64,000 nt of DNA from Phaeobacter inhibens DSM 16374. Lineage in GTDB: Bacteria; Pseudomonadota; Alphaproteobacteria; Rhodobacterales; Rhodobacteraceae. The first letter of the stretch is position 1. Every line of letters starts with the position of its first letter. The stretch is from the NCBI RefSeq assembly GCF_000473105.1, contig NZ_KI421498.1, positions 2,418,001 through 2,482,000 on the forward strand, in the 5' to 3' direction. Below, in pieces: positions 1 to 64,000 of this stretch. Both the position numbers and the translations under genes were made by a program. The notes under the pieces are model-generated. The model was not told the DNA's origin and did not search any database. It was given only the letters and a program-made list of their open reading frames with translations.

Positions 1-1
1 G

Positions 2-226
2 ATGATCGAACCCCAGATCGCCGATCTGGACAATGCGCCCAGCGGCGGCTTCGCCGGCTCAATCACCGCAGCCCTGTTCCTGCGCCGTTTTGCCGGAGAA
101 CACCGCTATATGCACTTCGATATCTATGGTTGGACCCCCAGCGCAGCCCCAGCGCGTCCCAAAGGCGGCGCATTGCAGGGTGCGCGCGCAGTTTTCGAAG
201 CGTTCCCTCAGATGCTGAAACTCTGA
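2..226 (+). CDS. Leucyl aminopeptidase family (M17), C-terminal fragment
   Basis: Only the last 74 residues lie in the window, so this is the 3' end of a longer gene and the ATG at position 2 is probably internal. The segment GGFAGSITAALFLRRF followed by a histidine/aspartate pair (MHFDIYGW) and a PKGG/RAVFEAF tail matches the C-terminal end of M17 cytosolic leucyl aminopeptidases, where the conserved G-x-I-T-A-A-L-F-L stretch packs behind the di-zinc active site. The metal-binding and catalytic residues lie upstream of the window and cannot be checked. It ends 8 bp before the NlpC/P60 gene on the same strand, so the two are likely cotranscribed. Confidence 0.85.
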   Translation: MIEPQIADLDNAPSGGFAGSITAALFLRRFAGEHRYMHFDIYGWTPSAAPARPKGGALQGARAVFEAFPQMLKL

Positions 227-234
227 GGCATACG

Positions 235-1083
235 ATGATGGATCCTCGCCGCACGCCCGCAAACGACCGCGTGATCGCCGCACATCTGGCGTTGGATGCC
301 GACGGCAGGCACATCGCCGAGGGGCAATCTGCACAGGTTTGTCGGCCCGTGGTAAATCTCCTGCGACGCCCAGATGGACCAAGAGACCGGCAGCTGCTGC
401 TGGGGGCTGAAGTCACCATCTATGATGACCATGACGGTTGGGCATTCATACAGGCTGCTGCAGATCGCTATGTCGGCTATGTCCCGACCTCCTCGCTTGA
501 GCAGTCCCCCGAGCCGGTCACGCATCAGGTCTGCACCCCGGCGACCCATGCCTACAGCGCGGCAGATATGAAATCCGCAGATCTCTGCGGCCTCAGCCAT
601 GGCAGCAGGCTGCGTGTGTTCAGCTTCGACGGAAAATTTGCCGAAACAACTCAAGGCTACGTTCCCCGGCATCATCTGCGGCCGATTTCACAAACCGACA
701 GAAATCCGGTCGCCGTTGCACAGCTTTTCATGGGGACTCCTTATCTATGGGGCGGCAACAGCCGCTGGGGCATCGACTGTTCCGGTCTGGTTCAGGCGGC
801 GATGCTGGCCTGCGGGGTGGACTGCCCCGGTGACAGTGACCAGCAGGAACTTGAGTTGGGCGACAATATCCCGCTTGGCAACACAGCGGTGCCCACCGAT
901 CTGCAATCGGGTGACCTGCTGTTCTGGAAGGGGCATGTGGCGCTGATACAGGACCCCGAAACCATGATCCATGCAAACGCCTATCATATGGCCGTCGCAT
1001 TGGAGCCTGTTGCTGATGCCATAGAGCGGATCATGTCACAGGGAGATGGACCGGTCACCGGCCATCGGCGCGTCACCCTCTGA
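235..1083 (+). CDS. NlpC/P60 family cysteine hydrolase with N-terminal SH3-like domains
   Basis: A predicted peptidoglycan-stem-peptide hydrolase of 282 residues. The C-terminal 140 residues carry the NlpC/P60 triad: the nucleophile Cys in WGIDCSGLVQ, His in GHVALI, and a third polar site near MIHANAYHM. The N-terminal half (VCRPVVNLLRRPDG, then LLLGAEVTIYDDHDGWAFIQ and YVGYVPTSSL) looks like tandem bacterial SH3 domains that bind cell wall. I see no signal peptide, which is common in the alphaproteobacterial version paired with leucyl aminopeptidase. The start is placed at the ATG at 235, after a GAGG-type ribosome site; a longer reading back to 130 would overlap the upstream gene. Cotranscription with the aminopeptidase suggests a role in murein peptide recycling (inference). 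Confidence 0.88.
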   Translation: MMDPRRTPANDRVIAAHLALDADGRHIAEGQSAQVCRPVVNLLRRPDGPRDRQLLLGAEVTIYDDHDGWAFIQAAADRYVGYVPTSSLEQSPEPVTHQVCTPATHAYSAADMKSADLCGLSHGSRLRVFSFDGKFAETTQGYVPRHHLRPISQTDRNPVAVAQLFMGTPYLWGGNSRWGIDCSGLVQAAMLACGVDCPGDSDQQELELGDNIPLGNTAVPTDLQSGDLLFWKGHVALIQDPETMIHANAYHMAVALEPVADAIERIMSQGDGPVTGHRRVTL

Positions 1084-1120
1084 GACACAGCCCGCCGCCA
1101 TGCGGCCGAGTGTCAGTTCT

Positions 1121-1465
1121 TCAGGTCACTGATCTGATCAGCTTACGCTCAAGCACACGCAGCACCATTCGCAGATCATGTCCACGTTTCAGGATCTGAC
1201 CATCCATGCCGACAACCGCGTATTGTCCTTGCCGGTTGCGCAGCTTGGGCCGCTTTTCGATCCGGTACAACGGGTGCTCAGCGGTACGGCGAAACACCGA
1301 AAATACAGCCAGATCCCGTAGGGTGGAAATGCCGTAGTCTCGCCATTCCCCGGCGGCAACCATACGACCATAGAGCGACAGGATCACCGAAAGTTCGGTA
1401 CGGTGAAAGGCAACCTGCTGCGGGTCAGAAAACGATGAGAAGGGCTGCACTTGGTCAAAGCTCAT
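1121..1465 (-). CDS. DUF2794 domain-containing protein
   Basis: A small soluble protein of unknown function, about 114 residues. The core FHRTELSVILSLYGRMVAAGEWRDY followed by LRDLAVFSVFRRTAEHPLYRIEKRPKL and GQILKRGHDLRMVLRVLE is the characteristic alphaproteobacterial DUF2794 pattern. There is no signal peptide or membrane segment. An alternative start 13 codons upstream (1504) is possible; I chose the ATG at 1465 because homology to the family begins soon after it. Neither start has a strong Shine-Dalgarno sequence. The gene converges with the NlpC/P60 gene across 37 bp. Confidence 0.82.
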   Translation of the reverse strand: MSFDQVQPFSSFSDPQQVAFHRTELSVILSLYGRMVAAGEWRDYGISTLRDLAVFSVFRRTAEHPLYRIEKRPKLRNRQGQYAVVGMDGQILKRGHDLRMVLRVLERKLIRSVT

Positions 1466-1533
1466 ATCAACAGGGTCGCGCCAAACAGGCCGTAAATCAA
1501 GCATTATTGCTGATCGACCATGCTGCGCCGCAC

Positions 1534-2235
1534 TCAGGACGACGAAAGTTCGGGAACGACAGACCGCGTATCCAGCCCAATGATCTGCTCAAATGCCGCC
1601 CGACCCGGCGTCGTCAGCAACAGGCCCCGTTTGACGGACTGGCGCTTCACCCAGCCCGCGTCCAGCGCGTGAGACAGGAGCTGACGCCCCAAGGGGCCAG
1701 AAATATGCAGGCGCCGTTCCGTCCAGTCCATACAAGGGCGGGCAAATGGCTGCTTTCCCGGTCGGCCAGGCAGCACCACACCAAGCCTGTCCCATTCTGC
1801 CGCGGGGATCACCTCAAACCCACCGTTGCGCTCAACCAGAAGGCCCAGCTCAACGAAACGTCCAGTCATCGCAACAGCCAGCGGACCCGCAAAATGGTCA
1901 TAGCAGCTACGGAGCGGTGCCAACTGACCCGCCTTTCGCTGCTGTGCGCGATGCAGATGATCCGACGGCGCAATCGCTGCCAGCTGTTCGAGGGTATGTG
2001 CCACCTCCGCACTGGCCAACCGGTGAAACACACAGCGCCCGCGCTTTTCGGAGACCACCAGACCTGCGGACTGCAACATCTGCAAATGTGCGGTGGCGGT
2101 GGGCGGGGTCACACCTGCGGCTGAGGCCAATTCCTTGTTGGTGTACGACCGCCCATCCAGCAATTCGCACAACATACGGGTGCGGCTGGCATCGGCCAAT
2201 GCCTGGCCCAGGATATCAAATCGTGGCGTACTCAT
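1534..2235 (-). CDS. ArsR-family winged-helix transcriptional regulator
   Basis: A DNA-binding regulator of about 233 residues. Residues 1-90 form an ArsR-type winged helix-turn-helix: ALADASRTRMLCELLDGRSYTNKELASAAGVTPPTATAHLQMLQSAGLV, then the wing EKRGRCVFHRL. The remaining about 140 residues are unusual for the plain 100-residue ArsR family and form a second region rich in aromatic and hydrophobic residues (DWTERRLHISGPLGRQLLSHAL), as in longer regulators of this family. No Cys metal-binding pair of the CVC type is seen in the recognition helix, so metal sensing is not supported. The start is either of two ATGs at 2235 and 2241. It faces away from the cytochrome gene at 2398, so the 160-bp gap may hold a divergent promoter. 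Confidence 0.82.
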   Translation of the reverse strand: MSTPRFDILGQALADASRTRMLCELLDGRSYTNKELASAAGVTPPTATAHLQMLQSAGLVVSEKRGRCVFHRLASAEVAHTLEQLAAIAPSDHLHRAQQRKAGQLAPLRSCYDHFAGPLAVAMTGRFVELGLLVERNGGFEVIPAAEWDRLGVVLPGRPGKQPFARPCMDWTERRLHISGPLGRQLLSHALDAGWVKRQSVKRGLLLTTPGRAAFEQIIGLDTRSVVPELSSS

Positions 2236-2397
2236 GAACATAGACTAACCCGGCGTCTGCGATCAGGCCCAGTACAAACGTTTCGCTCACTGTCGAACCA
2301 TCCGCGTTGGCAGTCTGTTTGCACGTTAACCGCGATCTAACCCGATCCGCCTAACCTGTCCGCATTGCAGCACATCTGACCAGGGAAGCAGCAGGCG

Positions 2398-2946
2398 ATG
2401 ACACCCCACCTGACAAGGGAAAACACCCAACCGGCACGGGCCGTTGCAGGGAGTCGTAACAACTGCCAGCTTCTGATACCTATGTTCGCGATCATGAGCG
2501 GCCTGTTGCTGATGGCTGTATTCCTATTGCTCGCGGGCAGGGTTGAGGCAGAAAGCCCACCACCGAACAAATATGTCGCCCAGCGCATCGCTCTGATGAG
2601 CAGCCAGAAAAAGGCGCTTCAGGATCTCACTGCAATGACGCGGGACTATATCGCGTTTGATCGATCCAGCGCACGTGCAGCGCGACGTGCCCTGATCCGG
2701 TCAACACGTCGTATTCCGCGCCATTTTCGCCGCGACGTGACCGATCTCTCGTCCCACGCGCGTGGTGGCATCTGGACGAATTGGGCTGATTTCAAACGCC
2801 ATGCCGATGATGCTGAAAAAGCAGCGCACGCCCTGAACATCCGCTCTGCTTCAGGACTAAGACGCAGTTTGCCAAGGCTGATCTCCGCCTGTCATAATTG
2901 TCACCAGATCTATCGGGACACACCGAGGGAATTCACCACCCACTAG
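2398..2946 (+). CDS. Membrane-anchored c-type cytochrome, cytochrome c'-like
   Basis: A 182-residue protein with one hydrophobic segment at residues 26-47 (LLIPMFAIMSGLLLMAVFLLL), which acts as signal anchor or signal peptide, and a single heme-binding CHNCH motif near the C-terminus (residues 165-169). A helical body (RAARRALIRSTRRI..., DFKRHADDAEKAAHAL) with the heme motif close to the C-terminus is the layout of the four-helix-bundle cytochrome c' family. The distal ligand cannot be assigned by eye. An internal ATG at residue 29 would leave a shorter signal peptide. Function could be NO or gas binding or electron transfer; the sequence alone does not decide. Confidence 0.72.
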   Translation: MTPHLTRENTQPARAVAGSRNNCQLLIPMFAIMSGLLLMAVFLLLAGRVEAESPPPNKYVAQRIALMSSQKKALQDLTAMTRDYIAFDRSSARAARRALIRSTRRIPRHFRRDVTDLSSHARGGIWTNWADFKRHADDAEKAAHALNIRSASGLRRSLPRLISACHNCHQIYRDTPREFTTH

Positions 2947-2952
2947 GGGTAA

Positions 2953-3597
2953 TCAGCGGGCCGTTTCCTCAGTCGCGACAGGCGCGCCATAACGGGCGAG
3001 GAATGTGGTGATCGCCGCATCGACAACCCGCTCCCGCTCCTGCGGTTCGATCTCAGCCTCGATATTGAACAGCAAGCGCAAGAACATATCCGCGCGGCAC
3101 AGCTCGGCGAACTGATCCGCGGCCAGATCCAGATCGTTGATCCGCAATTCCCCGCGCGACGTCGCCTCCGCCAGATACTCTCGCAACTGAGCCCGAATGG
3201 TCGCAGGGCCGCTTTCGTAAAATCGACGCCCCAGATCGGGAAACCTGTCCGCCTCGGCAACACAGATGCGAAACATTTTCACACCGAACTCCGACAGGAT
3301 CACCGAGAGGATATGATGACCCGCCTCGCGCAGCGCCGTCTCGGGATCGCAGCAACCGGACGCAATGGTCACCGCGGTATCCGCCTGACGGGCACAGCCG
3401 TGGCGGGCAACCTCCATAAACAGTAGCCGCTTGTCTGGAAAGTAGCTGTACAGCGTCGCCTTGGAGACACCGGCTTTGCGGGCGATATCGTCAACGCTGG
3501 CGCCTTCGAACCCGTGAGCCATGAATACATCCCGTGCGCCCTGAAGCACCTGATCGTATTTGCGGCCCTTACGGGGAATGGCGGCTGGCTGGTTCAT
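2953..3597 (-). CDS. TetR/AcrR-family transcriptional regulator
   Basis: A 214-residue repressor-type protein. The N-terminal helix-turn-helix is clear: VLQGARDVFMAHGFEGASVDDIARKAGVSKATLYSYFPDKRLLFMEV. The C-terminal ligand domain has the shape of the TetR_C AefR-like group (AGHHILSVILSEFGVKMFRICVAEADRFPDLGRRFYESGP). Three Cys residues cluster in HGCARQADTAVTIASGCCDPE. It converges with the cytochrome gene (6-bp gap) and is divergent from the AEC transporter across 359 bp, so that transporter is a plausible target (inference). Confidence 0.87.
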   Translation of the reverse strand: MNQPAAIPRKGRKYDQVLQGARDVFMAHGFEGASVDDIARKAGVSKATLYSYFPDKRLLFMEVARHGCARQADTAVTIASGCCDPETALREAGHHILSVILSEFGVKMFRICVAEADRFPDLGRRFYESGPATIRAQLREYLAEATSRGELRINDLDLAADQFAELCRADMFLRLLFNIEAEIEPQERERVVDAAITTFLARYGAPVATEETAR

Positions 3598-3956
3598 CCA
3601 TACTCTCTGCTGTGGCGTCGGGCGCGACCGAATATGTCGCAGTTCTGGGGTCCAATCTACACATTCGCAAATGAGGTCAAGCAGTGCCTCACACCCATCT
3701 GTAACACCTTGGTAGCCTGTGAGTTAGCGTTCTGCGCGCTCAAGGGAAATAAACTCGTCCTTAGAACGTTGCGACACAGACATCACCTCGGCGACCAACG
3801 CCCCTCTGCACCAGACGCATCAGCGCCGCAGTGCCCGTCGGGCATGGCATTGCGGGGGAGGACAAATGCAGGGGCCGATGCCGGGCCAAACACTCACGCC
3901 AAGCGGAGACAGAACCCTCTTCCCGCGTTGGTCAATTCAGGTTACCAATTGGCGCA
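3598..3956. other. Intergenic region between tetR-type gene and AEC transporter
   Basis: A 359-bp spacer between divergently oriented genes. An open frame runs through it on the plus strand, but it begins antisense inside the TetR gene and has no recognisable family or ribosome site, so I do not call a gene. A short hairpin (GCCCG-T-CGGGC at 3833-3843) is visible. The region is less GC-rich around 3650-3780 and should hold the promoters of both flanking genes; I cannot assign them confidently. Confidence 0.5.
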
Positions 3957-4895
3957 ATGCTCGACATATTTCTGAGAACACTTCCGTTTTTCGCAATTAT
4001 TGGCCTTGGGTATTGGGCCGGGCGCAGCCGTTTTTTCTCCGAGCAGGCGACTGCGAGCCTGACCAAATTTGTCTTCTACTTTCCACTGTCGGCAATGATT
4101 TTTCGGTTTGCCGCCAATTTGTCCTTCTCCGAAATCTTCGACCCCCGACTGATCTTAGGTTACCTGCTGGGCACGATGGCGGTCTATATCCTGACCACCG
4201 CGGTCGCACTTCTGCGGCGTCTCGATATGCAGACTGCCGCAGTTGAGGCGCAATGCGCGGCGATCGGCAATGTCGGCTTTCTTGGTTTGCCGATGATGGT
4301 TCTGCTGTTCGGTCCTGCCTCAGTAGGACCAATGATGCTGATCCTCAGCGTTGATCTGGTGGTGTTCTCCTCCCTGATTGTGGCTCTGATAAATGTCGGG
4401 CGCGGCAGCGGGTTCGGCGGCGATACGCTTCGGCTGGTTGGGCGAGGGCTGCTGCAGAACCCGATGATCCTGTCAATTTGCGCGGGGTTGATATGGTCAG
4501 CGCTGGCCCTGCCGATTCCGACTCCTGCCAATGCGTTTCTGTCGTTGCTCGGCGATGCCGCAACACCGGGGGCGCTCTTTGCCATTGGGGCTTCTCTGGC
4601 CTCCAAATCTGCTGAGCGGGTACAGATCGCCAGCTGGCTCAGTTTTGCCAAACTGGTGCTGCACCCGGCTGCTGTCGCGCTCTGTCTCCTGCTGCTGATC
4701 CCGGTCGACCCCTATGCCGCCGCGGTCGCAATTGCCGCCGCAGCTCTGCCGGTTGCCGGCAATGTCTACATGCTGGCCCAGCACTATGGCGTCGCGCCGC
4801 ATCGTGCCTCCGCCGCAATACTGCTCTCCACGACCCTCTCCATCCTGACACTGCCAATGGTGATCGCCTGGGTTTCGGAGCTAACGCTACCCTAA
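3957..4895 (+). CDS. AEC-family (auxin efflux carrier-like) transporter
   Basis: A 312-residue integral membrane protein of the bile/arsenite/riboflavin transporter superfamily. It begins MLDIFLRTLPFFAIIGLGYWAGRSRFF, the usual start of AEC carriers, and shows about ten hydrophobic segments, with conserved IGNVGFLGLPMMVLLFG in the first half and GAALPVAGNVYMLAQHYG in the second, the paired motifs that line the substrate path in this inverted-repeat fold. The start at 3957 is chosen because homology begins there; the frame stays open further upstream with an unlikely, very basic extension. Substrate is unknown; family members export or import organic acids. Confidence 0.88.
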   Translation: MLDIFLRTLPFFAIIGLGYWAGRSRFFSEQATASLTKFVFYFPLSAMIFRFAANLSFSEIFDPRLILGYLLGTMAVYILTTAVALLRRLDMQTAAVEAQCAAIGNVGFLGLPMMVLLFGPASVGPMMLILSVDLVVFSSLIVALINVGRGSGFGGDTLRLVGRGLLQNPMILSICAGLIWSALALPIPTPANAFLSLLGDAATPGALFAIGASLASKSAERVQIASWLSFAKLVLHPAAVALCLLLLIPVDPYAAAVAIAAAALPVAGNVYMLAQHYGVAPHRASAAILLSTTLSILTLPMVIAWVSELTLP

Positions 4896-5072
4896 CACAG
4901 GCCAAGCGCCCTGATAGGCGAATTGAGCAGCACTTGGGGCCATCAGAGACCGCAGTCTTCAGGTTTTTGCAATCATATGTCGCAAAAACAGGGGCCGGGG
5001 ACGCGCAGTCACTGGACGCTATGCCCCACCAAAGGTAGCGATAGACCAACACAGAAACAAAGGAGTCGCCCC

Positions 5073-5906
5073 ATGGAAACCGTCTCGGAAAATGCCGCCT
5101 TCGGAGGCGTGCAAGGCGTCTATCGTCATGCCAGCAGCAGCACCAACTGCGACATGACCTTTGGGCTGTTCCTGCCGGAGGAGGTCGCCGACGGCCCAGT
5201 ACCGCTGCTGTGGTATCTCTCCGGGCTGACCTGCACCCATGAAAACGCGATGACCAAGGCCGGAGCCCAAGCCTGGTGCGCCGAACAAGGCATCGCCATG
5301 GTTTTCCCCGACACTTCCCCCCGTGGCGAAGGGGTCGCCGATGATGAGGCCTACGATCTGGGCCAGGGCGCCGGTTTCTATGTGAATGCCACGCAGGCCC
5401 CTTGGGCGCCGCATTTCCAGATGTGGGACTATATCACCGAAGACCTGCCCGCCCTGCTTGGCGAGCGGTTTGCGCTGGACATGGACCGTCAGTCGATCAC
5501 CGGTCACTCAATGGGCGGACATGGGGCGCTGACGATGGCGATGAGCCTGCCGGGTCGGTTCCGGTCGGTGTCAGCCTTCGCACCGATCTGTAACCCCTCA
5601 GCCAGCGACTGGGGTCGCAAACAGCTGACCGCATACCTCGGCGCGGACGAGGCGGCGTGGGCGCGCCACGACGCCACCCTAATGATGCAGGATAGCGGCT
5701 TTGACGGACCGATCCTGATCGACACCGGCACATCCGATCAATTCCTCGACCTGTTGAAACCGGAGGCTCTGGCCCAGGCTGCGGCGGCCCGCCGTCAGCA
5801 GGCCGTCCTGCGCATGCAGCCGGGATATGACCACAGCTATTTCTTTGTCTCCACCTTCATGGAGGACCATGTGTCCTTCCATGCCGAAGCGCTCTACCGG
5901 GGTTGA
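5073..5906 (+). CDS. fghA: S-formylglutathione hydrolase
   Basis: Hydrolyses S-formylglutathione to formate and glutathione, the last step of glutathione-dependent formaldehyde detoxification in the cytoplasm. It has 277 residues, the usual length. An alpha/beta-hydrolase fold is shown by WYLSGLTCTHENAMTKAG (oxyanion region), the nucleophile Ser in GHSMGGHGAL, a later Asp in DTGTSDQFL and the His in GYDHSYFF. The start is set by the ATG 9 nt after AAAGGAG; an earlier in-frame ATG would add a 50-residue tail not found in the family. It leads a same-strand run with sthA 3 bp downstream. The partner formaldehyde dehydrogenase gene, often adjacent, is not in this window. Confidence 0.95.
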   Translation: METVSENAAFGGVQGVYRHASSSTNCDMTFGLFLPEEVADGPVPLLWYLSGLTCTHENAMTKAGAQAWCAEQGIAMVFPDTSPRGEGVADDEAYDLGQGAGFYVNATQAPWAPHFQMWDYITEDLPALLGERFALDMDRQSITGHSMGGHGALTMAMSLPGRFRSVSAFAPICNPSASDWGRKQLTAYLGADEAAWARHDATLMMQDSGFDGPILIDTGTSDQFLDLLKPEALAQAAAARRQQAVLRMQPGYDHSYFFVSTFMEDHVSFHAEALYRG

Positions 5907-5909
5907 TAC

Positions 5910-7403
5910 ATGACAGATTTCAACTACGATCTCATCATTATCGGCTCCGGCCCATCAGGCCGGACCGCAGCCATTCAGGCTGGGAAACTGCACCGACGTG
6001 TACTGGTCATCGATCGCAAGGATCGGCTGGGTGGTGTCTCGGTCCACACTGGCACCGTGCCGTCGAAAACCCTACGCGAAACGGTACTGAACCTCTCCGG
6101 CTGGCGCGAGCGCAGTTTCTACGGGCGCGCCTACCGAGTGAAGGACCAGATTCAGGCAGAGGATCTGAAGGCTCGCCTGCATATGACGCTCGACCATGAG
6201 GTCGACGTGCTGGAACACCAGTTCAATCGCAACCATGTTGAGGTTCTGCCCGGCCTTGCCCGTTTTGTCGGCCCGAACGAGGTCGAAGTCGCAACCGAAG
6301 CAGGTGATACCACTCGCGTGACCGGCGAGAAATTCCTGATCGCGACCGGCACACGCACCTATCGTCCGGAATACGTGCCCTTCAACGGAAAAACCGTGGT
6401 CGATGGCGATGAATTCCTTGAGATGGAGGAAATCCCCCGCTCACTGGTTGTCGTTGGTGCGGGCGTGATTGGCGTCGAATATGCCACCATGTTCTCCGCC
6501 CTTGATGTGCGTGTGACCTTGATCGAGCCACGCGACACCTTCCTTGACTTCATCGACAGCACACTGATTCAGGACTTTACCCATCAGATCCGCGAGAATG
6601 GTGTCGATCTACGGCTTGGCTCGGCCATCACCAAGATCGAGGACGAAGGCAGCCATATTGAGGTAAGTCTCGAAAACGGACGTCATGTGCGTGGCGACAT
6701 GCTGCTGTTTGCCGCTGGTCGCATGGGCAATACCGAGGCGCTTAATCTTGAGGCCGTCGGGCTGGAGACGGATCACCGCGGCCGCCTCAGCGTGGATCGC
6801 AAATCCTATCAGACCCCGGTGCCGCATATCTATGCCACCGGCGATGTGATCGGTCACCCCTCGCTGGCCTCGACCTCGCTGCAACAGGGGCGGGTTGCGG
6901 CCTGTCACGCGCTGGAAACCCCCACCCTGCCGGAAAGCCCGTGGTTCCCATACGGAATCTACTCGGTGCCCGAAATGTCAACCTGCGGCATGTCCGAAGA
7001 GGAACTGCAGGAACGCGGCATCCCCTATGAGATCGGTATCGCCCGGTTCCGCGAAACCTCGCGCGGGCATATCATGGGGTTGGAACATGGTATGCTGAAA
7101 ATGTTGTTCTCCCTCAAAACCCGCCGGGTTCTGGGCGTCCAGATTGTCGGCGAAGGCGCAACGGAGCTGATCCACATTGCGCAGGCGGTGCTGAACCTGA
7201 AAGGCACCGTGGATTACTTCGTTCAGAACACCTTCAACTACCCGACCCTGGCAGAGGCTTATAAGATCGCCGGCCTTGATGCCTTCAACCGGATGCCCAT
7301 CCCTGATGAGTTCAAGGTGAAGAAATCAGACGCGGAGAACTCCAAGCCCGCCGCCAAGGGCAAATCGGCAGCCAAGGCGAAGCCGACTAAGGCTGCGGAG
7401 TAA
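5910..7403 (+). CDS. sthA: Si-specific NAD(P)+ transhydrogenase (soluble transhydrogenase)
   Basis: A soluble flavoprotein interconverting NADPH and NADH in the cytoplasm. It has 497 residues: FAD-binding [14 protein letters not shown] at residues 11-24, a second Rossmann motif [18 protein letters not shown] near 180, FAD-contacting YATGDVIG near 310, and the dimerization domain with [13 protein letters not shown]. As in transhydrogenases, the redox disulfide of dihydrolipoamide dehydrogenases is missing: the equivalent stretch reads [17 protein letters not shown], with no cysteine. An extra tail of about 25 residues is rich in Lys and Ala. It overlaps the next gene by one base (TAATG), so translation is coupled. 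Confidence 0.92.
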
Positions 7404-7855
7404 TGGCGCTCTACATCGACGCGGATGCCTGCCCGGTCAAAGCCGAGGCAGAGCGCGTGGCAACCCGCCACAAGGTAACCATGTACGTGGTCTCCAATGG
7501 CGGGTTGCGCCCCTCGCAAAACCCGCTGGTAGAGACCGTGATCGTATCTGAAGGCGCCGATGTGGCGGACATGTGGATCGCGGATCGTTGCGGTACAGGC
7601 GATGTGGTGGTTACCGGAGACATCCCGCTGGCCGCCAAATGTATAGAGGCTGGCGCCCGAGTGCTGCGGCACAATGGGGAGCGGTTCACGCAAGCCAACA
7701 TCGGCCAGCAACTGGCGATGCGCGATCTGATGGCAGACCTGCGCGCCGCCAATCCATTGGGTGCGGGCGGCAGCGGCAAGGGCTTTACCAAGGCGGACCG
7801 GTCTCGCTTTTTGGACGCGTTAGAGCGGGAAATCCGCGCTGCAGCTGCCAACTGA
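7403..7855 (+). CDS. YaiI/YqxD (DUF188, UPF0178) family protein
   Basis: A 150-residue conserved protein of unknown function with a PIN-like fold. It opens with the family hallmark [16 protein letters not shown], followed by [19 protein letters not shown] and [18 protein letters not shown], whose aspartates would form an acidic metal site, and ends [17 protein letters not shown]. The length is typical. Its ATG shares a base with the sthA stop codon, so the two genes are cotranslated; no functional link between them is established. The PIN-like acidic cluster hints at nuclease or nucleotide chemistry (inference). Confidence 0.9.
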
Positions 7856-7935
7856 CCGACGCCGGTTGCGCGGCCCTTGCCCTTGACCGCTCTTTGCGCC
7901 ACTGATCGCAGTAGAGACGACCACAGGGGGCAGAC

Positions 7936-8901
7936 GTGACGCAGCAACAGGCCAGCCTCCCCATTCTTGGCGTCATTGCGGCAGTCGGGGCCGCCGTCTG
8001 CTTCTCCATCATTGATGTGATTTTCAAATTCCTGTCCGGAGACTACCCGCTCTATCAGGTGGTGATGCTGCGTTCCGTGGTGGCCATGGTTGTATTGCTG
8101 GCGCTGATTATCCCGCTCGAAGGCGGTTACGGTATTCTGCGAACGCGCCAACCTCGCCTACATCTGCTGCGCAGCCTTGCGGTGCTGTTTGCCAATCTCT
8201 GTTTCTTCACCGGTCTTGCGATCATGCCCATGGCCGAGGCGGTAGCCATCGCCTTTGCCACGCCACTGGTGGTGACCAGCCTGTCGGTCCTCTTCCTGAA
8301 GGAACGGGTCGGCCCCTGGCGCTGGATGGCGGTTGCGATTGGCTTTACCGGTATCCTGATCATCATGCGCCCCGGCCCGGGCACCTTTCAACCGGCTGCG
8401 ATCCTACCTTTTCTGGGGGCCTGCGGCTACGCCACGCTGCATGTTCTGACCCGACGTGCGGGCGGTGCGGACAAGGCGGCAACGCTTTCCTTCTATCCCA
8501 CGCTGGGCTTTTTACTGGTGAGCACCCTTGTGGGGCTGACAACCGGCGACGGACGTTTTGCCGGCTCTGACAACGCCGGGCTACAGTTCATTCTGCGCGC
8601 CTGGATCTGGCCAGAGCCACAGGACTGGATCCTGTTCCTCACCGTCGGGCTGGCCGGCTCCATCGGCGGCTACCTCGTCAGCCAGGCCTATCGCCAATGC
8701 GAAGCCGGTCTGGTCGCCCCATTTGAATATATCGCCATGCCGATGGCCGTAATCTGGGGGATTCTGGTGTTCGACGAATGGCCTGACGCGCCAGTCTGGA
8801 TCGGATCCACCTTGATCATTGGCGCCGGGCTTGTTTCAGTCTGGCGCGAAACCCGCCGCAGTCGCCCCGCACCACGCCCGCGACCGCGCTCGACTGGATA
8901 G
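7936..8901 (+). CDS. DMT-superfamily transporter with two EamA domains
   Basis: A 321-residue inner-membrane protein with ten predicted transmembrane helices arranged as two EamA repeats: helices 1-5 (GVIAAVGAAVCFSIIDVIFKFL..., MPMAEAVAIAFATPLVVTSLSVLFLKERVG) and 6-10 (ACGYATLHVLTRRAGG..., GLVAPFEYIAMPMAVIWGILVFDEWP). The repeated LKERVG and DEWP elements are typical of drug/metabolite exporters. The start is a GTG preceded by AGGGGG. The C-terminus ends in a proline/arginine-rich cytoplasmic tail. The exported compound cannot be inferred. Confidence 0.88.
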   Translation: MTQQQASLPILGVIAAVGAAVCFSIIDVIFKFLSGDYPLYQVVMLRSVVAMVVLLALIIPLEGGYGILRTRQPRLHLLRSLAVLFANLCFFTGLAIMPMAEAVAIAFATPLVVTSLSVLFLKERVGPWRWMAVAIGFTGILIIMRPGPGTFQPAAILPFLGACGYATLHVLTRRAGGADKAATLSFYPTLGFLLVSTLVGLTTGDGRFAGSDNAGLQFILRAWIWPEPQDWILFLTVGLAGSIGGYLVSQAYRQCEAGLVAPFEYIAMPMAVIWGILVFDEWPDAPVWIGSTLIIGAGLVSVWRETRRSRPAPRPRPRSTG

Positions 8902-8913
8902 GAGAGCCTGAAG

Positions 8914-9534
8914 ATGACCATCCAAGCCGTCGTTTTTGATATCGGCCGTGTGCTGATCGAATGGGAGCCCGAGCGCTTTTACGATGCCAAGATCGGCAAG
9001 GCCCGACGCGAGGCACTGTTTCGCGAAGTCGATCTGCATGGCATGAATCTTGGCATTGACCGAGGTGACAACTTTAAAGGCGCTGTTTACGCGCTAGCCG
9101 ATCAACACCCCGAATGGGCCGAAGAAATTCGCCACTGGCACGACAGCTGGCTCCAGATGGCCAGCCCTGAAATCCCGCACTCCGTCCGCCTGATGCGCGC
9201 GCTGAGAGATAGCGGCGTGCCAGTGTTTGCACTGACCAATTTTGGTGTCGGCACGTTTGATCTTGCCAAAACCACCTATCCGTTCTTCAACGAATTCGAT
9301 CAGGCCTTTGTGTCTGGTCATCTGCAAACCCTCAAACCGGAAGGGGAGATCTACGCCCATCTGGAGCGAGACACAGGCGTGGCAGCAGAGCGGCTGCTCT
9401 TCACCGACGACCGACATGAAAATATTGAAGCCGCCGCCGAACGTGGCTGGCAGACGCACCTCTTTACCCACCCTCAGGGCTGGGCCGATCGCCTGGTCTC
9501 CGAGGGCTTGCTGACAGCGGAGGGGGCCCAATGA
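8914..9534 (+). CDS. HAD-superfamily (subfamily IA) hydrolase
   Basis: A 206-residue cytoplasmic phosphatase-like enzyme. Motif I is VVFDIGRVLIEWEP, with the nucleophile Asp but Ile in place of the more usual second Asp position spacing seen in DxDxT/V phosphatases; motif II is FALTNFG, the conserved Lys is in LKPEGEIYAHL, and motif IV is LLFTDDRHENIEAA. This resembles YihX-type and alpha-D-glucose-1-phosphatase-like proteins. The start follows GGAGAG at good spacing. Its stop codon overlaps the ATG of the next gene (ATGA), indicating an operon with the ornithine-cyclodeaminase-like enzyme. Confidence 0.87.
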   Translation: MTIQAVVFDIGRVLIEWEPERFYDAKIGKARREALFREVDLHGMNLGIDRGDNFKGAVYALADQHPEWAEEIRHWHDSWLQMASPEIPHSVRLMRALRDSGVPVFALTNFGVGTFDLAKTTYPFFNEFDQAFVSGHLQTLKPEGEIYAHLERDTGVAAERLLFTDDRHENIEAAAERGWQTHLFTHPQGWADRLVSEGLLTAEGAQ

Positions 9535-10451
9535 ACGCCATCCTGCAGATCCCCTTTGATCAGGGGGAAGCCAATCTTGACTGGCTCTCATTCTGCGACG
9601 CGCTTGCCGCGGGTCACCAGTTGCCGAGGGCCGAGGTCGCCGACAGTTTCCTCTACCGGGACAACGATACGCTGTTAAACCGTGCTGCCTGGATCGATGG
9701 TCTGGGCCTTGCCGTAAAAAGTGCCACAATTTTTCCCGGCAACCCGGATCAGGGTCACCCAATGGTCAACGGCGCTGTCTGTCTATATGCCGATCAGTCC
9801 GGCATGCTGGAGGCTTTGGTTGATTTCCATCTGGTGACCAAATGGAAAACCGCAGGGGGCAGTCTTCTTGGCGCTCTGCGGCTGGCCAACCCTGACAGCC
9901 GAGAGGTTCTGATTGTCGGGGCCGGAACCGTTGGCGCATCGCTGATCGAAGCCTTTGGCACCGCCTACCCCAAGGCACAGATCCGCATCTGGAACCGGAC
10001 CGCTGAGAAGGCCGAAGCACTGGCCGAACAGTATCCAAACGCCAAAGTTGCAGCCGATCTGGAAGCTGCCGTGCAGGCGGCTGATATTATCCTGACCTGC
10101 ACAATGTCCTCCACCCCTGTCATCAAGGGCGCTTGGTTGCGACCTGGCCAGCACCTCAACCTGATTGGCGCCTACCGCCCTGATATGCGCGAAACCGATA
10201 ATGAGGCGTTGCAACGCGCGGACATCTACTGCGACAGCTTTGAGACCACTGTAGATCACATCGGTGAATTCAAGATCCCTCTTTCAGAGGGGGTGATCAG
10301 CCGCGATGATGTGCGGGCAGATTTCTACAATCTGACGGCCTTCCCCCGCTTCGATCCTACGAGGATCACATTGTTCAAAAACGGCGGCGGCGCCCATATG
10401 GACCTGATGACCAGCCGTCACATTCTGGATTGCTGGCAAGGGGGGACATAA
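9531..10451 (+). CDS. Ornithine cyclodeaminase / mu-crystallin family protein
   Basis: A 306-residue NAD(P)-dependent enzyme. The N-terminal lobe has AVKSATIFPGNPDQGHPMVNG and LVDFHLVTKWKTAGGSLLGA, containing the conserved Lys and Arg/Thr positions that bind the substrate carboxylate in this family; the Rossmann domain has VLIVGAGTVGASLIEAF and IRIWNRTAEKAEALAEQ, and the C-terminal lobe has LIGAYRPDMRETD. Family members include ornithine cyclodeaminase, alanine dehydrogenase and cyclic-imine (ketimine) reductases; which activity applies cannot be settled from sequence. A four-base overlap with the HAD gene shows coexpression. Confidence 0.87.
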   Translation: MNAILQIPFDQGEANLDWLSFCDALAAGHQLPRAEVADSFLYRDNDTLLNRAAWIDGLGLAVKSATIFPGNPDQGHPMVNGAVCLYADQSGMLEALVDFHLVTKWKTAGGSLLGALRLANPDSREVLIVGAGTVGASLIEAFGTAYPKAQIRIWNRTAEKAEALAEQYPNAKVAADLEAAVQAADIILTCTMSSTPVIKGAWLRPGQHLNLIGAYRPDMRETDNEALQRADIYCDSFETTVDHIGEFKIPLSEGVISRDDVRADFYNLTAFPRFDPTRITLFKNGGGAHMDLMTSRHILDCWQGGT

Positions 10452-10469
10452 TCCCCCGTCCCGCCATCA

Positions 10470-11711
10470 TCAGGCGGTGGCCAGCACGGTGCGTGGATGC
10501 TCGCGGATCGGCAGATGGACAATGGCGCTGAAGGCTCCGATCCCGACGCCGATCCACCAGACCAATGTGTAGTCACCATAGATGTCATACATCCGTCCGC
10601 CCAGCCACACACCAAGGAAGCTGCCCAGCTGGTGGCTGAAGAACACAATACCATAGAGCGTGCCCATGTAGCGCAGCCCATAGAGATGTGCGACCAGACC
10701 GGAGGTCAGCGGCACCGTGGCCAGCCACAGAGACCCCATGACGATGGAAAACACGATGACAGTGACCGGCGTGATCGGCACGAGGATGAAGGCTGCCGCC
10801 GCAATCGTGCGACCGGTATAAATCGCCGCCAGCAGGTATTTTTTGGAGTAACGGTTGCCAAGCCAGCCAGCCAACAGCGTGCCGCCCACATTGGCAGCCC
10901 CAATCAACGAGATCGCCACGGCCCCAAGCGCTGAGGTAGAGGTAATCCCGATGGAATACAGCGCGCCACCCGGCAGGATCGGCCCGCACATCTCGGTCAC
11001 AAAGGCCGGAAAATGCGCCGTAACAAAAGCCAGCTGATACCCGCAGCTGAAGAAGCCGAGAAAAATCAGCGTGTAAGAGGGGTCCTTGAACGCCTTTTTC
11101 AGGATTGCCCCCATGCTTTCTTCCAGCTCAGCCTTCGAGGCGGCTTCGGGCGCCCGCATCAACGGCAATGTTGCAATCAGCGCCAGAACCACGCCCGCGA
11201 ACACCAGAAAAACGCTCTGCCAGCTCAGGAATGTCAGCAGCCACTCCGCGGTTGGCGCGCCAAAGATCTGACCGGCAGACCCCGCCGCCGTCACAACGGC
11301 CAGCGACATCGACCGGTTCTCATCCGAGCTCGCACGGCCAACCACGGCCAGCACAACGCCAAACCCTGTGCCCGCAATGCCGAACCCCACCAGCCATTCA
11401 TAGGCCTGCATCTCAAATGGCGTGGTGGCCCAGGCGCTGAACACCAGGCCAGCCGCATAGATCAGCGCACCTATAATGATCGCCTTTCGGTCACCGATTT
11501 TCTCGGCAATCGCGCCAAAAATAGGCTGTCCGATGCCCCAGGCCAGGTTCTGAATGGCAATCGCCAACGAGAATTCCGACCGCAGCCAGCCGAACTCCTC
11601 AGCAATGGGGATCTGAAACACACCAAAGGACGCCCGCACAGCAAAGCTGACCATGATGACAACACAGCCAACAATCAGAACGGGAGTGAACAGCGGGGCA
11701 GGTCGGGTCAT
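10470..11711 (-). CDS. MFS transporter, OFA/monocarboxylate-like
   Basis: A 413-residue transporter with twelve hydrophobic segments. It starts MTRPAPLFTPVLIVGCVVIMVSFAVRASFGVFQIPI and has the loop 2-3 MFS signature region GQPIFGAIAEKIGDRKAIIIGAL. The second half has GTLLAGWLGNRYSKKYLL, the repeat of that loop. The FAVRASFGVFQIPIAEEFGW opening is typical of oxalate/formate-antiporter-like carriers of organic acids. The start at 11711 follows AAGGAG in the minus strand; a longer reading to 11765 lacks a ribosome site. It converges with the cyclodeaminase-family gene. Confidence 0.88.
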   Translation of the reverse strand: MTRPAPLFTPVLIVGCVVIMVSFAVRASFGVFQIPIAEEFGWLRSEFSLAIAIQNLAWGIGQPIFGAIAEKIGDRKAIIIGALIYAAGLVFSAWATTPFEMQAYEWLVGFGIAGTGFGVVLAVVGRASSDENRSMSLAVVTAAGSAGQIFGAPTAEWLLTFLSWQSVFLVFAGVVLALIATLPLMRAPEAASKAELEESMGAILKKAFKDPSYTLIFLGFFSCGYQLAFVTAHFPAFVTEMCGPILPGGALYSIGITSTSALGAVAISLIGAANVGGTLLAGWLGNRYSKKYLLAAIYTGRTIAAAAFILVPITPVTVIVFSIVMGSLWLATVPLTSGLVAHLYGLRYMGTLYGIVFFSHQLGSFLGVWLGGRMYDIYGDYTLVWWIGVGIGAFSAIVHLPIREHPRTVLATA

Positions 11712-11935
11712 GGTCGGGCTCCTTGCCGGGATATGTCCGGTCAGACGACGGTACGGAAAAACCAAATCCGGTCAAATCAGGATTTTTGCGAGAATAGGTA
11801 AGAATAATTGATGTATGAAGCGCTCCGCATCCCGCATCGGTCACCGCATCCATCGCATCACCTGCCAGGCAGGCCCGTAGAGACCTGTCGGGACATCTCT
11901 TCCCATCCGCAGCCCTCCGCGCTATCCCTTGCGGC

Positions 11936-13006
11936 ATGACCCATCTGACCGCGCTCTATCAGCAGAAAATCGACGCAGGCCTGTTGAAGCCTGATCCTGC
12001 ACAGGAAGCCGTGCTCCCCCATTTTGATCGCATAGCCGAAGGTCTGAAAGCCCCCCCTGTTAAGCGTGGCCTGTTTCGCAAAGCCACCTATGAGACGGTG
12101 AAAGGACTGTATCTTTGGGGCGGTGTCGGGCGTGGCAAATCGATGCTGATGGATCTGTTTGTTGACAGTCTCGACGATATCCCGTCGCGCCGCGTGCATT
12201 TCCATGCCTTCATGCAGGAAATGCACGGCAAGATGCACGAGGCACGCCAGCAAGGTATCGAGGATGCCCTCGCACCCGTGGCGGCTGAGGTGGCCGGATC
12301 GGTCCGGCTCTTGGCGTTTGACGAAATGCAGATCACCGATATCACCGATGCGATGATTGTTGGGCGGTTGTTTGAGGCCTTGTTTACCGCAGGTGTCACG
12401 GTGATCACGACATCAAACCGGATACCGGACGACCTCTACAAGAACGGGCTGAACCGGCAGCTGTTCCTGCCGTTCATTGATCTCATAAAGCAGCAGATGC
12501 AGGTCCATGAGATGGTCAGCCCGGTCGATTATCGCCAGGATCGTCTGACTGGGGCGCAGGTCTATTTCTCTCCGGTAAATGCCGAGGCAAACGCCAAGAT
12601 TCGGGAGATCTGGGAGGATCTCTCCGGCGGCCCCGCCCTTCCCCTGACGCTGGAGGTCAAGGGGCGCGAGGTTACTCTACCTGCCTTTCGCAACGGTGTC
12701 GCCCGGGCCGGGTTTTATGATCTGTGCGGTAAGATGTTGGGGCCGGGCGACTATCTGGCCATTGCGGAGGTTGTCAAAGTTCTGGTTCTTGAGGACATAC
12801 CCCGCCTGTCGCGCAACAACTTCAACGAGGCCAAGCGGTTCGTGACGCTGATTGATGCGCTGTATGAGGCAGGGGTGCGCCTGATTTGTTCCGCTGCGGC
12901 AGAGCCGGAAATGCTCTATGTCGAAGGGGAAGGCACGTTTGAATTCGAACGCACCGCCTCACGTCTGCGGGAGATGCAGGACAAGGACTGGGGTCAGCAG
13001 ACCTGA
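11936..13006 (+). CDS. zapE: Cell division protein ZapE (AFG1-like ATPase)
   Basis: A 356-residue AAA+ type ATPase related to mitochondrial AFG1/LACE1 and to E. coli ZapE, which associates with the FtsZ ring. Walker A is LWGGVGRGKSMLMDLF near residue 60-75; Walker B is RLLAFDEMQITDITDAMIV near 125; the family-specific VTTSNRIPDDLYKNGLNRQLFLPFI follows. The C-terminal part has DIPRLSRNNFNEAKRFVTLIDALYE. Length and motif order fit the family throughout. It is transcribed alone, divergent from the MFS gene across 224 bp. Confidence 0.93.
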   Translation: MTHLTALYQQKIDAGLLKPDPAQEAVLPHFDRIAEGLKAPPVKRGLFRKATYETVKGLYLWGGVGRGKSMLMDLFVDSLDDIPSRRVHFHAFMQEMHGKMHEARQQGIEDALAPVAAEVAGSVRLLAFDEMQITDITDAMIVGRLFEALFTAGVTVITTSNRIPDDLYKNGLNRQLFLPFIDLIKQQMQVHEMVSPVDYRQDRLTGAQVYFSPVNAEANAKIREIWEDLSGGPALPLTLEVKGREVTLPAFRNGVARAGFYDLCGKMLGPGDYLAIAEVVKVLVLEDIPRLSRNNFNEAKRFVTLIDALYEAGVRLICSAAAEPEMLYVEGEGTFEFERTASRLREMQDKDWGQQT

Positions 13007-13029
13007 ACCAACCTATGGGAACTGGATGC

Positions 13030-13097
13030 GTTTCCGGGGGCGCTGCCCCCTCGAAAGCAAGGCTTTCTCACCCCCGGAGTATTTTGGGAAAGGTGAC
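13030..13097. repeat. Dispersed Rhodobacteraceae intergenic element, copy 1
   Basis: Just after zapE lies a compact hairpin (GGGGGCGCTGCCCCC, 13036-13050) followed by the block CCCGGAGTATTTTGGGAAAG at 13073-13092. A near-identical block lies in the opposite orientation at 57462-57493. I recall this combination of GC hairpin and GGAGTATTTnGGGAAAG from 3' ends of genes across the Rhodobacteraceae. The hairpin may also serve as terminator between the convergent zapE and folC genes. Confidence 0.6.
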
Positions 13098-13133
13098 AGG
13101 CGGGGTACGCAGCAGGCATCCCGGATTTCAGTG

Positions 13134-14402
13134 TCACCCGTTGTCGCGCAGAATATGACCGGCCAGATAGAGCGAGCCGCAGATCAGCACCCGTGCGTGC
13201 GGATCCTTGGCGATGATTGCCTGCAGCCCCGCGATTGTACTCTCTGCCGTTCCTGCTGCAATGCCCACGGACTTGGCGGCGGCTTCGGTCTCTTCAGCGC
13301 TGAGCGTATTCACCTCGTCCGGGATTGAAATCGCCGTGAGGCTTTCAACATGTGGCGCCAGCGGGGCCATGTAGCCGCTCACGTCCTTGGTGTTCAACAT
13401 CCCGCAGATGAGATGCGTGGACCTTGCGGGCAACCCCGCGAGCACCTTCGCCAGCGCAAGGCCTGCCGCCGCGTTATGACCACCATCCAGCCATAGCTCA
13501 GCCTCAGGGGCCACATCCACCAATGGGCCGGTTTTCAGCTTTTGCATTCGGGCCGGCCATTCGGCGTTGGTCATTGCTGCCTCGCAAGCCGCCTCATCAG
13601 CGCCCATATGGCGCAGAACAGCCAGCGCGGCACCCGCGTTCTGGATCTGATGCGCACCCAGCAAGGCAGGCAGCGGGAGATCCAAGAGGCCGGCCTCATC
13701 CTGAAACACCAGTCGGCCGCGCTCTTCCCAGACATGCCAGTGCTGACCATAAGCGATCAACGGCGCACCGAGGCGAGCCGCGGTGGCCTCAATCACCTCC
13801 ATCGCCTCATCAGGCTGCGGGCCAACCACAACCGGTACGCCGCGTTTGATGATGCCCGCCTTCTCCGCAGCGATCTTGGCCAGCGTATTGCCCAAGAACT
13901 GTTCGTGATCGATGGAAATAGGGGTAATCACCGACACCTCCGGCGTGATGACGTTGGTCGCATCCAGACGCCCACCAAGGCCGACCTCCAGCAGAGTGTA
14001 ATCCGCAGGCATGCGCGAAAACGCCAGGAGGCCCGCCACCGTTGTGATTTCGAAATAGGTGGTATTTTCGCCGCCATTCTTGGCATAGCACTCATCCAGT
14101 ACCTCACTCAGGTGCTGCTCCGAAATCAGTTCCCCCGCCAGCCGGATGCGTTCGTGGAACCGCGCCAGATGCGGCGAGGTATAGGCGTGAACGCTCTTGC
14201 CGCCGCCCTCAAGCCCTGCCCGGATCATCGCCTGAGTCGAGCCCTTACCGTTGGTGCCGGCCAGGTGGATCACTGGCGGCAGCTTGTCCTGTGGATTGTC
14301 CAGGGCCGCCAGCAACCGCCAGACGCGGTCCAGCGTCAGATCAATGATCTTGGGGTGCAGCGCCATCATGCGGGCAAGGATCGCGTCGGAGGTCTGGGTC
14401 AT
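13134..14402 (-). CDS. folC: Bifunctional folylpolyglutamate synthase / dihydrofolate synthase
   Basis: Adds glutamate to dihydropteroate and to folates in the cytoplasm, an ATP-dependent Mur-ligase-type reaction. It has 422 residues. The ATP-binding loop is VIHLAGTNGKGSTQAMI; further family motifs are YTSPHLARFHERIRLAG, YFEITTVAGLLAF, VGLGGRLDATNVI with SIDHEQFLGNTLAKIAAEKAGII, and AELWLDGGHNAAAG. The start is chosen at the ATG at 14402 (MTQTSDAILARMMALHPK), in line with family length; a 15-codon longer start exists. It follows accD on the same strand with 95 bp between, a known gene order in this lineage. Confidence 0.95.
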   Translation of the reverse strand: MTQTSDAILARMMALHPKIIDLTLDRVWRLLAALDNPQDKLPPVIHLAGTNGKGSTQAMIRAGLEGGGKSVHAYTSPHLARFHERIRLAGELISEQHLSEVLDECYAKNGGENTTYFEITTVAGLLAFSRMPADYTLLEVGLGGRLDATNVITPEVSVITPISIDHEQFLGNTLAKIAAEKAGIIKRGVPVVVGPQPDEAMEVIEATAARLGAPLIAYGQHWHVWEERGRLVFQDEAGLLDLPLPALLGAHQIQNAGAALAVLRHMGADEAACEAAMTNAEWPARMQKLKTGPLVDVAPEAELWLDGGHNAAAGLALAKVLAGLPARSTHLICGMLNTKDVSGYMAPLAPHVESLTAISIPDEVNTLSAEETEAAAKSVGIAAGTAESTIAGLQAIIAKDPHARVLICGSLYLAGHILRDNG

Positions 14403-14448
14403 TGTGCGGCTCACTGATGTAGGCGACTTTACGAGGGCAATATGCAAA

Positions 14449-14475
14449 CGGCCCGCGCGCAGAACGAGCGGGCCG
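14449..14475 (-). terminator. Hairpin between accD and folC
   Basis: An 8-bp perfect stem (CGGCCCGC and GCGGGCCG) with an 11-nt loop sits between the accD stop and the folC start. On the minus strand it is followed by TTTGC, a short T-run, so it could act as a partial terminator or attenuator that lowers folC relative to accD. This is inference from structure only. Confidence 0.45.
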
Positions 14476-14497
14476 TGATATCAACATTCTAGCAGGA

Positions 14498-15442
14498 TCA
14501 GGTCCCTGACGTCGGTGCGTCTGCGGCACCGTTGGCATCATTCGCGGCCTGCTCGCTCTTATCTGGTGCAGGCAGGTCGCCAACAATCTGCGGTGGCAGC
14601 CCCAGGAGCATCCGGGTGATCTTGATCAACTCTTCCCGCATTTCGGTGCGCGGTGTCACGCGATCCAACATGCCGTGATCCAGCAGGTATTCGGCGCGCT
14701 GGAACCCTTCGGGCAGTTTTTCGCGAATGGTCTGTTCGATCACGCGTGGACCGGCAAAACAGATCAATGCATTGGGCTCAGAGATATGCACATCCCCAAG
14801 CATCGCATAAGAGGCGGTCACACCACCGGTGGTCGGATGGGTCAGCACCACAATGTAAGGCAGACCTGCTTCTTTCAGCATCTGCACAGCAACCGTGGTC
14901 CGGGGCATCTGCATCAGCGACAGGATGCCCTCCTGCATACGCGCGCCACCAGCGGCGGAAAACAGCACCAGAGGTCGCTTCAGTTTCACGGCCTCTTCGG
15001 CAGCGGCAATGATCGCGTTGCCAACATACATGCCCATGGATCCTGCCATAAAGGAGAAGTCCTGCGCAGCGGCTACGATCGGGGTCCGACCAATTTCACC
15101 GGCGGCCACCAGCATCGCCTCTTTCTCGGAGGTCGTCTTCTGCGCTGCTTTCATCCGGTCGGGATAGCGTTTCTGATCCCGGAACTTCAGCGGATCCGCC
15201 AGTGGCTCAGGCACGGCAACCTCGGTGAAGATGCCACCATCAAACAGCGCCAGAAAACGGTCGCGGGGGGTGATGTGCATGTGATGGCCGCAATTGTTGC
15301 AGACATTCAGATTGTCGCTCAGCTCGCGGTGAAACAGCATGGTGCCGCATTCATCGCATTTGCGCCAAAGGTTCTCGGGAACTTCGCGGCGCGAGAAGAT
15401 CGAATTGATCCGCGGCCGGACGTAGTTGGTGATCCAGTTCAT
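14498..15442 (-). CDS. accD: Acetyl-CoA carboxylase carboxyltransferase subunit beta
   Basis: The beta subunit of the carboxyltransferase that makes malonyl-CoA for fatty acid synthesis. It has 314 residues. It starts [16 protein letters not shown] and then shows the four-cysteine zinc ribbon, CDECGTMLF followed by CNNCGHHM, at residues 27-49. The crotonase-type core has [19 protein letters not shown] and [24 protein letters not shown], which shape the oxyanion holes with AccA. The C-terminal 30 residues are a variable tail rich in Ala and Asp. The ORF is open further upstream, but homology starts at 15442. It precedes folC on the same strand. Confidence 0.96.
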
Positions 15443-15504
15443 AAGTCGTGCCTTTGTAGGGGCGGTTTGGACCTTCAAATAAGGCCCCGCGCGTCTAAAT
15501 GCAA

Positions 15505-16425
15505 TCAGCGCCGGATGGCAAGCCGCGCAACCAGCCAGCAAAGCCCCACAACTGCGAAGTCGAGCCACAGCATCTGCCGCAGTACGACGGGGTCAGACAG
15601 TTCAAACGGCACCAGAAAGAGGGCCAGCCCAGACAGGCTGGTAGGGGAGCCAAACAGCAGGATCGCAATGATGTTATTAACGAAATGCACGGCCATTGCA
15701 GGACCCAGCGTGCCCGCACGCGCGGTGAGGTCCGCCATCATCAGACCAAATCCACCAGCCCAAAGCGCAATGAGAGGTGCATTTGAACCGGCATCCCCCG
15801 GCGCGTAGTGACCAACCGCAAAAATCGCAGATGGCACCAAAAGCCAGATCAGCGGGTGTAACCCCCGCGCGGCAAGTGTCTGCTGAAGGTAGCCGCGAAA
15901 CAGGATCTCCTCCGCGCTGATCTGTATGAAAATCGCAACCAACGCCAGCGGCAGCAGGCGAAGCCACTGGTGCAGCGCGAGATTCGGCACCAGATCCGAC
16001 ACCACGCCACCGTCCAGACCACCCGGCAGGACTAGCCAGAGCAGCGCCAGCCCGACCATCAGGACAGCAAGACGCAGACCGGTGCGACCAAACTGTTGCA
16101 GCGCCAGCGGCATGGGGCCAATCACGCTGCTCAAACTGCGCCGGTGCAGCAGCGGCAGTACACAGGCGACAGCAGCTGTCACACAGAGAAAGCTGCCCAG
16201 AAGAACCAACATCGCGACCGGCGATCCACCAGCGGGCAGATCGCGGACCCAAGCGCCCGGAAAGGCTGCGATCAGCATCTGAACGGTGACATTCGTCAAA
16301 GCATAGCTGAGCACGCCAATGAGAAGCAAACCCAGCAACAGACGCCAGAGTTGCGGCGCAGACCGCGCCGGATCGACCAGCAACGCATGGGCCGCATAAG
16401 CTGTTGTCGCGGGCTTAGTGGACAT
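15505..16425 (-). CDS. CPBP-family intramembrane metalloprotease-like protein
   Basis: A 306-residue polytopic membrane protein. The CAAX-protease/bacteriocin-processing (CPBP) core is visible: [16 protein letters not shown] (paired glutamates plus Arg), [15 protein letters not shown] (His motif), and [17 protein letters not shown] (third motif with His and Asn). These residues form the expected intramembrane zinc site. About eight hydrophobic segments flank it. The start codon at 16425 overlaps the end of the upstream ABC-like gene by 11 bp, so the two are translationally coupled and probably work in the same membrane process; the substrate is unknown. Confidence 0.87.
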
Positions 16426-19400
16426 TGCCGGGACGCTCCTCCGCAACGATAGCGGCGGCTGCAACCGCTGGCGTGTCACCGTCGGCGACATTCTGATCCG
16501 CTGCCCGTGCGACCCCTGCCACCTGCACCAGGTGCCGCGACACTGTCTCAAGCAACTGCACAGCAACACCGGCGTCAGCCTCGATCACGGCGCGGTACTC
16601 TTCGGCACCAATCCTGAGGAAACGGCAATCCTCCACCGCGATCAGATCCAACTGTCGCGTCTCGTGCAGGATCACGGCCAGATCCCCGATCAGCCGCCCC
16701 GGTTCAATCTGTGATATCGGCGCGGTCTCCGGAGCGCGGTCCGGCCAGAACAAATCCGCCTTGCCGGACAGGCAGAGGAACACCGCGTCACCGGCTTCTC
16801 CATATTGGAAGACATAATCGCCATTGGCCACGTCATGCCAGCGTGCCGAGAAGGCCAGCAGACGCTGGTTTCGTGCATCCAGTTTCGAGAACAGCTCTGT
16901 GCTCTGGATCAGTTCCAGCCGTTTGCCCAGGTCGTTTCGCGCGGCACTCTCCATTGGGTCGGTCAGATTACCCTCAACGCCATCAATTCGGCCATTCTGG
17001 ATTTTCACAAAAATATCATAACGTTCCGGATGGTTGAACTGGTCTTCCAAAAACAGCATCGTGGCATTTGGCATCAGCTTGGACAGCCGCTCGCGGGATT
17101 TTAGCCTGCTGGCGCTGTCATGGCTGGCCAAGGCGCGGTCCAGAATCAGGATATCGGGCCGCTTGATCGCCGCCCGGGTAAAGGCCGCGCGCTCCTGAAA
17201 CACAGGTTCCAATGCAGTCCCGCCCAGACCGGCGGGCAGATCATAAAGGATCAGCGCCAGACGCTTGCGCAGCCCGTGTTCTTCCAACACTTCCGCGACC
17301 AGATCCTCGACCTGTTTGGCCTTGGCACCCGCACTGAGCGACAGACGTCCGTAGAGCACGTTTTCCAACACGGTTAGCCGTGGCAGATATGCGTCAGGTG
17401 TAATCGAGACGAAGAGATCGCCCAATTGCGCCTGCAGAGCCGGTGCCACATCACGCCGCATATCCAGAATGCGCTGCTTGAACCGCTCCGGAAATGCCGT
17501 ACCGATCTGCTCCTCAGAGATCAGAAACGGCACTGAGGCCAGCAGCACCCGTTCATCCTCGCGCAGCCCGGTCACCCCCAGCGTGGCCTGTCGGTCAGCA
17601 ACCTCAGCGATACGCTGATACAGCGCCTCGTCCAGCCCAAGCCGTTTGAACAACGGATGGTTTGTGTCCTCCCGACCAAAGGTCTGCCGCAAGGTTTCCA
17701 TCACCCCAAGCCCGAAGGTTATCACGTCTTGCTGCAGGCCATGATCCCGCAAAGCACTGATGATCGGTCCGTCTTCCGCGATCAACTCCTCGGGCGCGAG
17801 AGGGCGGGTGGGCGCCGCAAAAAGGATATTGCCGCCCAGCGGAACCGCCGGATTGAACACCTCCGGATCAAAACGATGCACCACATCGGCCAGACCCGCA
17901 TGCGCCAGCCGCTCCGCAACAAGAGGGCGCAAGGCAATGATCTGCTGCACAAGGCCGAGATGCGGACCAATCTGAAACCGGGTGTGCAGGGTGCGCCGAA
18001 ACAGCTGCTCGTCGATACCCATCGCCTCGACCAGCTGAAACCACCAGTCACGCAGCTCGTTTTCGGATCCAAGCCCCGCCAGCGCCGGGTTGATCCAGTC
18101 CGCAGCCAGTGGATCCGGGCTGTTGCCGGCGCGGCAGGCTTCGGTCATCACACGGCTCTTGCCACGGGACTCGCTGCCTGCAGGCATATGGGGATGATCG
18201 CGCAGTGACATCAGCACATTGTCGCCAAGTGAGCCATTGAACAGATAGGGCCGCGAATAGGCATAGCCGACGCGCGCCGCAATCACCCCCTGATGCAGTT
18301 GGTCCAACCGATACCCTGCAATCGTCACCGACCCGCGAAATGGCACGACCTCCCGCGTCAGCAGTGCTGCAAAAGCCGCGCGTTCCGCCTCGCTGCTGCT
18401 CTGGATTGCAACACGCCCCCCCGCCGGGATGGTCAGAGACAGATCCTCCAGCACCATATTTCCGTCGGCATCTTTCACCGACACATTGCGCAGTTCGATG
18501 GCGCCGCGCAGATGCGGGATATCAGTTGGTGTGCCCTCGATCAGTTCCTCTGGGATCATGCCCTTGGGCGCGAAACGATCGGTCATGATCGACCAGCGCA
18601 AGCTCATGTCCTGCACCTGATTGTAGTAGGTCAGCAGCTCCCGCCACGGGGCTGACAAATCCTTGTAAGCGGCCAGAGCGGCCACCAATGCGCCCACCGT
18701 GATATCGCCACGGATCGCCAACACTCCCCCGGCTGAGTAAAACACAAAGGGCGTCAGATGCCCGATCATGTTGTTGAGGAACTTCATGAAATACTTTTTG
18801 GTGTAGATCCGCCGCCGAATATCGAACAACCGTCCCAAACGTGCCGAAATCTGTGCCAACCGATACCGGCGGCCACCATTGATCCGCAGATCACCGATCC
18901 CCGCTGCGGTCTCCCCAATCTCCGCGGAGAAAGCCCGCACCTCTTGGATACGATCCTTGTTCAGCAGGTTGATCTGACGTTGCAGCATCGGGATCAGCCA
19001 GGCCTGCAGCGGGATCAGCGCCACCGAGGCCAGCCCGAACCACACGCTTTGCATAAAGAGAAACGCGACAATCGTCAGCATCTGCCCGGCCTGAAACACC
19101 GGCTGCGCCACGGCGTCGCCCATCAGGCCGCCCATCGGTTCAGATTCCGAGGTGATCATAGAGACCAGCTCACCCTGACTGGTGGTCCGGAAGTATGGCG
19201 CCGGAAAGCGCATCATCCGGTTGATCAGCGTGTACCGCAGGCGCCGCAGAAGACGTTCGGCGACAATGCCCTTCATGGTATTGAGGCGCATCTTCAGAAG
19301 GCCACTAATCAGAACAGCCGCTAAAAACCCTACACAAAGCAGCAGCAGATAGTCGACCTGCCCGATCTGCTGCCCCAGAACCTCAACCTGATCCATCGGC

Positions 19401-19543
19401 GCGCCGATGGCGTCGTTGATAATCCGCTTGGGCAATTCCAACGCCGCATAGAGGAAGGGGAACGTGACCATGGTCAACGCCAACAGACCTATCTGCTGGC
19501 GCCGTGAATAGGTCCAGATGAATGAAAACAGGGTGGATTGCAT
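16415..19543 (-). CDS. ABC-type membrane protein with degenerate nucleotide site and C-terminal cNMP-binding domain
   Basis: A 1042-residue protein. Residues 1-320 form an ABC exporter membrane domain (FRTTSQGELVSMITSESEP is the usual coupling region). A nucleotide-binding domain starts at 350 (IELRNVSVKDADGNMVLEDLSLTIPAGGRVAI), but where Walker A should read GxxGxGKS it reads QSSSEAERAAF, so P-loop binding looks lost. A Q-loop-like segment appears at 427-446 and again at 713-735, separated by about 270 residues without recognisable domain. The signature region is PAGLGGTALEP (769-779) and Walker B is DILILDRALASHD, lacking the catalytic glutamate. Residues 885-1010 resemble a cyclic-nucleotide-binding domain (GDYVFQYGEAGDAVFLCLSG). 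Start follows AAAGGAG. Coupled to the CPBP gene. Confidence 0.82.
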   Translation of the reverse strand: MQSTLFSFIWTYSRRQQIGLLALTMVTFPFLYAALELPKRIINDAIGAPMDQVEVLGQQIGQVDYLLLLCVGFLAAVLISGLLKMRLNTMKGIVAERLLRRLRYTLINRMMRFPAPYFRTTSQGELVSMITSESEPMGGLMGDAVAQPVFQAGQMLTIVAFLFMQSVWFGLASVALIPLQAWLIPMLQRQINLLNKDRIQEVRAFSAEIGETAAGIGDLRINGGRRYRLAQISARLGRLFDIRRRIYTKKYFMKFLNNMIGHLTPFVFYSAGGVLAIRGDITVGALVAALAAYKDLSAPWRELLTYYNQVQDMSLRWSIMTDRFAPKGMIPEELIEGTPTDIPHLRGAIELRNVSVKDADGNMVLEDLSLTIPAGGRVAIQSSSEAERAAFAALLTREVVPFRGSVTIAGYRLDQLHQGVIAARVGYAYSRPYLFNGSLGDNVLMSLRDHPHMPAGSESRGKSRVMTEACRAGNSPDPLAADWINPALAGLGSENELRDWWFQLVEAMGIDEQLFRRTLHTRFQIGPHLGLVQQIIALRPLVAERLAHAGLADVVHRFDPEVFNPAVPLGGNILFAAPTRPLAPEELIAEDGPIISALRDHGLQQDVITFGLGVMETLRQTFGREDTNHPLFKRLGLDEALYQRIAEVADRQATLGVTGLREDERVLLASVPFLISEEQIGTAFPERFKQRILDMRRDVAPALQAQLGDLFVSITPDAYLPRLTVLENVLYGRLSLSAGAKAKQVEDLVAEVLEEHGLRKRLALILYDLPAGLGGTALEPVFQERAAFTRAAIKRPDILILDRALASHDSASRLKSRERLSKLMPNATMLFLEDQFNHPERYDIFVKIQNGRIDGVEGNLTDPMESAARNDLGKRLELIQSTELFSKLDARNQRLLAFSARWHDVANGDYVFQYGEAGDAVFLCLSGKADLFWPDRAPETAPISQIEPGRLIGDLAVILHETRQLDLIAVEDCRFLRIGAEEYRAVIEADAGVAVQLLETVSRHLVQVAGVARAADQNVADGDTPAVAAAAIVAEERPGNVH

Positions 19544-19734
19544 CCCCTGCTCCTTTTGCGTGTCGGAAGATCTCAGCGAGAAATCGCCTGCTGGCTGTGC
19601 AGCGGTCAGACCGTAATCATTGCCCCCTGACATTACAAGGCAACACCCGGTCGACTTTTGTGTGAGGCGCTTGCTCCAACACGCCCCTCGGACTATGCCA
19701 AGGTTGAGCAAGACAACGACAGGCAGAGACCACT

Positions 19735-20535
19735 GTGACCATCGTAAGCAACGGAAACAACGTATCTATTCAGGATGGAGAGCAGGCTGCGCAACAAGCG
19801 CAATACGGGTGGATCTCTATCCTGGCGGGCAGATACTGGTGTGGCTTTTCTACCGCCTTTGCACAGTGGTTTTGCGGTGGCGCACAGCGTATATCGTCAA
19901 CGATCAGGCAATGTGGTCTGTCCCGGCTGACCCTAATGATGGTGGCCCCTCTCGCGCTGGCGGGATGCGCTGCGGGAACCGGCCCGTCGCGGATCACAGA
20001 TACATCTGGCCCGCAACCCGGCGATATCACCCGCATGAGCTTTGCCAGCGACACCATTCATCTGGTTCCGCCAACCGGATTTTGCATCGATCCTCGCATG
20101 ACCGGCCACCGGGCCGAAGGTGGCTTTGCCATCGTGGTCCCCTGCTCCAGCTTGCGCCCCGGCCCCTCGGGCCGCAACCGCGCCTTGATTACAGTCGCTG
20201 TTGGCCCCGCCGGACCAGCGGATAAGGCACTGACCAGCGCGGATCTGCTGGAAAATGCGCCCGGCGCGCGACTGCTGACGGAACGGAGCGATATGATGCT
20301 GCCATTGGTCAAACTGAACATGCCGGATCACCGCGCCCGAGGCGCCAGCCCGATCCATTGGCGCGGCGCCTTCGTGCTGAACGATCAACTGGTGGCGGTT
20401 GCGCTCTATGCCCCCGGCGGCAGCCGCAACCTCGGCGGGCACGGCGCGCGACTGCTGAATGAGCTGACCGCGAAAACGCTTGAAGCCTCCGTGACCGCAG
20501 ATCTGCCCCCCAGCACCGATGCCGCCGCGCAATAG
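19735..20535 (+). CDS. Putative lipoprotein of unknown function
   Basis: The open frame starts at a GTG at 19735 and encodes up to 266 residues. A lipoprotein signal LTLMMVAPLALAGC ends at residue 81, with Cys following LALAG as a good lipobox, so the first 60 or so residues are unlikely to be translated and the real start is uncertain. ATGs at 19936 and 19939 would leave a signal with no basic residues. The mature part (PPTGFCIDPRMTGHRAEGGFAIVVPCSSL..., SPIHWRGAFVLNDQLVAVALYAPGG) has two cysteines and resembles hypothetical periplasmic proteins of roseobacters. I do not recognise a domain. It is divergent from the ABC-like gene. Confidence 0.6.
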   Translation: MTIVSNGNNVSIQDGEQAAQQAQYGWISILAGRYWCGFSTAFAQWFCGGAQRISSTIRQCGLSRLTLMMVAPLALAGCAAGTGPSRITDTSGPQPGDITRMSFASDTIHLVPPTGFCIDPRMTGHRAEGGFAIVVPCSSLRPGPSGRNRALITVAVGPAGPADKALTSADLLENAPGARLLTERSDMMLPLVKLNMPDHRARGASPIHWRGAFVLNDQLVAVALYAPGGSRNLGGHGARLLNELTAKTLEASVTADLPPSTDAAAQ

Positions 20536-20716
20536 CGACCGATGCCCCGGCTGCAAACAGGTCGACGCACCCACCAATGCCATCGACCGGCAAGATTACC
20601 GGCCCGGAGGTTTGTCAGCGCCGATCGCTTTGGCTAGGGTCAGAAAAACAATGCGCACGTCGCCACATTCCGCATCGCGCCGACAATGACAGTGCGCAGG
20701 ACAGGATATTGAGCCT

Positions 20717-21478
20717 ATGGGCAGGACGATTGAAAAACTGCTATTCAAACGCGTGCTGAAACGATGGCGACGGCTTGCACAACAGGCTCCCAAGGCGCCG
20801 CTCAGCCGCCTGAGGGAACAGCGCAATCGCGCCAGAACACTGCGTTTGCATCTGGATCGACTGGTTCATGTCGCCGAAAGCCGACTGGCGCTGCCGCAAA
20901 TCGGGTCCAACGCCTTTCCCCGCCCCCATGGTACCGACTGGGGCTGGCGCCCGGAACTCTGGCGCGGCCCGCTGCCTGTTCCCGGTGCCTCCGCGATTCC
21001 CAGCAAAACCCGGCTCGGCGATGAGGTTCAGCTGTTTCACGACTGCGCCGTCTCAGAAATCACCCTGCGCCAGCTGCGCAACAACCGTGAGGAAGACCTC
21101 GCCCCCTATGGCGTCCGTCTGGACGTGTTTCGCTTTGACGGTTCCTTCCTGTCGCTGGTTATCGAGCTGCCGCAAGAGGTGACCAACGGGCTAAGCCGTG
21201 ATCATCTGCTGCGGGTGGATTGCACGGTGGAAACCGAAAACCCGATAGAAATCTTTGCCCGGCTCAACATCAAGCATGGTCCGAACACCGAACAATTGGT
21301 GCGTGAAATGCCCATGGGCGACAAGCGGACCCACGTCGAATATGACCTCGCCTATGCTGAGCTGAACGAAAAACGCGTCGAGCGGCTGTGGCTGGAACTG
21401 ATTTTTGAAGCCCCGGAAATGAACCAGGTGACCCTGCGCGATCTCACCCTGTCCCGCAGCCGTCGCGCCAGTCTCTAA
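20717..21478 (+). CDS. DUF6478-like conserved protein
   Basis: A 253-residue soluble protein with a strongly basic N-terminal helix (FKRVLKRWRRLAQQAPKAPLSRLREQRNRARTLRLHLDRL) and a beta-rich body with WGWRPELWRGPLPVPG and RLGDEVQLFHDCAVSEITLRQLRN. I recognise it as a Rhodobacteraceae-restricted family of unknown function (DUF6478 from memory). No catalytic motif, signal peptide or membrane segment is visible. It is followed 21 bp downstream by a small protein on the same strand, likely in the same operon; the mostly beta second half and its LWLELIFEAPEMNQVTLRDL ending could be a carbohydrate-binding-like sandwich (speculative). Confidence 0.7.
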   Translation: MGRTIEKLLFKRVLKRWRRLAQQAPKAPLSRLREQRNRARTLRLHLDRLVHVAESRLALPQIGSNAFPRPHGTDWGWRPELWRGPLPVPGASAIPSKTRLGDEVQLFHDCAVSEITLRQLRNNREEDLAPYGVRLDVFRFDGSFLSLVIELPQEVTNGLSRDHLLRVDCTVETENPIEIFARLNIKHGPNTEQLVREMPMGDKRTHVEYDLAYAELNEKRVERLWLELIFEAPEMNQVTLRDLTLSRSRRASL

Positions 21479-21499
21479 CCCGCATTCGAAAGGCCCGAT

Positions 21500-21877
21500 A
21501 TGAGCCAGCTGACATTGACCAAAATTCGTTTTCGCGACGGCCTGTGGGAGGGACGGATCGCAGGCCCCGGAGCGTCAGGCTCCATGCCCGTGATCGAGGT
21601 GCGCCACTTGGACCGCCCGGTGCCAGATGTCGCCCTAGAAGAAAGTGAAACCGCTGACGAATGGTCCCTTACCATTCCAATCCCAACCGAAGCGATTGCC
21701 GATGGTGTCCAGAGTTTTGTGATCTATGATCTGACGGCCGATACAAAAATCGGTGATTTCACTCTCATCTGCGGTGAGCTGACCGGCGATGATCTGCGAG
21801 TCGAGGTAGAACTGTTGCGCGCCGAACTCGATATGCTGAAACGTGCCTTCCGCCGTCATTGCGTCGAAACACAATAA
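21500..21877 (+). CDS. Small conserved hypothetical protein with C-terminal coiled coil
   Basis: A 125-residue protein, MSQLTLTKIRFRDGLWEGRI at the start, acidic overall, beta-rich in residues 1-85 and ending in a heptad-like helix (LRVEVELLRAELDMLKRAFRRHC). No known domain is recognised. Because it sits directly downstream of the DUF6478-like gene and shares orientation, the two probably form one transcript and perhaps one complex. Its C-terminal helix would suit oligomerization. The start has only a weak ribosome site (GAAAGG about 10 nt upstream). Confidence 0.68.
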   Translation: MSQLTLTKIRFRDGLWEGRIAGPGASGSMPVIEVRHLDRPVPDVALEESETADEWSLTIPIPTEAIADGVQSFVIYDLTADTKIGDFTLICGELTGDDLRVEVELLRAELDMLKRAFRRHCVETQ

Positions 21878-21938
21878 CGGCCTCCGAGAGGATATTCAGG
21901 CTCTAATAAGGGCGAAGTTCTGACACGCCACCGCGCTG

Positions 21939-22871
21939 TCAGCTCCGCGATTTTGTCAGCGCCAAAAACACATCTTCCAGATCAGCTTCCTCGGTCTTGA
22001 CGTCCCGGATCGAAATCCCGGCCTCACGTACCGCCGACAAAACCTCTTCTGCGCGGGTCCGATTGCCGTGGTAGCGCAGGATCACCGCGCCATCGCCGCG
22101 CAACTCCGATGCGATCCCATCGCCCACTGGCAATGCCGTCACAGGATGCGCCGGATGAACAACCATGGCCTTTGCATCCAGCCGCCCCAGCAGATTTGCA
22201 GTAGTGTCGCGCGCCACCAGCTCACCCTGATTGATGATGGCAATTTCATCACACATTTCCTCGGCCTCTTCGAGGTAATGTGTGGTCAGAATAATTGTCA
22301 TGCCTTGCGCGTTCAGCTTGCGGATATTCTCCCACAACATCTGGCGCAATTCTATATCCACACCTGCCGTTGGTTCATCCAGTACGAGGATATTGGGGTG
22401 ATGGACCAGCGCCTTGCCCAACAGCAACCGCCGCTGCATCCCGCCCGACAGGGTCCGGGCGTAGGCATGCGCCTTATCCTCCAACCCAACCATGCGCAGA
22501 ATATCATCACTGCGGCGTTCGGCTTTCGGCACCCCGTACAATCCGGCCTGCACCTCCAGCGCGCCACGCGGGCTGAAAAACGGATCCAGGTTCAACTCCT
22601 GTGGCATCACCCCGATGGAGGCACGGGACTGGCGCGGGTTTTCATCCTGATCGAAGCCCCAGATCGTGACCTTTCCCGCTGTTTTCAGTACCAGCCCGGC
22701 CAGAATATTGATCATGGTGGATTTACCGGCACCGTTGGGACCGAGAAGACCAAAGACCGATCCGCGCGGAATGCTCAGATCCACACCTTTCAGCGCATCT
22801 TTAGCAGGTTGCCCCCTGCGGCCCTTGTAGGTTTTCTGCAAACCTTCGATACGGATTGCGTCCTCAGTCAT
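21939..22871 (-). CDS. ABC transporter ATP-binding protein (DrrA/NatA type)
   Basis: A 310-residue ATPase subunit with all motifs intact: Walker A GLLGPNGAGKSTMI (residues 40-53), Q-loop GVMPQELNLDPFF, signature LSGGMQRRLLLGKALVHHP, Walker B ILVLDEPTAGVDIELRQ and the H-loop TTHYLEEAEEM. A C-terminal 80-residue DUF4162-like region follows (VVHPAHPVTALPVGDG...), typical of ATPases that pair with ABC-2 permeases. No ABC-2 permease is adjacent on either side, so the partner must be encoded elsewhere. It converges with the DUF6478 gene pair and is divergent from the zinc-finger gene. Confidence 0.92.
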   Translation of the reverse strand: MTEDAIRIEGLQKTYKGRRGQPAKDALKGVDLSIPRGSVFGLLGPNGAGKSTMINILAGLVLKTAGKVTIWGFDQDENPRQSRASIGVMPQELNLDPFFSPRGALEVQAGLYGVPKAERRSDDILRMVGLEDKAHAYARTLSGGMQRRLLLGKALVHHPNILVLDEPTAGVDIELRQMLWENIRKLNAQGMTIILTTHYLEEAEEMCDEIAIINQGELVARDTTANLLGRLDAKAMVVHPAHPVTALPVGDGIASELRGDGAVILRYHGNRTRAEEVLSAVREAGISIRDVKTEEADLEDVFLALTKSRS

Positions 22872-22942
22872 TGCGGCCCTTGCCCCCGGTTTTCCCTTGG
22901 CTCATAAAAGCCACTAACTGATAACCAAGAGGACCGCCAGAG

Positions 22943-23125
22943 ATGACCATCGAAGCGCCGGAAACCAAGATCGTGGACAGCTACCGCGTCGCCTGCGACG
23001 GCAGCGAAGGTGCGCTGGGACATCCACGGGTCTACCTGCAAATTCCCGAGGCCGAAGGCTTCGTCGAATGCCCCTATTGCGACTGCAAATTCGTCCATAA
23101 GGATGCTGTGGGCAAGCAAGCGTAG
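22943..23125 (+). CDS. Zinc-finger (zf-CHCC, NDUFS6-like) protein
   Basis: A 60-residue protein with a Cys...His...Cys-x2-Cys set: [24 protein letters not shown], then [13 protein letters not shown]. This matches the short bacterial zf-CHCC proteins, homologous to the zinc subunit NDUFS6/NUMM of mitochondrial complex I, which in alphaproteobacteria is a likely accessory subunit of NADH dehydrogenase. The ribosome site AGAGG lies about 10 nt upstream. It is monocistronic, closed by a strong terminator 25 bp downstream. Confidence 0.88.
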
Positions 23126-23150
23126 CGGCCTGCCATATCTCCATTCTAAC

Positions 23151-23179
23151 AAAACGCCGCCAGCTTGGGCGGCGTTTTT
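23151..23179 (+). terminator. Intrinsic terminator after the zinc-finger gene
   Basis: A perfect 9-bp stem (AACGCCGCC and GGCGGCGTT) around a 6-nt loop is followed by TTTTT. An A-run on the left arm means that it could also stop transcription in the other direction. Confidence 0.88.
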
Positions 23180-23333
23180 CGTATGTGCGTATACTCCCGC
23201 CCACTGTCAGAAACAGAAGTCGGTTGTAACGAATTTGAAGCATCAAGACTGCAACGATCAGGGCATGGTAGCTGTTTCTTTACGATGATGGTGCACAGAA
23301 TAAAGAGTGTATCTGCCACTACCGGAGATTGAG

Positions 23334-25388
23334 ATGTACAGCGTCGTTCAGTGCATTACGCAAGAACACAGCCTGGGCCTTGTGGCCGTGGCTGCGCTTG
23401 TCTGCGTCATCGGTTCCTGTCTGTCGGTACTGATGACCCAGCGCCTCGGCCGGACGGCTGGCACGCGCAAACTTGTCCAGCTTGCCCTCACCAGCCTGAT
23501 CAGCGGCGGCACCGTCTGGACGACACATTTCATCGCCATGCTCGCCTTCGACCCCGGTTATGCTCATGGGTATGATCCTCTGCTGACCGGCGTGTCACTT
23601 GCTGCAGCGGTCGTGGGGATGCTCATGACAAACGGCGTCTACGCATTTGCCCACTCGACCAACTATCGGGTTGCGGCCAGCGGCGCGATGTTCGGTCTGA
23701 GCGTTTCAACCATGCACTATCTCGGAATGAGTGGGTATTTGCTGCCTGGAGAAATCGTCTGGCAAACCACCCCGTTGATTTCATCGATTTTGCTCGGCGC
23801 TGTGCTGGGGGTGGCGACCTACGAATATCTGACACGCTATGTGACCGGGCGGCACTGGATTGTCGCAGTTGTTCTGATGACACTGACAATCTGCACCATG
23901 CATTTCACCGGAATGTCAGCCATCACAGTGCAACTCAGCCCACTCTACTCTGTCCCACCAGAAGTAATTTCTGACGCGACACTCGGCCTGTTCGTACTTG
24001 GAACGATGGCAATCATCCTGATGATCGGTTTTGCGGCGCTGAGCATTGAAACCAACATGGAGAGCGAGGCGCGCAATCAGCTGCAACATGCCGCGTTGCA
24101 TGATCCGCTGACCGGCCTGCCCAACCGGATGGCCCTGACGCGCAAAATGGCAAGCCTGACCGAATTGCTGGAACGCGACGAGACAGAGCGCGTGGCCGTG
24201 CTGACCCTGGACCTCAATCTTTTCAAAGAGATCAATGACCTATACGGTCACTCTGCCGGAGACTCCGTTCTGACGACGGTGGCGAACCGCCTCAATTCCG
24301 TGCTGGAGAAAGATGAATTTATCGCCCGCGTTGGAGGTGATGAATTTGTTGCTCTGAAACAGGGTTTCCGCCGGGTCGATCAGGTACTGGCCTTTGCCGA
24401 ACGCCTGCATGCGCTCACCGTGGAACCCGTGGATTTCGACAATACATCCGCCATCATCGGCGTCGCGATCGGCGTTGCCACCAGCCTTGAGGACGGTCGG
24501 GATATCCGCGATCTGCTACACAAATCGGACGTGGCCATGTATCGCGCCAAGGCGGATGCCGACCGGCATATCTACCTGTTCAACGCACAGATGGAGAAAC
24601 ACAACCGCGCGCGTCTGGAACTGGTCAGCGATCTTCGGCAGGCCTGTATCGCTGGCGATCAGTTTGAACTGGCGTATCAGCTACAGAACGACCTCAGTTC
24701 CCTTGCACCCGTTGGCTTTGAGGTCCTGCTGCGCTGGAATCACCCCACAAAAGGTCGCGTTTCTCCGGACACCTTCATCCCGATTGCTGAAGAGACAGGG
24801 TTGATCCGTGAGATTGGCCTCTGGGTTCTGCGCACGGCCTGTCAGGAAGCCAGCAGTTGGCCGGGGGATTTCAACATCGCCGTCAATGTCGCCCCGCAAC
24901 AGTTGATGCAACCGTCCTTTGCCGAACATGTCTCGGACATCCTGCTGGAAACCGGCCTGCCGGCCGAACGGCTCGAACTGGAAATCACAGAGGCCAGTAT
25001 CATCGATGATCAGGTCCATACGCTGAAGGTCATGCAGCAGCTCAAGACCATGGGTCTGCGCATTGCCATGGATGACTTTGGCACCGGCTATTCCTCGCTC
25101 GCGATGCTGCAAACATTCCCCTTCGACAAGATCAAGATTGATCAGAGCTTCGTTCAGAATGTGCACATCGACGCACAGCGGGCTGCAATCGTACGCTCGA
25201 CCCTGCTGCTCGGCGCGGCATTGAACATTCCCGTCCTGGCCGAAGGTGTCGAAGTCGAGGACGAACTACAGTTCCTGCGCATGGAAAATTGTTCTTCGGT
25301 GCAGGGGTTCTATTTCGGCAAACCAATGACCCGCGACGAAATGCGCGAAGTCGTGCAAGCAAATCAGCCGAAAAAGAAAACCGCTTAA
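23334..25388 (+). CDS. MHYT-domain diguanylate cyclase/phosphodiesterase (GGDEF-EAL)
   Basis: A 684-residue inner-membrane protein of c-di-GMP signalling. Residues 1-245 form the seven-helix MHYT sensor, with repeats TTHFIAMLAF, TMHYLGMSGY and TMHFTGMSAI that supply His/Met ligands thought to bind copper or sense diatomic gases. The GGDEF domain at about 265-425 has RVGGDEFVAL, so the cyclase site is intact; no RxxD inhibitory site precedes it. The EAL domain at 440-680 has EVLLRW instead of EAL, but keeps ELEITEA, AMDDFGTGYSSL, KIDQSFV, LAEGVE and QGFYFGKPM. Start follows GGAG; an upstream in-frame ATG at 23307 is less likely. Confidence 0.92.
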   Translation: MYSVVQCITQEHSLGLVAVAALVCVIGSCLSVLMTQRLGRTAGTRKLVQLALTSLISGGTVWTTHFIAMLAFDPGYAHGYDPLLTGVSLAAAVVGMLMTNGVYAFAHSTNYRVAASGAMFGLSVSTMHYLGMSGYLLPGEIVWQTTPLISSILLGAVLGVATYEYLTRYVTGRHWIVAVVLMTLTICTMHFTGMSAITVQLSPLYSVPPEVISDATLGLFVLGTMAIILMIGFAALSIETNMESEARNQLQHAALHDPLTGLPNRMALTRKMASLTELLERDETERVAVLTLDLNLFKEINDLYGHSAGDSVLTTVANRLNSVLEKDEFIARVGGDEFVALKQGFRRVDQVLAFAERLHALTVEPVDFDNTSAIIGVAIGVATSLEDGRDIRDLLHKSDVAMYRAKADADRHIYLFNAQMEKHNRARLELVSDLRQACIAGDQFELAYQLQNDLSSLAPVGFEVLLRWNHPTKGRVSPDTFIPIAEETGLIREIGLWVLRTACQEASSWPGDFNIAVNVAPQQLMQPSFAEHVSDILLETGLPAERLELEITEASIIDDQVHTLKVMQQLKTMGLRIAMDDFGTGYSSLAMLQTFPFDKIKIDQSFVQNVHIDAQRAAIVRSTLLLGAALNIPVLAEGVEVEDELQFLRMENCSSVQGFYFGKPMTRDEMREVVQANQPKKKTA

Positions 25389-25628
25389 ACCCCTGACCTG
25401 AGGTTGATTGCTACTGCACCCGATCCAGCACCGCTTTGCGTGCTGGTCTGGTTCTGGGCTTCGCGGCATCGGGCATGGCCGCGGGGTCATCAGCAACGGC
25501 CCAAGTGTAATAGCGGCAAAATGTGCCGCAGGCCCTTGGCGCCGCCACGCCGGGGTGCGAAACGGCAATTGCTCTCACTCGCGCGATCACCGATAACGGG
25601 GACAACGCGAAACACCGGAGCATCAGCC
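25389..25628. other. Intergenic region before polA
   Basis: The 240-bp spacer holds a hairpin with a 7-bp stem (CCAGCAC and GTGCTGG, 25425-25446), without a T-run, just after the GGDEF-EAL gene. The polA frame stays open through the region, but family homology begins only at 25629. I see no other gene and cannot assign a promoter. Confidence 0.5.
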
Positions 25629-28442
25629 ATGACAACCACCCCCTTTGGCACCGGCTGCCACCTGCATCTGATCGACGGGTCGGCCTTCATCTTTCGCGCC
25701 TATCACGCGTTGCCGCCCCTCACCCGGAAATCTGATGGGCTGCCCATCGGTGCTGTGGCGGGTTTCTGCAACATGCTGCACCGCTATGTTGAAGGCAACA
25801 CAGGCCCGGACGCGCCAACCCATGTTGCGGTGATCTTCGACAAGGGATCGCACACATTCCGCAATGATCTTTATGATCAATACAAGGCCAACCGCGAAGC
25901 CATGCCCGAGGATCTGCGCCCGCAGATCCCCCTGACCCGCACCGCCACTGAAGCGTTCAATATTGCCTGCAAGGAACAGGAAGGATTCGAGGCCGACGAT
26001 ATTATCGCCACGCTTGCGTGTCAGGCCCGCGATGCAGGCGGCCGGGTGACGATTATTTCCTCTGACAAGGATCTGATGCAGCTGGTCGGCGGTGGTGTCG
26101 AAATGCTGGACGCGATGAAGAATAAACGCATCGACACCGATGGTGTCTTTGAGAAATTCGGTGTCGGCCCGGACCGTGTGGTGGATGTCCAGGCGCTTGC
26201 TGGCGACTCGGTCGACAATGTGCCCGGCGCACCGGGGATTGGGATCAAGACAGCAGCACTGTTGATCAACGAATACGGGTCGCTGGAGGACCTGTTGAAC
26301 CGCGCCGAAGAGATCAAGCAACCCAAGCGCCGCCAGACTCTGATCGAGAACCGCGCGCAGATCGAACTGTCAAAGCAGCTCGTCCAGCTGGACAACAATA
26401 TGGAGCTGGACTTCACACTGGATGATCTGGGCGTACGCGACCCAGATGCAGACCATTTGCTCAGCTTTCTGGCTGAGATGGAGTTTCGCACTCTGTCCAA
26501 GCGTGTCGCCGATCAATTGGGCAAAGAGGCGCCAGCCATTGTCGACACCCCCGCGCAGAGCACCGACACCGCCGAGGCTGCGACTGTGGCGGATATGCCC
26601 TTCGACAGCAGCAGCTATGAATGCGTCCGTGACGCCGAGGCGCTGAAAAAATGGGTGATCCAGATTCGCGAACGCGGCTGGGTGGCGGTGGACACGGAAA
26701 CCACTGGTTTTGACGAGATGGTGGTGGATCTTGTGGGCATCTCGCTCTGCGTGGAACCGGGCAGCGCCTGCTACATCCCGCTCACTCATAAATCCGGCAG
26801 CAGCGATGATCTCTTCGGCTCCGATGAATTGGCAGACGGGCAGATGCCCCTGCAGGACGCACTCGATCTGCTAAAGCCCGTGCTTGAGGACAACAGCATC
26901 CTCAAAATTGGCCAAAATATGAAATATGACGCCAAGATTTTTGCCCGCCGAGGCATTGATGTGGCGCCAATTGATGACACGATGCTGATGTCCTATGCCA
27001 TGCACGCAGGTCAGCACGGGCACGGCATGGACACACTGTCAGAGCGGTATCTGAACCACACGCCAATCCCGATCAAACCCCTGCTGGGGACGGGCAAATC
27101 GGCGATCACCTTTGACCGTGTACCTATTGACGATGCCGTGGCCTATGCCGCTGAGGACGCCGATATCACCCTGCGTTTGTGGCAGCTGTTCAAGCCGCAG
27201 CTGCACCAGTCAGGCGTCACCACGGTCTACGAGACGCTGGAGCGTCCGCTGGTGCCAGTGCTTGCCCGGATGGAGCGCGAGGGTATCAAGGTTGATCGCG
27301 ATACGCTGTCGCGTATGTCCAACGCTTTTGCCCAGAAAATGGCTGGGCTGGAGGCCGAGATTCATGAACTGGCCGGCCAAAACTTCAACGTCGGGTCCCC
27401 CAAACAGCTGGGCGAGATTCTGTTTGATAAGCTCGGCATGGAGGGTGGCAAGAAGGGCAAGACCGGCGCTTATGCCACCGGGGCGGATATTCTTGAGGAC
27501 CTCGCGACCGAACACGCCTTACCGGGTCTGGTGTTGGACTGGCGCCAGCTGAGCAAGCTGAAATCGACCTATACCGACGCGCTTCAGGATCATATCAACG
27601 CCGAAACCGGGCGCGTTCACACCTCTTATGTGCAGACCGGGGCCAACACCGGGCGCCTCGCCTCAACCGATCCCAACCTGCAAAATATCCCCATCCGCTC
27701 CGAGGAAGGGCGCCGCATCCGCGAGGCCTTTGTTCCGGAGGAGGGCAATGTGCTTCTGGCGCTGGACTACAGCCAGATCGAACTGCGTATTCTTGCCCAT
27801 GTTGCGGGAATTGACACTCTCAAACAGGCCTTTGCCGAGGGGCAGGATATTCACGCCCTCACAGCGTCAGAGATGTTCAACGTCCCGCTGGAGGAGATGA
27901 CATCGGACATCCGCCGACAGGCCAAAGCGATCAATTTTGGCGTGATTTATGGTATTTCCGGCTTTGGTCTGGCCCGTAACCTGCGCATCCCGCGGGCCGA
28001 GGCGCAGGGCTTCATCGACCGTTATTTTGAACGGTTCCCCGGCATTCGCCGTTACATGGATGAGACCGTTGCCTTCGCCAAAGAGCACGGCCATGTGCAA
28101 ACCCTGTTCGGGCGCAAGATCCACACGCCGGAGATTTCCGCCAAGGGACCGCGCGCCGGGTTTGCCAAACGCGCCGCGATCAATGCGCCGATCCAGGGTA
28201 CCGCAGCCGATGTGATCCGCCGCGCGATGATTCGGATGCCTGCTGCCATTGCTCATCTGCCGGCACGGATGCTGCTGCAGGTTCACGACGAACTGCTATT
28301 CGAGGTACCGGAAGCCGCGGTTGAGGACACCATCGAAACCGCCCGTCAGGTGATGGAAACCGCAGCAGACCCGGCCGTTCATCTGGACGTGAAACTGGTG
28401 GTGGATGCAGGCAGGGGCCAGAACTGGGCGGAGGCTCACTAA
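25629..28442 (+). CDS. polA: DNA polymerase I
   Basis: The repair and Okazaki-fragment polymerase, 937 residues with three domains. The 5'-3' exonuclease occupies residues 1-300 (HLIDGSAFIFRAYHALPPL, EADDIIATLACQA, SDKDLMQLV, GDSVDNVPGAPGIG). The 3'-5' proofreading domain at about 330-530 is intact, with VAVDTETTGFDEM, NMKYDAKIFARRG and the later AYAAEDADITLRLW. The polymerase domain has LDYSQIELRILAH (motif A), RRQAKAINFGVIYGISGFGLA (motif B) and LLQVHDELLFEV (motif C). Start ATG follows GGAG; the frame is open upstream without homology. Confidence 0.97.
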   Translation: MTTTPFGTGCHLHLIDGSAFIFRAYHALPPLTRKSDGLPIGAVAGFCNMLHRYVEGNTGPDAPTHVAVIFDKGSHTFRNDLYDQYKANREAMPEDLRPQIPLTRTATEAFNIACKEQEGFEADDIIATLACQARDAGGRVTIISSDKDLMQLVGGGVEMLDAMKNKRIDTDGVFEKFGVGPDRVVDVQALAGDSVDNVPGAPGIGIKTAALLINEYGSLEDLLNRAEEIKQPKRRQTLIENRAQIELSKQLVQLDNNMELDFTLDDLGVRDPDADHLLSFLAEMEFRTLSKRVADQLGKEAPAIVDTPAQSTDTAEAATVADMPFDSSSYECVRDAEALKKWVIQIRERGWVAVDTETTGFDEMVVDLVGISLCVEPGSACYIPLTHKSGSSDDLFGSDELADGQMPLQDALDLLKPVLEDNSILKIGQNMKYDAKIFARRGIDVAPIDDTMLMSYAMHAGQHGHGMDTLSERYLNHTPIPIKPLLGTGKSAITFDRVPIDDAVAYAAEDADITLRLWQLFKPQLHQSGVTTVYETLERPLVPVLARMEREGIKVDRDTLSRMSNAFAQKMAGLEAEIHELAGQNFNVGSPKQLGEILFDKLGMEGGKKGKTGAYATGADILEDLATEHALPGLVLDWRQLSKLKSTYTDALQDHINAETGRVHTSYVQTGANTGRLASTDPNLQNIPIRSEEGRRIREAFVPEEGNVLLALDYSQIELRILAHVAGIDTLKQAFAEGQDIHALTASEMFNVPLEEMTSDIRRQAKAINFGVIYGISGFGLARNLRIPRAEAQGFIDRYFERFPGIRRYMDETVAFAKEHGHVQTLFGRKIHTPEISAKGPRAGFAKRAAINAPIQGTAADVIRRAMIRMPAAIAHLPARMLLQVHDELLFEVPEAAVEDTIETARQVMETAADPAVHLDVKLVVDAGRGQNWAEAH

Positions 28443-28550
28443 AGATCTGCTCCAAAACCGACAAGGCTTGCTGCCCCCCCTTTGGCCGGGGCGGCACCAC
28501 GGTGATACGCGCCTGATCGGGCAATGCCAGCCATCGACCTGAGGCGCAGC

Positions 28551-28573
28551 GCGCCATGCCACCGGCATGGCGC
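28551..28573. repeat. Perfect 10-bp inverted repeat downstream of polA
   Basis: GCGCCATGCC and GGCATGGCGC are separated by only three bases. There is no T-run after either arm, so it is not a standard terminator, but it lies between the convergent polA and DUF2798 genes and could still end transcripts. Nothing else is recognised in 28443-28648. Confidence 0.5.
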
Positions 28574-28648
28574 CCGGCCCAACGGGAAGACCGGCATCTT
28601 TGATGCTGGGGTGACGGGCGGGAGAACCGCGCCCCTTGGCCTGCGCTC

Positions 28649-28906
28649 TTAGTCTTTTGCGCTGTGTGGCCCTGTTTCCGCAGGCGGTTTTACCATCCAG
28701 GCCACCAATCGGCGGACCGCAGGCGCCACCACAAGCACAACTGCAAAGGCCACAGGCCAGCCGAAACTCCAGGCTGACATCCATAGCCCCGGCGCCGCAG
28801 CGCTCAGGCCAACCGCCTTCAGCGTGGCAACTCCCGTCACAATGCAGGACATGACACCCGACAAAATCAGACCAAACAGGATAGGGGCGAATCGCGCAGG
28901 GAACAT
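28649..28906 (-). CDS. DUF2798 domain-containing small membrane protein
   Basis: An 85-residue protein with two membrane segments: FAPILFGLILSGVMSCIVTGVATL and SAWSFGWPVAFAVVLVVAPAVRRLVAWMV. The pattern of a first helix with SGxMSxxVTGxAT and a WxxAWxxxWPxAFxxVLxVAPxVRRLV second helix is the DUF2798 signature. No function is known. The start is at the ATG at 28906; a 16-codon longer version lacks support. The C-terminus ends in a short polar tail (PPAETGPHSAKD). Confidence 0.87.
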   Translation of the reverse strand: MFPARFAPILFGLILSGVMSCIVTGVATLKAVGLSAAAPGLWMSAWSFGWPVAFAVVLVVAPAVRRLVAWMVKPPAETGPHSAKD

Positions 28907-29055
28907 GATGGTCTCCGGTCGTGGATCAATTGCCGCCTTATGCCCTGCGATCAATCACATTTCAATTCTCGAATATGTCATGACGCAGCAGTCGGACCTT
29001 TGGCCGCAGTCACCTCATGCCTGAAAGTGGTTGGCATTACCCGATGCGACCTCTG

Positions 29056-29808
29056 TCAGCCCATCCAGGCCAGACTGTCTTCTGTCCGTTTGGTACTCGG
29101 GGTGTATTCGGCACTGACCCAGCCTTCATAACCGCTCTCGTCAATCGCCGAGAAGAGCTGCTCGAAATCCACCGGTCCGGTTCCCGGCTCGCAGCGCCCA
29201 GGAGCGGCCCCGATCTGAACATGGGCTGCGCGGTCGCCAAAGGCCTCCCAGACCTTGATCGCATCCCCATGGATCAGCTGCGCGTGATAGGCATCATATT
29301 GCAGGCCAACATTTTTGCGGTCCACGGCCTCCAGCACCTCAACTGCGAGATTATAGTCGTCTAGATAGTACCCCGGCTGATCACCGCTGTTCAGCGGTTC
29401 GATGGTGAATTGCTGTCCGGGCGCATAGTCGGCGGCCCATTGCAGATTGCGGATCAACGTGTCTTTGGCCACATCTCCTTTGGCGTAACCAGCCATGATG
29501 TGGATCATGCCCGGCCGCAGCACCTCCGCGTAGCGCAGCACCCGCCGGATATCGCGTTGAAACCGGTCCGACCCCATCGGCAGCGCTGCATAGCCAGGCA
29601 TCCCGCCGGTGTAATTGGGAGGCGGTGCGTTGATCAGCAGCAGCTCAAGCCCATTGGCCAGCAAGGCCCTCTGAGTTTCTTTAGCAGCCAACTCATAGGG
29701 AAACAGGATTTCCACCGCCTCAAACCCGGCCCGCGCGGCCGCAGAAAAACGATCCAGATAGGGCAGTTCCGCAAACAGCAATGAAATATTGGCCGCAAAT
29801 TTCGGCAT
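29056..29808 (-). CDS. hyi: Hydroxypyruvate isomerase family TIM-barrel enzyme
   Basis: A 250-residue xylose-isomerase-like TIM barrel. It starts MPKFAANISLLFAELPYLDRF, as hydroxypyruvate isomerases do, with GFEAVEILFPYE, a glutamate metal ligand in FTIEPLNSGDQPGYYLDD, LQYDAYHAQLIHGD and VQIGAAPGRCEPGTGPVDF, and a final WVSAEYTPS. These supply the divalent metal and catalytic Glu pair that interconvert hydroxypyruvate and tartronate semialdehyde in the cytoplasm. The start at 29808 has GGAGG 5-9 nt upstream. No glyoxylate carboligase or tartronate-semialdehyde reductase gene is nearby, so a related 2-oxo-tetronate isomerase role is also possible. Confidence 0.88.
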   Translation of the reverse strand: MPKFAANISLLFAELPYLDRFSAAARAGFEAVEILFPYELAAKETQRALLANGLELLLINAPPPNYTGGMPGYAALPMGSDRFQRDIRRVLRYAEVLRPGMIHIMAGYAKGDVAKDTLIRNLQWAADYAPGQQFTIEPLNSGDQPGYYLDDYNLAVEVLEAVDRKNVGLQYDAYHAQLIHGDAIKVWEAFGDRAAHVQIGAAPGRCEPGTGPVDFEQLFSAIDESGYEGWVSAEYTPSTKRTEDSLAWMG

Positions 29809-30084
29809 TGGAAAACCTCCTTTGGAGCCACCCCCGATTGGCGGCCAAATAGACATGTGCCGGACGATGCCACCTCAATGGTCCAGCCCAGCCCCCGCTA
29901 GGTTCACCATTGATCCGTCCAGGATCACACCGCCTCAATCTGCCTCAGATCTCCACCGATTTTGAGCAGGTTTTCGCAAGAATTTTCGCTAATTTTACAA
30001 TATACTCAATTGGGTCAGCGACTTCCCGCCGCATCGCAGCGCGACCGGCAGCCCTCTGCCGACGCATTAAGATTTCGGTCCGGT
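29809..30084. promoter_or_regulatory. Upstream region of hyi with a duplicated TTTTCGC motif
   Basis: A 276-bp spacer. At 29971-29989 the heptamer TTTTCGC occurs twice with a 12-bp period (TTTTCGCAAGAATTTTCGC), followed by an AT-rich stretch, in an otherwise GC-rich setting about 165 bp upstream of hyi. On the minus strand this reads GCGAAAATTCTTGCGAAAA. A similar block (ATTCTCGCAAAAAT, minus strand) lies upstream of the MFS gene near 11781-11795. This looks like a regulator site, regulator unknown. Confidence 0.4.
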
Positions 30085-30714
30085 TCAGTCGTCCGGCAGT
30101 TCATCCGATGGGATGACTCCAAAGAACTCGCCACCCGACCACAGGCCAAACCATCCGTCCCGATGACACCCCAGATCCACCAGCCGGTAAAAGCTCTTGC
30201 GATCGATCAGCGCCTCCAGACCGGCGCGTACCATCACATAGGGGGCTGGCTCACCAGTCTCTTCGTCTCGCACCACGCGGATTTTATGGGCAGGCCCGGC
30301 CTCAACCCTGTCGCCGACATGGGTTTCAAACCGCAGCACCTGCGCCTCATCAGTGCCGTCCACTTCGAAATCAACCGCGACGAAGGGGGCATCCTCCACC
30401 GTGATGCCAACCTTTTCGACGGGTGTGACAAGAAAATACTTGCCGTCTTCCAGCTTCAGAATGGAGGAAAACAGCTTCACCAGTTCAAACCGCCCGATTG
30501 GGGTGCCGAGGTAGAACCAGGTGCCATCGCGGGCAATCCGCATGTCCAGATCGCCGCAAAACGGCGGATTCCACAGATGCACAGGTGGCAGCCCACCTTT
30601 GCTCGCCGTTTTGGCCGCAGCCGCCAGACCCTCCGCGCTGGGGGGTTCTGATCCGGTTTCGGGGGGGGTGCTGCCGGAAGTCACGGGATTTTGTCCGCTC
30701 ATTGCTTTTGCCAT
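30085..30714 (-). CDS. DUF1285 domain-containing protein
   Basis: A 209-residue soluble protein. Family-typical motifs are LPPVHLWNPPFCGDLDMRIARDGTWFYLGTPIGR, LVKLFSSILKLEDGKYFLVTPVEKVGI and APFVAVDFEVDG. The first 40 residues are a Pro/Ser/Ala-rich low-complexity tail. Function is unknown. An alternative start four codons in (30702) is possible. It is divergent from the moxR operon with only 52 bp between the start codons, an arrangement often kept in this lineage, which suggests a shared regulation or process. Confidence 0.87.
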   Translation of the reverse strand: MAKAMSGQNPVTSGSTPPETGSEPPSAEGLAAAAKTASKGGLPPVHLWNPPFCGDLDMRIARDGTWFYLGTPIGRFELVKLFSSILKLEDGKYFLVTPVEKVGITVEDAPFVAVDFEVDGTDEAQVLRFETHVGDRVEAGPAHKIRVVRDEETGEPAPYVMVRAGLEALIDRKSFYRLVDLGCHRDGWFGLWSGGEFFGVIPSDELPDD

Positions 30715-30718
30715 TTTC

Positions 30719-30746
30719 TGTCAACGCGATACAGTATCACTATATA
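30719..30746 (+). promoter_or_regulatory. Candidate promoter of the moxR operon
   Basis: Within the 52-bp divergent gap lie TGTCAA (30719-30724) and TATATA (30741-30746) spaced by 16 bp, an AT-rich island in GC-rich surroundings. It could be a sigma-70-type promoter reading toward moxR; the opposite strand may hold the DUF1285 promoter in the same bases. Confidence 0.4.
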
Positions 30747-30766
30747 TTCGCCGTGAAGGGAAAGTC

Positions 30767-31774
30767 ATGTCCGAACCCGACGATCTGCTGGCCGAGATTG
30801 AAGCGCTTGAAGACAAGCTGACACAGGCCAGGTCCTCTATCACCCGGCGCTTTATCGGTCAGGAGCGTGTGGTCGATCTGACCCTGAGTACGCTGCTGTG
30901 CGGTGGCCACGGTCTGTTGATCGGCCTGCCCGGGCTGGGCAAGACCCGGCTGGTGGAAACCTTGTCTACGGTCATGGGACTTGCAGGCAACCGGGTGCAG
31001 TTCACCCCGGATCTGATGCCCGCCGATATTCTGGGATCCGAGGTGCTGGATACCGCCAATGACGGCAGCCGCGCCTTTCGCTTTGTGCCGGGGCCGGTCT
31101 TTTGTCAATTGCTGATGGCGGATGAGATCAACCGCGCCAGTCCCCGCACACAATCTGCGCTGCTGCAGGCAATGCAGGAGCGGATGGTGACCGTGGCAGG
31201 TGCCGACCGCCCCCTTGGCACACCCTTTCACGTGCTGGCCACTCAGAACCCGATTGAGCAGGAAGGCACCTATCCTCTGCCGGAGGCACAGCTGGACCGT
31301 TTTCTGTTCCAGATTGATGTGCCCTATCCGACCCGCCAGACCGAACGCGATATTCTTCTGGCCACCACAGGGGTTGAGGAAGGCCGCGCGCATCAGGTCT
31401 TCACTGCGGATGATCTGATGGCTGCACAGACTCTGCTGCGCCGGATGCCTGTCGGGGACAGCGTGGTAGAGATGATCCTGGATCTGGTTCGCGCCTTCCG
31501 CCCGGAGGACCCTGCCGCCTCTCAACGGGTGCAGCAGACGGTGGCTTGGGGACCAGGGCCGCGGGCAGCACAGGCCCTGATGCTGGCGGTACGTGCCCGC
31601 GCGCTGCTGCAGGGACGCCTCGCCCCCAACGCTGACGATGTGCTGGATATGGCGCAGCCCGTGCTCAGCCACCGGATGGCCCTGAACTTTGCAGCCCGCG
31701 CCCGCGGCGAAAGCCTGACTGATCTGATCACCACCACAGCCGAGACCATGGCACGACCCGGCGTCGCCGCGTGA
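30767..31774 (+). CDS. MoxR-family AAA+ ATPase
   Basis: A 335-residue cytoplasmic AAA+ ATPase thought to act as a chaperone for metal insertion or assembly of periplasmic or membrane complexes. Walker A is LLIGLPGLGKTRLVE (residues 51-65); Walker B is LLMADEINRASPRTQSALLQAMQERMV; sensor 1 is LATQNPIEQEGTYPLPEAQLDRFLF, the MoxR hallmark. The C-terminal lid has ARAQALMLAVRARALLQGR. The start is set at MSEPDDLL by an AAGGGA ribosome site. It leads a tight operon: its stop overlaps the GTG start of the DUF58 gene by four bases. Confidence 0.93.
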   Translation: MSEPDDLLAEIEALEDKLTQARSSITRRFIGQERVVDLTLSTLLCGGHGLLIGLPGLGKTRLVETLSTVMGLAGNRVQFTPDLMPADILGSEVLDTANDGSRAFRFVPGPVFCQLLMADEINRASPRTQSALLQAMQERMVTVAGADRPLGTPFHVLATQNPIEQEGTYPLPEAQLDRFLFQIDVPYPTRQTERDILLATTGVEEGRAHQVFTADDLMAAQTLLRRMPVGDSVVEMILDLVRAFRPEDPAASQRVQQTVAWGPGPRAAQALMLAVRARALLQGRLAPNADDVLDMAQPVLSHRMALNFAARARGESLTDLITTTAETMARPGVAA

Positions 31775-32694
31775 CACAGGCGCGCGCCCATCAGCCAGGC
31801 GGAACCGCTGGCAGCCCCCCAGGATCTGCAGCGGACCTGCGCCACCGCGCAGAAAGTGCGGCCAGTCGCTTCCCGCCGCTTCTGGTTCGCGCACATCAGC
31901 TGGCCGGGTCCGTGCTTCTGGGCGAACACGGCCGCCGTCGTGCCGGGATGGGCGATGATTTCTGGCAATACCGTCCGGTGCAGGCTGGGGACAGTCGCCG
32001 CATGATTGATCACCGCCGGTCCGCCAAGGGAGATCAGCAGTTCGTACGTGAACGGGAATGGCAGATCGCCCAGACGGTGCATCTTTGGGTCGATCAGGGC
32101 GCGTCCATGCGCTTTGCCTCCACCCCGGCGCTGCCGGAGAAAATTGACCGCGCCCGGCTGCTTGGACTGGCCGCCTCAGTGATGATGCTAAGGGCGGGGG
32201 AACGTGTCGGCCTCACCGGCGGACGCCTGCCGCCCCGGCGCGGCAATGCCCAGATCCTGCGATTGGCCGACGCATTCAGCCTGAATGACGAAGACGACTA
32301 TGCTCCGCCCGAAGATCGCGCCATGCAACCACAGGCGCGAGTGCTGTTTCTCTCCGATTTCCTGGGCCCCTTTGCGCCACTGGAACAGGCGCTGGCCAAG
32401 GCCGCAGATCGTGGTGTCCACGGAGTGCTGATGCAGGTGCTTGACCCTGCGGAGGAAGAGTTTCCCTTCGACGGGCGCACCATCTTTGAAAGCGTGGGTG
32501 GCGGGGTGCGCCATGAAACGCTGAAGGCTGGCGCCCTCAAACAGCGCTATCTTGACCGGCTTGCCGAACGCCGCGACGCGCTTGACCACTTGTGCCGCGC
32601 GGCAGGCTGGCGTCTGGGCACGCATCACACAGGCGATAGCGCGCAGGCGGCTCTGATGTGGCTGTTTCACGCCATGGAAAGAAGCGGCTCATGA
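31771..32694 (+). CDS. DUF58 domain-containing protein
   Basis: A 307-residue protein, the usual partner of MoxR. The DUF58 core is DDFWQYRPVQAGDSRRMIDHRRSAKGDQQFVREREWQIAQTV, followed by a von Willebrand A-like fold (VHLWVDQGASMRFAST..., ARVLFLSDFLGPF). The metal-site sequence DxSxS is replaced by DQGASM, so a classical MIDAS is not intact. The start is a GTG inside the moxR stop region, and its own stop overlaps the next ATG (ATGA), so all three are translated as a chain. Confidence 0.9.
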   Translation: MTQARAHQPGGTAGSPPGSAADLRHRAESAASRFPPLLVRAHQLAGSVLLGEHGRRRAGMGDDFWQYRPVQAGDSRRMIDHRRSAKGDQQFVREREWQIAQTVHLWVDQGASMRFASTPALPEKIDRARLLGLAASVMMLRAGERVGLTGGRLPPRRGNAQILRLADAFSLNDEDDYAPPEDRAMQPQARVLFLSDFLGPFAPLEQALAKAADRGVHGVLMQVLDPAEEEFPFDGRTIFESVGGGVRHETLKAGALKQRYLDRLAERRDALDHLCRAAGWRLGTHHTGDSAQAALMWLFHAMERSGS

Positions 32695-35609
32695 CAACCA
32701 TTGCAGGCATCGGCTTTACAGCCCCCTGGCTGCTGCTGGCGCTTCTGGCGCTACCACTGTTGTGGCTGCTGTTACGGGCGGTGCCCCCTGCCCCGCGCAC
32801 ACGCCTGTTTCCAGCGGTTACCCTGCTTCTGGGATTGCGCGACGACGACAGCCTGTCGGACCGCACCCCATGGTGGCTGCTCTTGCTGCGACTGATGGCC
32901 GTGGCGGCAGCCATTGTCGGGCTGGCGGGACCAGTTCTCAACCCCACCGCGACCCCGACCGGGCGTGGCCCGTTGCTGGTGGTGCTGGATGGCAGCTGGG
33001 CCGGCGCCCCGGACTGGGACCGCACCCGAGAGGAAATCGACCATCTTCTGGCTGAGGCCGGACGCGCTGATCGCCCGGTCGCCGTACTACGCCTGACCGC
33101 CCCCCAACCGCCTGAGTTCCAAAGCGCGGCAAGCTGGCGTCGTCAAATCATCGGTGAGGCACCGCAAGCCTGGCAGCCAACGCCGGAGCAACTGGCGCGT
33201 GCCCGGACCCAGATAGACACCCTTGAGGGTGGGTTTGACAGCCTCTGGTTCAGCGACGGGCTGACATATGCAGGCCGGGACGATCTGCTGGCGACGCTGC
33301 GCCAACGCGGTCGGCTGACCGTCTATGAACATGCCACCCCCCGGCTGGCACTGCGCCCGGTTGTTTATGTGGATGGCGCAATGGAAATCACCGTCGTTCG
33401 TAGCACCCCGCAGGCCGCCTCTGGCGACGGGAGGGGCGCAACAGGCCCCGGCGCAGGCGACGATCAAACCGTGACTGTCCTTGCCAAGGGGCCAGACCCG
33501 GGCGGCACCATGCGAACCCTCGGCTCAGTGACAGTGGATTTTGCCGACCCGGACAACACTTCCGCCGACGGCAGTGAAGCCACCGCCCGCCTATCTCTGC
33601 CCGCAGAGCTGCGCGCGCGCATCCGCCTGTTCGAGCTGCAGGGCCAAACCAGCGCTGGGGCCGTATCGCTCGCCGATGACGGGCTGCGCCGCCGTGAAGT
33701 GGCACTGATCTCAGCCCAAAGCGGTAACGAAGGTCTCGCCCTCCTCTCGCCTCTGCACTATCTGCGCAAGGCGCTGGCACCGACCGCTGATTTGCTTGAG
33801 GGCGGGCTAAGCGATCTTCTGCCCGCTAATCCCGACGTGATTGTCCTTGCCGACACCGCCCGTCTGCCCCCCGATCAGGAGGCGGCAGTGGTGGATTGGG
33901 CCTCTGACGGCGGGCTGCTGCTGCGTTTCGCCGGTCCCCGGCTGGCCGCCAGCGACACCGCCCGCACCGACGAAGAACCGCTACTGCCTGTGCGCCTGCG
34001 GATTGGTGGCCGCAGCATCGGCGGCGCCATGAGCTGGGGAGAACCGAAAACCCTGGCCCCCTTTGCCGAAGACTCTCCCTTTTTCGGGCTGAACATTCCC
34101 CCTGATGTCACCGTCAGTTCGCAAGTGGTCGCGCAGCCCGACCCCTCTCTGGCGGAGCGGGTGATCGCAGAACTCTCCGATGGCACACCGCTGGTCACCC
34201 GCAAGCCGCTTGGCAATGGTCAGATCGTATTGTTTCACGTGACCGCAAATGCGGAATGGAGCAGCCTGCCGCTCTCCGGTCTGTTTGTGCAGATGATGGA
34301 ACGGCTGGCGATTTCCTCCGGCTCCAAACCGGCGGAGGCCGTGGATCTGGAAGGCACCACATGGGCACCCCTTCAGGTGCTGGACGGCTTTGGTGATCTC
34401 TTCGATGCAGATGCGCTGCCCGGTGTGGCCGGGCCAGATCTGATCGCCGCCACAGCAGGACCTGAGCTGCAACCCGGGCTCTATCAAAACGGCGACCGGC
34501 GGATCGCACGCAATGTGATGCGCACAGAGGATCAGCTAACTCCGGCGCAGTGGCCCCTCAGCCTCCCTGTCAACGGCTATGGGGCCACGCCCGAACGCCC
34601 GCTGGGTGGCCTGCTGATCAGCCTCGCCCTCCTTCTCCTGGCCCTTGATGTGATTGCGGCCCTGTTGCTCTCCGGGCTTCTGCCACGCCAGCCGCAGACC
34701 TCAGCGAGCAAGATGCGCAACATGATCTCGCTTCTGCTGTTGGCCACCTCCGTCTGGGTCATCAGCCCCGGTCACGACACGCGCAGCCACGCCCAAGGCA
34801 ACGCCATCGCGATTGAGGAGGTTACCCCCTCCCCCCCGTCTGATCCCGCAGCTGATGCCTTGGCCGCAGAGCGAGCAGCCGAGCTGACACTGGCCCATGT
34901 GCTGACCGGCGACCCCCAGGTCGATCAACTGGCGCGTGACGGTTTGCAGGGGCTGTCCAACACGCTGCGGTTCCGCACCTCGGTCGAGCCCGCCCCCCCC
35001 GCCACTGTTGATCTGGAGCGCGACGAGCTGGCCTTCTACCCACTGCTCTACTGGCCGGTGACCGCCAATCAGGCGATGCCCTCGGGCGCGGCCTATGACC
35101 GGCTCAACACCTATTTGCGTACCGGCGGGATGATCCTCTTTGACACCCGCGATGCCGATCTGACCCGCGCCGGGGCCAGCAGCCCCGCCGGACGCCGCCT
35201 GCAACAGTTGGCACTGCGGCTGGATGTACCACCGCTGGAGCCACTGCCCGCCGACCATGTGCTGACCCGCGCTTTCTACCTGCTGCAGGATTTCCCCGGA
35301 CGCCACAACCGCGGCGCCGTCTGGGTCGAAGCCGCGCCCGCTGACGCCCAACAGGTCGAAGGCATCCCATTTCGCAACCTCAACGATGGTGTTACGCCGG
35401 TTGTTATCGGTGGCAACGATTGGGCCGCCGCCTGGGCCGTGGACGACAATGGCCGCCCCCTGCTGCCGGTTGGGCGCGGCTACGCGGGCGAGCGTCAGCG
35501 CGAACTGGCCTACCGTTTTGGTGTCAATCTGGTGATGCATGTGCTGACCGGGAATTACAAATCCGATCAGGTGCATGTCCCGGCTCTGCTTGATCGGTTG
35601 GGGCAATGA
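32691..35609 (+). CDS. BatA-N / DUF4159 domain membrane protein
   Basis: A 972-residue protein. The N-terminus (FTAPWLLLALLALPLLWLLLRAVPPAPRTRLFPAVTLLLGL) is the aerotolerance-regulator N-terminal domain with two membrane helices, the second being WLLLLRLMAVAAAIVGLAGPVL. A vWA-like periplasmic region follows (LLVVLDGSWAGAPDWDRTREEI). Another membrane segment lies near 650-670 (GGLLISLALLLLALDVIAALLLSGLL), then a further hydrophobic stretch, and the last 200 residues are DUF4159 (AFYPLLYWPVTANQAMPSGAAYDRLNTYLRTGGMILFDTRDAD), a glutamine-amidotransferase-like fold. It overlaps the DUF58 gene by four bases. The family is linked to MoxR operons; the molecular function is unknown. Confidence 0.87.
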   Translation: MTTIAGIGFTAPWLLLALLALPLLWLLLRAVPPAPRTRLFPAVTLLLGLRDDDSLSDRTPWWLLLLRLMAVAAAIVGLAGPVLNPTATPTGRGPLLVVLDGSWAGAPDWDRTREEIDHLLAEAGRADRPVAVLRLTAPQPPEFQSAASWRRQIIGEAPQAWQPTPEQLARARTQIDTLEGGFDSLWFSDGLTYAGRDDLLATLRQRGRLTVYEHATPRLALRPVVYVDGAMEITVVRSTPQAASGDGRGATGPGAGDDQTVTVLAKGPDPGGTMRTLGSVTVDFADPDNTSADGSEATARLSLPAELRARIRLFELQGQTSAGAVSLADDGLRRREVALISAQSGNEGLALLSPLHYLRKALAPTADLLEGGLSDLLPANPDVIVLADTARLPPDQEAAVVDWASDGGLLLRFAGPRLAASDTARTDEEPLLPVRLRIGGRSIGGAMSWGEPKTLAPFAEDSPFFGLNIPPDVTVSSQVVAQPDPSLAERVIAELSDGTPLVTRKPLGNGQIVLFHVTANAEWSSLPLSGLFVQMMERLAISSGSKPAEAVDLEGTTWAPLQVLDGFGDLFDADALPGVAGPDLIAATAGPELQPGLYQNGDRRIARNVMRTEDQLTPAQWPLSLPVNGYGATPERPLGGLLISLALLLLALDVIAALLLSGLLPRQPQTSASKMRNMISLLLLATSVWVISPGHDTRSHAQGNAIAIEEVTPSPPSDPAADALAAERAAELTLAHVLTGDPQVDQLARDGLQGLSNTLRFRTSVEPAPPATVDLERDELAFYPLLYWPVTANQAMPSGAAYDRLNTYLRTGGMILFDTRDADLTRAGASSPAGRRLQQLALRLDVPPLEPLPADHVLTRAFYLLQDFPGRHNRGAVWVEAAPADAQQVEGIPFRNLNDGVTPVVIGGNDWAAAWAVDDNGRPLLPVGRGYAGERQRELAYRFGVNLVMHVLTGNYKSDQVHVPALLDRLGQ

Positions 35610-35624
35610 TATGAGGCTGGATAA

Positions 35625-37685
35625 ATGACGCAGACCATCCTCTTCGACCCGCTGGTCCCCTGGTCTGTGATCTGGCTGCTGGCGGCCCTTACCACGGCAG
35701 TACTCACTCTCGCGGTCTGGAAACGTCTGGCCGGATGGCCCATGCGCGCCCTTGCTGCCCTCGTCCTGATCGGCGCCCTCAGCGGTCCGGTCTACCAGAT
35801 CGAGGATCGCGCCCCGCTCAATGATATCGTGCTGGTGCTGGAGGACAAAACTGCCAGCCAAGCCCTTTCCGACCGTCCAGAACAGACCAGCGTCGCCGTG
35901 ACAGCGCTGGAAACCGCGCTCGCCCAGCGGGCCAATACCGAGGTCCGCCGGATCCCGATCGACAGCATACCAGCGCGCGAGGGCCGCAGCGACAACAGCG
36001 GCACCCTCCTGATGGGCGCGCTGGCAGAGGCGCTGGCCAATGTGCCACGCGGACGGGTCGCCGGGATCATTGCGATCAGCGATGGTCAGATCCATGACGT
36101 CGCACAAACCCCGGCCCTGCCTGCCCCGCTGCATCTGCTACTGACCGGCCGCCCCGGTGATTGGGACCGGCGGCTGATCGTGAAGAACGCCCCCAGTTTT
36201 GCCATCATCGGTGAACCGGTGACGCTGACCCTCAGGATTGAGGATCAGGGCGATGCTCCGACAGCGGGCGACCTGGCGGAACTGGCGATTTCCATCGGCG
36301 GCGCCGAGCCTCAGCGCTTCAACCTGCCCGTTGGTGTCGATTTCGACCTGCCGCTGACCCTGCCTCATGGCGGACGCAATGTGATCCAATTTACCGTCCC
36401 CACCGCCGAAGGCGAGCTCACAGATCGTAACAATGCCGCGCTGGTCCAGATCAACGGTGTCCGCGACCGCCTGCGTGTGTTGCTGGTCTCCGGCGAGCCG
36501 CATCCCGGCGGGCGCACGTGGCGCAATCTGCTGAAATCCGACAGCGCCGTGGATCTTGTACATTTCACCATCCTGCGCCCCCCGGAAAAACAGGATGGTG
36601 TACCGGTGGATGAGCTGTCGCTGATTGCCTTCCCCACGCGGGAGCTGTTTCTGGAGAAGATCAACGATTTCGATCTGATCATCTTTGACCGTTATAAGCG
36701 CCGTGGCATCCTGCCCGCGATCTACCTCGACAATGTGGCCGATTACGTGCAGCGCGGTGGCGCCGTTCTTGTCGCTGCGGGGCCGGATTTTGCCAGCGCC
36801 GACAGTATCTATCGCTCACCGCTCTCCAGCATTCTGCCCGCCAGCCCTTCGGCGCGGGTCCTGGAACGGGCCTACCGGCCCGAGATCACCGACCTCGGCC
36901 AGCGCCATCCTGTCACCGCTGATCTGACCGGCGCTGCTGATTGGGGTCGCTGGTTGCGCCAGATCGAAGTCGACGTGCCCGAAGGCCATGTTTTGATGAG
37001 CGGCGTCGACTCCCGTCCCCTGCTTGTGTTGAACCGCGTCGAGGAAGGGCGGGTGGCGCTTTTGGCCTCGGATCATGCCTGGCTCTGGAGCCGGGGATAC
37101 GAGGGCGGCGGCCCACAGCTGGAACTGCTGCGCCGCCTTGCTCACTGGATGATGAAAGAGCCGGAGCTGGAGGAGGATGTCCTCTCCGCCGAGGCCACCG
37201 GCCAGCGTATGCGTATTCAGCGCCGCAGTCTCGACGCGGATGTCGGCGAGGTCACCGTCACCGCCCCGGATGGCAACACCGCGATGGTCACCCTGACCCA
37301 GACCGCACCCGGCCGGTGGGAAGGCCGCTATGAAGGGCCGGAACCCGGTCTTTACCGGCTGAAAGAGGGTGAGCAATCCACCGTGATCGGCCTCGGCCCT
37401 GCGGCCCCGCGCGAATTCGAACAGACCATCGCCACCGGGGAGATCATGGCCGCCGCTGTGGCCCAGACACGCGGCGGCGTGCGGTCGCTTCATGATGGCA
37501 TACCCAGCCTGCGCAACGTACGCGCCGGACGTGTTGCAGCAGGGCGCGGCTGGATCGGCCTGACACCGCGTGACGCCTATCGTACCACCTCGGTCAGGCA
37601 GACGCCGCTGCTGCCCGCCTGGCTGGTTCTGCTGATGGCCAGCGCTGCGATCATCGCTGGCTGGCTGCGCGAGGGGCGGCGCTGA
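35625..37685 (+). CDS. Large membrane protein of the MoxR operon, glutamine-amidotransferase-like fold
   Basis: A 686-residue protein with two N-terminal membrane helices (WSVIWLLAALTTAVLTLAVW, MRALAALVLIGALSGPVYQ), a vWA-like stretch (DIVLVLEDKTASQALSD..., RVAGIIAISDGQIHDV), an Ig-like segment (ITVTLRIEDQGDAPTAG-type beta region), a class-I amidotransferase-like domain (LRVLLVSGEPHPGGRTWRNLLKSD..., LIIFDRYKRRGILPAIYLDNVADYVQRGGAVLVAAG) and a single C-terminal helix (LLPAWLVLLMASAAIIAGWL). No catalytic Cys-His-Glu triad is seen. It follows the DUF4159 gene by 15 bp and ends the operon, converging with pbpC. Confidence 0.82.
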   Translation: MTQTILFDPLVPWSVIWLLAALTTAVLTLAVWKRLAGWPMRALAALVLIGALSGPVYQIEDRAPLNDIVLVLEDKTASQALSDRPEQTSVAVTALETALAQRANTEVRRIPIDSIPAREGRSDNSGTLLMGALAEALANVPRGRVAGIIAISDGQIHDVAQTPALPAPLHLLLTGRPGDWDRRLIVKNAPSFAIIGEPVTLTLRIEDQGDAPTAGDLAELAISIGGAEPQRFNLPVGVDFDLPLTLPHGGRNVIQFTVPTAEGELTDRNNAALVQINGVRDRLRVLLVSGEPHPGGRTWRNLLKSDSAVDLVHFTILRPPEKQDGVPVDELSLIAFPTRELFLEKINDFDLIIFDRYKRRGILPAIYLDNVADYVQRGGAVLVAAGPDFASADSIYRSPLSSILPASPSARVLERAYRPEITDLGQRHPVTADLTGAADWGRWLRQIEVDVPEGHVLMSGVDSRPLLVLNRVEEGRVALLASDHAWLWSRGYEGGGPQLELLRRLAHWMMKEPELEEDVLSAEATGQRMRIQRRSLDADVGEVTVTAPDGNTAMVTLTQTAPGRWEGRYEGPEPGLYRLKEGEQSTVIGLGPAAPREFEQTIATGEIMAAAVAQTRGGVRSLHDGIPSLRNVRAGRVAAGRGWIGLTPRDAYRTTSVRQTPLLPAWLVLLMASAAIIAGWLREGRR

Positions 37686-37709
37686 TCCCACATTCCAGCA
37701 ACCTCACAG

Positions 37710-39800
37710 CTACTCATCCGGGCGGGTGATGCGCACCCGTGCCTGATCCGATCTGCCGTTACGGTCAACAACCACCAGCGTTGAAAACCCGCGTTCCAGC
37801 CCCAGCAGATCGATGCTGCGACGGCGAGCACCAGTCACCACCGGTGTCTGATTGGCCAGCACCAGAAACGGCGCCTCGCCGCCCTTGATCCGCAGGGTCA
37901 TTTGCCCGCCCTCAGCCAGCAACAGAGCCGCCCCATCCGGGGGAAAGGCCAGCTGCAGGCGCTCACCGGGCGGGCCACCAACACCCCCCCTGTCAAAGCG
38001 CTGCAACGGCAACGGCAGCTCCGCCGTAGCGACGCGCAGGGTAGAGGCCGGTGCGGCTGGAAAGGGGGTAAACCCGCGTCCAATCCGCCCAAAGGCCTCA
38101 AACAACAGTGGCGCCGCCAACTCCGCTCCAAAGGCTCCCGGCACCGGCGTGCCATCCGCCCGTCCCAGCCAGACCCCCACCACATAGCGGCCATCCCATC
38201 CGATCGCCCAGGTATCGCGGTGCCCGTAGGATGTTCCGGTCTTATAGGCCACCATACCCGCAGGCGCCCCGGCTGGAGGCGGCACACCGCGCAGAATATC
38301 GCCGATCTGCCAGGCAGAGACCTTGCTCATCAGACGCGGCATCCGATCATAAGGGGCCTGCAGGCGCGCCCGCAACCGGGGGCCTTGCCCGCCAGCCGCC
38401 AGCCCAGCGTAGACCTGCACCAGATCACGCAGCGACACGCCGACCCCGCCCAGCGCCACGGCCAGCCCCGGCTTGCCGCCCGGCAACCGGGGGCGTGCGC
38501 CGCCCCGCCGCAACGCTGACATCAGCCGCGCCGGGCCCAATGCCTGCGTCAGCTGTATCACCGGTGTGTTCAGCGACAGCTGCAGCGCCCGCCGTATCCG
38601 CAGATCCCCCCGGAAGCGGCCGTCGAAATTCTGTGGCGCATAACCATCGATATCAATCGGCCCGTCGTGGATCAGCGTCTCAGGATGGGCCAGCCCCTGA
38701 TCAAAAGCGAGACCGTAAACCAACGGTTTCAGCGTCGATCCGGGGGAACGTGGGGCCCGTGTCATATCCACAAACCCCTGCCGCAGATCATCGCGGTACC
38801 CAGACGATCCGACAGAGGCGAGGATCTCGCCGCTCTGGTGATCCGCCACCAGCACCGCCGCCGAGAGCCTGGCATCCTGCCGCGCCACGCTTTCCGTCAG
38901 CAGCTGCGCCAGACGCTGCTGCAGTCCCGCTTCCAGGGTCAGATCAATTCGCGCCTGCTCCGGTGTCTCTGCCACCAGATAATCCGCCAGATGTGGCGCC
39001 AGCTGAGGAAAAACCCGCATGCCCCGTGGCATCGGCGCCTGTGCCGCGGTCTCTGCTGCGTCAGCAGCCAGCACCCCGGCATTGCGCATCCGCTGCAACA
39101 CACGATTGCGGGCCCGGCGCGCGTCTTCCGGCATACGATCCGGGCGGCGCGCCTCCGGTGCCTGCGGCAGCGCCACCAGCAACGCCGCTTCGGCGGGGGT
39201 GAGCCGCGACGGCTCTTTGCCGAACCAGGCATAGCTCGCCGCACGCACCCCTTCGATGTTGCCGCCAAACGGCGCGTGGATCAGATACAGTTCTAAAATC
39301 TGGGCCTTGCTGAGGCGACGTTCTAAGGCCAGCGCCAACCGAATCTGCCGCAGCTTGCCCGCCCAGCGCCCGGTACTCCCATCCTCCAGCAGTCGCGCCA
39401 CCTGCATGCTCAGCGTTGACCCGCCCGAAACCACCCGCCCCTGCCACAGGGCCTGTGCCGCCGCCCGCAATAGCGCCAGCGCATCGACACCATTGTGGTC
39501 ATAGAACCGCTTGTCTTCATATCGCAGCAACATTGCGCGATAGCCTGCATCGACCTGATCCACGGTTACAGCCATACGCCAGATCCCATCCGCCACCGGA
39601 TAGGCCCGCAACAATTGGCCATTGCGGTCACGCAACTCTGTCGCGGTCTCCGCCAGCGTGGCGGGCATCGGTGTCTTCTCGACCCAGGCGTTGAAGGCCA
39701 CAACGCCGATCACCACCGCCGCACATAGGCCAGACAAGCCTCCAGCCCACCAACGCCACCGACGAGGTCGACGCGAGGCCGGTTCCGACAGGGGGATCAC
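37710..39800 (-). CDS. pbpC: Penicillin-binding protein 1C
   Basis: A class A PBP of 696 residues combining glycosyltransferase and transpeptidase. One membrane anchor (GLSGLCAAVVIGVVAFNAWV) is followed by the glycosyltransferase domain with RYEDKRFYDHNGVDALALLRAA and GGSTLSMQVARLLE. The transpeptidase has the serine motif SPGSTLKPLVYGLAFDQG (near residue 355), the SLN-type motif LSLNTPVIQL, and KTGTSYGHRDTWAIGWDG. The C-terminal about 90 residues are the PBP1C-specific domain (QLAFPPDGAALLL..., APFLVLANQTPV). It starts with GTG inside the stop of the macroglobulin gene (GTGA overlap), the well-known pbpC/yfhM pairing. Confidence 0.95.
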   Translation of the reverse strand: MIPLSEPASRRPRRWRWWAGGLSGLCAAVVIGVVAFNAWVEKTPMPATLAETATELRDRNGQLLRAYPVADGIWRMAVTVDQVDAGYRAMLLRYEDKRFYDHNGVDALALLRAAAQALWQGRVVSGGSTLSMQVARLLEDGSTGRWAGKLRQIRLALALERRLSKAQILELYLIHAPFGGNIEGVRAASYAWFGKEPSRLTPAEAALLVALPQAPEARRPDRMPEDARRARNRVLQRMRNAGVLAADAAETAAQAPMPRGMRVFPQLAPHLADYLVAETPEQARIDLTLEAGLQQRLAQLLTESVARQDARLSAAVLVADHQSGEILASVGSSGYRDDLRQGFVDMTRAPRSPGSTLKPLVYGLAFDQGLAHPETLIHDGPIDIDGYAPQNFDGRFRGDLRIRRALQLSLNTPVIQLTQALGPARLMSALRRGGARPRLPGGKPGLAVALGGVGVSLRDLVQVYAGLAAGGQGPRLRARLQAPYDRMPRLMSKVSAWQIGDILRGVPPPAGAPAGMVAYKTGTSYGHRDTWAIGWDGRYVVGVWLGRADGTPVPGAFGAELAAPLLFEAFGRIGRGFTPFPAAPASTLRVATAELPLPLQRFDRGGVGGPPGERLQLAFPPDGAALLLAEGGQMTLRIKGGEAPFLVLANQTPVVTGARRRSIDLLGLERGFSTLVVVDRNGRSDQARVRITRPDE

Positions 39801-42800
39801 CGGACCTGGACGCGGCCCGTCGCGGTGCGGGCGCGATAGGCAGGCCGGTACATATCCTCAACCGAAGCCGCCGGATGATGGAACAGACCCGGCGTTACCG
39901 CGCGCGCCACATAGGCCAGCGTCACCGGAGCGCCCGCCTCCCCATCGCGTCCACGCCGCAGGTCGACCGCCGCCAGAAACCGGTCCGCACGGAACTCGGC
40001 ATGGCGGGCCTCGCTTAGCGTGAGCCAGTCGAGACCGCGCACATCACCGGACCGCAGCAAACTCGGATTGTCGATCTCAAGCCCCGCAGGCAGCGGATCA
40101 TTGATCATCAATCGTGCGCCAGCCGGCTCAAACGGAACCACCCGCAGCACCGCGACAAACCGGTCACCGACGGTGAACTGGTCCGGGACCAACGCCTCGC
40201 CTTCCATCGAATAGTAACTGCGTTCGATACTGAACCCGGTCCCTCCCGCAGGGGCCGTGACCAGCGGTACACCCAGCGTGGTCAGCGTGATGTCCACATC
40301 CTTGCCGGAGGCAGCAGTCAGCGCCAGCGGGTCCCGATCCTGATCCCCCTCCAGCACCTCAACCATGGGTCCATTCACCGTTTGACCATTGATCAGCAGC
40401 CCGGATCCGCCATCCCCACCGATCAGCGCATGGGCCGCCATCAGCGTCCAGGCGCTTTCCTGTGTGGAGAGCAGCTGACCATCCCCGACCAGTCCCGCAC
40501 TCAGGGCGCGACGATCCACCGCCTCGGACCCGGCCTCACTGGCAAGGGCCAGAACCCCGGCCTGATCGCGGCGCAGGCTGCCGTAGTCGGCTCGCCACAG
40601 TGTCGGATCAGGAGCGGCGCGATGCAGCATCGCGGCGGCACGGGCGAACATCTGATCTGCCCGACGCTGATCACCATAGGCCGCCAGAGCCGCCCCCACC
40701 TGCGCCACTGACAACGGCGTGGCGAAATCACCGGCCTTCACATCCGCATAGTAGCGCAGATCCCCCATTGCCGCCTCACCTTCGCGGGCCAGAACCAACA
40801 GCGCATAGGCGATATCCTCGCCTCCATTGTCAAAATCGGGCGCGTAGTTCACCCGGTTGCGCAGATTGTCCAGCGCCTGACGGAACCGTGTCTCAGCCAC
40901 CTGATAGCCCTGCGCCCGTGCGCGACTTAGAAAATCACTGGCATAGGCATCCAGCCAGAAATCGCCACTTTCTGCACGCCACAAACCAAAGCCACCGTTG
41001 CTGGCTTGGCGCGCCAGCACCTGCCGGATGGCGCTGTCGATCTTTGCGGTGACCTCAGGCGCGCCCCCCAGCCCCGCAGCCTTTGCCACCGATGACAGAT
41101 ACAACAGCGGCAATGCGCGCGAGGTCACCTGTTCGGTGCAGCCATAGGGGTAGAGATCCAACCCATTGAGCAGCCCCGGCACATCAAACCGCGCCAATGG
41201 CCCCGCAGACATCACCGCCCGCGCACTCTCCGGTCGCAACCCGGTAAAGACGTCAGAGGAGAACAGGAAACTGTTCCCCGCCGCCAACTGGAAGCGGCGG
41301 GTGGTCGCGACCATCGGATCATTGGCCCGCACCGGCAGGCGCAGGGTCTGAATCAGGGTCTCTCCCTCAGCGGTGGTCAGCGTCAGTTCAATCTCAGGGT
41401 CGCCAACGGACAGCGCCGCAACGGGCAGGATCACAGTCTCGCTGCCGCCGGGTGCCAGTACAAGCGATTGGGGCAGCGCGCTGATCTCCAACCCCGCGCC
41501 AAGGGTACGGGCCGCAAGCTCCAGTCGACCGGCAGGGCCGTCCGCATGGGTGACCTCGATCTGCACCCGGCTGCTATCCCCCGGCGCCAGGAACCGCGGT
41601 GCCGTCACACTGACCACAACCGGATCCCGAACCAGCATGTCTTCAGCTGCCTGCCCAACCGCGCTCTGCGACCAGGCGACCGCCATCACCCGCACCGTCC
41701 CATTAAAAGGCGACAGCGTGATCGGCACCTCGGCGCGCCCCTCCGCATCAAGCTTCACCGGGCCGGAAAACACGGCCATCAGATCTTGCGTCGGCGGTGG
41801 CGACTGCAACCGCATCCCGGCGCCCGCATCCCCACCCGAACGCACCCGGCCAAGCGCGCCGGTGCCAGTCTCAATCAACCGCCCGTATAAATCGCGCAGT
41901 TCCATCCCCAGCCGCCGCTGGCCATAGTAATGCGCCGATGGATCCGGGCTCTGAAATCCGGTCAGGTTCAGAATCCCCAGATCAACCGCTGCCAGTGTCA
42001 GCCAGACCTCTTCACCGGGGGCGGCACCGCGCACCTCAACCTTGGCCAGCTCGGTCCTGCGTGGTCGGGCCACCTCGGGCAGGTCTAACACCACCTGAAG
42101 TTCCTGTCCGGGGCGATTGACCGTGGCATGCGCCAGCCCCAGCGCCCGGGTCGGACTTCGATCTGCCTTGCCCGCCAGCGGCTGTACCACCATGGCAGAG
42201 ACATAGGCGCCACTGCCCCAATCAGCAGCAACGCTCAGCGGGATCACCGTTTCCCCGGCGGGCACCTCGACCATTTGACGACTGATCAACCGGTTCGACA
42301 TCACCGAGACCAGTGCGGTTCCGGCGCCACGGCTCACCACGCGCAGGCGTGCGGTATCCCCCGGCTTATAGCTGTCACGATCCAATGACACCTCCAGCTG
42401 GTCCGGCTTATCCGCCCCCTCGTCCGGGACGTACCAGCCTGCATAGAAGTCACTGGACGCCGCGACATAGGGCACGCCCTGATGCTCTACCACCAACTCA
42501 TATCTGCCCCAGTCAACCGGCTGTTCCAGCACCAGTGGCGTGGCGGCATTCACCTTCGCCGCGCCGGTTGCAACACGGCTGCGGCGGGTCGTTGGTTCCC
42601 AATTCCAGTTCCCGTAAAGCTGATACCACTGATAGCGGGTTTCCACCCGGTTCAGCGTCCATGTCACCGGCATATCCTGCGGGCTGCCATCCGGAGCCAG
42701 CGCGACAATGGAAAACCGCGCCGCAGCACCTTCCGCGACAACATCCTCAAACAGCGGCTTGATGCCAATCACCGGACCGTCCGGCGGCAGGGCCACGCTC

Positions 42801-45265
42801 AGTTGTCGTTCAACCGGACGTGCACTGCCATCACTCAGACGGGTGGTCACCTCCGCGACAAGAGGCTGACCCAGCGCCTCGATCTCGGGCAGCGCCACCG
42901 AAAGTGTCCCGATCCCCTCCGCGTCCGTACGCGCGCCGCCGAAATGGCGACTTTGCGAGGCAACCACATCGTCGTAGCGGCCAAATCGGTAACCGTCCCA
43001 TCCCGCCAGCTGATCCGCAGGGCGCAGCGTCACCTCGCCGTCGATACTAAGATCTCGACCCGGCGCGCCGAACAGATACCGCGCCTCGATCCGCAAGGGA
43101 CTGTTGGTGCCGGGACGCAGCTCCTGCCCGGCAGCTGCCGTCAGAGTTTGGGTAAAGTCGATCCGTTCGGGCAGAAAATCCTCAACCAGAATCTGCCGAC
43201 TGGCCAGGGGCGGTGCTTTGGGATCGGACAGGATCGACAATCGCCAGGTACCACGCGGCGCGGTGTCTCCAACCGGCAGCGCAAACACATGGCCCCCAGC
43301 CACGCCCCGGTCCGAAATCAGACGGGCATATTCGACACCATCAGGGCGGTTCAGAACCGCGATCAACGGCAGGCCGGTTATCGCCTGCGCCGTCGCATCA
43401 CGGGCAAGGACAGTGGCATGGATCACCTCTCCGGCGCGATAAGCACCGCGATCCGTGGTCAAAAACACATCGATTGGTCCGGGCGCCACGCGCCCCTCAA
43501 CGCCACGATCCGACAGATCAAAGGCCGCATCCCGCAGCGAGAGAAAGGCAAAGTCCGCCGCTGTCTCCCCCGCCTCACCCGTCTGCGCCATCAGGACAGC
43601 CGGAGCAGACGCGCCCTGCCCACGCGTCAGACCCGCATCAAAATGCGCATAGCCCTCGGCATCACTCACCGCGGTTCCCAATACGGCGTTGGCGTTGGAA
43701 ATCAGCTCTACCCGCACACCAGCACGCGGCGCGGCATCGGAAAGCCCCTGCACCTGTACATGCAGCCCGTCACTGCCCAGCATTGTGCTTAGCCCCAGAT
43801 CGGTCAGCACAAACCATTGGGTCGCGGCTGGGCTGTCATAAGGATCGGCGCCGGGCAGCTGCGCACTCAGCGCGTAGATCCCCACCGGTTGATCCGCCAG
43901 CGCCTGATCCAGCGGCAGTCGCGTGGTCACCGTTTGATTCAACGCCTGAGAGACCTCGGCGGTACCGCTCCAGATCTCCTCCGCGATATCGCTGGCGAAC
44001 TGTTCTTCCTGCCATTGCGACAGCGGCCGGGCAAAGTAATCCTCTTGCAGGCTGCGCAGCAGATTGCGGTCACTGACACGCCGCAGGCGCAGATCCAGCG
44101 TGGTGGCATTCACCGTCTCCACCGGCACCGCCACCTGGTCGCCCTTCGGCAGTACGTAAGACCGACCGGAGAACCGGACACTCGGGCCTCGATCCCGCAC
44201 GTAATGGGTCAGCGTCACATCCTTGGCCAATGTCTCACCGGTGACGGCAGGCAGCCCCCGCCGCAGGGTCAGCCGGTAACGGGTGCCATGTTCGATCCCA
44301 TCGACGCAGAGTTCCCGGCCCGCCGACTCAGCCACCAGACGCGGATCCGCCAGCTTGATGAAATCATCGTACTCGACCCCGCTCCGCGCCAAATCTTCGG
44401 AAAATTCGACACATATACGGGGTGATGCGCTATCGCTCTCCACCCGGCTTCCGGTGATCCGAAATCCATATTTGGCAATTGCGTCATCCAGACGGGCCGC
44501 CAGTTTCGGGCTGTTGTCCCGCTCCGCCGCCAGCCGCAGAACCCCAAGGGCATCGCGACCGCGCCCCAACTGTTCCAATGCCTTGGCTGCGGTGGCCAGG
44601 GCCTGCGCCTCGGCCGCATCATCCGGGCCGCGCAGATAACTGTTGAGCGCCGCCGAAAGGGCGGCCTCATGGGCGCGCCGCTGCGCCGATCCTTGCACCT
44701 CCTGCCGCAACAGCCTCCGGGCATAGTCCAGCCACAGATCGCTCCGGTCACTCAGCACCACCGCTTCCGCGATCCAACGCAACGCTGTCGCAGGCGACGC
44801 GCTTTGTGCTGCCGCAACCAGATCATCAACGCTGACACCCCCGGTGGGAAAGCGTAACCCAAGGTTCTGAGCCTGTTTTGCCGCCTGTGCCAGATCGTCC
44901 TCCTGCACCCCTTGCAAGACTGCAGCGCGCGCATCTGCCGCCTGCCTCTGGGCGCGGCTACTGGTCAGTTTAAGTGCCGAGAACGCGCCCTCATAGGGCG
45001 ACGGCTGATCCATCGCGGATTTTGGAAAACAGGCGTTGGAGCGGCTGTTGAACGCAAAACCGGCACAGTCAGGTTGCGCCGAACAGGCCCGCGCACAGCT
45101 GCGCATATCGGTCTCAAACAATGGGCCGAGGTCAGCGCCGAAATGATCGGTATCCCGCTGAATGACATACCGATTTTCAGGAAAAATTGAATCAGCAAAA
45201 ACAACTAAAGGTTGAACAACCCAACCACACGAAAGTACAATAAGTGAAATGAGCACACGCACCAT
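39797..45265 (-). CDS. Bacterial alpha-2-macroglobulin with N-terminal PAN domain
   Basis: A 1822-residue periplasmic protease trap. A signal peptide (MVRVLISLIVLSCGWVVQPLVVFA) precedes a PAN/Apple-like domain (residues about 30-100: DTDHFGADLGPLFETDMRSCARACSAQPDCAGFAFN..., ACFPK). Then come macroglobulin beta-sandwich domains (DRGAYRAGEVIHATVLARD is the MG hallmark) and the thioester motif GCTEQ with Cys about 1376 and Gln about 1379, so covalent capture of a protease is possible. An alpha-toroid follows, and the C-terminal receptor-like domain (LVPDQFTVGDRFVAVLRV). No lipobox is seen, unlike lipid-anchored YfhM. Start ATG follows GGAGGG. Coupled to pbpC by a four-base overlap. Confidence 0.93.
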   Translation of the reverse strand: MVRVLISLIVLSCGWVVQPLVVFADSIFPENRYVIQRDTDHFGADLGPLFETDMRSCARACSAQPDCAGFAFNSRSNACFPKSAMDQPSPYEGAFSALKLTSSRAQRQAADARAAVLQGVQEDDLAQAAKQAQNLGLRFPTGGVSVDDLVAAAQSASPATALRWIAEAVVLSDRSDLWLDYARRLLRQEVQGSAQRRAHEAALSAALNSYLRGPDDAAEAQALATAAKALEQLGRGRDALGVLRLAAERDNSPKLAARLDDAIAKYGFRITGSRVESDSASPRICVEFSEDLARSGVEYDDFIKLADPRLVAESAGRELCVDGIEHGTRYRLTLRRGLPAVTGETLAKDVTLTHYVRDRGPSVRFSGRSYVLPKGDQVAVPVETVNATTLDLRLRRVSDRNLLRSLQEDYFARPLSQWQEEQFASDIAEEIWSGTAEVSQALNQTVTTRLPLDQALADQPVGIYALSAQLPGADPYDSPAATQWFVLTDLGLSTMLGSDGLHVQVQGLSDAAPRAGVRVELISNANAVLGTAVSDAEGYAHFDAGLTRGQGASAPAVLMAQTGEAGETAADFAFLSLRDAAFDLSDRGVEGRVAPGPIDVFLTTDRGAYRAGEVIHATVLARDATAQAITGLPLIAVLNRPDGVEYARLISDRGVAGGHVFALPVGDTAPRGTWRLSILSDPKAPPLASRQILVEDFLPERIDFTQTLTAAAGQELRPGTNSPLRIEARYLFGAPGRDLSIDGEVTLRPADQLAGWDGYRFGRYDDVVASQSRHFGGARTDAEGIGTLSVALPEIEALGQPLVAEVTTRLSDGSARPVERQLSVALPPDGPVIGIKPLFEDVVAEGAAARFSIVALAPDGSPQDMPVTWTLNRVETRYQWYQLYGNWNWEPTTRRSRVATGAAKVNAATPLVLEQPVDWGRYELVVEHQGVPYVAASSDFYAGWYVPDEGADKPDQLEVSLDRDSYKPGDTARLRVVSRGAGTALVSVMSNRLISRQMVEVPAGETVIPLSVAADWGSGAYVSAMVVQPLAGKADRSPTRALGLAHATVNRPGQELQVVLDLPEVARPRRTELAKVEVRGAAPGEEVWLTLAAVDLGILNLTGFQSPDPSAHYYGQRRLGMELRDLYGRLIETGTGALGRVRSGGDAGAGMRLQSPPPTQDLMAVFSGPVKLDAEGRAEVPITLSPFNGTVRVMAVAWSQSAVGQAAEDMLVRDPVVVSVTAPRFLAPGDSSRVQIEVTHADGPAGRLELAARTLGAGLEISALPQSLVLAPGGSETVILPVAALSVGDPEIELTLTTAEGETLIQTLRLPVRANDPMVATTRRFQLAAGNSFLFSSDVFTGLRPESARAVMSAGPLARFDVPGLLNGLDLYPYGCTEQVTSRALPLLYLSSVAKAAGLGGAPEVTAKIDSAIRQVLARQASNGGFGLWRAESGDFWLDAYASDFLSRARAQGYQVAETRFRQALDNLRNRVNYAPDFDNGGEDIAYALLVLAREGEAAMGDLRYYADVKAGDFATPLSVAQVGAALAAYGDQRRADQMFARAAAMLHRAAPDPTLWRADYGSLRRDQAGVLALASEAGSEAVDRRALSAGLVGDGQLLSTQESAWTLMAAHALIGGDGGSGLLINGQTVNGPMVEVLEGDQDRDPLALTAASGKDVDITLTTLGVPLVTAPAGGTGFSIERSYYSMEGEALVPDQFTVGDRFVAVLRVVPFEPAGARLMINDPLPAGLEIDNPSLLRSGDVRGLDWLTLSEARHAEFRADRFLAAVDLRRGRDGEAGAPVTLAYVARAVTPGLFHHPAASVEDMYRPAYRARTATGRVQVR

Positions 45266-45357
45266 GGAACCCTCCAAACCTGCCCAGAGGCTGGCACGGG
45301 GTTAACGCCATAGCAAGGTATCGCAACGTAACAGATGGGCTAATCTCAATTTAATCT

Positions 45358-45379
45358 CTGCCCCTCTAAACTGGGGCAG
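45358..45379. promoter_or_regulatory. Inverted repeat in the leader of the hybrid kinase gene
   Basis: CTGCCCC and GGGGCAG form a perfect 7-bp stem around an 8-nt AT-rich loop, 36 bp before the kinase start. It lies in the divergent gap with the macroglobulin gene, next to a doubled TAATCTC sequence (45341-45358). It could be an operator or an mRNA hairpin; no regulator is known. Confidence 0.35.
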
Positions 45380-45415
45380 ATAAGTCGTGTTGGTTTTTAA
45401 GTGGAGTTTGCAGGG

Positions 45416-47710
45416 ATGAACCTTGCTGACAGATTGACGGAAGAACGACGCGCGCGTCTCGCGGCGGAGCGCCTGCTTGAGCTGAAGCAGGCGGAGCTTT
45501 CGGCAGCCAACCGCAAACTCGGACGTCATGCGCTGGCCTTGACCCGCCAGATCGGCGCCACGCAGGCCGAGGTGGCCACCGTCCGCGACGAAAACGCCAA
45601 GGTGAAATCGGATCTCTCCACCGCCAACGAGAAAGTTGAACGCGCCGAGCGTCGTCTCTGGCATTCGATCCAGGCCTTTCAGGACGGGTTCGCCTTTTTT
45701 GATGCGGACAGCAAACTAATCGGCGCCAACACCGCCTATCTTGATCTGTTTGACGGTCTGGAGGAAGTGACGCCGGGCGTCTCCTACGTGCGGATCCTGC
45801 AGATCCTCACCGATGAGGGGCTGGTCAACACCGGAGAACAGGATCCGGATCACTGGCGCGCCCAGATGTCAGAACGCTGGTTGTCCCCCTCACCGGAACC
45901 GGTGGTCGTGCGGATGTGGGATGATCGCTACCTGCGGCTGCTGGATCAGCGTGGCCACGGTGGGGATATGGTCAGCCTCGCCCTCGATATCACCTCCACC
46001 GTTCAATATGAGGAAGAGTTGCAGGCTGCCCGCGAACGGGCCGAGGCCGCAAACCGGGCCAAATCGGCTTTCCTGGCCAATATGTCCCACGAGATTCGCA
46101 CGCCGATGAACGGTGTCGTTGGCATGGCAGAGCTGCTCAGCGACACCAACCTGAGCGACGAACAGCAACTCTACGCCAATACGATCAAGAATTCCGGAGA
46201 GGCGCTGCTGGTAATCATCAACGACGTGCTCGACTATTCCAAAATTGAAGCACAGAAACTGGAACTGCACCCTGAACCCTTTGATCTGGAACGCAGCGTC
46301 CATGAGGTGCTGATGCTGCTGCAGCCCACCGCGCGGGACAAGGGGCTGACACTGCTGCTGGACTACGACCTGTTCCTGCCAACCAGCTTTGTCGGGGATC
46401 CCGGGCGCATTCGTCAGGTGCTCACCAATCTGGTCGGCAACGCGGTAAAATTCACCTCCGAGGGGCACGTCGCGCTGCAAATCACCGGCATCTCCAACGC
46501 GGATGATAAGATATGTTCGATCCACGTCACGATTGAGGATACCGGGATCGGCATCCCGGAGGAGAAAGTGCAGGATATCTTTGGCGAGTTCAATCAGGTC
46601 GAAGATGAGCGCAATCGCCAGTTTGAGGGCACCGGCCTTGGCCTTGCGATCTCAAAGCGGCTGATTGAACTGATGGGCGGCGAGATCTGGGTCGAAAGTC
46701 AGGAGGGCAAAGGATCCTGCTTCGGCTTCCGCATGGAGCTGCCGCTGGCGGAGGGGGCCTCCACCAGTATTCCCACCCTGCCCAAGGGATTGTGCCAGAT
46801 CGCCGTCATTGATTCACAATCGGTGATGCGCGATGTGCTCAGCAAACAACTGGCCATGCTAGGGCTGGAGGTCACCGTATTCGACAATGGCGCCGCTGCG
46901 ATTGCTGGCATGCCAGACGGCGTTGATCTGGTTGTCTGCGACGAACAACTGCCAGATCAGAATGGTGTCGAACTGGCACAGAAACTGCGCTCCGGACCTT
47001 TTGCTCAGGTGCCGATCCTGATGCTCAGCAGCGATCCCACCGCACCCAGCAATTCAGATGTGCAATCGGTGACGGACAGCGTGCTCTTGAAACCGATCCA
47101 GCGGGATGAGCTGTTCCAGAGACTGGTCGATCTGCCCGGCGGCGGATCAGCGACCCGCCCCTCTGCTGTCCCCGAAACCGTGGTGACGCCACCAGAACTG
47201 AGCAGCGTCGCAACCCACCCCGACCCACCCCAACCTGCTCCGGCCCCCGCGGCGGCCCTCACCGCCGTCAGCACACGCCCCACCCAGCGGCTCATGCGGG
47301 TGCTGGCAGCAGAGGACAATCGCACCAACCAGCTTGTATTCCGCAAGATGGTGAAGGATCTGAACATAGACCTGCAATTTGTCAGCAACGGGATTGAGGC
47401 GGTAGAGGTCTATCAGTCGTTCCAGCCTGATCTGATCTTCATGGATATCTCCATGCCGGTGATGGATGGCAAAGAAGCAACCCAGAAAATTCGCGCGCTG
47501 GAACACGGCACCGGCATCTATACGCCGGTTGTCGCCCTCACGGCCCATGCCATGGCCGGTGATTCAGACGGAATTCTCGCCGCGGGGCTGGATCACTACC
47601 TGACCAAACCTCTGCGCAAGGCGCTGATCCATGAACGCATTCACGCCTATCTCCCGGCAGAGGCAGCGCCGCTAACGCACGAGACGATCACCCAGACCGG
47701 CGCCGCCTGA
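45416..47710 (+). CDS. Soluble hybrid sensor histidine kinase with two receiver domains
   Basis: A 764-residue cytoplasmic protein with no membrane segment. Residues 1-85 are a coiled coil (AERLLELKQAELSAANRKLGRHALALTRQI...), followed by a PAS-like domain (FQDGFAFFDADSKLIGANTAYLDLF). HisKA has the phosphorylatable His in FLANMSHEIRTPMNGV; the ATPase domain has NLVGNAVKFT, VEDTGIGIPEE and FEGTGLGLAISKRLIELMGG. Two receivers follow: the first with VVCDEQLPDQNG and LLKP, the second with FMDISMPVMDGKEA and YLTKPL. A Pro/Ala linker separates them. The start at 45416 fits a GGAG ribosome site; the GTG at 45401 is less likely. Confidence 0.92.
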   Translation: MNLADRLTEERRARLAAERLLELKQAELSAANRKLGRHALALTRQIGATQAEVATVRDENAKVKSDLSTANEKVERAERRLWHSIQAFQDGFAFFDADSKLIGANTAYLDLFDGLEEVTPGVSYVRILQILTDEGLVNTGEQDPDHWRAQMSERWLSPSPEPVVVRMWDDRYLRLLDQRGHGGDMVSLALDITSTVQYEEELQAARERAEAANRAKSAFLANMSHEIRTPMNGVVGMAELLSDTNLSDEQQLYANTIKNSGEALLVIINDVLDYSKIEAQKLELHPEPFDLERSVHEVLMLLQPTARDKGLTLLLDYDLFLPTSFVGDPGRIRQVLTNLVGNAVKFTSEGHVALQITGISNADDKICSIHVTIEDTGIGIPEEKVQDIFGEFNQVEDERNRQFEGTGLGLAISKRLIELMGGEIWVESQEGKGSCFGFRMELPLAEGASTSIPTLPKGLCQIAVIDSQSVMRDVLSKQLAMLGLEVTVFDNGAAAIAGMPDGVDLVVCDEQLPDQNGVELAQKLRSGPFAQVPILMLSSDPTAPSNSDVQSVTDSVLLKPIQRDELFQRLVDLPGGGSATRPSAVPETVVTPPELSSVATHPDPPQPAPAPAAALTAVSTRPTQRLMRVLAAEDNRTNQLVFRKMVKDLNIDLQFVSNGIEAVEVYQSFQPDLIFMDISMPVMDGKEATQKIRALEHGTGIYTPVVALTAHAMAGDSDGILAAGLDHYLTKPLRKALIHERIHAYLPAEAAPLTHETITQTGAA

Positions 47711-47737
47711 TCCGGCGAGCCGGTGCCCCGGTGGCGA

Positions 47738-48502
47738 TCAGCCTGCGCGCAGGAACACTGGCTGATCCGGCTCCGACATCTCCGGCATGTAGCGATAGCC
47801 GCCACTGTCAAAATCCAGCAACGCCGCAGGGTCGCTAAGCCGGTTCTGAATGATGTAGCGCGCCATCGCGCCCCGCGCCCGCTTGGCGTAAAAGCTGACG
47901 ACTTTGGGCGTGCCATTTTTGTCTTCCATGAACACCGGCGTCACCACACGCAACTTCAGCGCGTCGCGATCAACTGCGCCGAAATATTCCTGGCTCGCAC
48001 AGTTCACCAGCACATCGCTGCCCACGGCCTCGCCCTGTGCATTCAGCGCATCAGAAATTTCGCGCCCCCAGTAGTCATAGAGGGTCTTGCCCTGTTCCGT
48101 TTTCAGCCGCGAACCCATCTCCAACCGGTAGGCCTGCATCGCATCCAGCGGGCGCAACACACCGTAAAGCCCCGACAGAATGCGGAAGTGATCCTGCGCC
48201 CAGGCCATTTCCTCTGCGTCCAGAGATCCCGCCTCCAGCCCCTGATAGGTATCGCCCGCAAAGGCCAGTGCCGCCGGGCGAATATCATCCGCGCCGGGAT
48301 CCACAGCAAACCTCTGGAACCGCTCATAATTCAGCTTTGCCAGATCCTCGCTGATATGCATCAGCTTCATCAGATCGGCCACCGACAGATCGCGTGCCAC
48401 TGATGCCAATTCCGTCGCCGCGTCGTGCATGGCAGGCCATGTCATCTCAACGTCGCGTTCGCTCCAGTCCAGCTTTTTCGCCGGAGAAGTCACTACCAGC
48501 AT
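47738..48502 (-). CDS. yaaA: Peroxide stress protein YaaA
   Basis: A 254-residue DUF328/UPF0246 protein, which in E. coli lowers free iron and DNA damage during peroxide stress. Family motifs are clear: MLVVTSPAKKLDW at the start, LMKLMHISEDLAKLNYERFQ, ALAFAGDTYQGLEAGSLD, FRILSGLYGVLRPLDAMQAYRLEMGSRL, VLVNCASQEYF, and KVVSFYAKRARGAMARYII. The length is normal. It lies 29 bp from recQ on the same strand. Confidence 0.95.
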   Translation of the reverse strand: MLVVTSPAKKLDWSERDVEMTWPAMHDAATELASVARDLSVADLMKLMHISEDLAKLNYERFQRFAVDPGADDIRPAALAFAGDTYQGLEAGSLDAEEMAWAQDHFRILSGLYGVLRPLDAMQAYRLEMGSRLKTEQGKTLYDYWGREISDALNAQGEAVGSDVLVNCASQEYFGAVDRDALKLRVVTPVFMEDKNGTPKVVSFYAKRARGAMARYIIQNRLSDPAALLDFDSGGYRYMPEMSEPDQPVFLRAG

Positions 48503-48531
48503 ATTCTGCCCCCGTTTGTTCCGAACAAGAC

Positions 48532-50649
48532 CTAGCCCGCGCCGCGCAAGACGTCCAGAAACGCCGCCGCAAAACGTTCCGCGCGGCGCTCGCCTAACAG
48601 CCTTGTGATCACCATTTCGTCCTGTGAACGCATCTGCGCCAGTTTCGCCAGCTGCGCCGCCGAACAGCTGAGCGGCTTATCGGTGCCATCATCACCTCGC
48701 GCCAGACGGGTCTGCGTCTCCATCAGCGCATCATAAAGCGACCCAGCGTCGCGCCCGGCCAACTTGCGCCGCATCGGATGCAGCGCCTCACTCTCGCCGG
48801 TGATCACCGACAGGAAATCGCGACCATAGCGTTCCAGCTTTTTGGCCCCGACCCCACCGATCCGCGCCATCTGGTCCAGCGAGCTGGGGCGGGTTTCGGC
48901 CATCTCGATCAGGGTTCGATCCGGGAAAATGACATAGGCCGGTACTTTCTGCGCCTCCGCCAGCGCGCGCCGCTTGGCTTTCAGTGCCGACAGCAGCGGC
49001 GCGTCCTCATCCGACACCAGCGCCTTCACGGCGGGGCTGCGCTTGGCTGAGCTGATGGTGTCGCGACGCAGGGCAATGTCCTGTTCGCCGCGCAGAACCG
49101 GCAGCGCCGCCTCGGTCATCCGCAAAGCGCCATGGCGTTCGGGATCCGGGCGCACCAGATCATGGCCCATCATCTGCCGGAACACCGCCTGCCACTGCCG
49201 TTTGCCGTATTCCTTGCCACAGGCAAAGACCGACAGATCGTCATGCCGCTTGTCGCGCACCCGGTCGGTGGTATTGCCCACCAGAATGTCGATCAGATGT
49301 CCTGATCCATAGGTCTCATTCGTCCGCAAGATCGCCGACAACGCCTTGCGCACCGCCGTGGTGCCGTCAAACACATCCACAGGCTGATCGCACAGATCAC
49401 AGTTGCCGCAGGGCTCAGCCGTCTCGCCGAAATAGGCCAGCAGGGTCTGGCGGCGGCATTTCAGCGCCTCAGCCAGCCCCAGCAGCGCATTCAACCGCGC
49501 ATGATCCGCGCTGCGCCGATCCGCAGGCGCCAGCCCTTCGTCGATCTGGCTGCGGCGCAGGCGAATATCCTCCGGCCCGAACAGGGTCAGCGTCTCAGCA
49601 GGCGCGCCATCCCGGCCACCACGGCCAATTTCCTGATAATAGGACTCGATGGATTTGGGCAGATCTGCATGGGCAACCCAGCGAATGTCAGGCTTGTCGA
49701 TCCCCATGCCAAAGGCCACCGTCGCCACAACGATCAGCCCATCTTCGCGGGCAAATCGTGTTTCCACCCCGCGCCGATCTTCGGCGTCCATGCCGCCATG
49801 GTAATAACAGGCCGCGTGGCCCGCCTCGCGCAGCCCCGCCGCCAGTGCCTCGGTCTTGGCACGAGTGCCGCAATAGACGATGCCGGATTGCCCCTTGCGA
49901 GCGGCAGCAAATTCCAGAATCTGGCGGCGCGGGCTGTCTTTGGTGGCAAAGGCAAGATGGATATTAGGACGGTCAAAGCCCCGCAGAAAACTGCGCGGCG
50001 CCTCGCCATCAAACAGCTTCTCGACAATCTCTTCGCGGGTTTCCTGATCTGCCGTCGCGGTAAAGGCCGCCAGAGGCACGTCCAATGCCCGCCGCAACTC
50101 ACCGATGCGCAGGTAATCCGGGCGGAAATCATGGCCCCACTGGCTGACGCAATGCGCTTCATCTACGGCAATGAGACTGACACCAATCCGCCGCAGCATG
50201 CCCATCGCCGCACCCGAGGCCAGACGCTCCGGCGCCATATACAGTAGCTTCAGCCGCCCCTCCTCAATGGACTGCCAGACCGCTTCGGTTTCTTCGTCGG
50301 TATTGCCGGACGTCAGCGCCCCTGCAGTCACACCCACCTCCTGCAACGCCCGGACCTGATCCCGCATCAGCGCAATCAATGGCGAGATTACCACTGTAAC
50401 CCCCTCGCGCAGCAATGCGGGCAGTTGGAAGCACAGGGATTTGCCGCCGCCGGTTGGCATGATCGCCAGAACATTCTCACCAGCGGTTACCGCATCGACA
50501 ATCTCTTCCTGACCGGGGCGAAACCCGTCAAATCCGAAGATCTCGCGCAACAGCGGTGTCGCATCGGTTGCGGACACGGTAGGTGACGTCGCACCACTGG
50601 GGGCGGTCATTTCCGGCGAAACTGCGGACATGGGGGCGGTGGGCCTCAT
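48532..50649 (-). CDS. recQ: ATP-dependent DNA helicase RecQ
   Basis: A 3'-5' superfamily-2 helicase of about 705 residues used in recombination and repair. Motifs: RPGQEEIVDAVTAGENVLAIMPTGGGKSLCFQLPAL (0, I), VVISPLIALMRDQV (Ia), AVDEAHCVSQWGHDFRPDY (II plus aromatic loop), FTATAD (III), GIVYCGTRAKTEALA (IV), TVAFGMGIDKPDIRWVAH (V) and YYQEIGRGGRDG (VI). The zinc site has CRRQTLLAYFGE with CGNCDLC. A C-terminal HRDC domain follows (FPDRTLIEMAETRPSSLDQMARIGGVGAKKLERYG). Start uncertain: ATGs at 50649 and 50631; the frame runs on to a TTG at 50688. Confidence 0.94.
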   Translation of the reverse strand: MRPTAPMSAVSPEMTAPSGATSPTVSATDATPLLREIFGFDGFRPGQEEIVDAVTAGENVLAIMPTGGGKSLCFQLPALLREGVTVVISPLIALMRDQVRALQEVGVTAGALTSGNTDEETEAVWQSIEEGRLKLLYMAPERLASGAAMGMLRRIGVSLIAVDEAHCVSQWGHDFRPDYLRIGELRRALDVPLAAFTATADQETREEIVEKLFDGEAPRSFLRGFDRPNIHLAFATKDSPRRQILEFAAARKGQSGIVYCGTRAKTEALAAGLREAGHAACYYHGGMDAEDRRGVETRFAREDGLIVVATVAFGMGIDKPDIRWVAHADLPKSIESYYQEIGRGGRDGAPAETLTLFGPEDIRLRRSQIDEGLAPADRRSADHARLNALLGLAEALKCRRQTLLAYFGETAEPCGNCDLCDQPVDVFDGTTAVRKALSAILRTNETYGSGHLIDILVGNTTDRVRDKRHDDLSVFACGKEYGKRQWQAVFRQMMGHDLVRPDPERHGALRMTEAALPVLRGEQDIALRRDTISSAKRSPAVKALVSDEDAPLLSALKAKRRALAEAQKVPAYVIFPDRTLIEMAETRPSSLDQMARIGGVGAKKLERYGRDFLSVITGESEALHPMRRKLAGRDAGSLYDALMETQTRLARGDDGTDKPLSCSAAQLAKLAQMRSQDEMVITRLLGERRAERFAAAFLDVLRGAG

Positions 50650-50737
50650 TTTGGTGATCTGCTCGTCTTGGCAGTCACAATCCCACAACCGGATTCAGGC
50701 GGCAAGGGTCAGCGCCCCCGCAAAGGGGGAGCGCACA

Positions 50738-50772
50738 GAAAAAGACCGCCGCAAGCCATGGCTCCGGCGGTC
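50738..50772 (-). terminator. Intrinsic terminator downstream of yggT
   Basis: On the minus strand an 8-bp stem (GACCGCCG and CGGCGGTC, 50744-50751 with 50765-50772) is followed by TTTTT. It lies 29 bp after the yggT stop and before recQ, so the two same-strand genes are separate units. Confidence 0.85.
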
Positions 50773-50800
50773 AATCAAAATGGCAGAGGCCACCCTGCAA

Positions 50801-51088
50801 TCAGTAGAACATCGCGATATTATTGGTCAGAATGATCCGCAGCGCGTAAACCGCGATCAGCACCACCAGCGGCGCCAGATCCAGCCCCTGCATATTCGGC
50901 AGGATACGGCGAACGGGAGCATAAAGCGGCTCTAGCAAGCGGTTCAGACCATACCAGACCTGCGCCACAAATTGCTGATTGAGGTTCAGAACCTGAAAAT
51001 TGATCAGCCAGCTCATGATCACATGCGCAATGATGAAGAACCAGACGATGTCCAGGATCAGCATCAGAATTTGAAACAGCGACAGCAT
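50801..51088 (-). CDS. YggT family membrane protein
   Basis: A 95-residue protein with two to three membrane segments: LFQILMLILDIVWFFIIAHVIMSWL, and LDLAPLVVLIAVYALRIIL. Between them is the family-typical PLYAPVRRILPNMQGLDLAPLVVL. YggT proteins are implicated in membrane or cell-shape homeostasis and in osmotic or potassium tolerance; the mechanism is unknown. The ribosome site GGGAAAT is moderate. It is divergent from the thioesterase gene. Confidence 0.93.
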   Translation of the reverse strand: MLSLFQILMLILDIVWFFIIAHVIMSWLINFQVLNLNQQFVAQVWYGLNRLLEPLYAPVRRILPNMQGLDLAPLVVLIAVYALRIILTNNIAMFY

Positions 51089-51221
51089 CTCTTGATTTCC
51101 CTTTTTGGAGCTTGTTCACAGGTAAGCGCGCCCGCGCAAAATCGCAAGACTGCCGCGAGGTTGCGGTTGACGTGCTGTAAACACATGGCAACACGGGCAC
51201 ATCACACAGGAGAGCGCGCCC

Positions 51222-51809
51222 ATGTTTCCCATCGTCCGCCTGATCAAGGATCTGCTGGTTGCCCGCCGGATGCCGCCGCTGGATCTGACCGACACCCATG
51301 TCTCCCGCCACATCTGCTGGCCCTGGGATCTGGATATCTGGATGGAGCTGAACAACGGTCGTGCGATGACGCTCTATGATCTGGGCCGCACCATGCTAGC
51401 CCAGCGTGTCGGTCTGATCGGCGCATTGCGCAACCGTCGCTGGGGCATGACGGTTGCGGGCACCACCGTCCGGTTCCGCCGTCGCATTCGCGGGTTCGAA
51501 CGGTTTGAAATGCGCAGCAGGGCAGTGGCCTGGGACGATCGCTTCATCTACCTCGAACAATCCATGTGGAAATCCAACGGCGACTGCGCCAGCCACGTGA
51601 TGCTGCGCACCGCAATCACCGACGCCAAGGGGATCGTCTCGCCGCAGGAGGTCCTGAAAACCATCGGCCGTACCGACAGCGCCGCGCCACAGATGCCCGA
51701 TTGGATCAAGGCCTGGTGCGAGGCCGACGCAGGCCGTCCCTGGCCACCGATGATGTCGACAGAAACCGTGGTTCCTGATGCCCCGGCTGCTGAGGACACG
51801 CTTGCCTAA
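51222..51809 (+). CDS. Acyl-CoA thioesterase-like hot-dog protein
   Basis: A 195-residue protein of the THEM6/4-hydroxybenzoyl-CoA thioesterase-like family. Key sequence is SRHICWPWDLDIWMELNNGRAMTLYDLGRTMLAQRVGL, where an Asp/Asn-rich turn sits at the active site of the hot-dog fold, and TVAGTTVRFRRRIRGFERFEMRSRAVAWDDRFIYLEQSMWK. The ribosome site AGGAGA is 12 nt upstream. The last 30 residues are a Pro/Ala/Glu tail. The acyl substrate is not predictable. Confidence 0.83.
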   Translation: MFPIVRLIKDLLVARRMPPLDLTDTHVSRHICWPWDLDIWMELNNGRAMTLYDLGRTMLAQRVGLIGALRNRRWGMTVAGTTVRFRRRIRGFERFEMRSRAVAWDDRFIYLEQSMWKSNGDCASHVMLRTAITDAKGIVSPQEVLKTIGRTDSAAPQMPDWIKAWCEADAGRPWPPMMSTETVVPDAPAAEDTLA

Positions 51810-51883
51810 CCCCACACCGGCCTGTCATACCGAAAGGTAACGACAAAAGACCACAACAGGCATCGGGCGAGGGAAGACGAGGC

Positions 51884-53248
51884 ATGACGCAGATTTCCAT
51901 GCGCAAGCGCATCTGGGGCTGGTGGGCCTTTGATTGGGCCAGTCAGCCCTATCACACCCTGCTGGTGACCTTTGTCTTTGCGCCCTTCTTTGCTGCGGTT
52001 GCCGCCGATTATTACCTTACCCAAGGGCTCGCGGATGAGGCCGCAAAGGCACAGGCGCAGACCGTCTGGTCGATGTGCCTGACCATCACCGGCCTGATGA
52101 TTGGCCTTGGCGGGCCGTTCTTGGGCGCGCTTGCCGATATTTCCGGGCGCAAGCTTCCGTGGATTATGGTCTTTTCGCTGATGTATATCACCGGCGCCTG
52201 GGGGCTGTGGTTCATGGATCCCGGCGGCTCGAACCTGTGGTGGATGCTCATCAGTTTTGGCTTTGGCTTTATCGGGGCCGAATTTGCACTGATCTTCGTC
52301 AATGCGCAGCTGCCCTCGCTTGGCAACAAAGAAGACGTCGGCACCATCTCCGGCACCGGATTTGCCATCGGATACCTTGGCGGGGTGATTGCGCTATTTC
52401 TGATGCTGACGCTGTTTGTTGAGCAGGCCGACGGAAAAACCCTGATCGGGATTGACCCCATTCTGGGACTGGATGCGGCGCTGCGCGAAGGCACCCGTGC
52501 CGCAGGCCCGCTGACGGCAATCTGGTTTTCTATCTTCATTATCCCCTATTTTCGCTGGGTGCGTGACGATGCCATCACCGGCGCGCGCGGGCGGTTTGGC
52601 GATGCGATCCGCTCTGTAGGGCGCGCCATCGCCAACCTGCGCCATCGTGCCAGCCTGACCGGCTATCTGATTTCATCGATGCTCTACCGTGATGCACTGA
52701 ACGGGCTTTATGCTTTTGGCGGGATCTATGCGCGGTTGGTGCTGGGCTGGGAAATCACCCTGATCGGCGTCTTTGGCATTATCGCGGTGATTTCTTCGGC
52801 GCTGTTTAGTTGGCTGGGCGGCCTCGCAGATCGCCGGTTTGGCCCAAAACCCGTTATCACCCTTTCCATCCTGATCCTGACGGCCGTGTGTTTCCTGGTC
52901 GTGAACATGTCACGCGAACAGTTCTTTGGCATGACCCTCGCCGCAGGGTCCGGCCTGCCCGACACGGTTTTCTTTGCCTGCGGTGTGCTGATCGGCGGTT
53001 TTGGTGGCATCCTGCAAGCCGCCAGCCGCAGCCTCATGGTGCGACACACCACCCCTGAAAACGCCACCGAGGCGTTTGGCCTTTATGGTCTTTCGGGTCG
53101 CGCCACAGCCTTTCTGGCACCGGCCCTGATCGGAATCGCCACTACACTCACCGGCAGCGCCCGCCTCGGCATTGCACCGGTTATTCTATTGTTCATTATC
53201 GGGCTCATCGTTCTGCGCTGGGTCAATGCAGAAGGAGACCAGAGTTGA
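51884..53248 (+). CDS. UMF1/Atg22-like MFS transporter
   Basis: A 454-residue MFS permease of the ultrahydrophobic UMF1 family, related to the yeast vacuolar amino-acid effluxer Atg22. It opens with WGWWAFDWASQPYHTLLVTFVFAPFFAAVAA, the UMF1 hallmark, continues with GPFLGALADISGRKLPWIMVFSL (loop 2-3) and ADRRFGPKPVITLSILIL (loop 8-9), and ends with AASRSLMVRHTTPENATEAFGLYGLSGRATAFLAP. About twelve helices. The stop overlaps the TTG start of mepA (TTGA). Substrate is likely an amino acid or other small organic solute (family inference). Confidence 0.9.
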   Translation: MTQISMRKRIWGWWAFDWASQPYHTLLVTFVFAPFFAAVAADYYLTQGLADEAAKAQAQTVWSMCLTITGLMIGLGGPFLGALADISGRKLPWIMVFSLMYITGAWGLWFMDPGGSNLWWMLISFGFGFIGAEFALIFVNAQLPSLGNKEDVGTISGTGFAIGYLGGVIALFLMLTLFVEQADGKTLIGIDPILGLDAALREGTRAAGPLTAIWFSIFIIPYFRWVRDDAITGARGRFGDAIRSVGRAIANLRHRASLTGYLISSMLYRDALNGLYAFGGIYARLVLGWEITLIGVFGIIAVISSALFSWLGGLADRRFGPKPVITLSILILTAVCFLVVNMSREQFFGMTLAAGSGLPDTVFFACGVLIGGFGGILQAASRSLMVRHTTPENATEAFGLYGLSGRATAFLAPALIGIATTLTGSARLGIAPVILLFIIGLIVLRWVNAEGDQS

Positions 53249-54168
53249 AGTTCAGTCGATACATCACCCTCACCGCCCTCCTGTTAACCGCCTGCGGTCC
53301 CGCCGGAGACAGCCGCTCGCCCACAGTGGCCCCCGTGGTCAGCCGCTCTGCCGACACGGGCGTGCCCGCCAAACAGCTGTTCGGCGCCAAGCGCAACGGT
53401 TCGGCCCAGAAACCAGCGCCGCATGGCTCCTACGCCAAGGGCTGCGTTGCCGGCGCAGAACAGCTGCCCCAGACCGGCCCCACCTGGCAGGCCATGCGCC
53501 TGTCGCGCAATCGTAACTGGGGCCACCCTGAAACCATCGACTTCATCAAGGATCTGAGCCGTGTCGCCGCCCGTCAAAGCGGCTGGAAGGGGCTCTATGT
53601 CGGCGATATCAGCCAGCCGCGCGGCGGGCCGATGCTGTCGGGTCACCGCAGCCATCAAATGGGGCTGGATGCCGATATCTGGATGCTGCCGGCCAAGCGT
53701 CTCGATCTGTCTGTGGCCGAACGCGAGAAGATCTCGTCGATCTCCCTGCGCCGGGCGAAGGGCGCTTATACCAATTCCAACTGGACCCCTCAGCATCATG
53801 CCATCCTGCGCGCCGCAGCCAAGGATGATCGCGTCGCCCGGATCTTTGTCTTCCCGGGGGCCAAGGTTCAGATGTGCAACGATGAGAAAGGCAACCGGGA
53901 CTGGCTGCGTAAAATCCGGCCATGGTACGGCCACCACTATCACTTCCATGTGCGGCTGAAATGCCCTGATGGTGCCCGTGGTTGTGTCAATCAGGATCCG
54001 CCCCCCCGCGGCGATGGTTGCGACGATGCCCGCCAATGGGTCAAGGACATCCTGAGCCCGCCGCCACCGAAACCCCGCGACCCCAATGCGCCCCGGCCCA
54101 AGCCACGGCGCGAGCACACTCTATCGGATCTGCCTCAGCAATGCGCCGCCGTTCTGCAATCAAACTGA
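53245..54168 (+). CDS. mepA: Penicillin-insensitive murein endopeptidase
   Basis: A 307-residue LAS-type zinc peptidase that cuts D-Ala-mDAP cross-links in peptidoglycan. A lipoprotein-like signal ([15 protein letters not shown]) with Cys at residue 18 would anchor it in the envelope. The metal site is [16 protein letters not shown] (His and Asp), with the distal His pair in [17 protein letters not shown]. Disulfide-forming Cys pairs in [19 protein letters not shown] match the family. The start is a TTG within the UMF1 stop. The tail is Pro-rich, and the next gene begins 28 bp before the mepA stop in another frame. Confidence 0.93.
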
Positions 54169-55070
54169 GCCTCGGCGTCGCAACCGCCCTTGGACTGGCC
54201 CTGACCGCGCTGGTGGTCTATCGCCCTGTCGCTTCAGCCGCACAGCCCGGCGGGGCGCAGTTCATCGCAGCCTATCGCTGGACCCACCCGGCCAAGTGGT
54301 TTGGTGGGTTCTCCGCGCTCTCCCTGTCACCGGACGGGCGACAGATGACTGTGGTCAGCGACCGCGCCACCATCGTCACCGCCCGTATTGAGCGCAGCCC
54401 GGGTGCGATGCAGCCGATCAAGGCGGTGACCCCGACCGAGGCCCATAAGCTGCGCGCATCAGACGGCGCGATCCTGCGCGGGCGGATCGTCGATGCCGAA
54501 GGTCTCGCCGTGGCGCGTGACGGCACCCTCTTCATCTCCTTCGAAGGGGTATCGCGCGTGGCCCGCCACCGCAGGGGTGACAGCCGCGCCAAGGTCCTGC
54601 CCCGTCCCAAGGCCTTCCGCCGCCTGCCCCTGAACAAGGCGCTCGAAGCTCTGGCCATCGACAGCAAAGGCCACCTCTACACCCTGCCCGAACGCGCGCT
54701 GACCAAATCCGGCAATATCCCCGTCTGGCGCTGGAACGGTGTCCGCTGGGACCGTCCTTTCGTGCTGCCTAGCCGAGGCAATTTCCTGCCCGTGGGGGCG
54801 GATTTCGGTCCCGATGGCCGGTTTTACCTGCTGGAGCGCAACTTTGGTCTGATCGGCTTTCGCAGCCGCCTGCGACGCTGGGATATTGGTCCCGATGGCA
54901 TCACCGGCGAGGTCACTCTGCTGGAAACCGGCCTCGGGCTGCACGACAATCTGGAAGGCGTGTCGATCTGGCGTGACCAAAGCGGCGCCCTGCGCGCAAC
55001 CATGGTCTCAGACGACAATTTCAAATCGCTGCAACGCACAGAACTGGTGGAATACCGCCTCCCCGACTAG
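54141..55070 (+). CDS. Esterase-like activity of phytase family protein
   Basis: A 309-residue exported beta-propeller protein. A twin-arginine-like or Sec signal occupies the first 35 residues ([33 protein letters not shown]). The propeller shows repeated blades: [83 protein letters not shown] and [23 protein letters not shown]. This pattern defines PF13449-type proteins, whose substrate is unknown. It overlaps mepA by 28 bp, so the two are cotranslated. Confidence 0.87.
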
Positions 55071-55216
55071 GTCATCACAGGCCTCACACAGAGACCAATA
55101 CAGGCGCCAATCCCGACAAAACCCTTGCCCAAACTGCGGCTTTTCCGCTATTGGGCCTGATCTTTCGCATTGGCGAAACAAGTCTCCGCGACCTTGTCTA
55201 AAAAACGGACTACAAA

Positions 55217-55849
55217 ATGACACGTTCTTATCTACCTGGCATCCTTGCCATGGCCGCCATTGTCGTGGCCTCCAACATTCTGGTGCAATTCCTGTTTGGC
55301 CAGTGGCTGACATGGGGCGCCTTCACCTACCCTATCGCCTTTCTCGTGACCGATGTGACCAACCGCGTCTACGGCACCGGCCCCGCCCGCAAAGTGGTGC
55401 TGGCCGGTTTTGTCGTCGGCGTCATCTGCTCGCTGATCGGCACGCAGATCATGGGCGAATTCGGCCCTCTCGTGACCCTGCGTATCGCCATTGCCTCTGG
55501 TCTGGCCTTCCTGACGGCCCAGCTGCTGGATGTCTCGATCTTTGCCGCCCTGCGCAATGGTGCCTGGTGGCGCGCGCCGCTGGCCTCCACCCTGATTGGG
55601 GCCTCCGTCGACACTGCGCTGTTCTTCAGCATCGCGTTTTCCGGTGCTCTGGTCTGGCTGGAACCCGGCAATAACGTCAGCTGGGCCGCTGAGATGCTGC
55701 CGGTCCTTGGCACCGGTCCCGAGGCCCCGCTCTGGGTGTCGCTCGCCGTTGCGGATTGGGGCGTTAAGATCGGTCTGGCCCTCCTGGCCCTGATCCCCTT
55801 CCGCCTGATTGTGACCCGTTTGACACGACCACAGGCCACCGCAAACTGA
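55217..55849 (+). CDS. yhhQ: Queuosine precursor transporter (VUT family)
   Basis: A 210-residue inner-membrane protein with six helices. Conserved motifs are AFTYPIAFLVTDVTNRVYG near residues 36-54, LAFLTAQLLDVSIFAALR and ASTLIGASVDTALFFSIAF, the usual signature of YhhQ/DUF165 transporters that import 7-cyano-7-deazaguanine or 7-aminomethyl-7-deazaguanine for tRNA queuosine. A GGACT ribosome site is weak. The 146-bp leader between the previous gene and this start was inspected for a preQ1 riboswitch without a convincing match. Confidence 0.92.
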   Translation: MTRSYLPGILAMAAIVVASNILVQFLFGQWLTWGAFTYPIAFLVTDVTNRVYGTGPARKVVLAGFVVGVICSLIGTQIMGEFGPLVTLRIAIASGLAFLTAQLLDVSIFAALRNGAWWRAPLASTLIGASVDTALFFSIAFSGALVWLEPGNNVSWAAEMLPVLGTGPEAPLWVSLAVADWGVKIGLALLALIPFRLIVTRLTRPQATAN

Positions 55850-55933
55850 CACTTTGGTTTTTTTATTTGGAGATCCTTCCGTTCCGTGCCACCGTCCGAG
55901 GCAACGGAAACAAAGAGAAAAGGAGGTGATCCA

Positions 55934-55990
55934 GTGTCCAGAAAGGTATTGGAGCAATGCGTAGCAACAACCGGAGCGGCGGGCCTCTGA
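55934..55990 (+). CDS. Candidate 18-residue small protein or leader peptide
   Basis: GTG start seven bases after AAGGAGG, which is optimal spacing, then codons for V/M-S-R-K-V-L-E-Q-C-V-A-T-T-G-A-A-G-L and TGA. Several codons are uncommon for this GC-rich genome (GTA twice, TTG, ACA). The peptide matches no family I know. A second frame from an ATG at 55957 (26 codons) has a poor ribosome site. The unusually complete Shine-Dalgarno match is the main support; the peptide itself may matter less than ribosome loading. Confidence 0.4.
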   Translation: MSRKVLEQCVATTGAAGL

Positions 55991-56064
55991 GGCAGCCCTC
56001 TCTGGCAGCAGCCATCCGGCTGGGTCTCGCACCCTAACCTGCCTTTGCTCTTACAGACTTTCGG

Positions 56065-56096
56065 AAAGGGCCGCCTCGCAAGGGGCGGCCCTTTTT
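56065..56096 (+). terminator. Strong intrinsic terminator upstream of arfB
   Basis: An 11-bp perfect stem (AAAGGGCCGCC and GGCGGCCCTTT) with an 8-nt loop runs into TTTTT. It closes the candidate small RNA and lies 82 bp before the arfB start, so arfB needs its own promoter or read-through. Confidence 0.9.
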
Positions 56097-56178
56097 GCGT
56101 GACACGCAGTCCACAGTGCCCAACGCAGCCCCGGCTTTCGCTTGGACCTTGGCCAATCACCGCAGTATGGTCCGCCCC

Positions 56179-56598
56179 ATGTTGCGTATCACCGACACCA
56201 TCGCCCTGCAGGACTGGGAATTGACCGAGAGCTTTATGCGCGCCTCCGGTCCCGGTGGGCAGAACGTCAACAAAGTCTCCTCAGCTGTTGAACTGCGGTT
56301 CGAGGCCGCACGCTCCCCGGCGCTGACACCTGCAGTGAAATCCCGCCTGAAACGGCTGGCGGGCCGTCGCTGGACCAAGGATGGCGCGATCATCCTGCAA
56401 TGCGACGAAACCCGCTCGCAGCAGCGCAACCGCGATCTGGTGCGTGAGCGGCTGGCCGAGCTGATCCGCCAGGCCCTGGTTGTCCCCAAGCGCCGCATCG
56501 CCACCAAACCCACACGCGGCTCAGTGCGCCGCCGCCTTGATGCCAAACGCCAACGCAGTGATGTCAAAGCGACGCGCGGTAAGATCGACCCAGATTAA
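56179..56598 (+). CDS. arfB: Alternative ribosome-rescue factor / peptidyl-tRNA hydrolase ArfB
   Basis: A 139-residue release-factor-like protein (YaeJ/ICT1 type) that frees ribosomes stalled at mRNA ends. The catalytic GGQ loop is ASGPGGQNVNKVSSAVELRF; the C-terminus is a basic flexible tail (VPKRRIATKPTRGSVRRRLDAKRQRSDVKATRGK) that enters the empty mRNA channel. Length equals the family norm. The start is the ATG at 56179 (MLRITDTIALQDWEL); an ATG four codons earlier and an open frame back to the terminator are less likely. Confidence 0.94.
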   Translation: MLRITDTIALQDWELTESFMRASGPGGQNVNKVSSAVELRFEAARSPALTPAVKSRLKRLAGRRWTKDGAIILQCDETRSQQRNRDLVRERLAELIRQALVVPKRRIATKPTRGSVRRRLDAKRQRSDVKATRGKIDPD

Positions 56599-56664
56599 GA
56601 CAGGCGATTGCACTGGCCCCTGCTCTCGGCCAAGCTGCCGCAAAGTCAATCAGGGAGAGAGCAC

Positions 56665-57432
56665 ATGCGGCTGGCAGGGAAATGCGCCATTGTAACCGGC
56701 GGGGCCTCGGGCTTTGGTGCCGGGATCGTCACCAAATTCCTGACGGAAGGCGCGCGGGTGATGATCGCGGATATCAATGCCGATGCCGCCGCTGCGGCTG
56801 CGGCTGCGTCCGACGTCTGCGAAACCTATGGACCCGACCGGGCCATCGCCCAGACAGTCGATGTCTCTGACCGCGCCTCGGTCGATCAGATGGCGCAGGC
56901 CGCACTCAATCACTTTGGTCAGATCGATATTCTGGTGAACAACGCCGGTGTCAGTCATCTGCCCACCCCACTCGAAGATGTCAGCGAGGAGGACTTCGAC
57001 CGGGTCGTTGCGGTGAATATGAAATCTGTCTACCTGACCGCCCGCGCACTGGTGCCGCATATGAAATCCCGTCAGTCCGGTGCGATCCTCAATGTGGCGT
57101 CCACCGCCGGGGTATCGCCGCGCCCGAACCTCAACTGGTACAATGCCTCCAAGGGCTGGATGATTACGGCCACCCGCACCATGGCAGTGGAACTCGCCCC
57201 CGCAGGGGTGCGCGTCAATGCCATCAACCCGGTCGCGGGCGAAACCCCGCTGCTGAAAACCTTCATGGGGGAGGACACGCCAGAGGTGCGCGCGAAATTC
57301 CTCTCCACCATCCCTATCGGCCGCTTCTCCACGCCCGAGGATATGGGGAATGCCGCCTGCTATCTCTGTTCGGATGAGGCCAGCATGGTCACCGGCGTCG
57401 CGCTTGAGGTTGACGGCGGCCGCTGCATCTGA
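56665..57432 (+). CDS. SDR-family oxidoreductase (FabG-like)
   Basis: A 255-residue classical short-chain dehydrogenase/reductase. The nucleotide site is CAIVTGGASGFGAGIVTKF, the structural NNAG motif is ILVNNAGVSHLP, and the catalytic residues are Ser in LNVASTAGVSP and Tyr/Lys in WYNASKGWMITAT. The C-terminal region (YLCSDEASMVTGVALEVDGGRCI) is typical of 3-oxoacyl-ACP reductase-like proteins and glucose-1-dehydrogenases. A short run of alanines (AAAAAAAA) sits after the second strand. Start ATG follows AGGGAGAG. The substrate is unknown. Confidence 0.9.
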   Translation: MRLAGKCAIVTGGASGFGAGIVTKFLTEGARVMIADINADAAAAAAAASDVCETYGPDRAIAQTVDVSDRASVDQMAQAALNHFGQIDILVNNAGVSHLPTPLEDVSEEDFDRVVAVNMKSVYLTARALVPHMKSRQSGAILNVASTAGVSPRPNLNWYNASKGWMITATRTMAVELAPAGVRVNAINPVAGETPLLKTFMGEDTPEVRAKFLSTIPIGRFSTPEDMGNAACYLCSDEASMVTGVALEVDGGRCI

Positions 57433-57461
57433 CGCCCCCCCTGTGGCGTCCGGCCGGCCCG

Positions 57462-57493
57462 TCATCTTTCCCCAAATACTCCCGCCGGAGGCC
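57462..57493. repeat. Dispersed Rhodobacteraceae intergenic element, copy 2
   Basis: Read on the minus strand this is CGGGAGTATTTGGGGAAAG followed by ATGAC, differing by two bases in the core from the copy near 13073. It lies in the gap between the SDR and P1 peptidase genes, beside a GC-rich palindromic stretch (GGCCGCGCGCGCCAGCGCGCC). Confidence 0.6.
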
Positions 57494-57553
57494 GCGCGCG
57501 CCAGCGCGCCCCTGCTACAGGCCTCACAGAGCCAACGACAAAGGACACACCCC

Positions 57554-58591
57554 ATGCAACCCGGCCCCCTGAACCTGATCACCGATGTGCCCGGCCTCAA
57601 GGTCGGCAATGCCGAAGACCGGCGCTTGAAATCCGGCACCACGGTGCTGACCGCCGATCAGCCCTTCACCGCCGGGGTGCATGTGATGGGCGGCGCCCCG
57701 GGGACACGCGAAACCGACCTATTGGCGCCGGACAAATCCGTCGCCCAGATTGACGCGCTGGTGCTATCTGGCGGTTCGGCCTTCGGGCTTGATGCTTGCT
57801 CCGGCGTGGTGGCCGGATTGCACGCCGCTGGGCGCGGCTTTGCCGTGGGGCCAGCGCGGGTGCCTATCGTGCCGGGCGCCATCCTCTTTGATCTCCTGAA
57901 CGGCGGTGACAAGGGGTGGGCAGAGAACCCTTATTCTGCCCTCGGCCGTGCCGCCTATGAGGCCGCAGACCGCCAGTTCGCCCTCGGCACCGCCGGGGCG
58001 GGCACCGGCGCCCTGGCCGCACGGGTGAAGGGCGGGCTTGGGTCGGCCTCCCTTGTGCTGCCGGATGGCACCACCGTGGGCGCCTTGGTGGCGGCCAATC
58101 CGCTTGGCTCTGTCACCACGCCGGGGGATCGTCATTTCTGGGCCGCTCCTTTTGAGATCGACGGTGAATTTGGCGGTGCGGGTGTGGACCCGGCCTCAGG
58201 GTTCACCGCCCCTGCCCCCAGCCTGAAACTCGCCTCAATGCAGAAACTGGCCGCCGACGCAGAGATCCCAGCCGAGGGCGGCAACACCACCATTGCCATT
58301 GTCGCAACCGATGCACCTTTGACCAAATCGCAATGCCAGCGTCTCGCCATTGCCGCCCATGACGGGATCGGGCGGGCGATCGTTCCGGCCCATTCCCCTG
58401 GCGACGGCGACCTCGTCTTTGCCGTCAGCACCGGCGATCCGGGTGCGGCCACCACAGGTGGCGAACTCGGCGCTGATCTGGGCGAAATCGGCCACGCCGC
58501 AGCCCTCTGTCTCAGCCGCGCCATCGCCCGCGCCGCCGCCCTGGCCTGTCCCGAACCGGGCGACCTGCTGCCTTGCTGGCAGAAGAGTTGA
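57554..58591 (+). CDS. P1-family peptidase (DmpA-like aminopeptidase)
   Basis: A 345-residue N-terminal-nucleophile-type peptidase precursor. Motifs include LNLITDVPGLKVGNAED at the start, GGAPGTRETDLL, DALVLSGGSAFGLDACSGVVAGL, a glycine-rich GTAGAGTGALAARVKGGLGSAS, and the autoprocessing region EGGNTTIAIVATDAPLTKSQCQRLA, where a Thr or Ser becomes the nucleophile after self-cleavage. Family members act as aminopeptidases on D- or L-amino acid amides or beta-peptides. No signal peptide. The start at 57554 is supported by homology; the frame is open 68 codons further back. Confidence 0.92.
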   Translation: MQPGPLNLITDVPGLKVGNAEDRRLKSGTTVLTADQPFTAGVHVMGGAPGTRETDLLAPDKSVAQIDALVLSGGSAFGLDACSGVVAGLHAAGRGFAVGPARVPIVPGAILFDLLNGGDKGWAENPYSALGRAAYEAADRQFALGTAGAGTGALAARVKGGLGSASLVLPDGTTVGALVAANPLGSVTTPGDRHFWAAPFEIDGEFGGAGVDPASGFTAPAPSLKLASMQKLAADAEIPAEGGNTTIAIVATDAPLTKSQCQRLAIAAHDGIGRAIVPAHSPGDGDLVFAVSTGDPGAATTGGELGADLGEIGHAAALCLSRAIARAAALACPEPGDLLPCWQKS

Positions 58592-58746
58592 CCCTTCGGT
58601 CGCCCCCAACCTTGACCTGAGGCAGATAAGATACAATTGGTCGGGCTGAGCGTATAGCAGAGAGCGGACGCGGCAATACGCCCGTTTGACTCTGCGCCGG
58701 ATCACGCGCGTATTGACCAAGCCAACTCAATATTGGAGCAAGCGAA

Positions 58747-59211
58747 ATGAAACTTCTGACTGCTGTAGCAGCCCTGGGCCTGATTGCGGCCCCTGCCTTT
58801 GCCGAAGGCGACGCCGACAAGGGCGAAAAGGGCTTCAATAAATGCAAATCCTGCCACATGGTTGTCTCCGATAGCGGTGACGTGATCGTCAAGGGCGGCA
58901 AGACCGGCCCGAACCTCTGGGGCGTCGTGGGCCGCACCGCCGGCACCTATGAGGGCTACAAATACGGCAAGGACATGGTCGCTGCGGGCGAAGCAGGCCT
59001 GGCCTGGGACGAAGCCTCCTTCACCGCCTATACCGCCGACCCCAAAGCCTTCCTGCGTGACACCCTCGGCGATAAGAAAGCCAAGTCCAAAATGTCTTTC
59101 CGCCTGAAGAAAGGCGCGGAAGATATCTACGCATTCCTCGCGCTGCATGGTCCTGCGGATGCTGCCGAAACCGAGGCAGAGACCACCACGGAAGAGACCG
59201 CAACCAACTGA
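58747..59211 (+). CDS. cycA: Periplasmic cytochrome c2/c550
   Basis: A 154-residue soluble electron carrier between the bc1 complex and oxidases. The signal peptide MKLLTAVAALGLIAAPAFA is cleaved before EGDADKGEKGF. The heme site is CKSCH at residues 33-37; the Met ligand lies in AKSKMSFRL. TGPNLWGVVGRTAGTYEGYKYG is the class I cytochrome c core. The last about 18 residues (ADAAETEAETTTEETATN) are an acidic Thr/Glu tail, as in Paracoccus c550. It is monocistronic with a terminator 25 bp downstream. The exact gene name is an inference from family. Confidence 0.88.
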   Translation: MKLLTAVAALGLIAAPAFAEGDADKGEKGFNKCKSCHMVVSDSGDVIVKGGKTGPNLWGVVGRTAGTYEGYKYGKDMVAAGEAGLAWDEASFTAYTADPKAFLRDTLGDKKAKSKMSFRLKKGAEDIYAFLALHGPADAAETEAETTTEETATN

Positions 59212-59235
59212 TCTTCTCTGTTCAGACAAACTGGC

Positions 59236-59265
59236 AAAAGCCGCGCGCCCCCGGCCGCGGCTTTT
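59236..59265 (+). terminator. Intrinsic terminator after the cytochrome gene
   Basis: A perfect 10-bp stem (AAAAGCCGCG and CGCGGCTTTT) with a 10-nt loop whose right arm ends in the T-run. It ends the cytochrome transcript. The following 204 bp to idi hold no feature that I recognise. Confidence 0.85.
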
Positions 59266-59469
59266 CGCACAATTGATTTTCATATGTCTCTGCGATATTG
59301 ACCGTCCCGCGCAGGCCTTCTGCCCCTGCATCCACTCACCCGCCGATCCGGGCAGCCTCGTTTGTGGGATTGATCTCCAACTGATGACCACCATATCTGC
59401 CCGATCCTGTGCGCCCGGCCCTGTGGCTTGGCCGCCAGCCTCCTTGCTCAATCCTTGCGAGTTCCTGCA

Positions 59470-60018
59470 ATGACCCACAAGATTCCCGCCTGGGTGAATG
59501 GCACCCTGACGCCGGTTGATAAGCTGGCCGCCCATGAACAGGGGCTGAAGCACAAAGCCGTCTCGGTCTTTGTGGTGAAGGGCGGCGAGATCCTGATGCA
59601 GCGCCGCGCTCTGGGCAAGTACCACACCCCTGGTCTCTGGGCGAACACCTGCTGCACCCACCCGCAATGGGACGAGGCCTCCTCGGCCTGCGCGGTCCGC
59701 CGCATGGAAGAAGAGCTGGGCATCACCGGACTATATCCCGAGTTCCGTCACCATCTGGAATACCGCGCCGATGTCGGCAACGGGCTGATCGAACACGAGG
59801 TGGTGGATGTCTTTCTCGCCCATGCGCACCGCGTGCCGGATCTCGCGCCCAACCCGGAAGAGGTGATGGAGACCCGCTGGGTTGACTATCACGACCTTCT
59901 GGCCGAGGTGCAGCGCCACCCGGATCGCTTTACCCCCTGGCTCAAGATCTATCTCAACAGCTACTCCGACGTGATCTTCGGCCCTGACCTCAGCCTCGGC
60001 AGCAATGAGGACGGGTAG
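59470..60018 (+). CDS. idi: Isopentenyl-diphosphate delta-isomerase, type I
   Basis: Interconverts IPP and DMAPP in isoprenoid synthesis, needed for quinones and carotenoids. It has 182 residues, a Nudix-like fold. The catalytic Cys is in WANTCCTHPQW, the metal-binding and catalytic Glu in the Nudix-like box CAVRRMEEELGI and in NGLIEHEVVDVF. LKHKAVSVFVVKGGEILMQRRA is the conserved first strand pair. The start at 59470 follows the family; the frame runs 14 codons further upstream. It ends about 100 bp before the monooxygenase gene. Confidence 0.95.
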   Translation: MTHKIPAWVNGTLTPVDKLAAHEQGLKHKAVSVFVVKGGEILMQRRALGKYHTPGLWANTCCTHPQWDEASSACAVRRMEEELGITGLYPEFRHHLEYRADVGNGLIEHEVVDVFLAHAHRVPDLAPNPEEVMETRWVDYHDLLAEVQRHPDRFTPWLKIYLNSYSDVIFGPDLSLGSNEDG

Positions 60019-60120
60019 GCGCGCAAATATCAGGCTCTAACCGCGGCATTTCCCCATCTTGTTCCGTCGCGCGCATCATGGTTCTAATGCCGCAAAGCGC
60101 GCAGAAACGGGGAGAGCCAG

Positions 60121-61377
60121 ATGACGGTGATGATTGCAGGCGCAGGGATCGCCGGGCTGACGCTTGGCCTCACCCTGCACGAATTGGGCGTGCCGTTTCA
60201 CATCTATGAGGCCACCGAAACGCTGAAGCCGATGGGCGTCGGCATCAACCTGCAACCCAATGCGGTGCGCGAACTCTTTGATCTGGGGCTTGAGGCCGAA
60301 CTCTCCGCCATCGGTGTGCGCACCCGGCAACTGGGCTTTTACTCCAAGCTCGGCAAGACCATCTGGGAGGAGCCGCGCGGTGAGGCTGCAGGCTACCGTT
60401 GGCCACAGTTTTCCGTCCATCGCGGCGCGTTGCAGATGATGCTCTACCACGCGCTCCTTCAGCGCGCAGGCAGCAGCGTCCTGACCACCGGCGCGCGCGC
60501 CACCAGCTACGACACCTCGGATCAGGGCGTCTGCCTGCATCTGGAGAATGGCCGCACCGCCCGTGGTGATCTGCTGATCGCCGCTGATGGGATCCATTCC
60601 GCCATCCGCGCCCAGATGTATCCGGATGAGGGCGCACCGATCTGGAATGGGCGCATCCTGTGGCGCGCCACCACTCGCGCGCCTGCCTTTCATGGGGGCG
60701 CGGCGATGGCGATGATCGGTCACGACCAACTGCGCCTCGTCGCCTATCCCATCAGCACGCCGGAGGCCGATGGCAGCGCCACAATCAACTGGATTGCGGA
60801 AAAACAATTCGACCCATCCGCCCCCTGGAAACGCGAAAGCTGGAACCGAGCGGCGGACATCAGTGACTTCCTGTCGGATTTTGCCAATTGGCATTTCGAC
60901 TGGATTGATGTCCCCGCGCTGATCAAAGGGGCCGAAACCGTCTATGAATACCCAATGGTGGACCGCGATCCGCTGCCCCGCTGGCAGGATGGGCCTGTCA
61001 GCCTGATGGGGGACGCCGCCCATCCGACCTATCCCGTCGGCTCCAACGGCGCCAGCCAGGCGATTGTCGACGCCCGCATCATTGGCGCGCAGATGCTGGC
61101 CCATGGCATCAATCCGCAGGCCCTCAGCGCCTATGAGGCGGCTGTCCGCCCGGTGACAACAGCCGTCGCTCTGGCCAATCGCGCAGGCGGTGGTCCGGAC
61201 GGCGTGCTGCAACAGGTCGAAAATCTCTGTGGTGGTGATTTCAGCAATATCGGCGATGTAATCCCGCAGGCGGACCTTGCGGCCCATGCGGCAAAATACA
61301 AATCCATCGCCGGCTTCTCGATCGAGGAGCTGAACGCCCGCCCCCGCACCATACCAGCAGGCACCCGCATCAACTGA
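60121..61377 (+). CDS. FAD-dependent monooxygenase (salicylate hydroxylase/PhzS-like)
   Basis: A 418-residue class A flavoprotein monooxygenase. The FAD site is VMIAGAGIAGLTLGLTLHELG with the ribose-binding Glu in IYEATETL; the DG motif is DLLIAADGIHSAIRA; and the GD motif is SLMGDAAHPTYPVGSNGASQAIVDA. The sequence MGVGINLQPNAVRELFDLGL, and FSVHRGALQMMLY are typical of flavin-dependent oxidoreductases near PhzS and salicylate hydroxylases. The start follows GGGGAGAG. No aromatic-degradation genes are adjacent, so its substrate is open. Confidence 0.9.
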   Translation: MTVMIAGAGIAGLTLGLTLHELGVPFHIYEATETLKPMGVGINLQPNAVRELFDLGLEAELSAIGVRTRQLGFYSKLGKTIWEEPRGEAAGYRWPQFSVHRGALQMMLYHALLQRAGSSVLTTGARATSYDTSDQGVCLHLENGRTARGDLLIAADGIHSAIRAQMYPDEGAPIWNGRILWRATTRAPAFHGGAAMAMIGHDQLRLVAYPISTPEADGSATINWIAEKQFDPSAPWKRESWNRAADISDFLSDFANWHFDWIDVPALIKGAETVYEYPMVDRDPLPRWQDGPVSLMGDAAHPTYPVGSNGASQAIVDARIIGAQMLAHGINPQALSAYEAAVRPVTTAVALANRAGGGPDGVLQQVENLCGGDFSNIGDVIPQADLAAHAAKYKSIAGFSIEELNARPRTIPAGTRIN

Positions 61378-61619
61378 GGCGACCGGGCGCCGCGCCGTGG
61401 GTCAAGGGCGGCACAGCCGCCGTGCCAGAGGCACGGGTCACCCTTGAGGCGCGGATCGGCGCCATCACCATCGATATGGCGCGTTTGCGGGCAGGCCTGC
61501 CCGCAAACCGCTTCTCAGCAAAAGAAAACGCCGCGCATCGCGCGGCGCCACCCCCAACTGTGCAGGCACAGTCCACGACTGTGACGGAGCAGGCGGGAGC
61601 CCCCGCCTGCGGCCACGCC
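61378..61619. repeat. Hairpin-rich spacer between convergent genes
   Basis: Five inverted repeats fill 242 bp: CGTGCC/GGCACG (61421-61435) nested in TCAAGGG/CCCTTGA (61402-61447); a perfect 26-bp palindrome at 61483-61508 with centre AGGCCT; the glpK terminator (61520-61547); two alternative hairpins sharing one arm at 61557-61583; and a 9-bp stem GCAGGCGGG/CCCGCCTGC (61589-61610). No gene is recognised. Confidence 0.75.
61520..61547 (-). terminator. Intrinsic terminator of glpK
   Basis: On the minus strand GCGCGGCG... pairs to form an 8-bp stem with a 3-nt loop, followed by TTTTCTTTT. It is about 75 bp beyond the glpK stop. Confidence 0.82.
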
Positions 61620-63104
61620 TCAGACCCCGATCACCGCGTCTACCGCACGCTTCCAGCGCGCATAGGCGGCGCTGCGTCGGTCTTCGTCCATCTCCGGGGT
61701 GAACTGCTGGTCCAGCGCCCAGGTCGCGGCAAAGCCCGCCTGATCCGGGTAGACCCCCGCCCGCATCCCCGCCAGCCAGGCCGCACCCAACGCGGTGGTT
61801 TCCTGCATCACCGGACGATCCACTGCCGCCCCAAGGAGATCCGCCAGGCTCTGCATGGTCCAATTGCTGGCACTCATGCCGCCATCCACCCGCAGGGTGA
61901 CCAGACTCTCGCCTTGCCAATCCGCCCGCATCGCCTCCCACAGGTCACGGGTCTGATAGGCCACGCTTTGCAGTGCTGCGCGTGCAAATTCCGCCGGTCC
62001 AGAACTGCGGGTCAGGCCAAACATGCCGCCCCGGCAATCGGGTTTCCAATAAGGCGCACCAAGACCGGTAAAGGCCGGCACCAGAATAACGTCCTGACCG
62101 GGATCCGCATTGCGCGCCAGGGCACCGCTTTCCTGGGCTGAGCCGATAATGCCCAAGCCGTCCCGCAGCCATTGCACCGCCGCACCGGCGATAAAGATCG
62201 AGCCCTCCAGCGCATAGGTCGGCGCGCCGTCCAGCTGATAGGCGATGGTGGTCAGCATCCGGTTTTGGGACACAACCGGCGTATCACCGGTGTTCAGCAG
62301 CGCGAAACAGCCCGTGCCATAGGTCGATTTCATCATACCCGGCTGGAAACAGGCCTGTCCGATGGTGGCCGCCTGCTGATCGCCAGCAACGCCCAGAATG
62401 GCAATTTCACCACCAAGAAATTCACCTTTGGTGGTGCCAAAATCGGCGGCGCAATCCTTCACCTCGGGCAGCATTCCGCGCGGCACGCCAAGGAAACCAC
62501 AGATCTCGCTGCTCCAACGACCCTTGCGAATGTCATACATCAGCGTCCGCGCAGCATTGGTGGCATCGGTCACATGCGACGCACCGCCCGTAAGGCGCCA
62601 GATCAGGAAACTGTCGACAGTGCCAAACAGCAGATCCCCGGCCTCAGCCTGCGCGCGTGCATCCGGCACGGTGTCCAGAATCCATTTCAACTTGGTGCCC
62701 GAGAAATAGGGATCCAGCAGCAGCCCGGTTTTCTGGCGCACGCTGTCCTCATGTCCTGCCGCCCGCAGCTCTTCGCAGATCGGGCTGGTGCGACGGTCCT
62801 GCCAGACAATGGCGTTGTGGATCGGTTTGCCGCTGTGACGATCCCAGACCACCGTGGTTTCACGCTGATTGGTGATGCCGATCCCGGCAATATCCGCCGC
62901 CGTGACGCCCTGCTCTGCCATCACCTTGCGGCAGACATCCAGCGTTGTGGTCCACAGATCCTCCGGATCATGCTCTACCCAGCCCGCCTGCGGGAAATGC
63001 TGAGCAAACTCCTGCTGAGCCGAGCCCTGCGCCTGCATCCTGTCATCAAACAGGATCGCTCTGGTCGAGGTTGTGCCCTGATCTATCGCCAGAATATACG
63101 TCAT
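61620..63104 (-). CDS. glpK: Glycerol kinase
   Basis: Phosphorylates glycerol to glycerol 3-phosphate with ATP. It has 494 residues, the family length. Motifs: [18 protein letters not shown] (phosphate 1), [33 protein letters not shown], the substrate region [41 protein letters not shown] (phosphate 2), and [22 protein letters not shown] (adenosine). Start ATG follows GGGGAGGG. No glycerol transporter or glpD is in the window, so glpK stands alone here, in the same direction as panC with 67 bp between. Confidence 0.96.
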
Positions 63105-63171
63105 CTTGCCCCTCCCCTGGGTCGTTTGGGGCAGAGATTAGACGCAAAAGTGCTATCGCTACCAGCCCCTA

Positions 63172-64000
63172 CTAATCATTTAGTTGACCAACCGCGATAT
63201 TGTCGATCAACCTGATGCCATCCAGCCATGCCGCGATCAGCAGACGGGCCGGACGATCAGGGCGCGACAAAGGCTCCAGCGTTTCGGCGCAGCGCAGATC
63301 CAGGTATTCCAGCTCACCAAACCCGGCCTCTGCCAGATGCACCTTGGCCGCTGGGAGGAGATCTTCAAAAGCCGCCCCCGTCTGCAGCTGATCGGCCAGA
63401 TCCCGCAGCACCGGATAAAGCTGCCCAGCCTTGCCCAGCGCCTCAGGTGACAGCCGCAAATTGCGCGAGGACATGGCAAGCCCGGAGGCCTCGCGCACGG
63501 TAGCGCAACCCTGCACGGTGATGGGAATATCCAGATCCCGCGCCATGCGGGTGACCACCATCAGCTGCTGATAGTCCTTCTCGCCAAAAAACGCGTGATC
63601 TGCACCACTTTGCAGGAACAGCTTGGCGACCACCGTGGCCACACCATCGAAATGACCCGGACGAAACTCGCCCTCCAGCACATCCGTCAGCCCCGCCACC
63701 GACACAGTGGTGGCATAGCCTTCGGGGTAAATCTGATCCGGGTCGGGCACATAGATGGCATCGACCCCATAGGGGGCCAGCTTTTCCGCATCCGCCAGTT
63801 CCGTGCGGGGATATTTCGCCAGATCCTCGGCATTGTTGAACTGCTTAGGATTCACGAAAATCGTGACAATCACCCGGTCGCAGGCAGCCTTGGCTGCAGC
63901 GACCAACGACAGATGGCCCTCGTGCAGCGCACCCATTGTGGGCACCAGACCAATACGGGCACCCTCGCGGCGCCAGTCGGAATGCAACGCGCGCAAATCG
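63172..64000 (-). CDS. panC: Pantoate--beta-alanine ligase, N-terminus cut by the window
   Basis: Joins pantoate and beta-alanine with ATP to make pantothenate for coenzyme A. About 276 residues are visible; the first 10-15 residues lie beyond the right edge. The HIGH-type motif is in VPTMGALHEGHLSLV, then FVNPKQFNNAEDLAKYPRTE, the pantoate site GVATVVAKLFLQSGADHAFFGEKDYQQLMVV, and the KMSKS-like AMSSRNLRLSPE. The C-terminal domain (FGELEYLDLRCAETLEPL) is complete. The apparent start at 63996 is only an internal TTG. Confidence 0.95.
   Translation of the reverse strand, partial: DLRALHSDWRREGARIGLVPTMGALHEGHLSLVAAAKAACDRVIVTIFVNPKQFNNAEDLAKYPRTELADAEKLAPYGVDAIYVPDPDQIYPEGYATTVSVAGLTDVLEGEFRPGHFDGVATVVAKLFLQSGADHAFFGEKDYQQLMVVTRMARDLDIPITVQGCATVREASGLAMSSRNLRLSPEALGKAGQLYPVLRDLADQLQTGAAFEDLLPAAKVHLAEAGFGELEYLDLRCAETLEPLSRPDRPARLLIAAWLDGIRLIDNIAVGQLND

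Follow-up and report, generated by a model that had tools for sequence, protein, structure and literature searches.

A putative CC2171-type small RNA of Rhodobacteraceae with an extended Shine-Dalgarno sequence, predicted to be self-paired, and an apparently translated 18-codon frame

What kind of element carries a 15-nt perfect complement of the 16S rRNA 3′ tail directly before a frame of only 18 codons? The question is raised by a locus in the 64,000-nt stretch of DNA analysed here (the window). The sequence AAAGGAGGTGATCCA occupies positions 55919-55933 of the forward strand; it is the sole copy without mismatch in the window and the sole perfect copy in the 4.13-Mb genome, where a single site with one mismatch was found (C6:1913540). 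The perfect complementarity claimed in the original prediction was confirmed: AAAGGAGGTGATCCA matches a real 16S 3′ end, since the tail GCGGCTGGATCACCTCCTTTCT was read in three further genomes of the genus. The tail was not found in the searched copy of the window's own genome, in which the rRNA genes seem to be masked or missing, and the tail sequence for the pairing tests was taken from the congeners. The predicted duplex of AAAGGAGGTGATCCA with the tail has an energy of −26.6 kcal/mol and is much stronger than any other in the window. For the 87 window ORFs of at least 150 aa, the median is −6.5 and the best value −13.7 kcal/mol, and among 3929 ATG/GTG sites only one other reaches −20 kcal/mol or lower. 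Most relatives have a match of 16 nt or one that differs by a single G-U-compatible change. The commonest forms of the Shine-Dalgarno sequence among 272 distinct homologous elements, a set whose extraction required GGAGGTG, are GAAAGGAGGTGATCCA (141/272) and GAAAGGAGGTGGTCCA (86/272). The 5′ part of the RNA would be nearly as strong a docking site for 30S subunits as its own 16S rRNA permits.

The locus is arranged as follows. The upstream neighbour is a queuosine-precursor transporter gene of the VUT/YhhQ type on the forward strand (55217-55849; TIGR00697, 91.9 bits; PF02592). A small ORF after the 15-mer had been noted from the start and is indeed present on the forward strand: it begins with GTG at 55934, directly after the complementary sequence, and comprises 18 codons ending with TGA (55934-55990; MSRKVLEQCVATTGAAGL). 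The intrinsic terminator lies about 70 nt past the frame, on the same strand (56062-56097). It was correctly recognised, while its length was underestimated at 11 bp; the stem has 16 bp (56062-56077 with 56082-56097), covaries in the alignment and is followed by a T-run. Downstream, also on the forward strand, lies arfB, encoding a ribosome rescue hydrolase (56179-56598; NF006718, 185.7 bits), which is a frequent neighbour of the element. Alignment of the upstream regions of the family revealed a conserved promoter whose −35 motif, TTGACA, lies at about −64, with the extended −10 element TGnCANNNT 17 nt further on. By analogy with it, the forward strand of the window has TTGGAG as a predicted −35 element (55867-55872) and, after a TGC, CACCGT as a predicted −10 element (55890-55895), which would place the transcription start near 55902, about 30 nt 5′ of the GTG. 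The locus is read as a putative autonomous small RNA gene of approximately 195 nt (about 55902-56097), with predicted promoter and transcript ends. The 5′ hairpin that was originally proposed at about 55877-55910 does not fit this layout; it mostly overlies the predicted promoter and therefore is probably mostly untranscribed. In the promoter spacer of most relatives, a conserved near-palindrome, ACACAAAATCTGTG, can be seen between the −35 and −10 elements; perhaps it is an operator.

A 95-position sequence model covering the Shine-Dalgarno sequence, the ORF and the post-stop region was used for the search of homologues. Of 395 Rhodobacteraceae genomes, 349 carry the element, almost always in a single copy; it is also present in 142 of 150 genomes of an order sample, all 142 of which belong to Rhodobacteraceae. 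Outside this family, the matches are mostly limited to the first 35 positions of the model, with a few weak longer ones. The 15-mer and the stems are conserved across Rhodobacteraceae, as the original prediction would have them. A mobile or phage origin was also considered and was rejected, with no match among the plasmids and phages searched.

The gene order around the element is fairly stable on the 5′ side, where the queuosine-precursor transporter is found in 251 of 267 loci. On the 3′ side, arfB follows in 207 of 263 loci, and in the other 56 there is a different gene, in several cases on the opposite strand and converging. The association of the element with arfB is therefore frequent and not obligatory. 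All 28 examined genomes without arfB after the element encode it elsewhere. In genome G212 (locus L123), the gene just past the element resembles smpB, the partner of tmRNA, in a by-eye reading of the translation; this would be a second gene for ribosome rescue beside the element, possibly a chance arrangement.

Such a neighbourhood suggests that the element could be a cis-acting attenuator leader of arfB, in which the position of the ribosome on the frame selects the terminator or an antiterminator, so that arfB is raised when ribosomes are stalled or scarce. Besides the frequency of arfB itself, the distances speak for this: the terminator and arfB are separated by a median of 51 nt, and by less than 25 nt in 28 of 186 loci, where read-through into arfB is likely. 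Moreover, the post-stop segment is complementary to the 5′ arm of the terminator (55988-56000 with 56063-56077 in the window), at −13.8 kcal/mol against −9.3 kcal/mol for shuffled sequences. However, this pairing does not coevolve, the native energy being −13.79 and the swapped one −13.88 kcal/mol, and the antiterminator was rejected despite complementarity beyond that of shuffles. The terminator is also far more stable (−24.4 kcal/mol), and the helix that sequesters the Shine-Dalgarno sequence, described below, ends about 10 nt before the terminator without overlapping it. Finally, in the 56 loci without arfB downstream, the element is as intact as in the others, so that it is an autonomous RNA and not merely an arfB leader. 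As the sole identity of the element, a pure arfB leader was rejected on this ground, and we regard the attenuator reading in general as distinctly unlikely.

The fold was tested in a 40-sequence block alignment, whose blocks were cut at sequence motifs and not by complementarity. In the four proposed helices, 89.0% of the cells are paired, compared with 83.7% when the partners are shuffled and 36-50% when they are slid. Cells with a double change number 81 against 29.2 in the shuffles, and none of 500 shuffles reaches any of the five measures. These shuffles take no account of shared ancestry, although ancestry alone is made less likely by the number of pair types and by the slid controls. The strongest covariation belongs to P2, which joins codons 12-14 with a stretch beyond the stop codon (55968-55975 with 56015-56022, forward strand) and has six pair types in one column; it is also paired in the predicted fold of the window. 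P6, between codons 10-11 and the segment after CTAA, has compensations too, and the minimum-energy fold of the window does not choose it. The P1 hairpin (55930-55953, forward strand), found in the window fold and in the family alignment, holds the 3′ end of the Shine-Dalgarno sequence and the start codon. A post-stop hairpin (55989-56000, forward strand) is present in the window fold, and its pairs are variable in the family alignment.

The remaining helix, P4, is formed by GGAGGTG of the Shine-Dalgarno sequence and a segment shortly 5′ of the terminator that reads CAYCTCC in most of the family. It is paired in almost all cases, with compensations at the last pair; as its 5′ strand hardly changes, most of its variation is by G-U. 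In the genus of the window, the 3′ strand, i.e., the internal anti-Shine-Dalgarno sequence, has changed to ACCTGCCTTTGCTCTT, and the predicted minimum-energy pairing is retained over 14 bp (55913-55927 with 56037-56052, forward strand). Pairing of the same 3′ strand with codons 7-11 of the ORF was noticed by eye in this genus and was set aside as inconsistent family-wide, whereas its pairing with the Shine-Dalgarno sequence is consistent. Across 224 family members, the mean predicted pairing probability of the Shine-Dalgarno sequence is 0.98; it falls to 0.65 after a mononucleotide shuffle of the 3′ part that leaves the first 45 nt untouched. Another 55 alphaproteobacterial loci that share this Shine-Dalgarno sequence, some of them the same place fetched twice, show no excess over the shuffle (0.70 against 0.68). 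Among the Alphaproteobacteria compared, the lock is thus predicted only for the Rhodobacteraceae form; not being seen in the others examined, it appears to be dispensable for the general role of this kind of RNA.

The same helix bears on another explanation, according to which the element is a trans-acting regulatory sRNA that is incidentally translated, with the CTAA region, the P1 loop or the freed anti-Shine-Dalgarno strand pairing with other mRNAs. An autonomous gene with its own putative promoter and a terminator, the curation of CC2171 (see below) as an sRNA, and conserved unpaired stretches such as CTAAC are what such an RNA would be expected to have. In the genus of the window, however, the anti-Shine-Dalgarno strand keeps its internal pairing only and not a fixed sequence; a strand that has changed and still pairs favours internal pairing over a fixed trans seed. 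No conserved seed was identified outside the fold either. A trans-acting role of this type seems to us unlikely, although it is the least improbable of the alternatives to a ribosome-responsive RNA.

The short frame deserves separate consideration. It has exactly 18 codons in 258 of the 272 elements and starts with GTG, ATG or TTG. Codon 19 is TGA, TAG or TAA; TGG does not occur at all, compared with about 38 cases expected under the assumption that the two purine positions vary independently. This supports selection on the start, the stop and the length of the frame. When the codons themselves are compared, a different picture emerges: the third positions are no freer than the first and second ones, and conserved residues are encoded by a single codon (Thr12 by ACA in 255/255 cases, Glu7 by GAG in 256/256). 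Selection on the peptide sequence was accordingly not detected in codon use across these elements. As judged from such comparisons, the sequence appears to be constrained as RNA, with translation of a fixed length being selected and the peptide not.

It can also be noted that A-ending codons (AGA for Arg3, ATA for Ile5 and ACA for Thr12) are almost fixed in the frame at 55934-55987 and in its homologues, which is unexpected in GC-rich genomes. Those of these positions that fall into the P1 loop or into junctions are unpaired.

A gene for a functional 18-residue protein, expressed very strongly, would account for the fixed frame length, for the selected start and stop, and for the conserved residues Leu6 and Glu7 and Val10, Gly11 and Thr12. 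The use of single codons speaks against it, as do the C-terminal third of the peptide, which varies widely, and the unrelated peptides of the class relatives; given the constraint on third positions, this candidate was considered weak and set aside, and its chance is slight. The related suggestion that the locus is a very strongly translated small gene is supported as regards the strong site and an apparently translated frame and is incomplete, the Shine-Dalgarno sequence being predicted to be internally paired.

As for known RNA families, Rfam at gathering thresholds gives no match in the window. By E-value, RF01867 (CC2171, curated in Rfam as a Caulobacter sRNA) matches positions 55911-56092 end to end (model positions 1-159) with 37.1 bits and an E-value of about 1e-6, which is below the gathering score of 75. 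The statement that no named family has this layout is therefore true at the curated threshold and misses a full-length alignment below it. The alignment rests mainly on the 5′ block and the terminator. The element is the top RF01867 match in the genome of the window. In Rhodobacteraceae, 53 of 61 genomes have a match, none of the 61 over the cut-off, and the best match is nearly always this element; across the class, 66 of 279 genomes have matches with E-values up to 0.01, including 8 over the cut-off.

Among 289 genomes of the class, 63 contain a pattern of the Shine-Dalgarno sequence with the start codon, and none contains its reversed control. The class loci examined have frames of 14-35 codons (58 in one case), largely unrelated peptides and, mostly, a terminator soon after the stop; what they keep is the 16S-complementary block and the start codon, not the peptide. 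Loci L051, L057 and L140 in Rhodobacteraceae and L101-L106 in other families combine the same Shine-Dalgarno sequence with a different frame of 26-30 aa, several of them ending in EQP; they may represent another subtype of the class-wide RNA. We read all these loci as one probable kind of RNA across Alphaproteobacteria with a constant core composed of the 16S-complementary 5′ end and the start codon. Homology of the element with CC2171 is likely; since it rests on a short, functionally constrained block, the element is not filed under RF01867. It would be a divergent variant of the CC2171 kind of sRNA, with a putative mechanism outlined below. In the literature, RF01867 is also listed in a Mesorhizobium study (PMC5596092), and a Caulobacter Ribo-seq study reports, in a passage that does not name them, that two formerly predicted ncRNAs are translated (PMC4117421). 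The literature search found no description of this RNA in Rhodobacteraceae, and a paper on Paracoccus denitrificans sRNAs (PMC5107571) could not be mapped to this locus.

The reading that we prefer, with a probability of roughly 0.45, is that of an autonomous, translated and structured sRNA of the CC2171 type with a closed and an open state, which reports the availability of 30S subunits or the rate of initiation. In the closed state, the internal anti-Shine-Dalgarno sequence shortly 5′ of the terminator would pair with the Shine-Dalgarno sequence, and a hairpin would hold the start codon. In the open state, the Shine-Dalgarno sequence would be bound by the 16S tail, which would be the natural opener, and the frame would be translated. 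The closing strand would be made about 100 nt after the Shine-Dalgarno sequence, and which state is adopted may depend on whether a 30S subunit has loaded by then; this is how the RNA would act as a reporter. The fold might be kept open by translation of the frame, with the peptide as a by-product. Some transcription probably runs on into arfB in many genera. Candidate outputs of the two states are the stability of the RNA, an effect in trans and read-through into arfB. The initial idea of a leader that reports free 30S subunits is retained here in part: a leader is not the core identity of an element that persists without arfB, and the report on 30S subunits is the preferred, unproven, possibility.

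The same fold could serve an RNA switch that is opened by an input other than the ribosome, e.g., temperature, a protein or a metabolite such as a queuosine precursor, and is then translated. Switches of this type are typically off while their Shine-Dalgarno sequence and start codon are self-paired, and the queuosine-precursor transporter is a constant neighbour. However, it is the full complementarity to 16S rRNA that is conserved class-wide, which points to the ribosome, and a non-conserved peptide would be an odd target of switching. We consider such an input very improbable. A bolder version of the preferred reading, a ribosome-sensing RNA, treats the 16S 3′ tail as the ligand: a class-wide CC2171-like kind would report free 30S subunits through a maximal Shine-Dalgarno sequence, and a self-locking version would have evolved in Rhodobacteraceae, usually beside a ribosome-rescue gene. 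This version is doubtful, and it is still more plausible than any of the alternatives weighed above.

If the preferred reading is true, an RNA curated as a non-coding sRNA of Caulobacter belongs to a class-wide, apparently translated kind that shares maximal complementarity to the 16S tail as its core, and its Rhodobacteraceae form would be a natural RNA switch for which the ribosome itself serves as the input. It has long been asked how cells gauge their free ribosomes, and the element would offer a compact candidate whose helix can be disrupted and repaired. Because it usually lies beside arfB, a connection with ribosome rescue can be tested directly.

Several known systems can be compared with the element. 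Pos19 (RSs0019) of Rhodobacter, from the same family, is likewise an sRNA-sized transcript with a small frame; unlike the element, it is described as 219 nt long and as a member of the RpoE regulon, and the accessible part of that account contains no link to this locus or to a 16S-complementary start (PMC5036791). Leader-peptide attenuators of the trp type share a short frame, a structured RNA, an intrinsic terminator and a frequent position 5′ of a gene; in contrast to them, the element has no coevolving antiterminator, no constant downstream gene and no series of identical control codons. Translational riboswitches and RNA thermometers in which the Shine-Dalgarno sequence is sequestered resemble it in that the ribosome site and the start codon are paired in the resting fold, as prediction and covariation suggest here. 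They differ from it in what is controlled, here just an 18-codon frame whose peptide is not conserved, and in the strength of the ribosome site, which is exceptional in the element; unlike for riboswitches, we know of no ligand for this element. A likely relative is CC2171, with which the element shares the 5′ block CAACAAnnGAAAGGAGGUGAUCCAGUGUC containing the 16S-complementary Shine-Dalgarno sequence and GUGUC, a short frame in the same place and the terminator. The helix of the CC2171 model formed by CAUUGUC and GACAAUG before the terminator is deleted or unpaired in the window; the window also has another frame, another 3′ part and a predicted Shine-Dalgarno lock without a counterpart in the class relatives.
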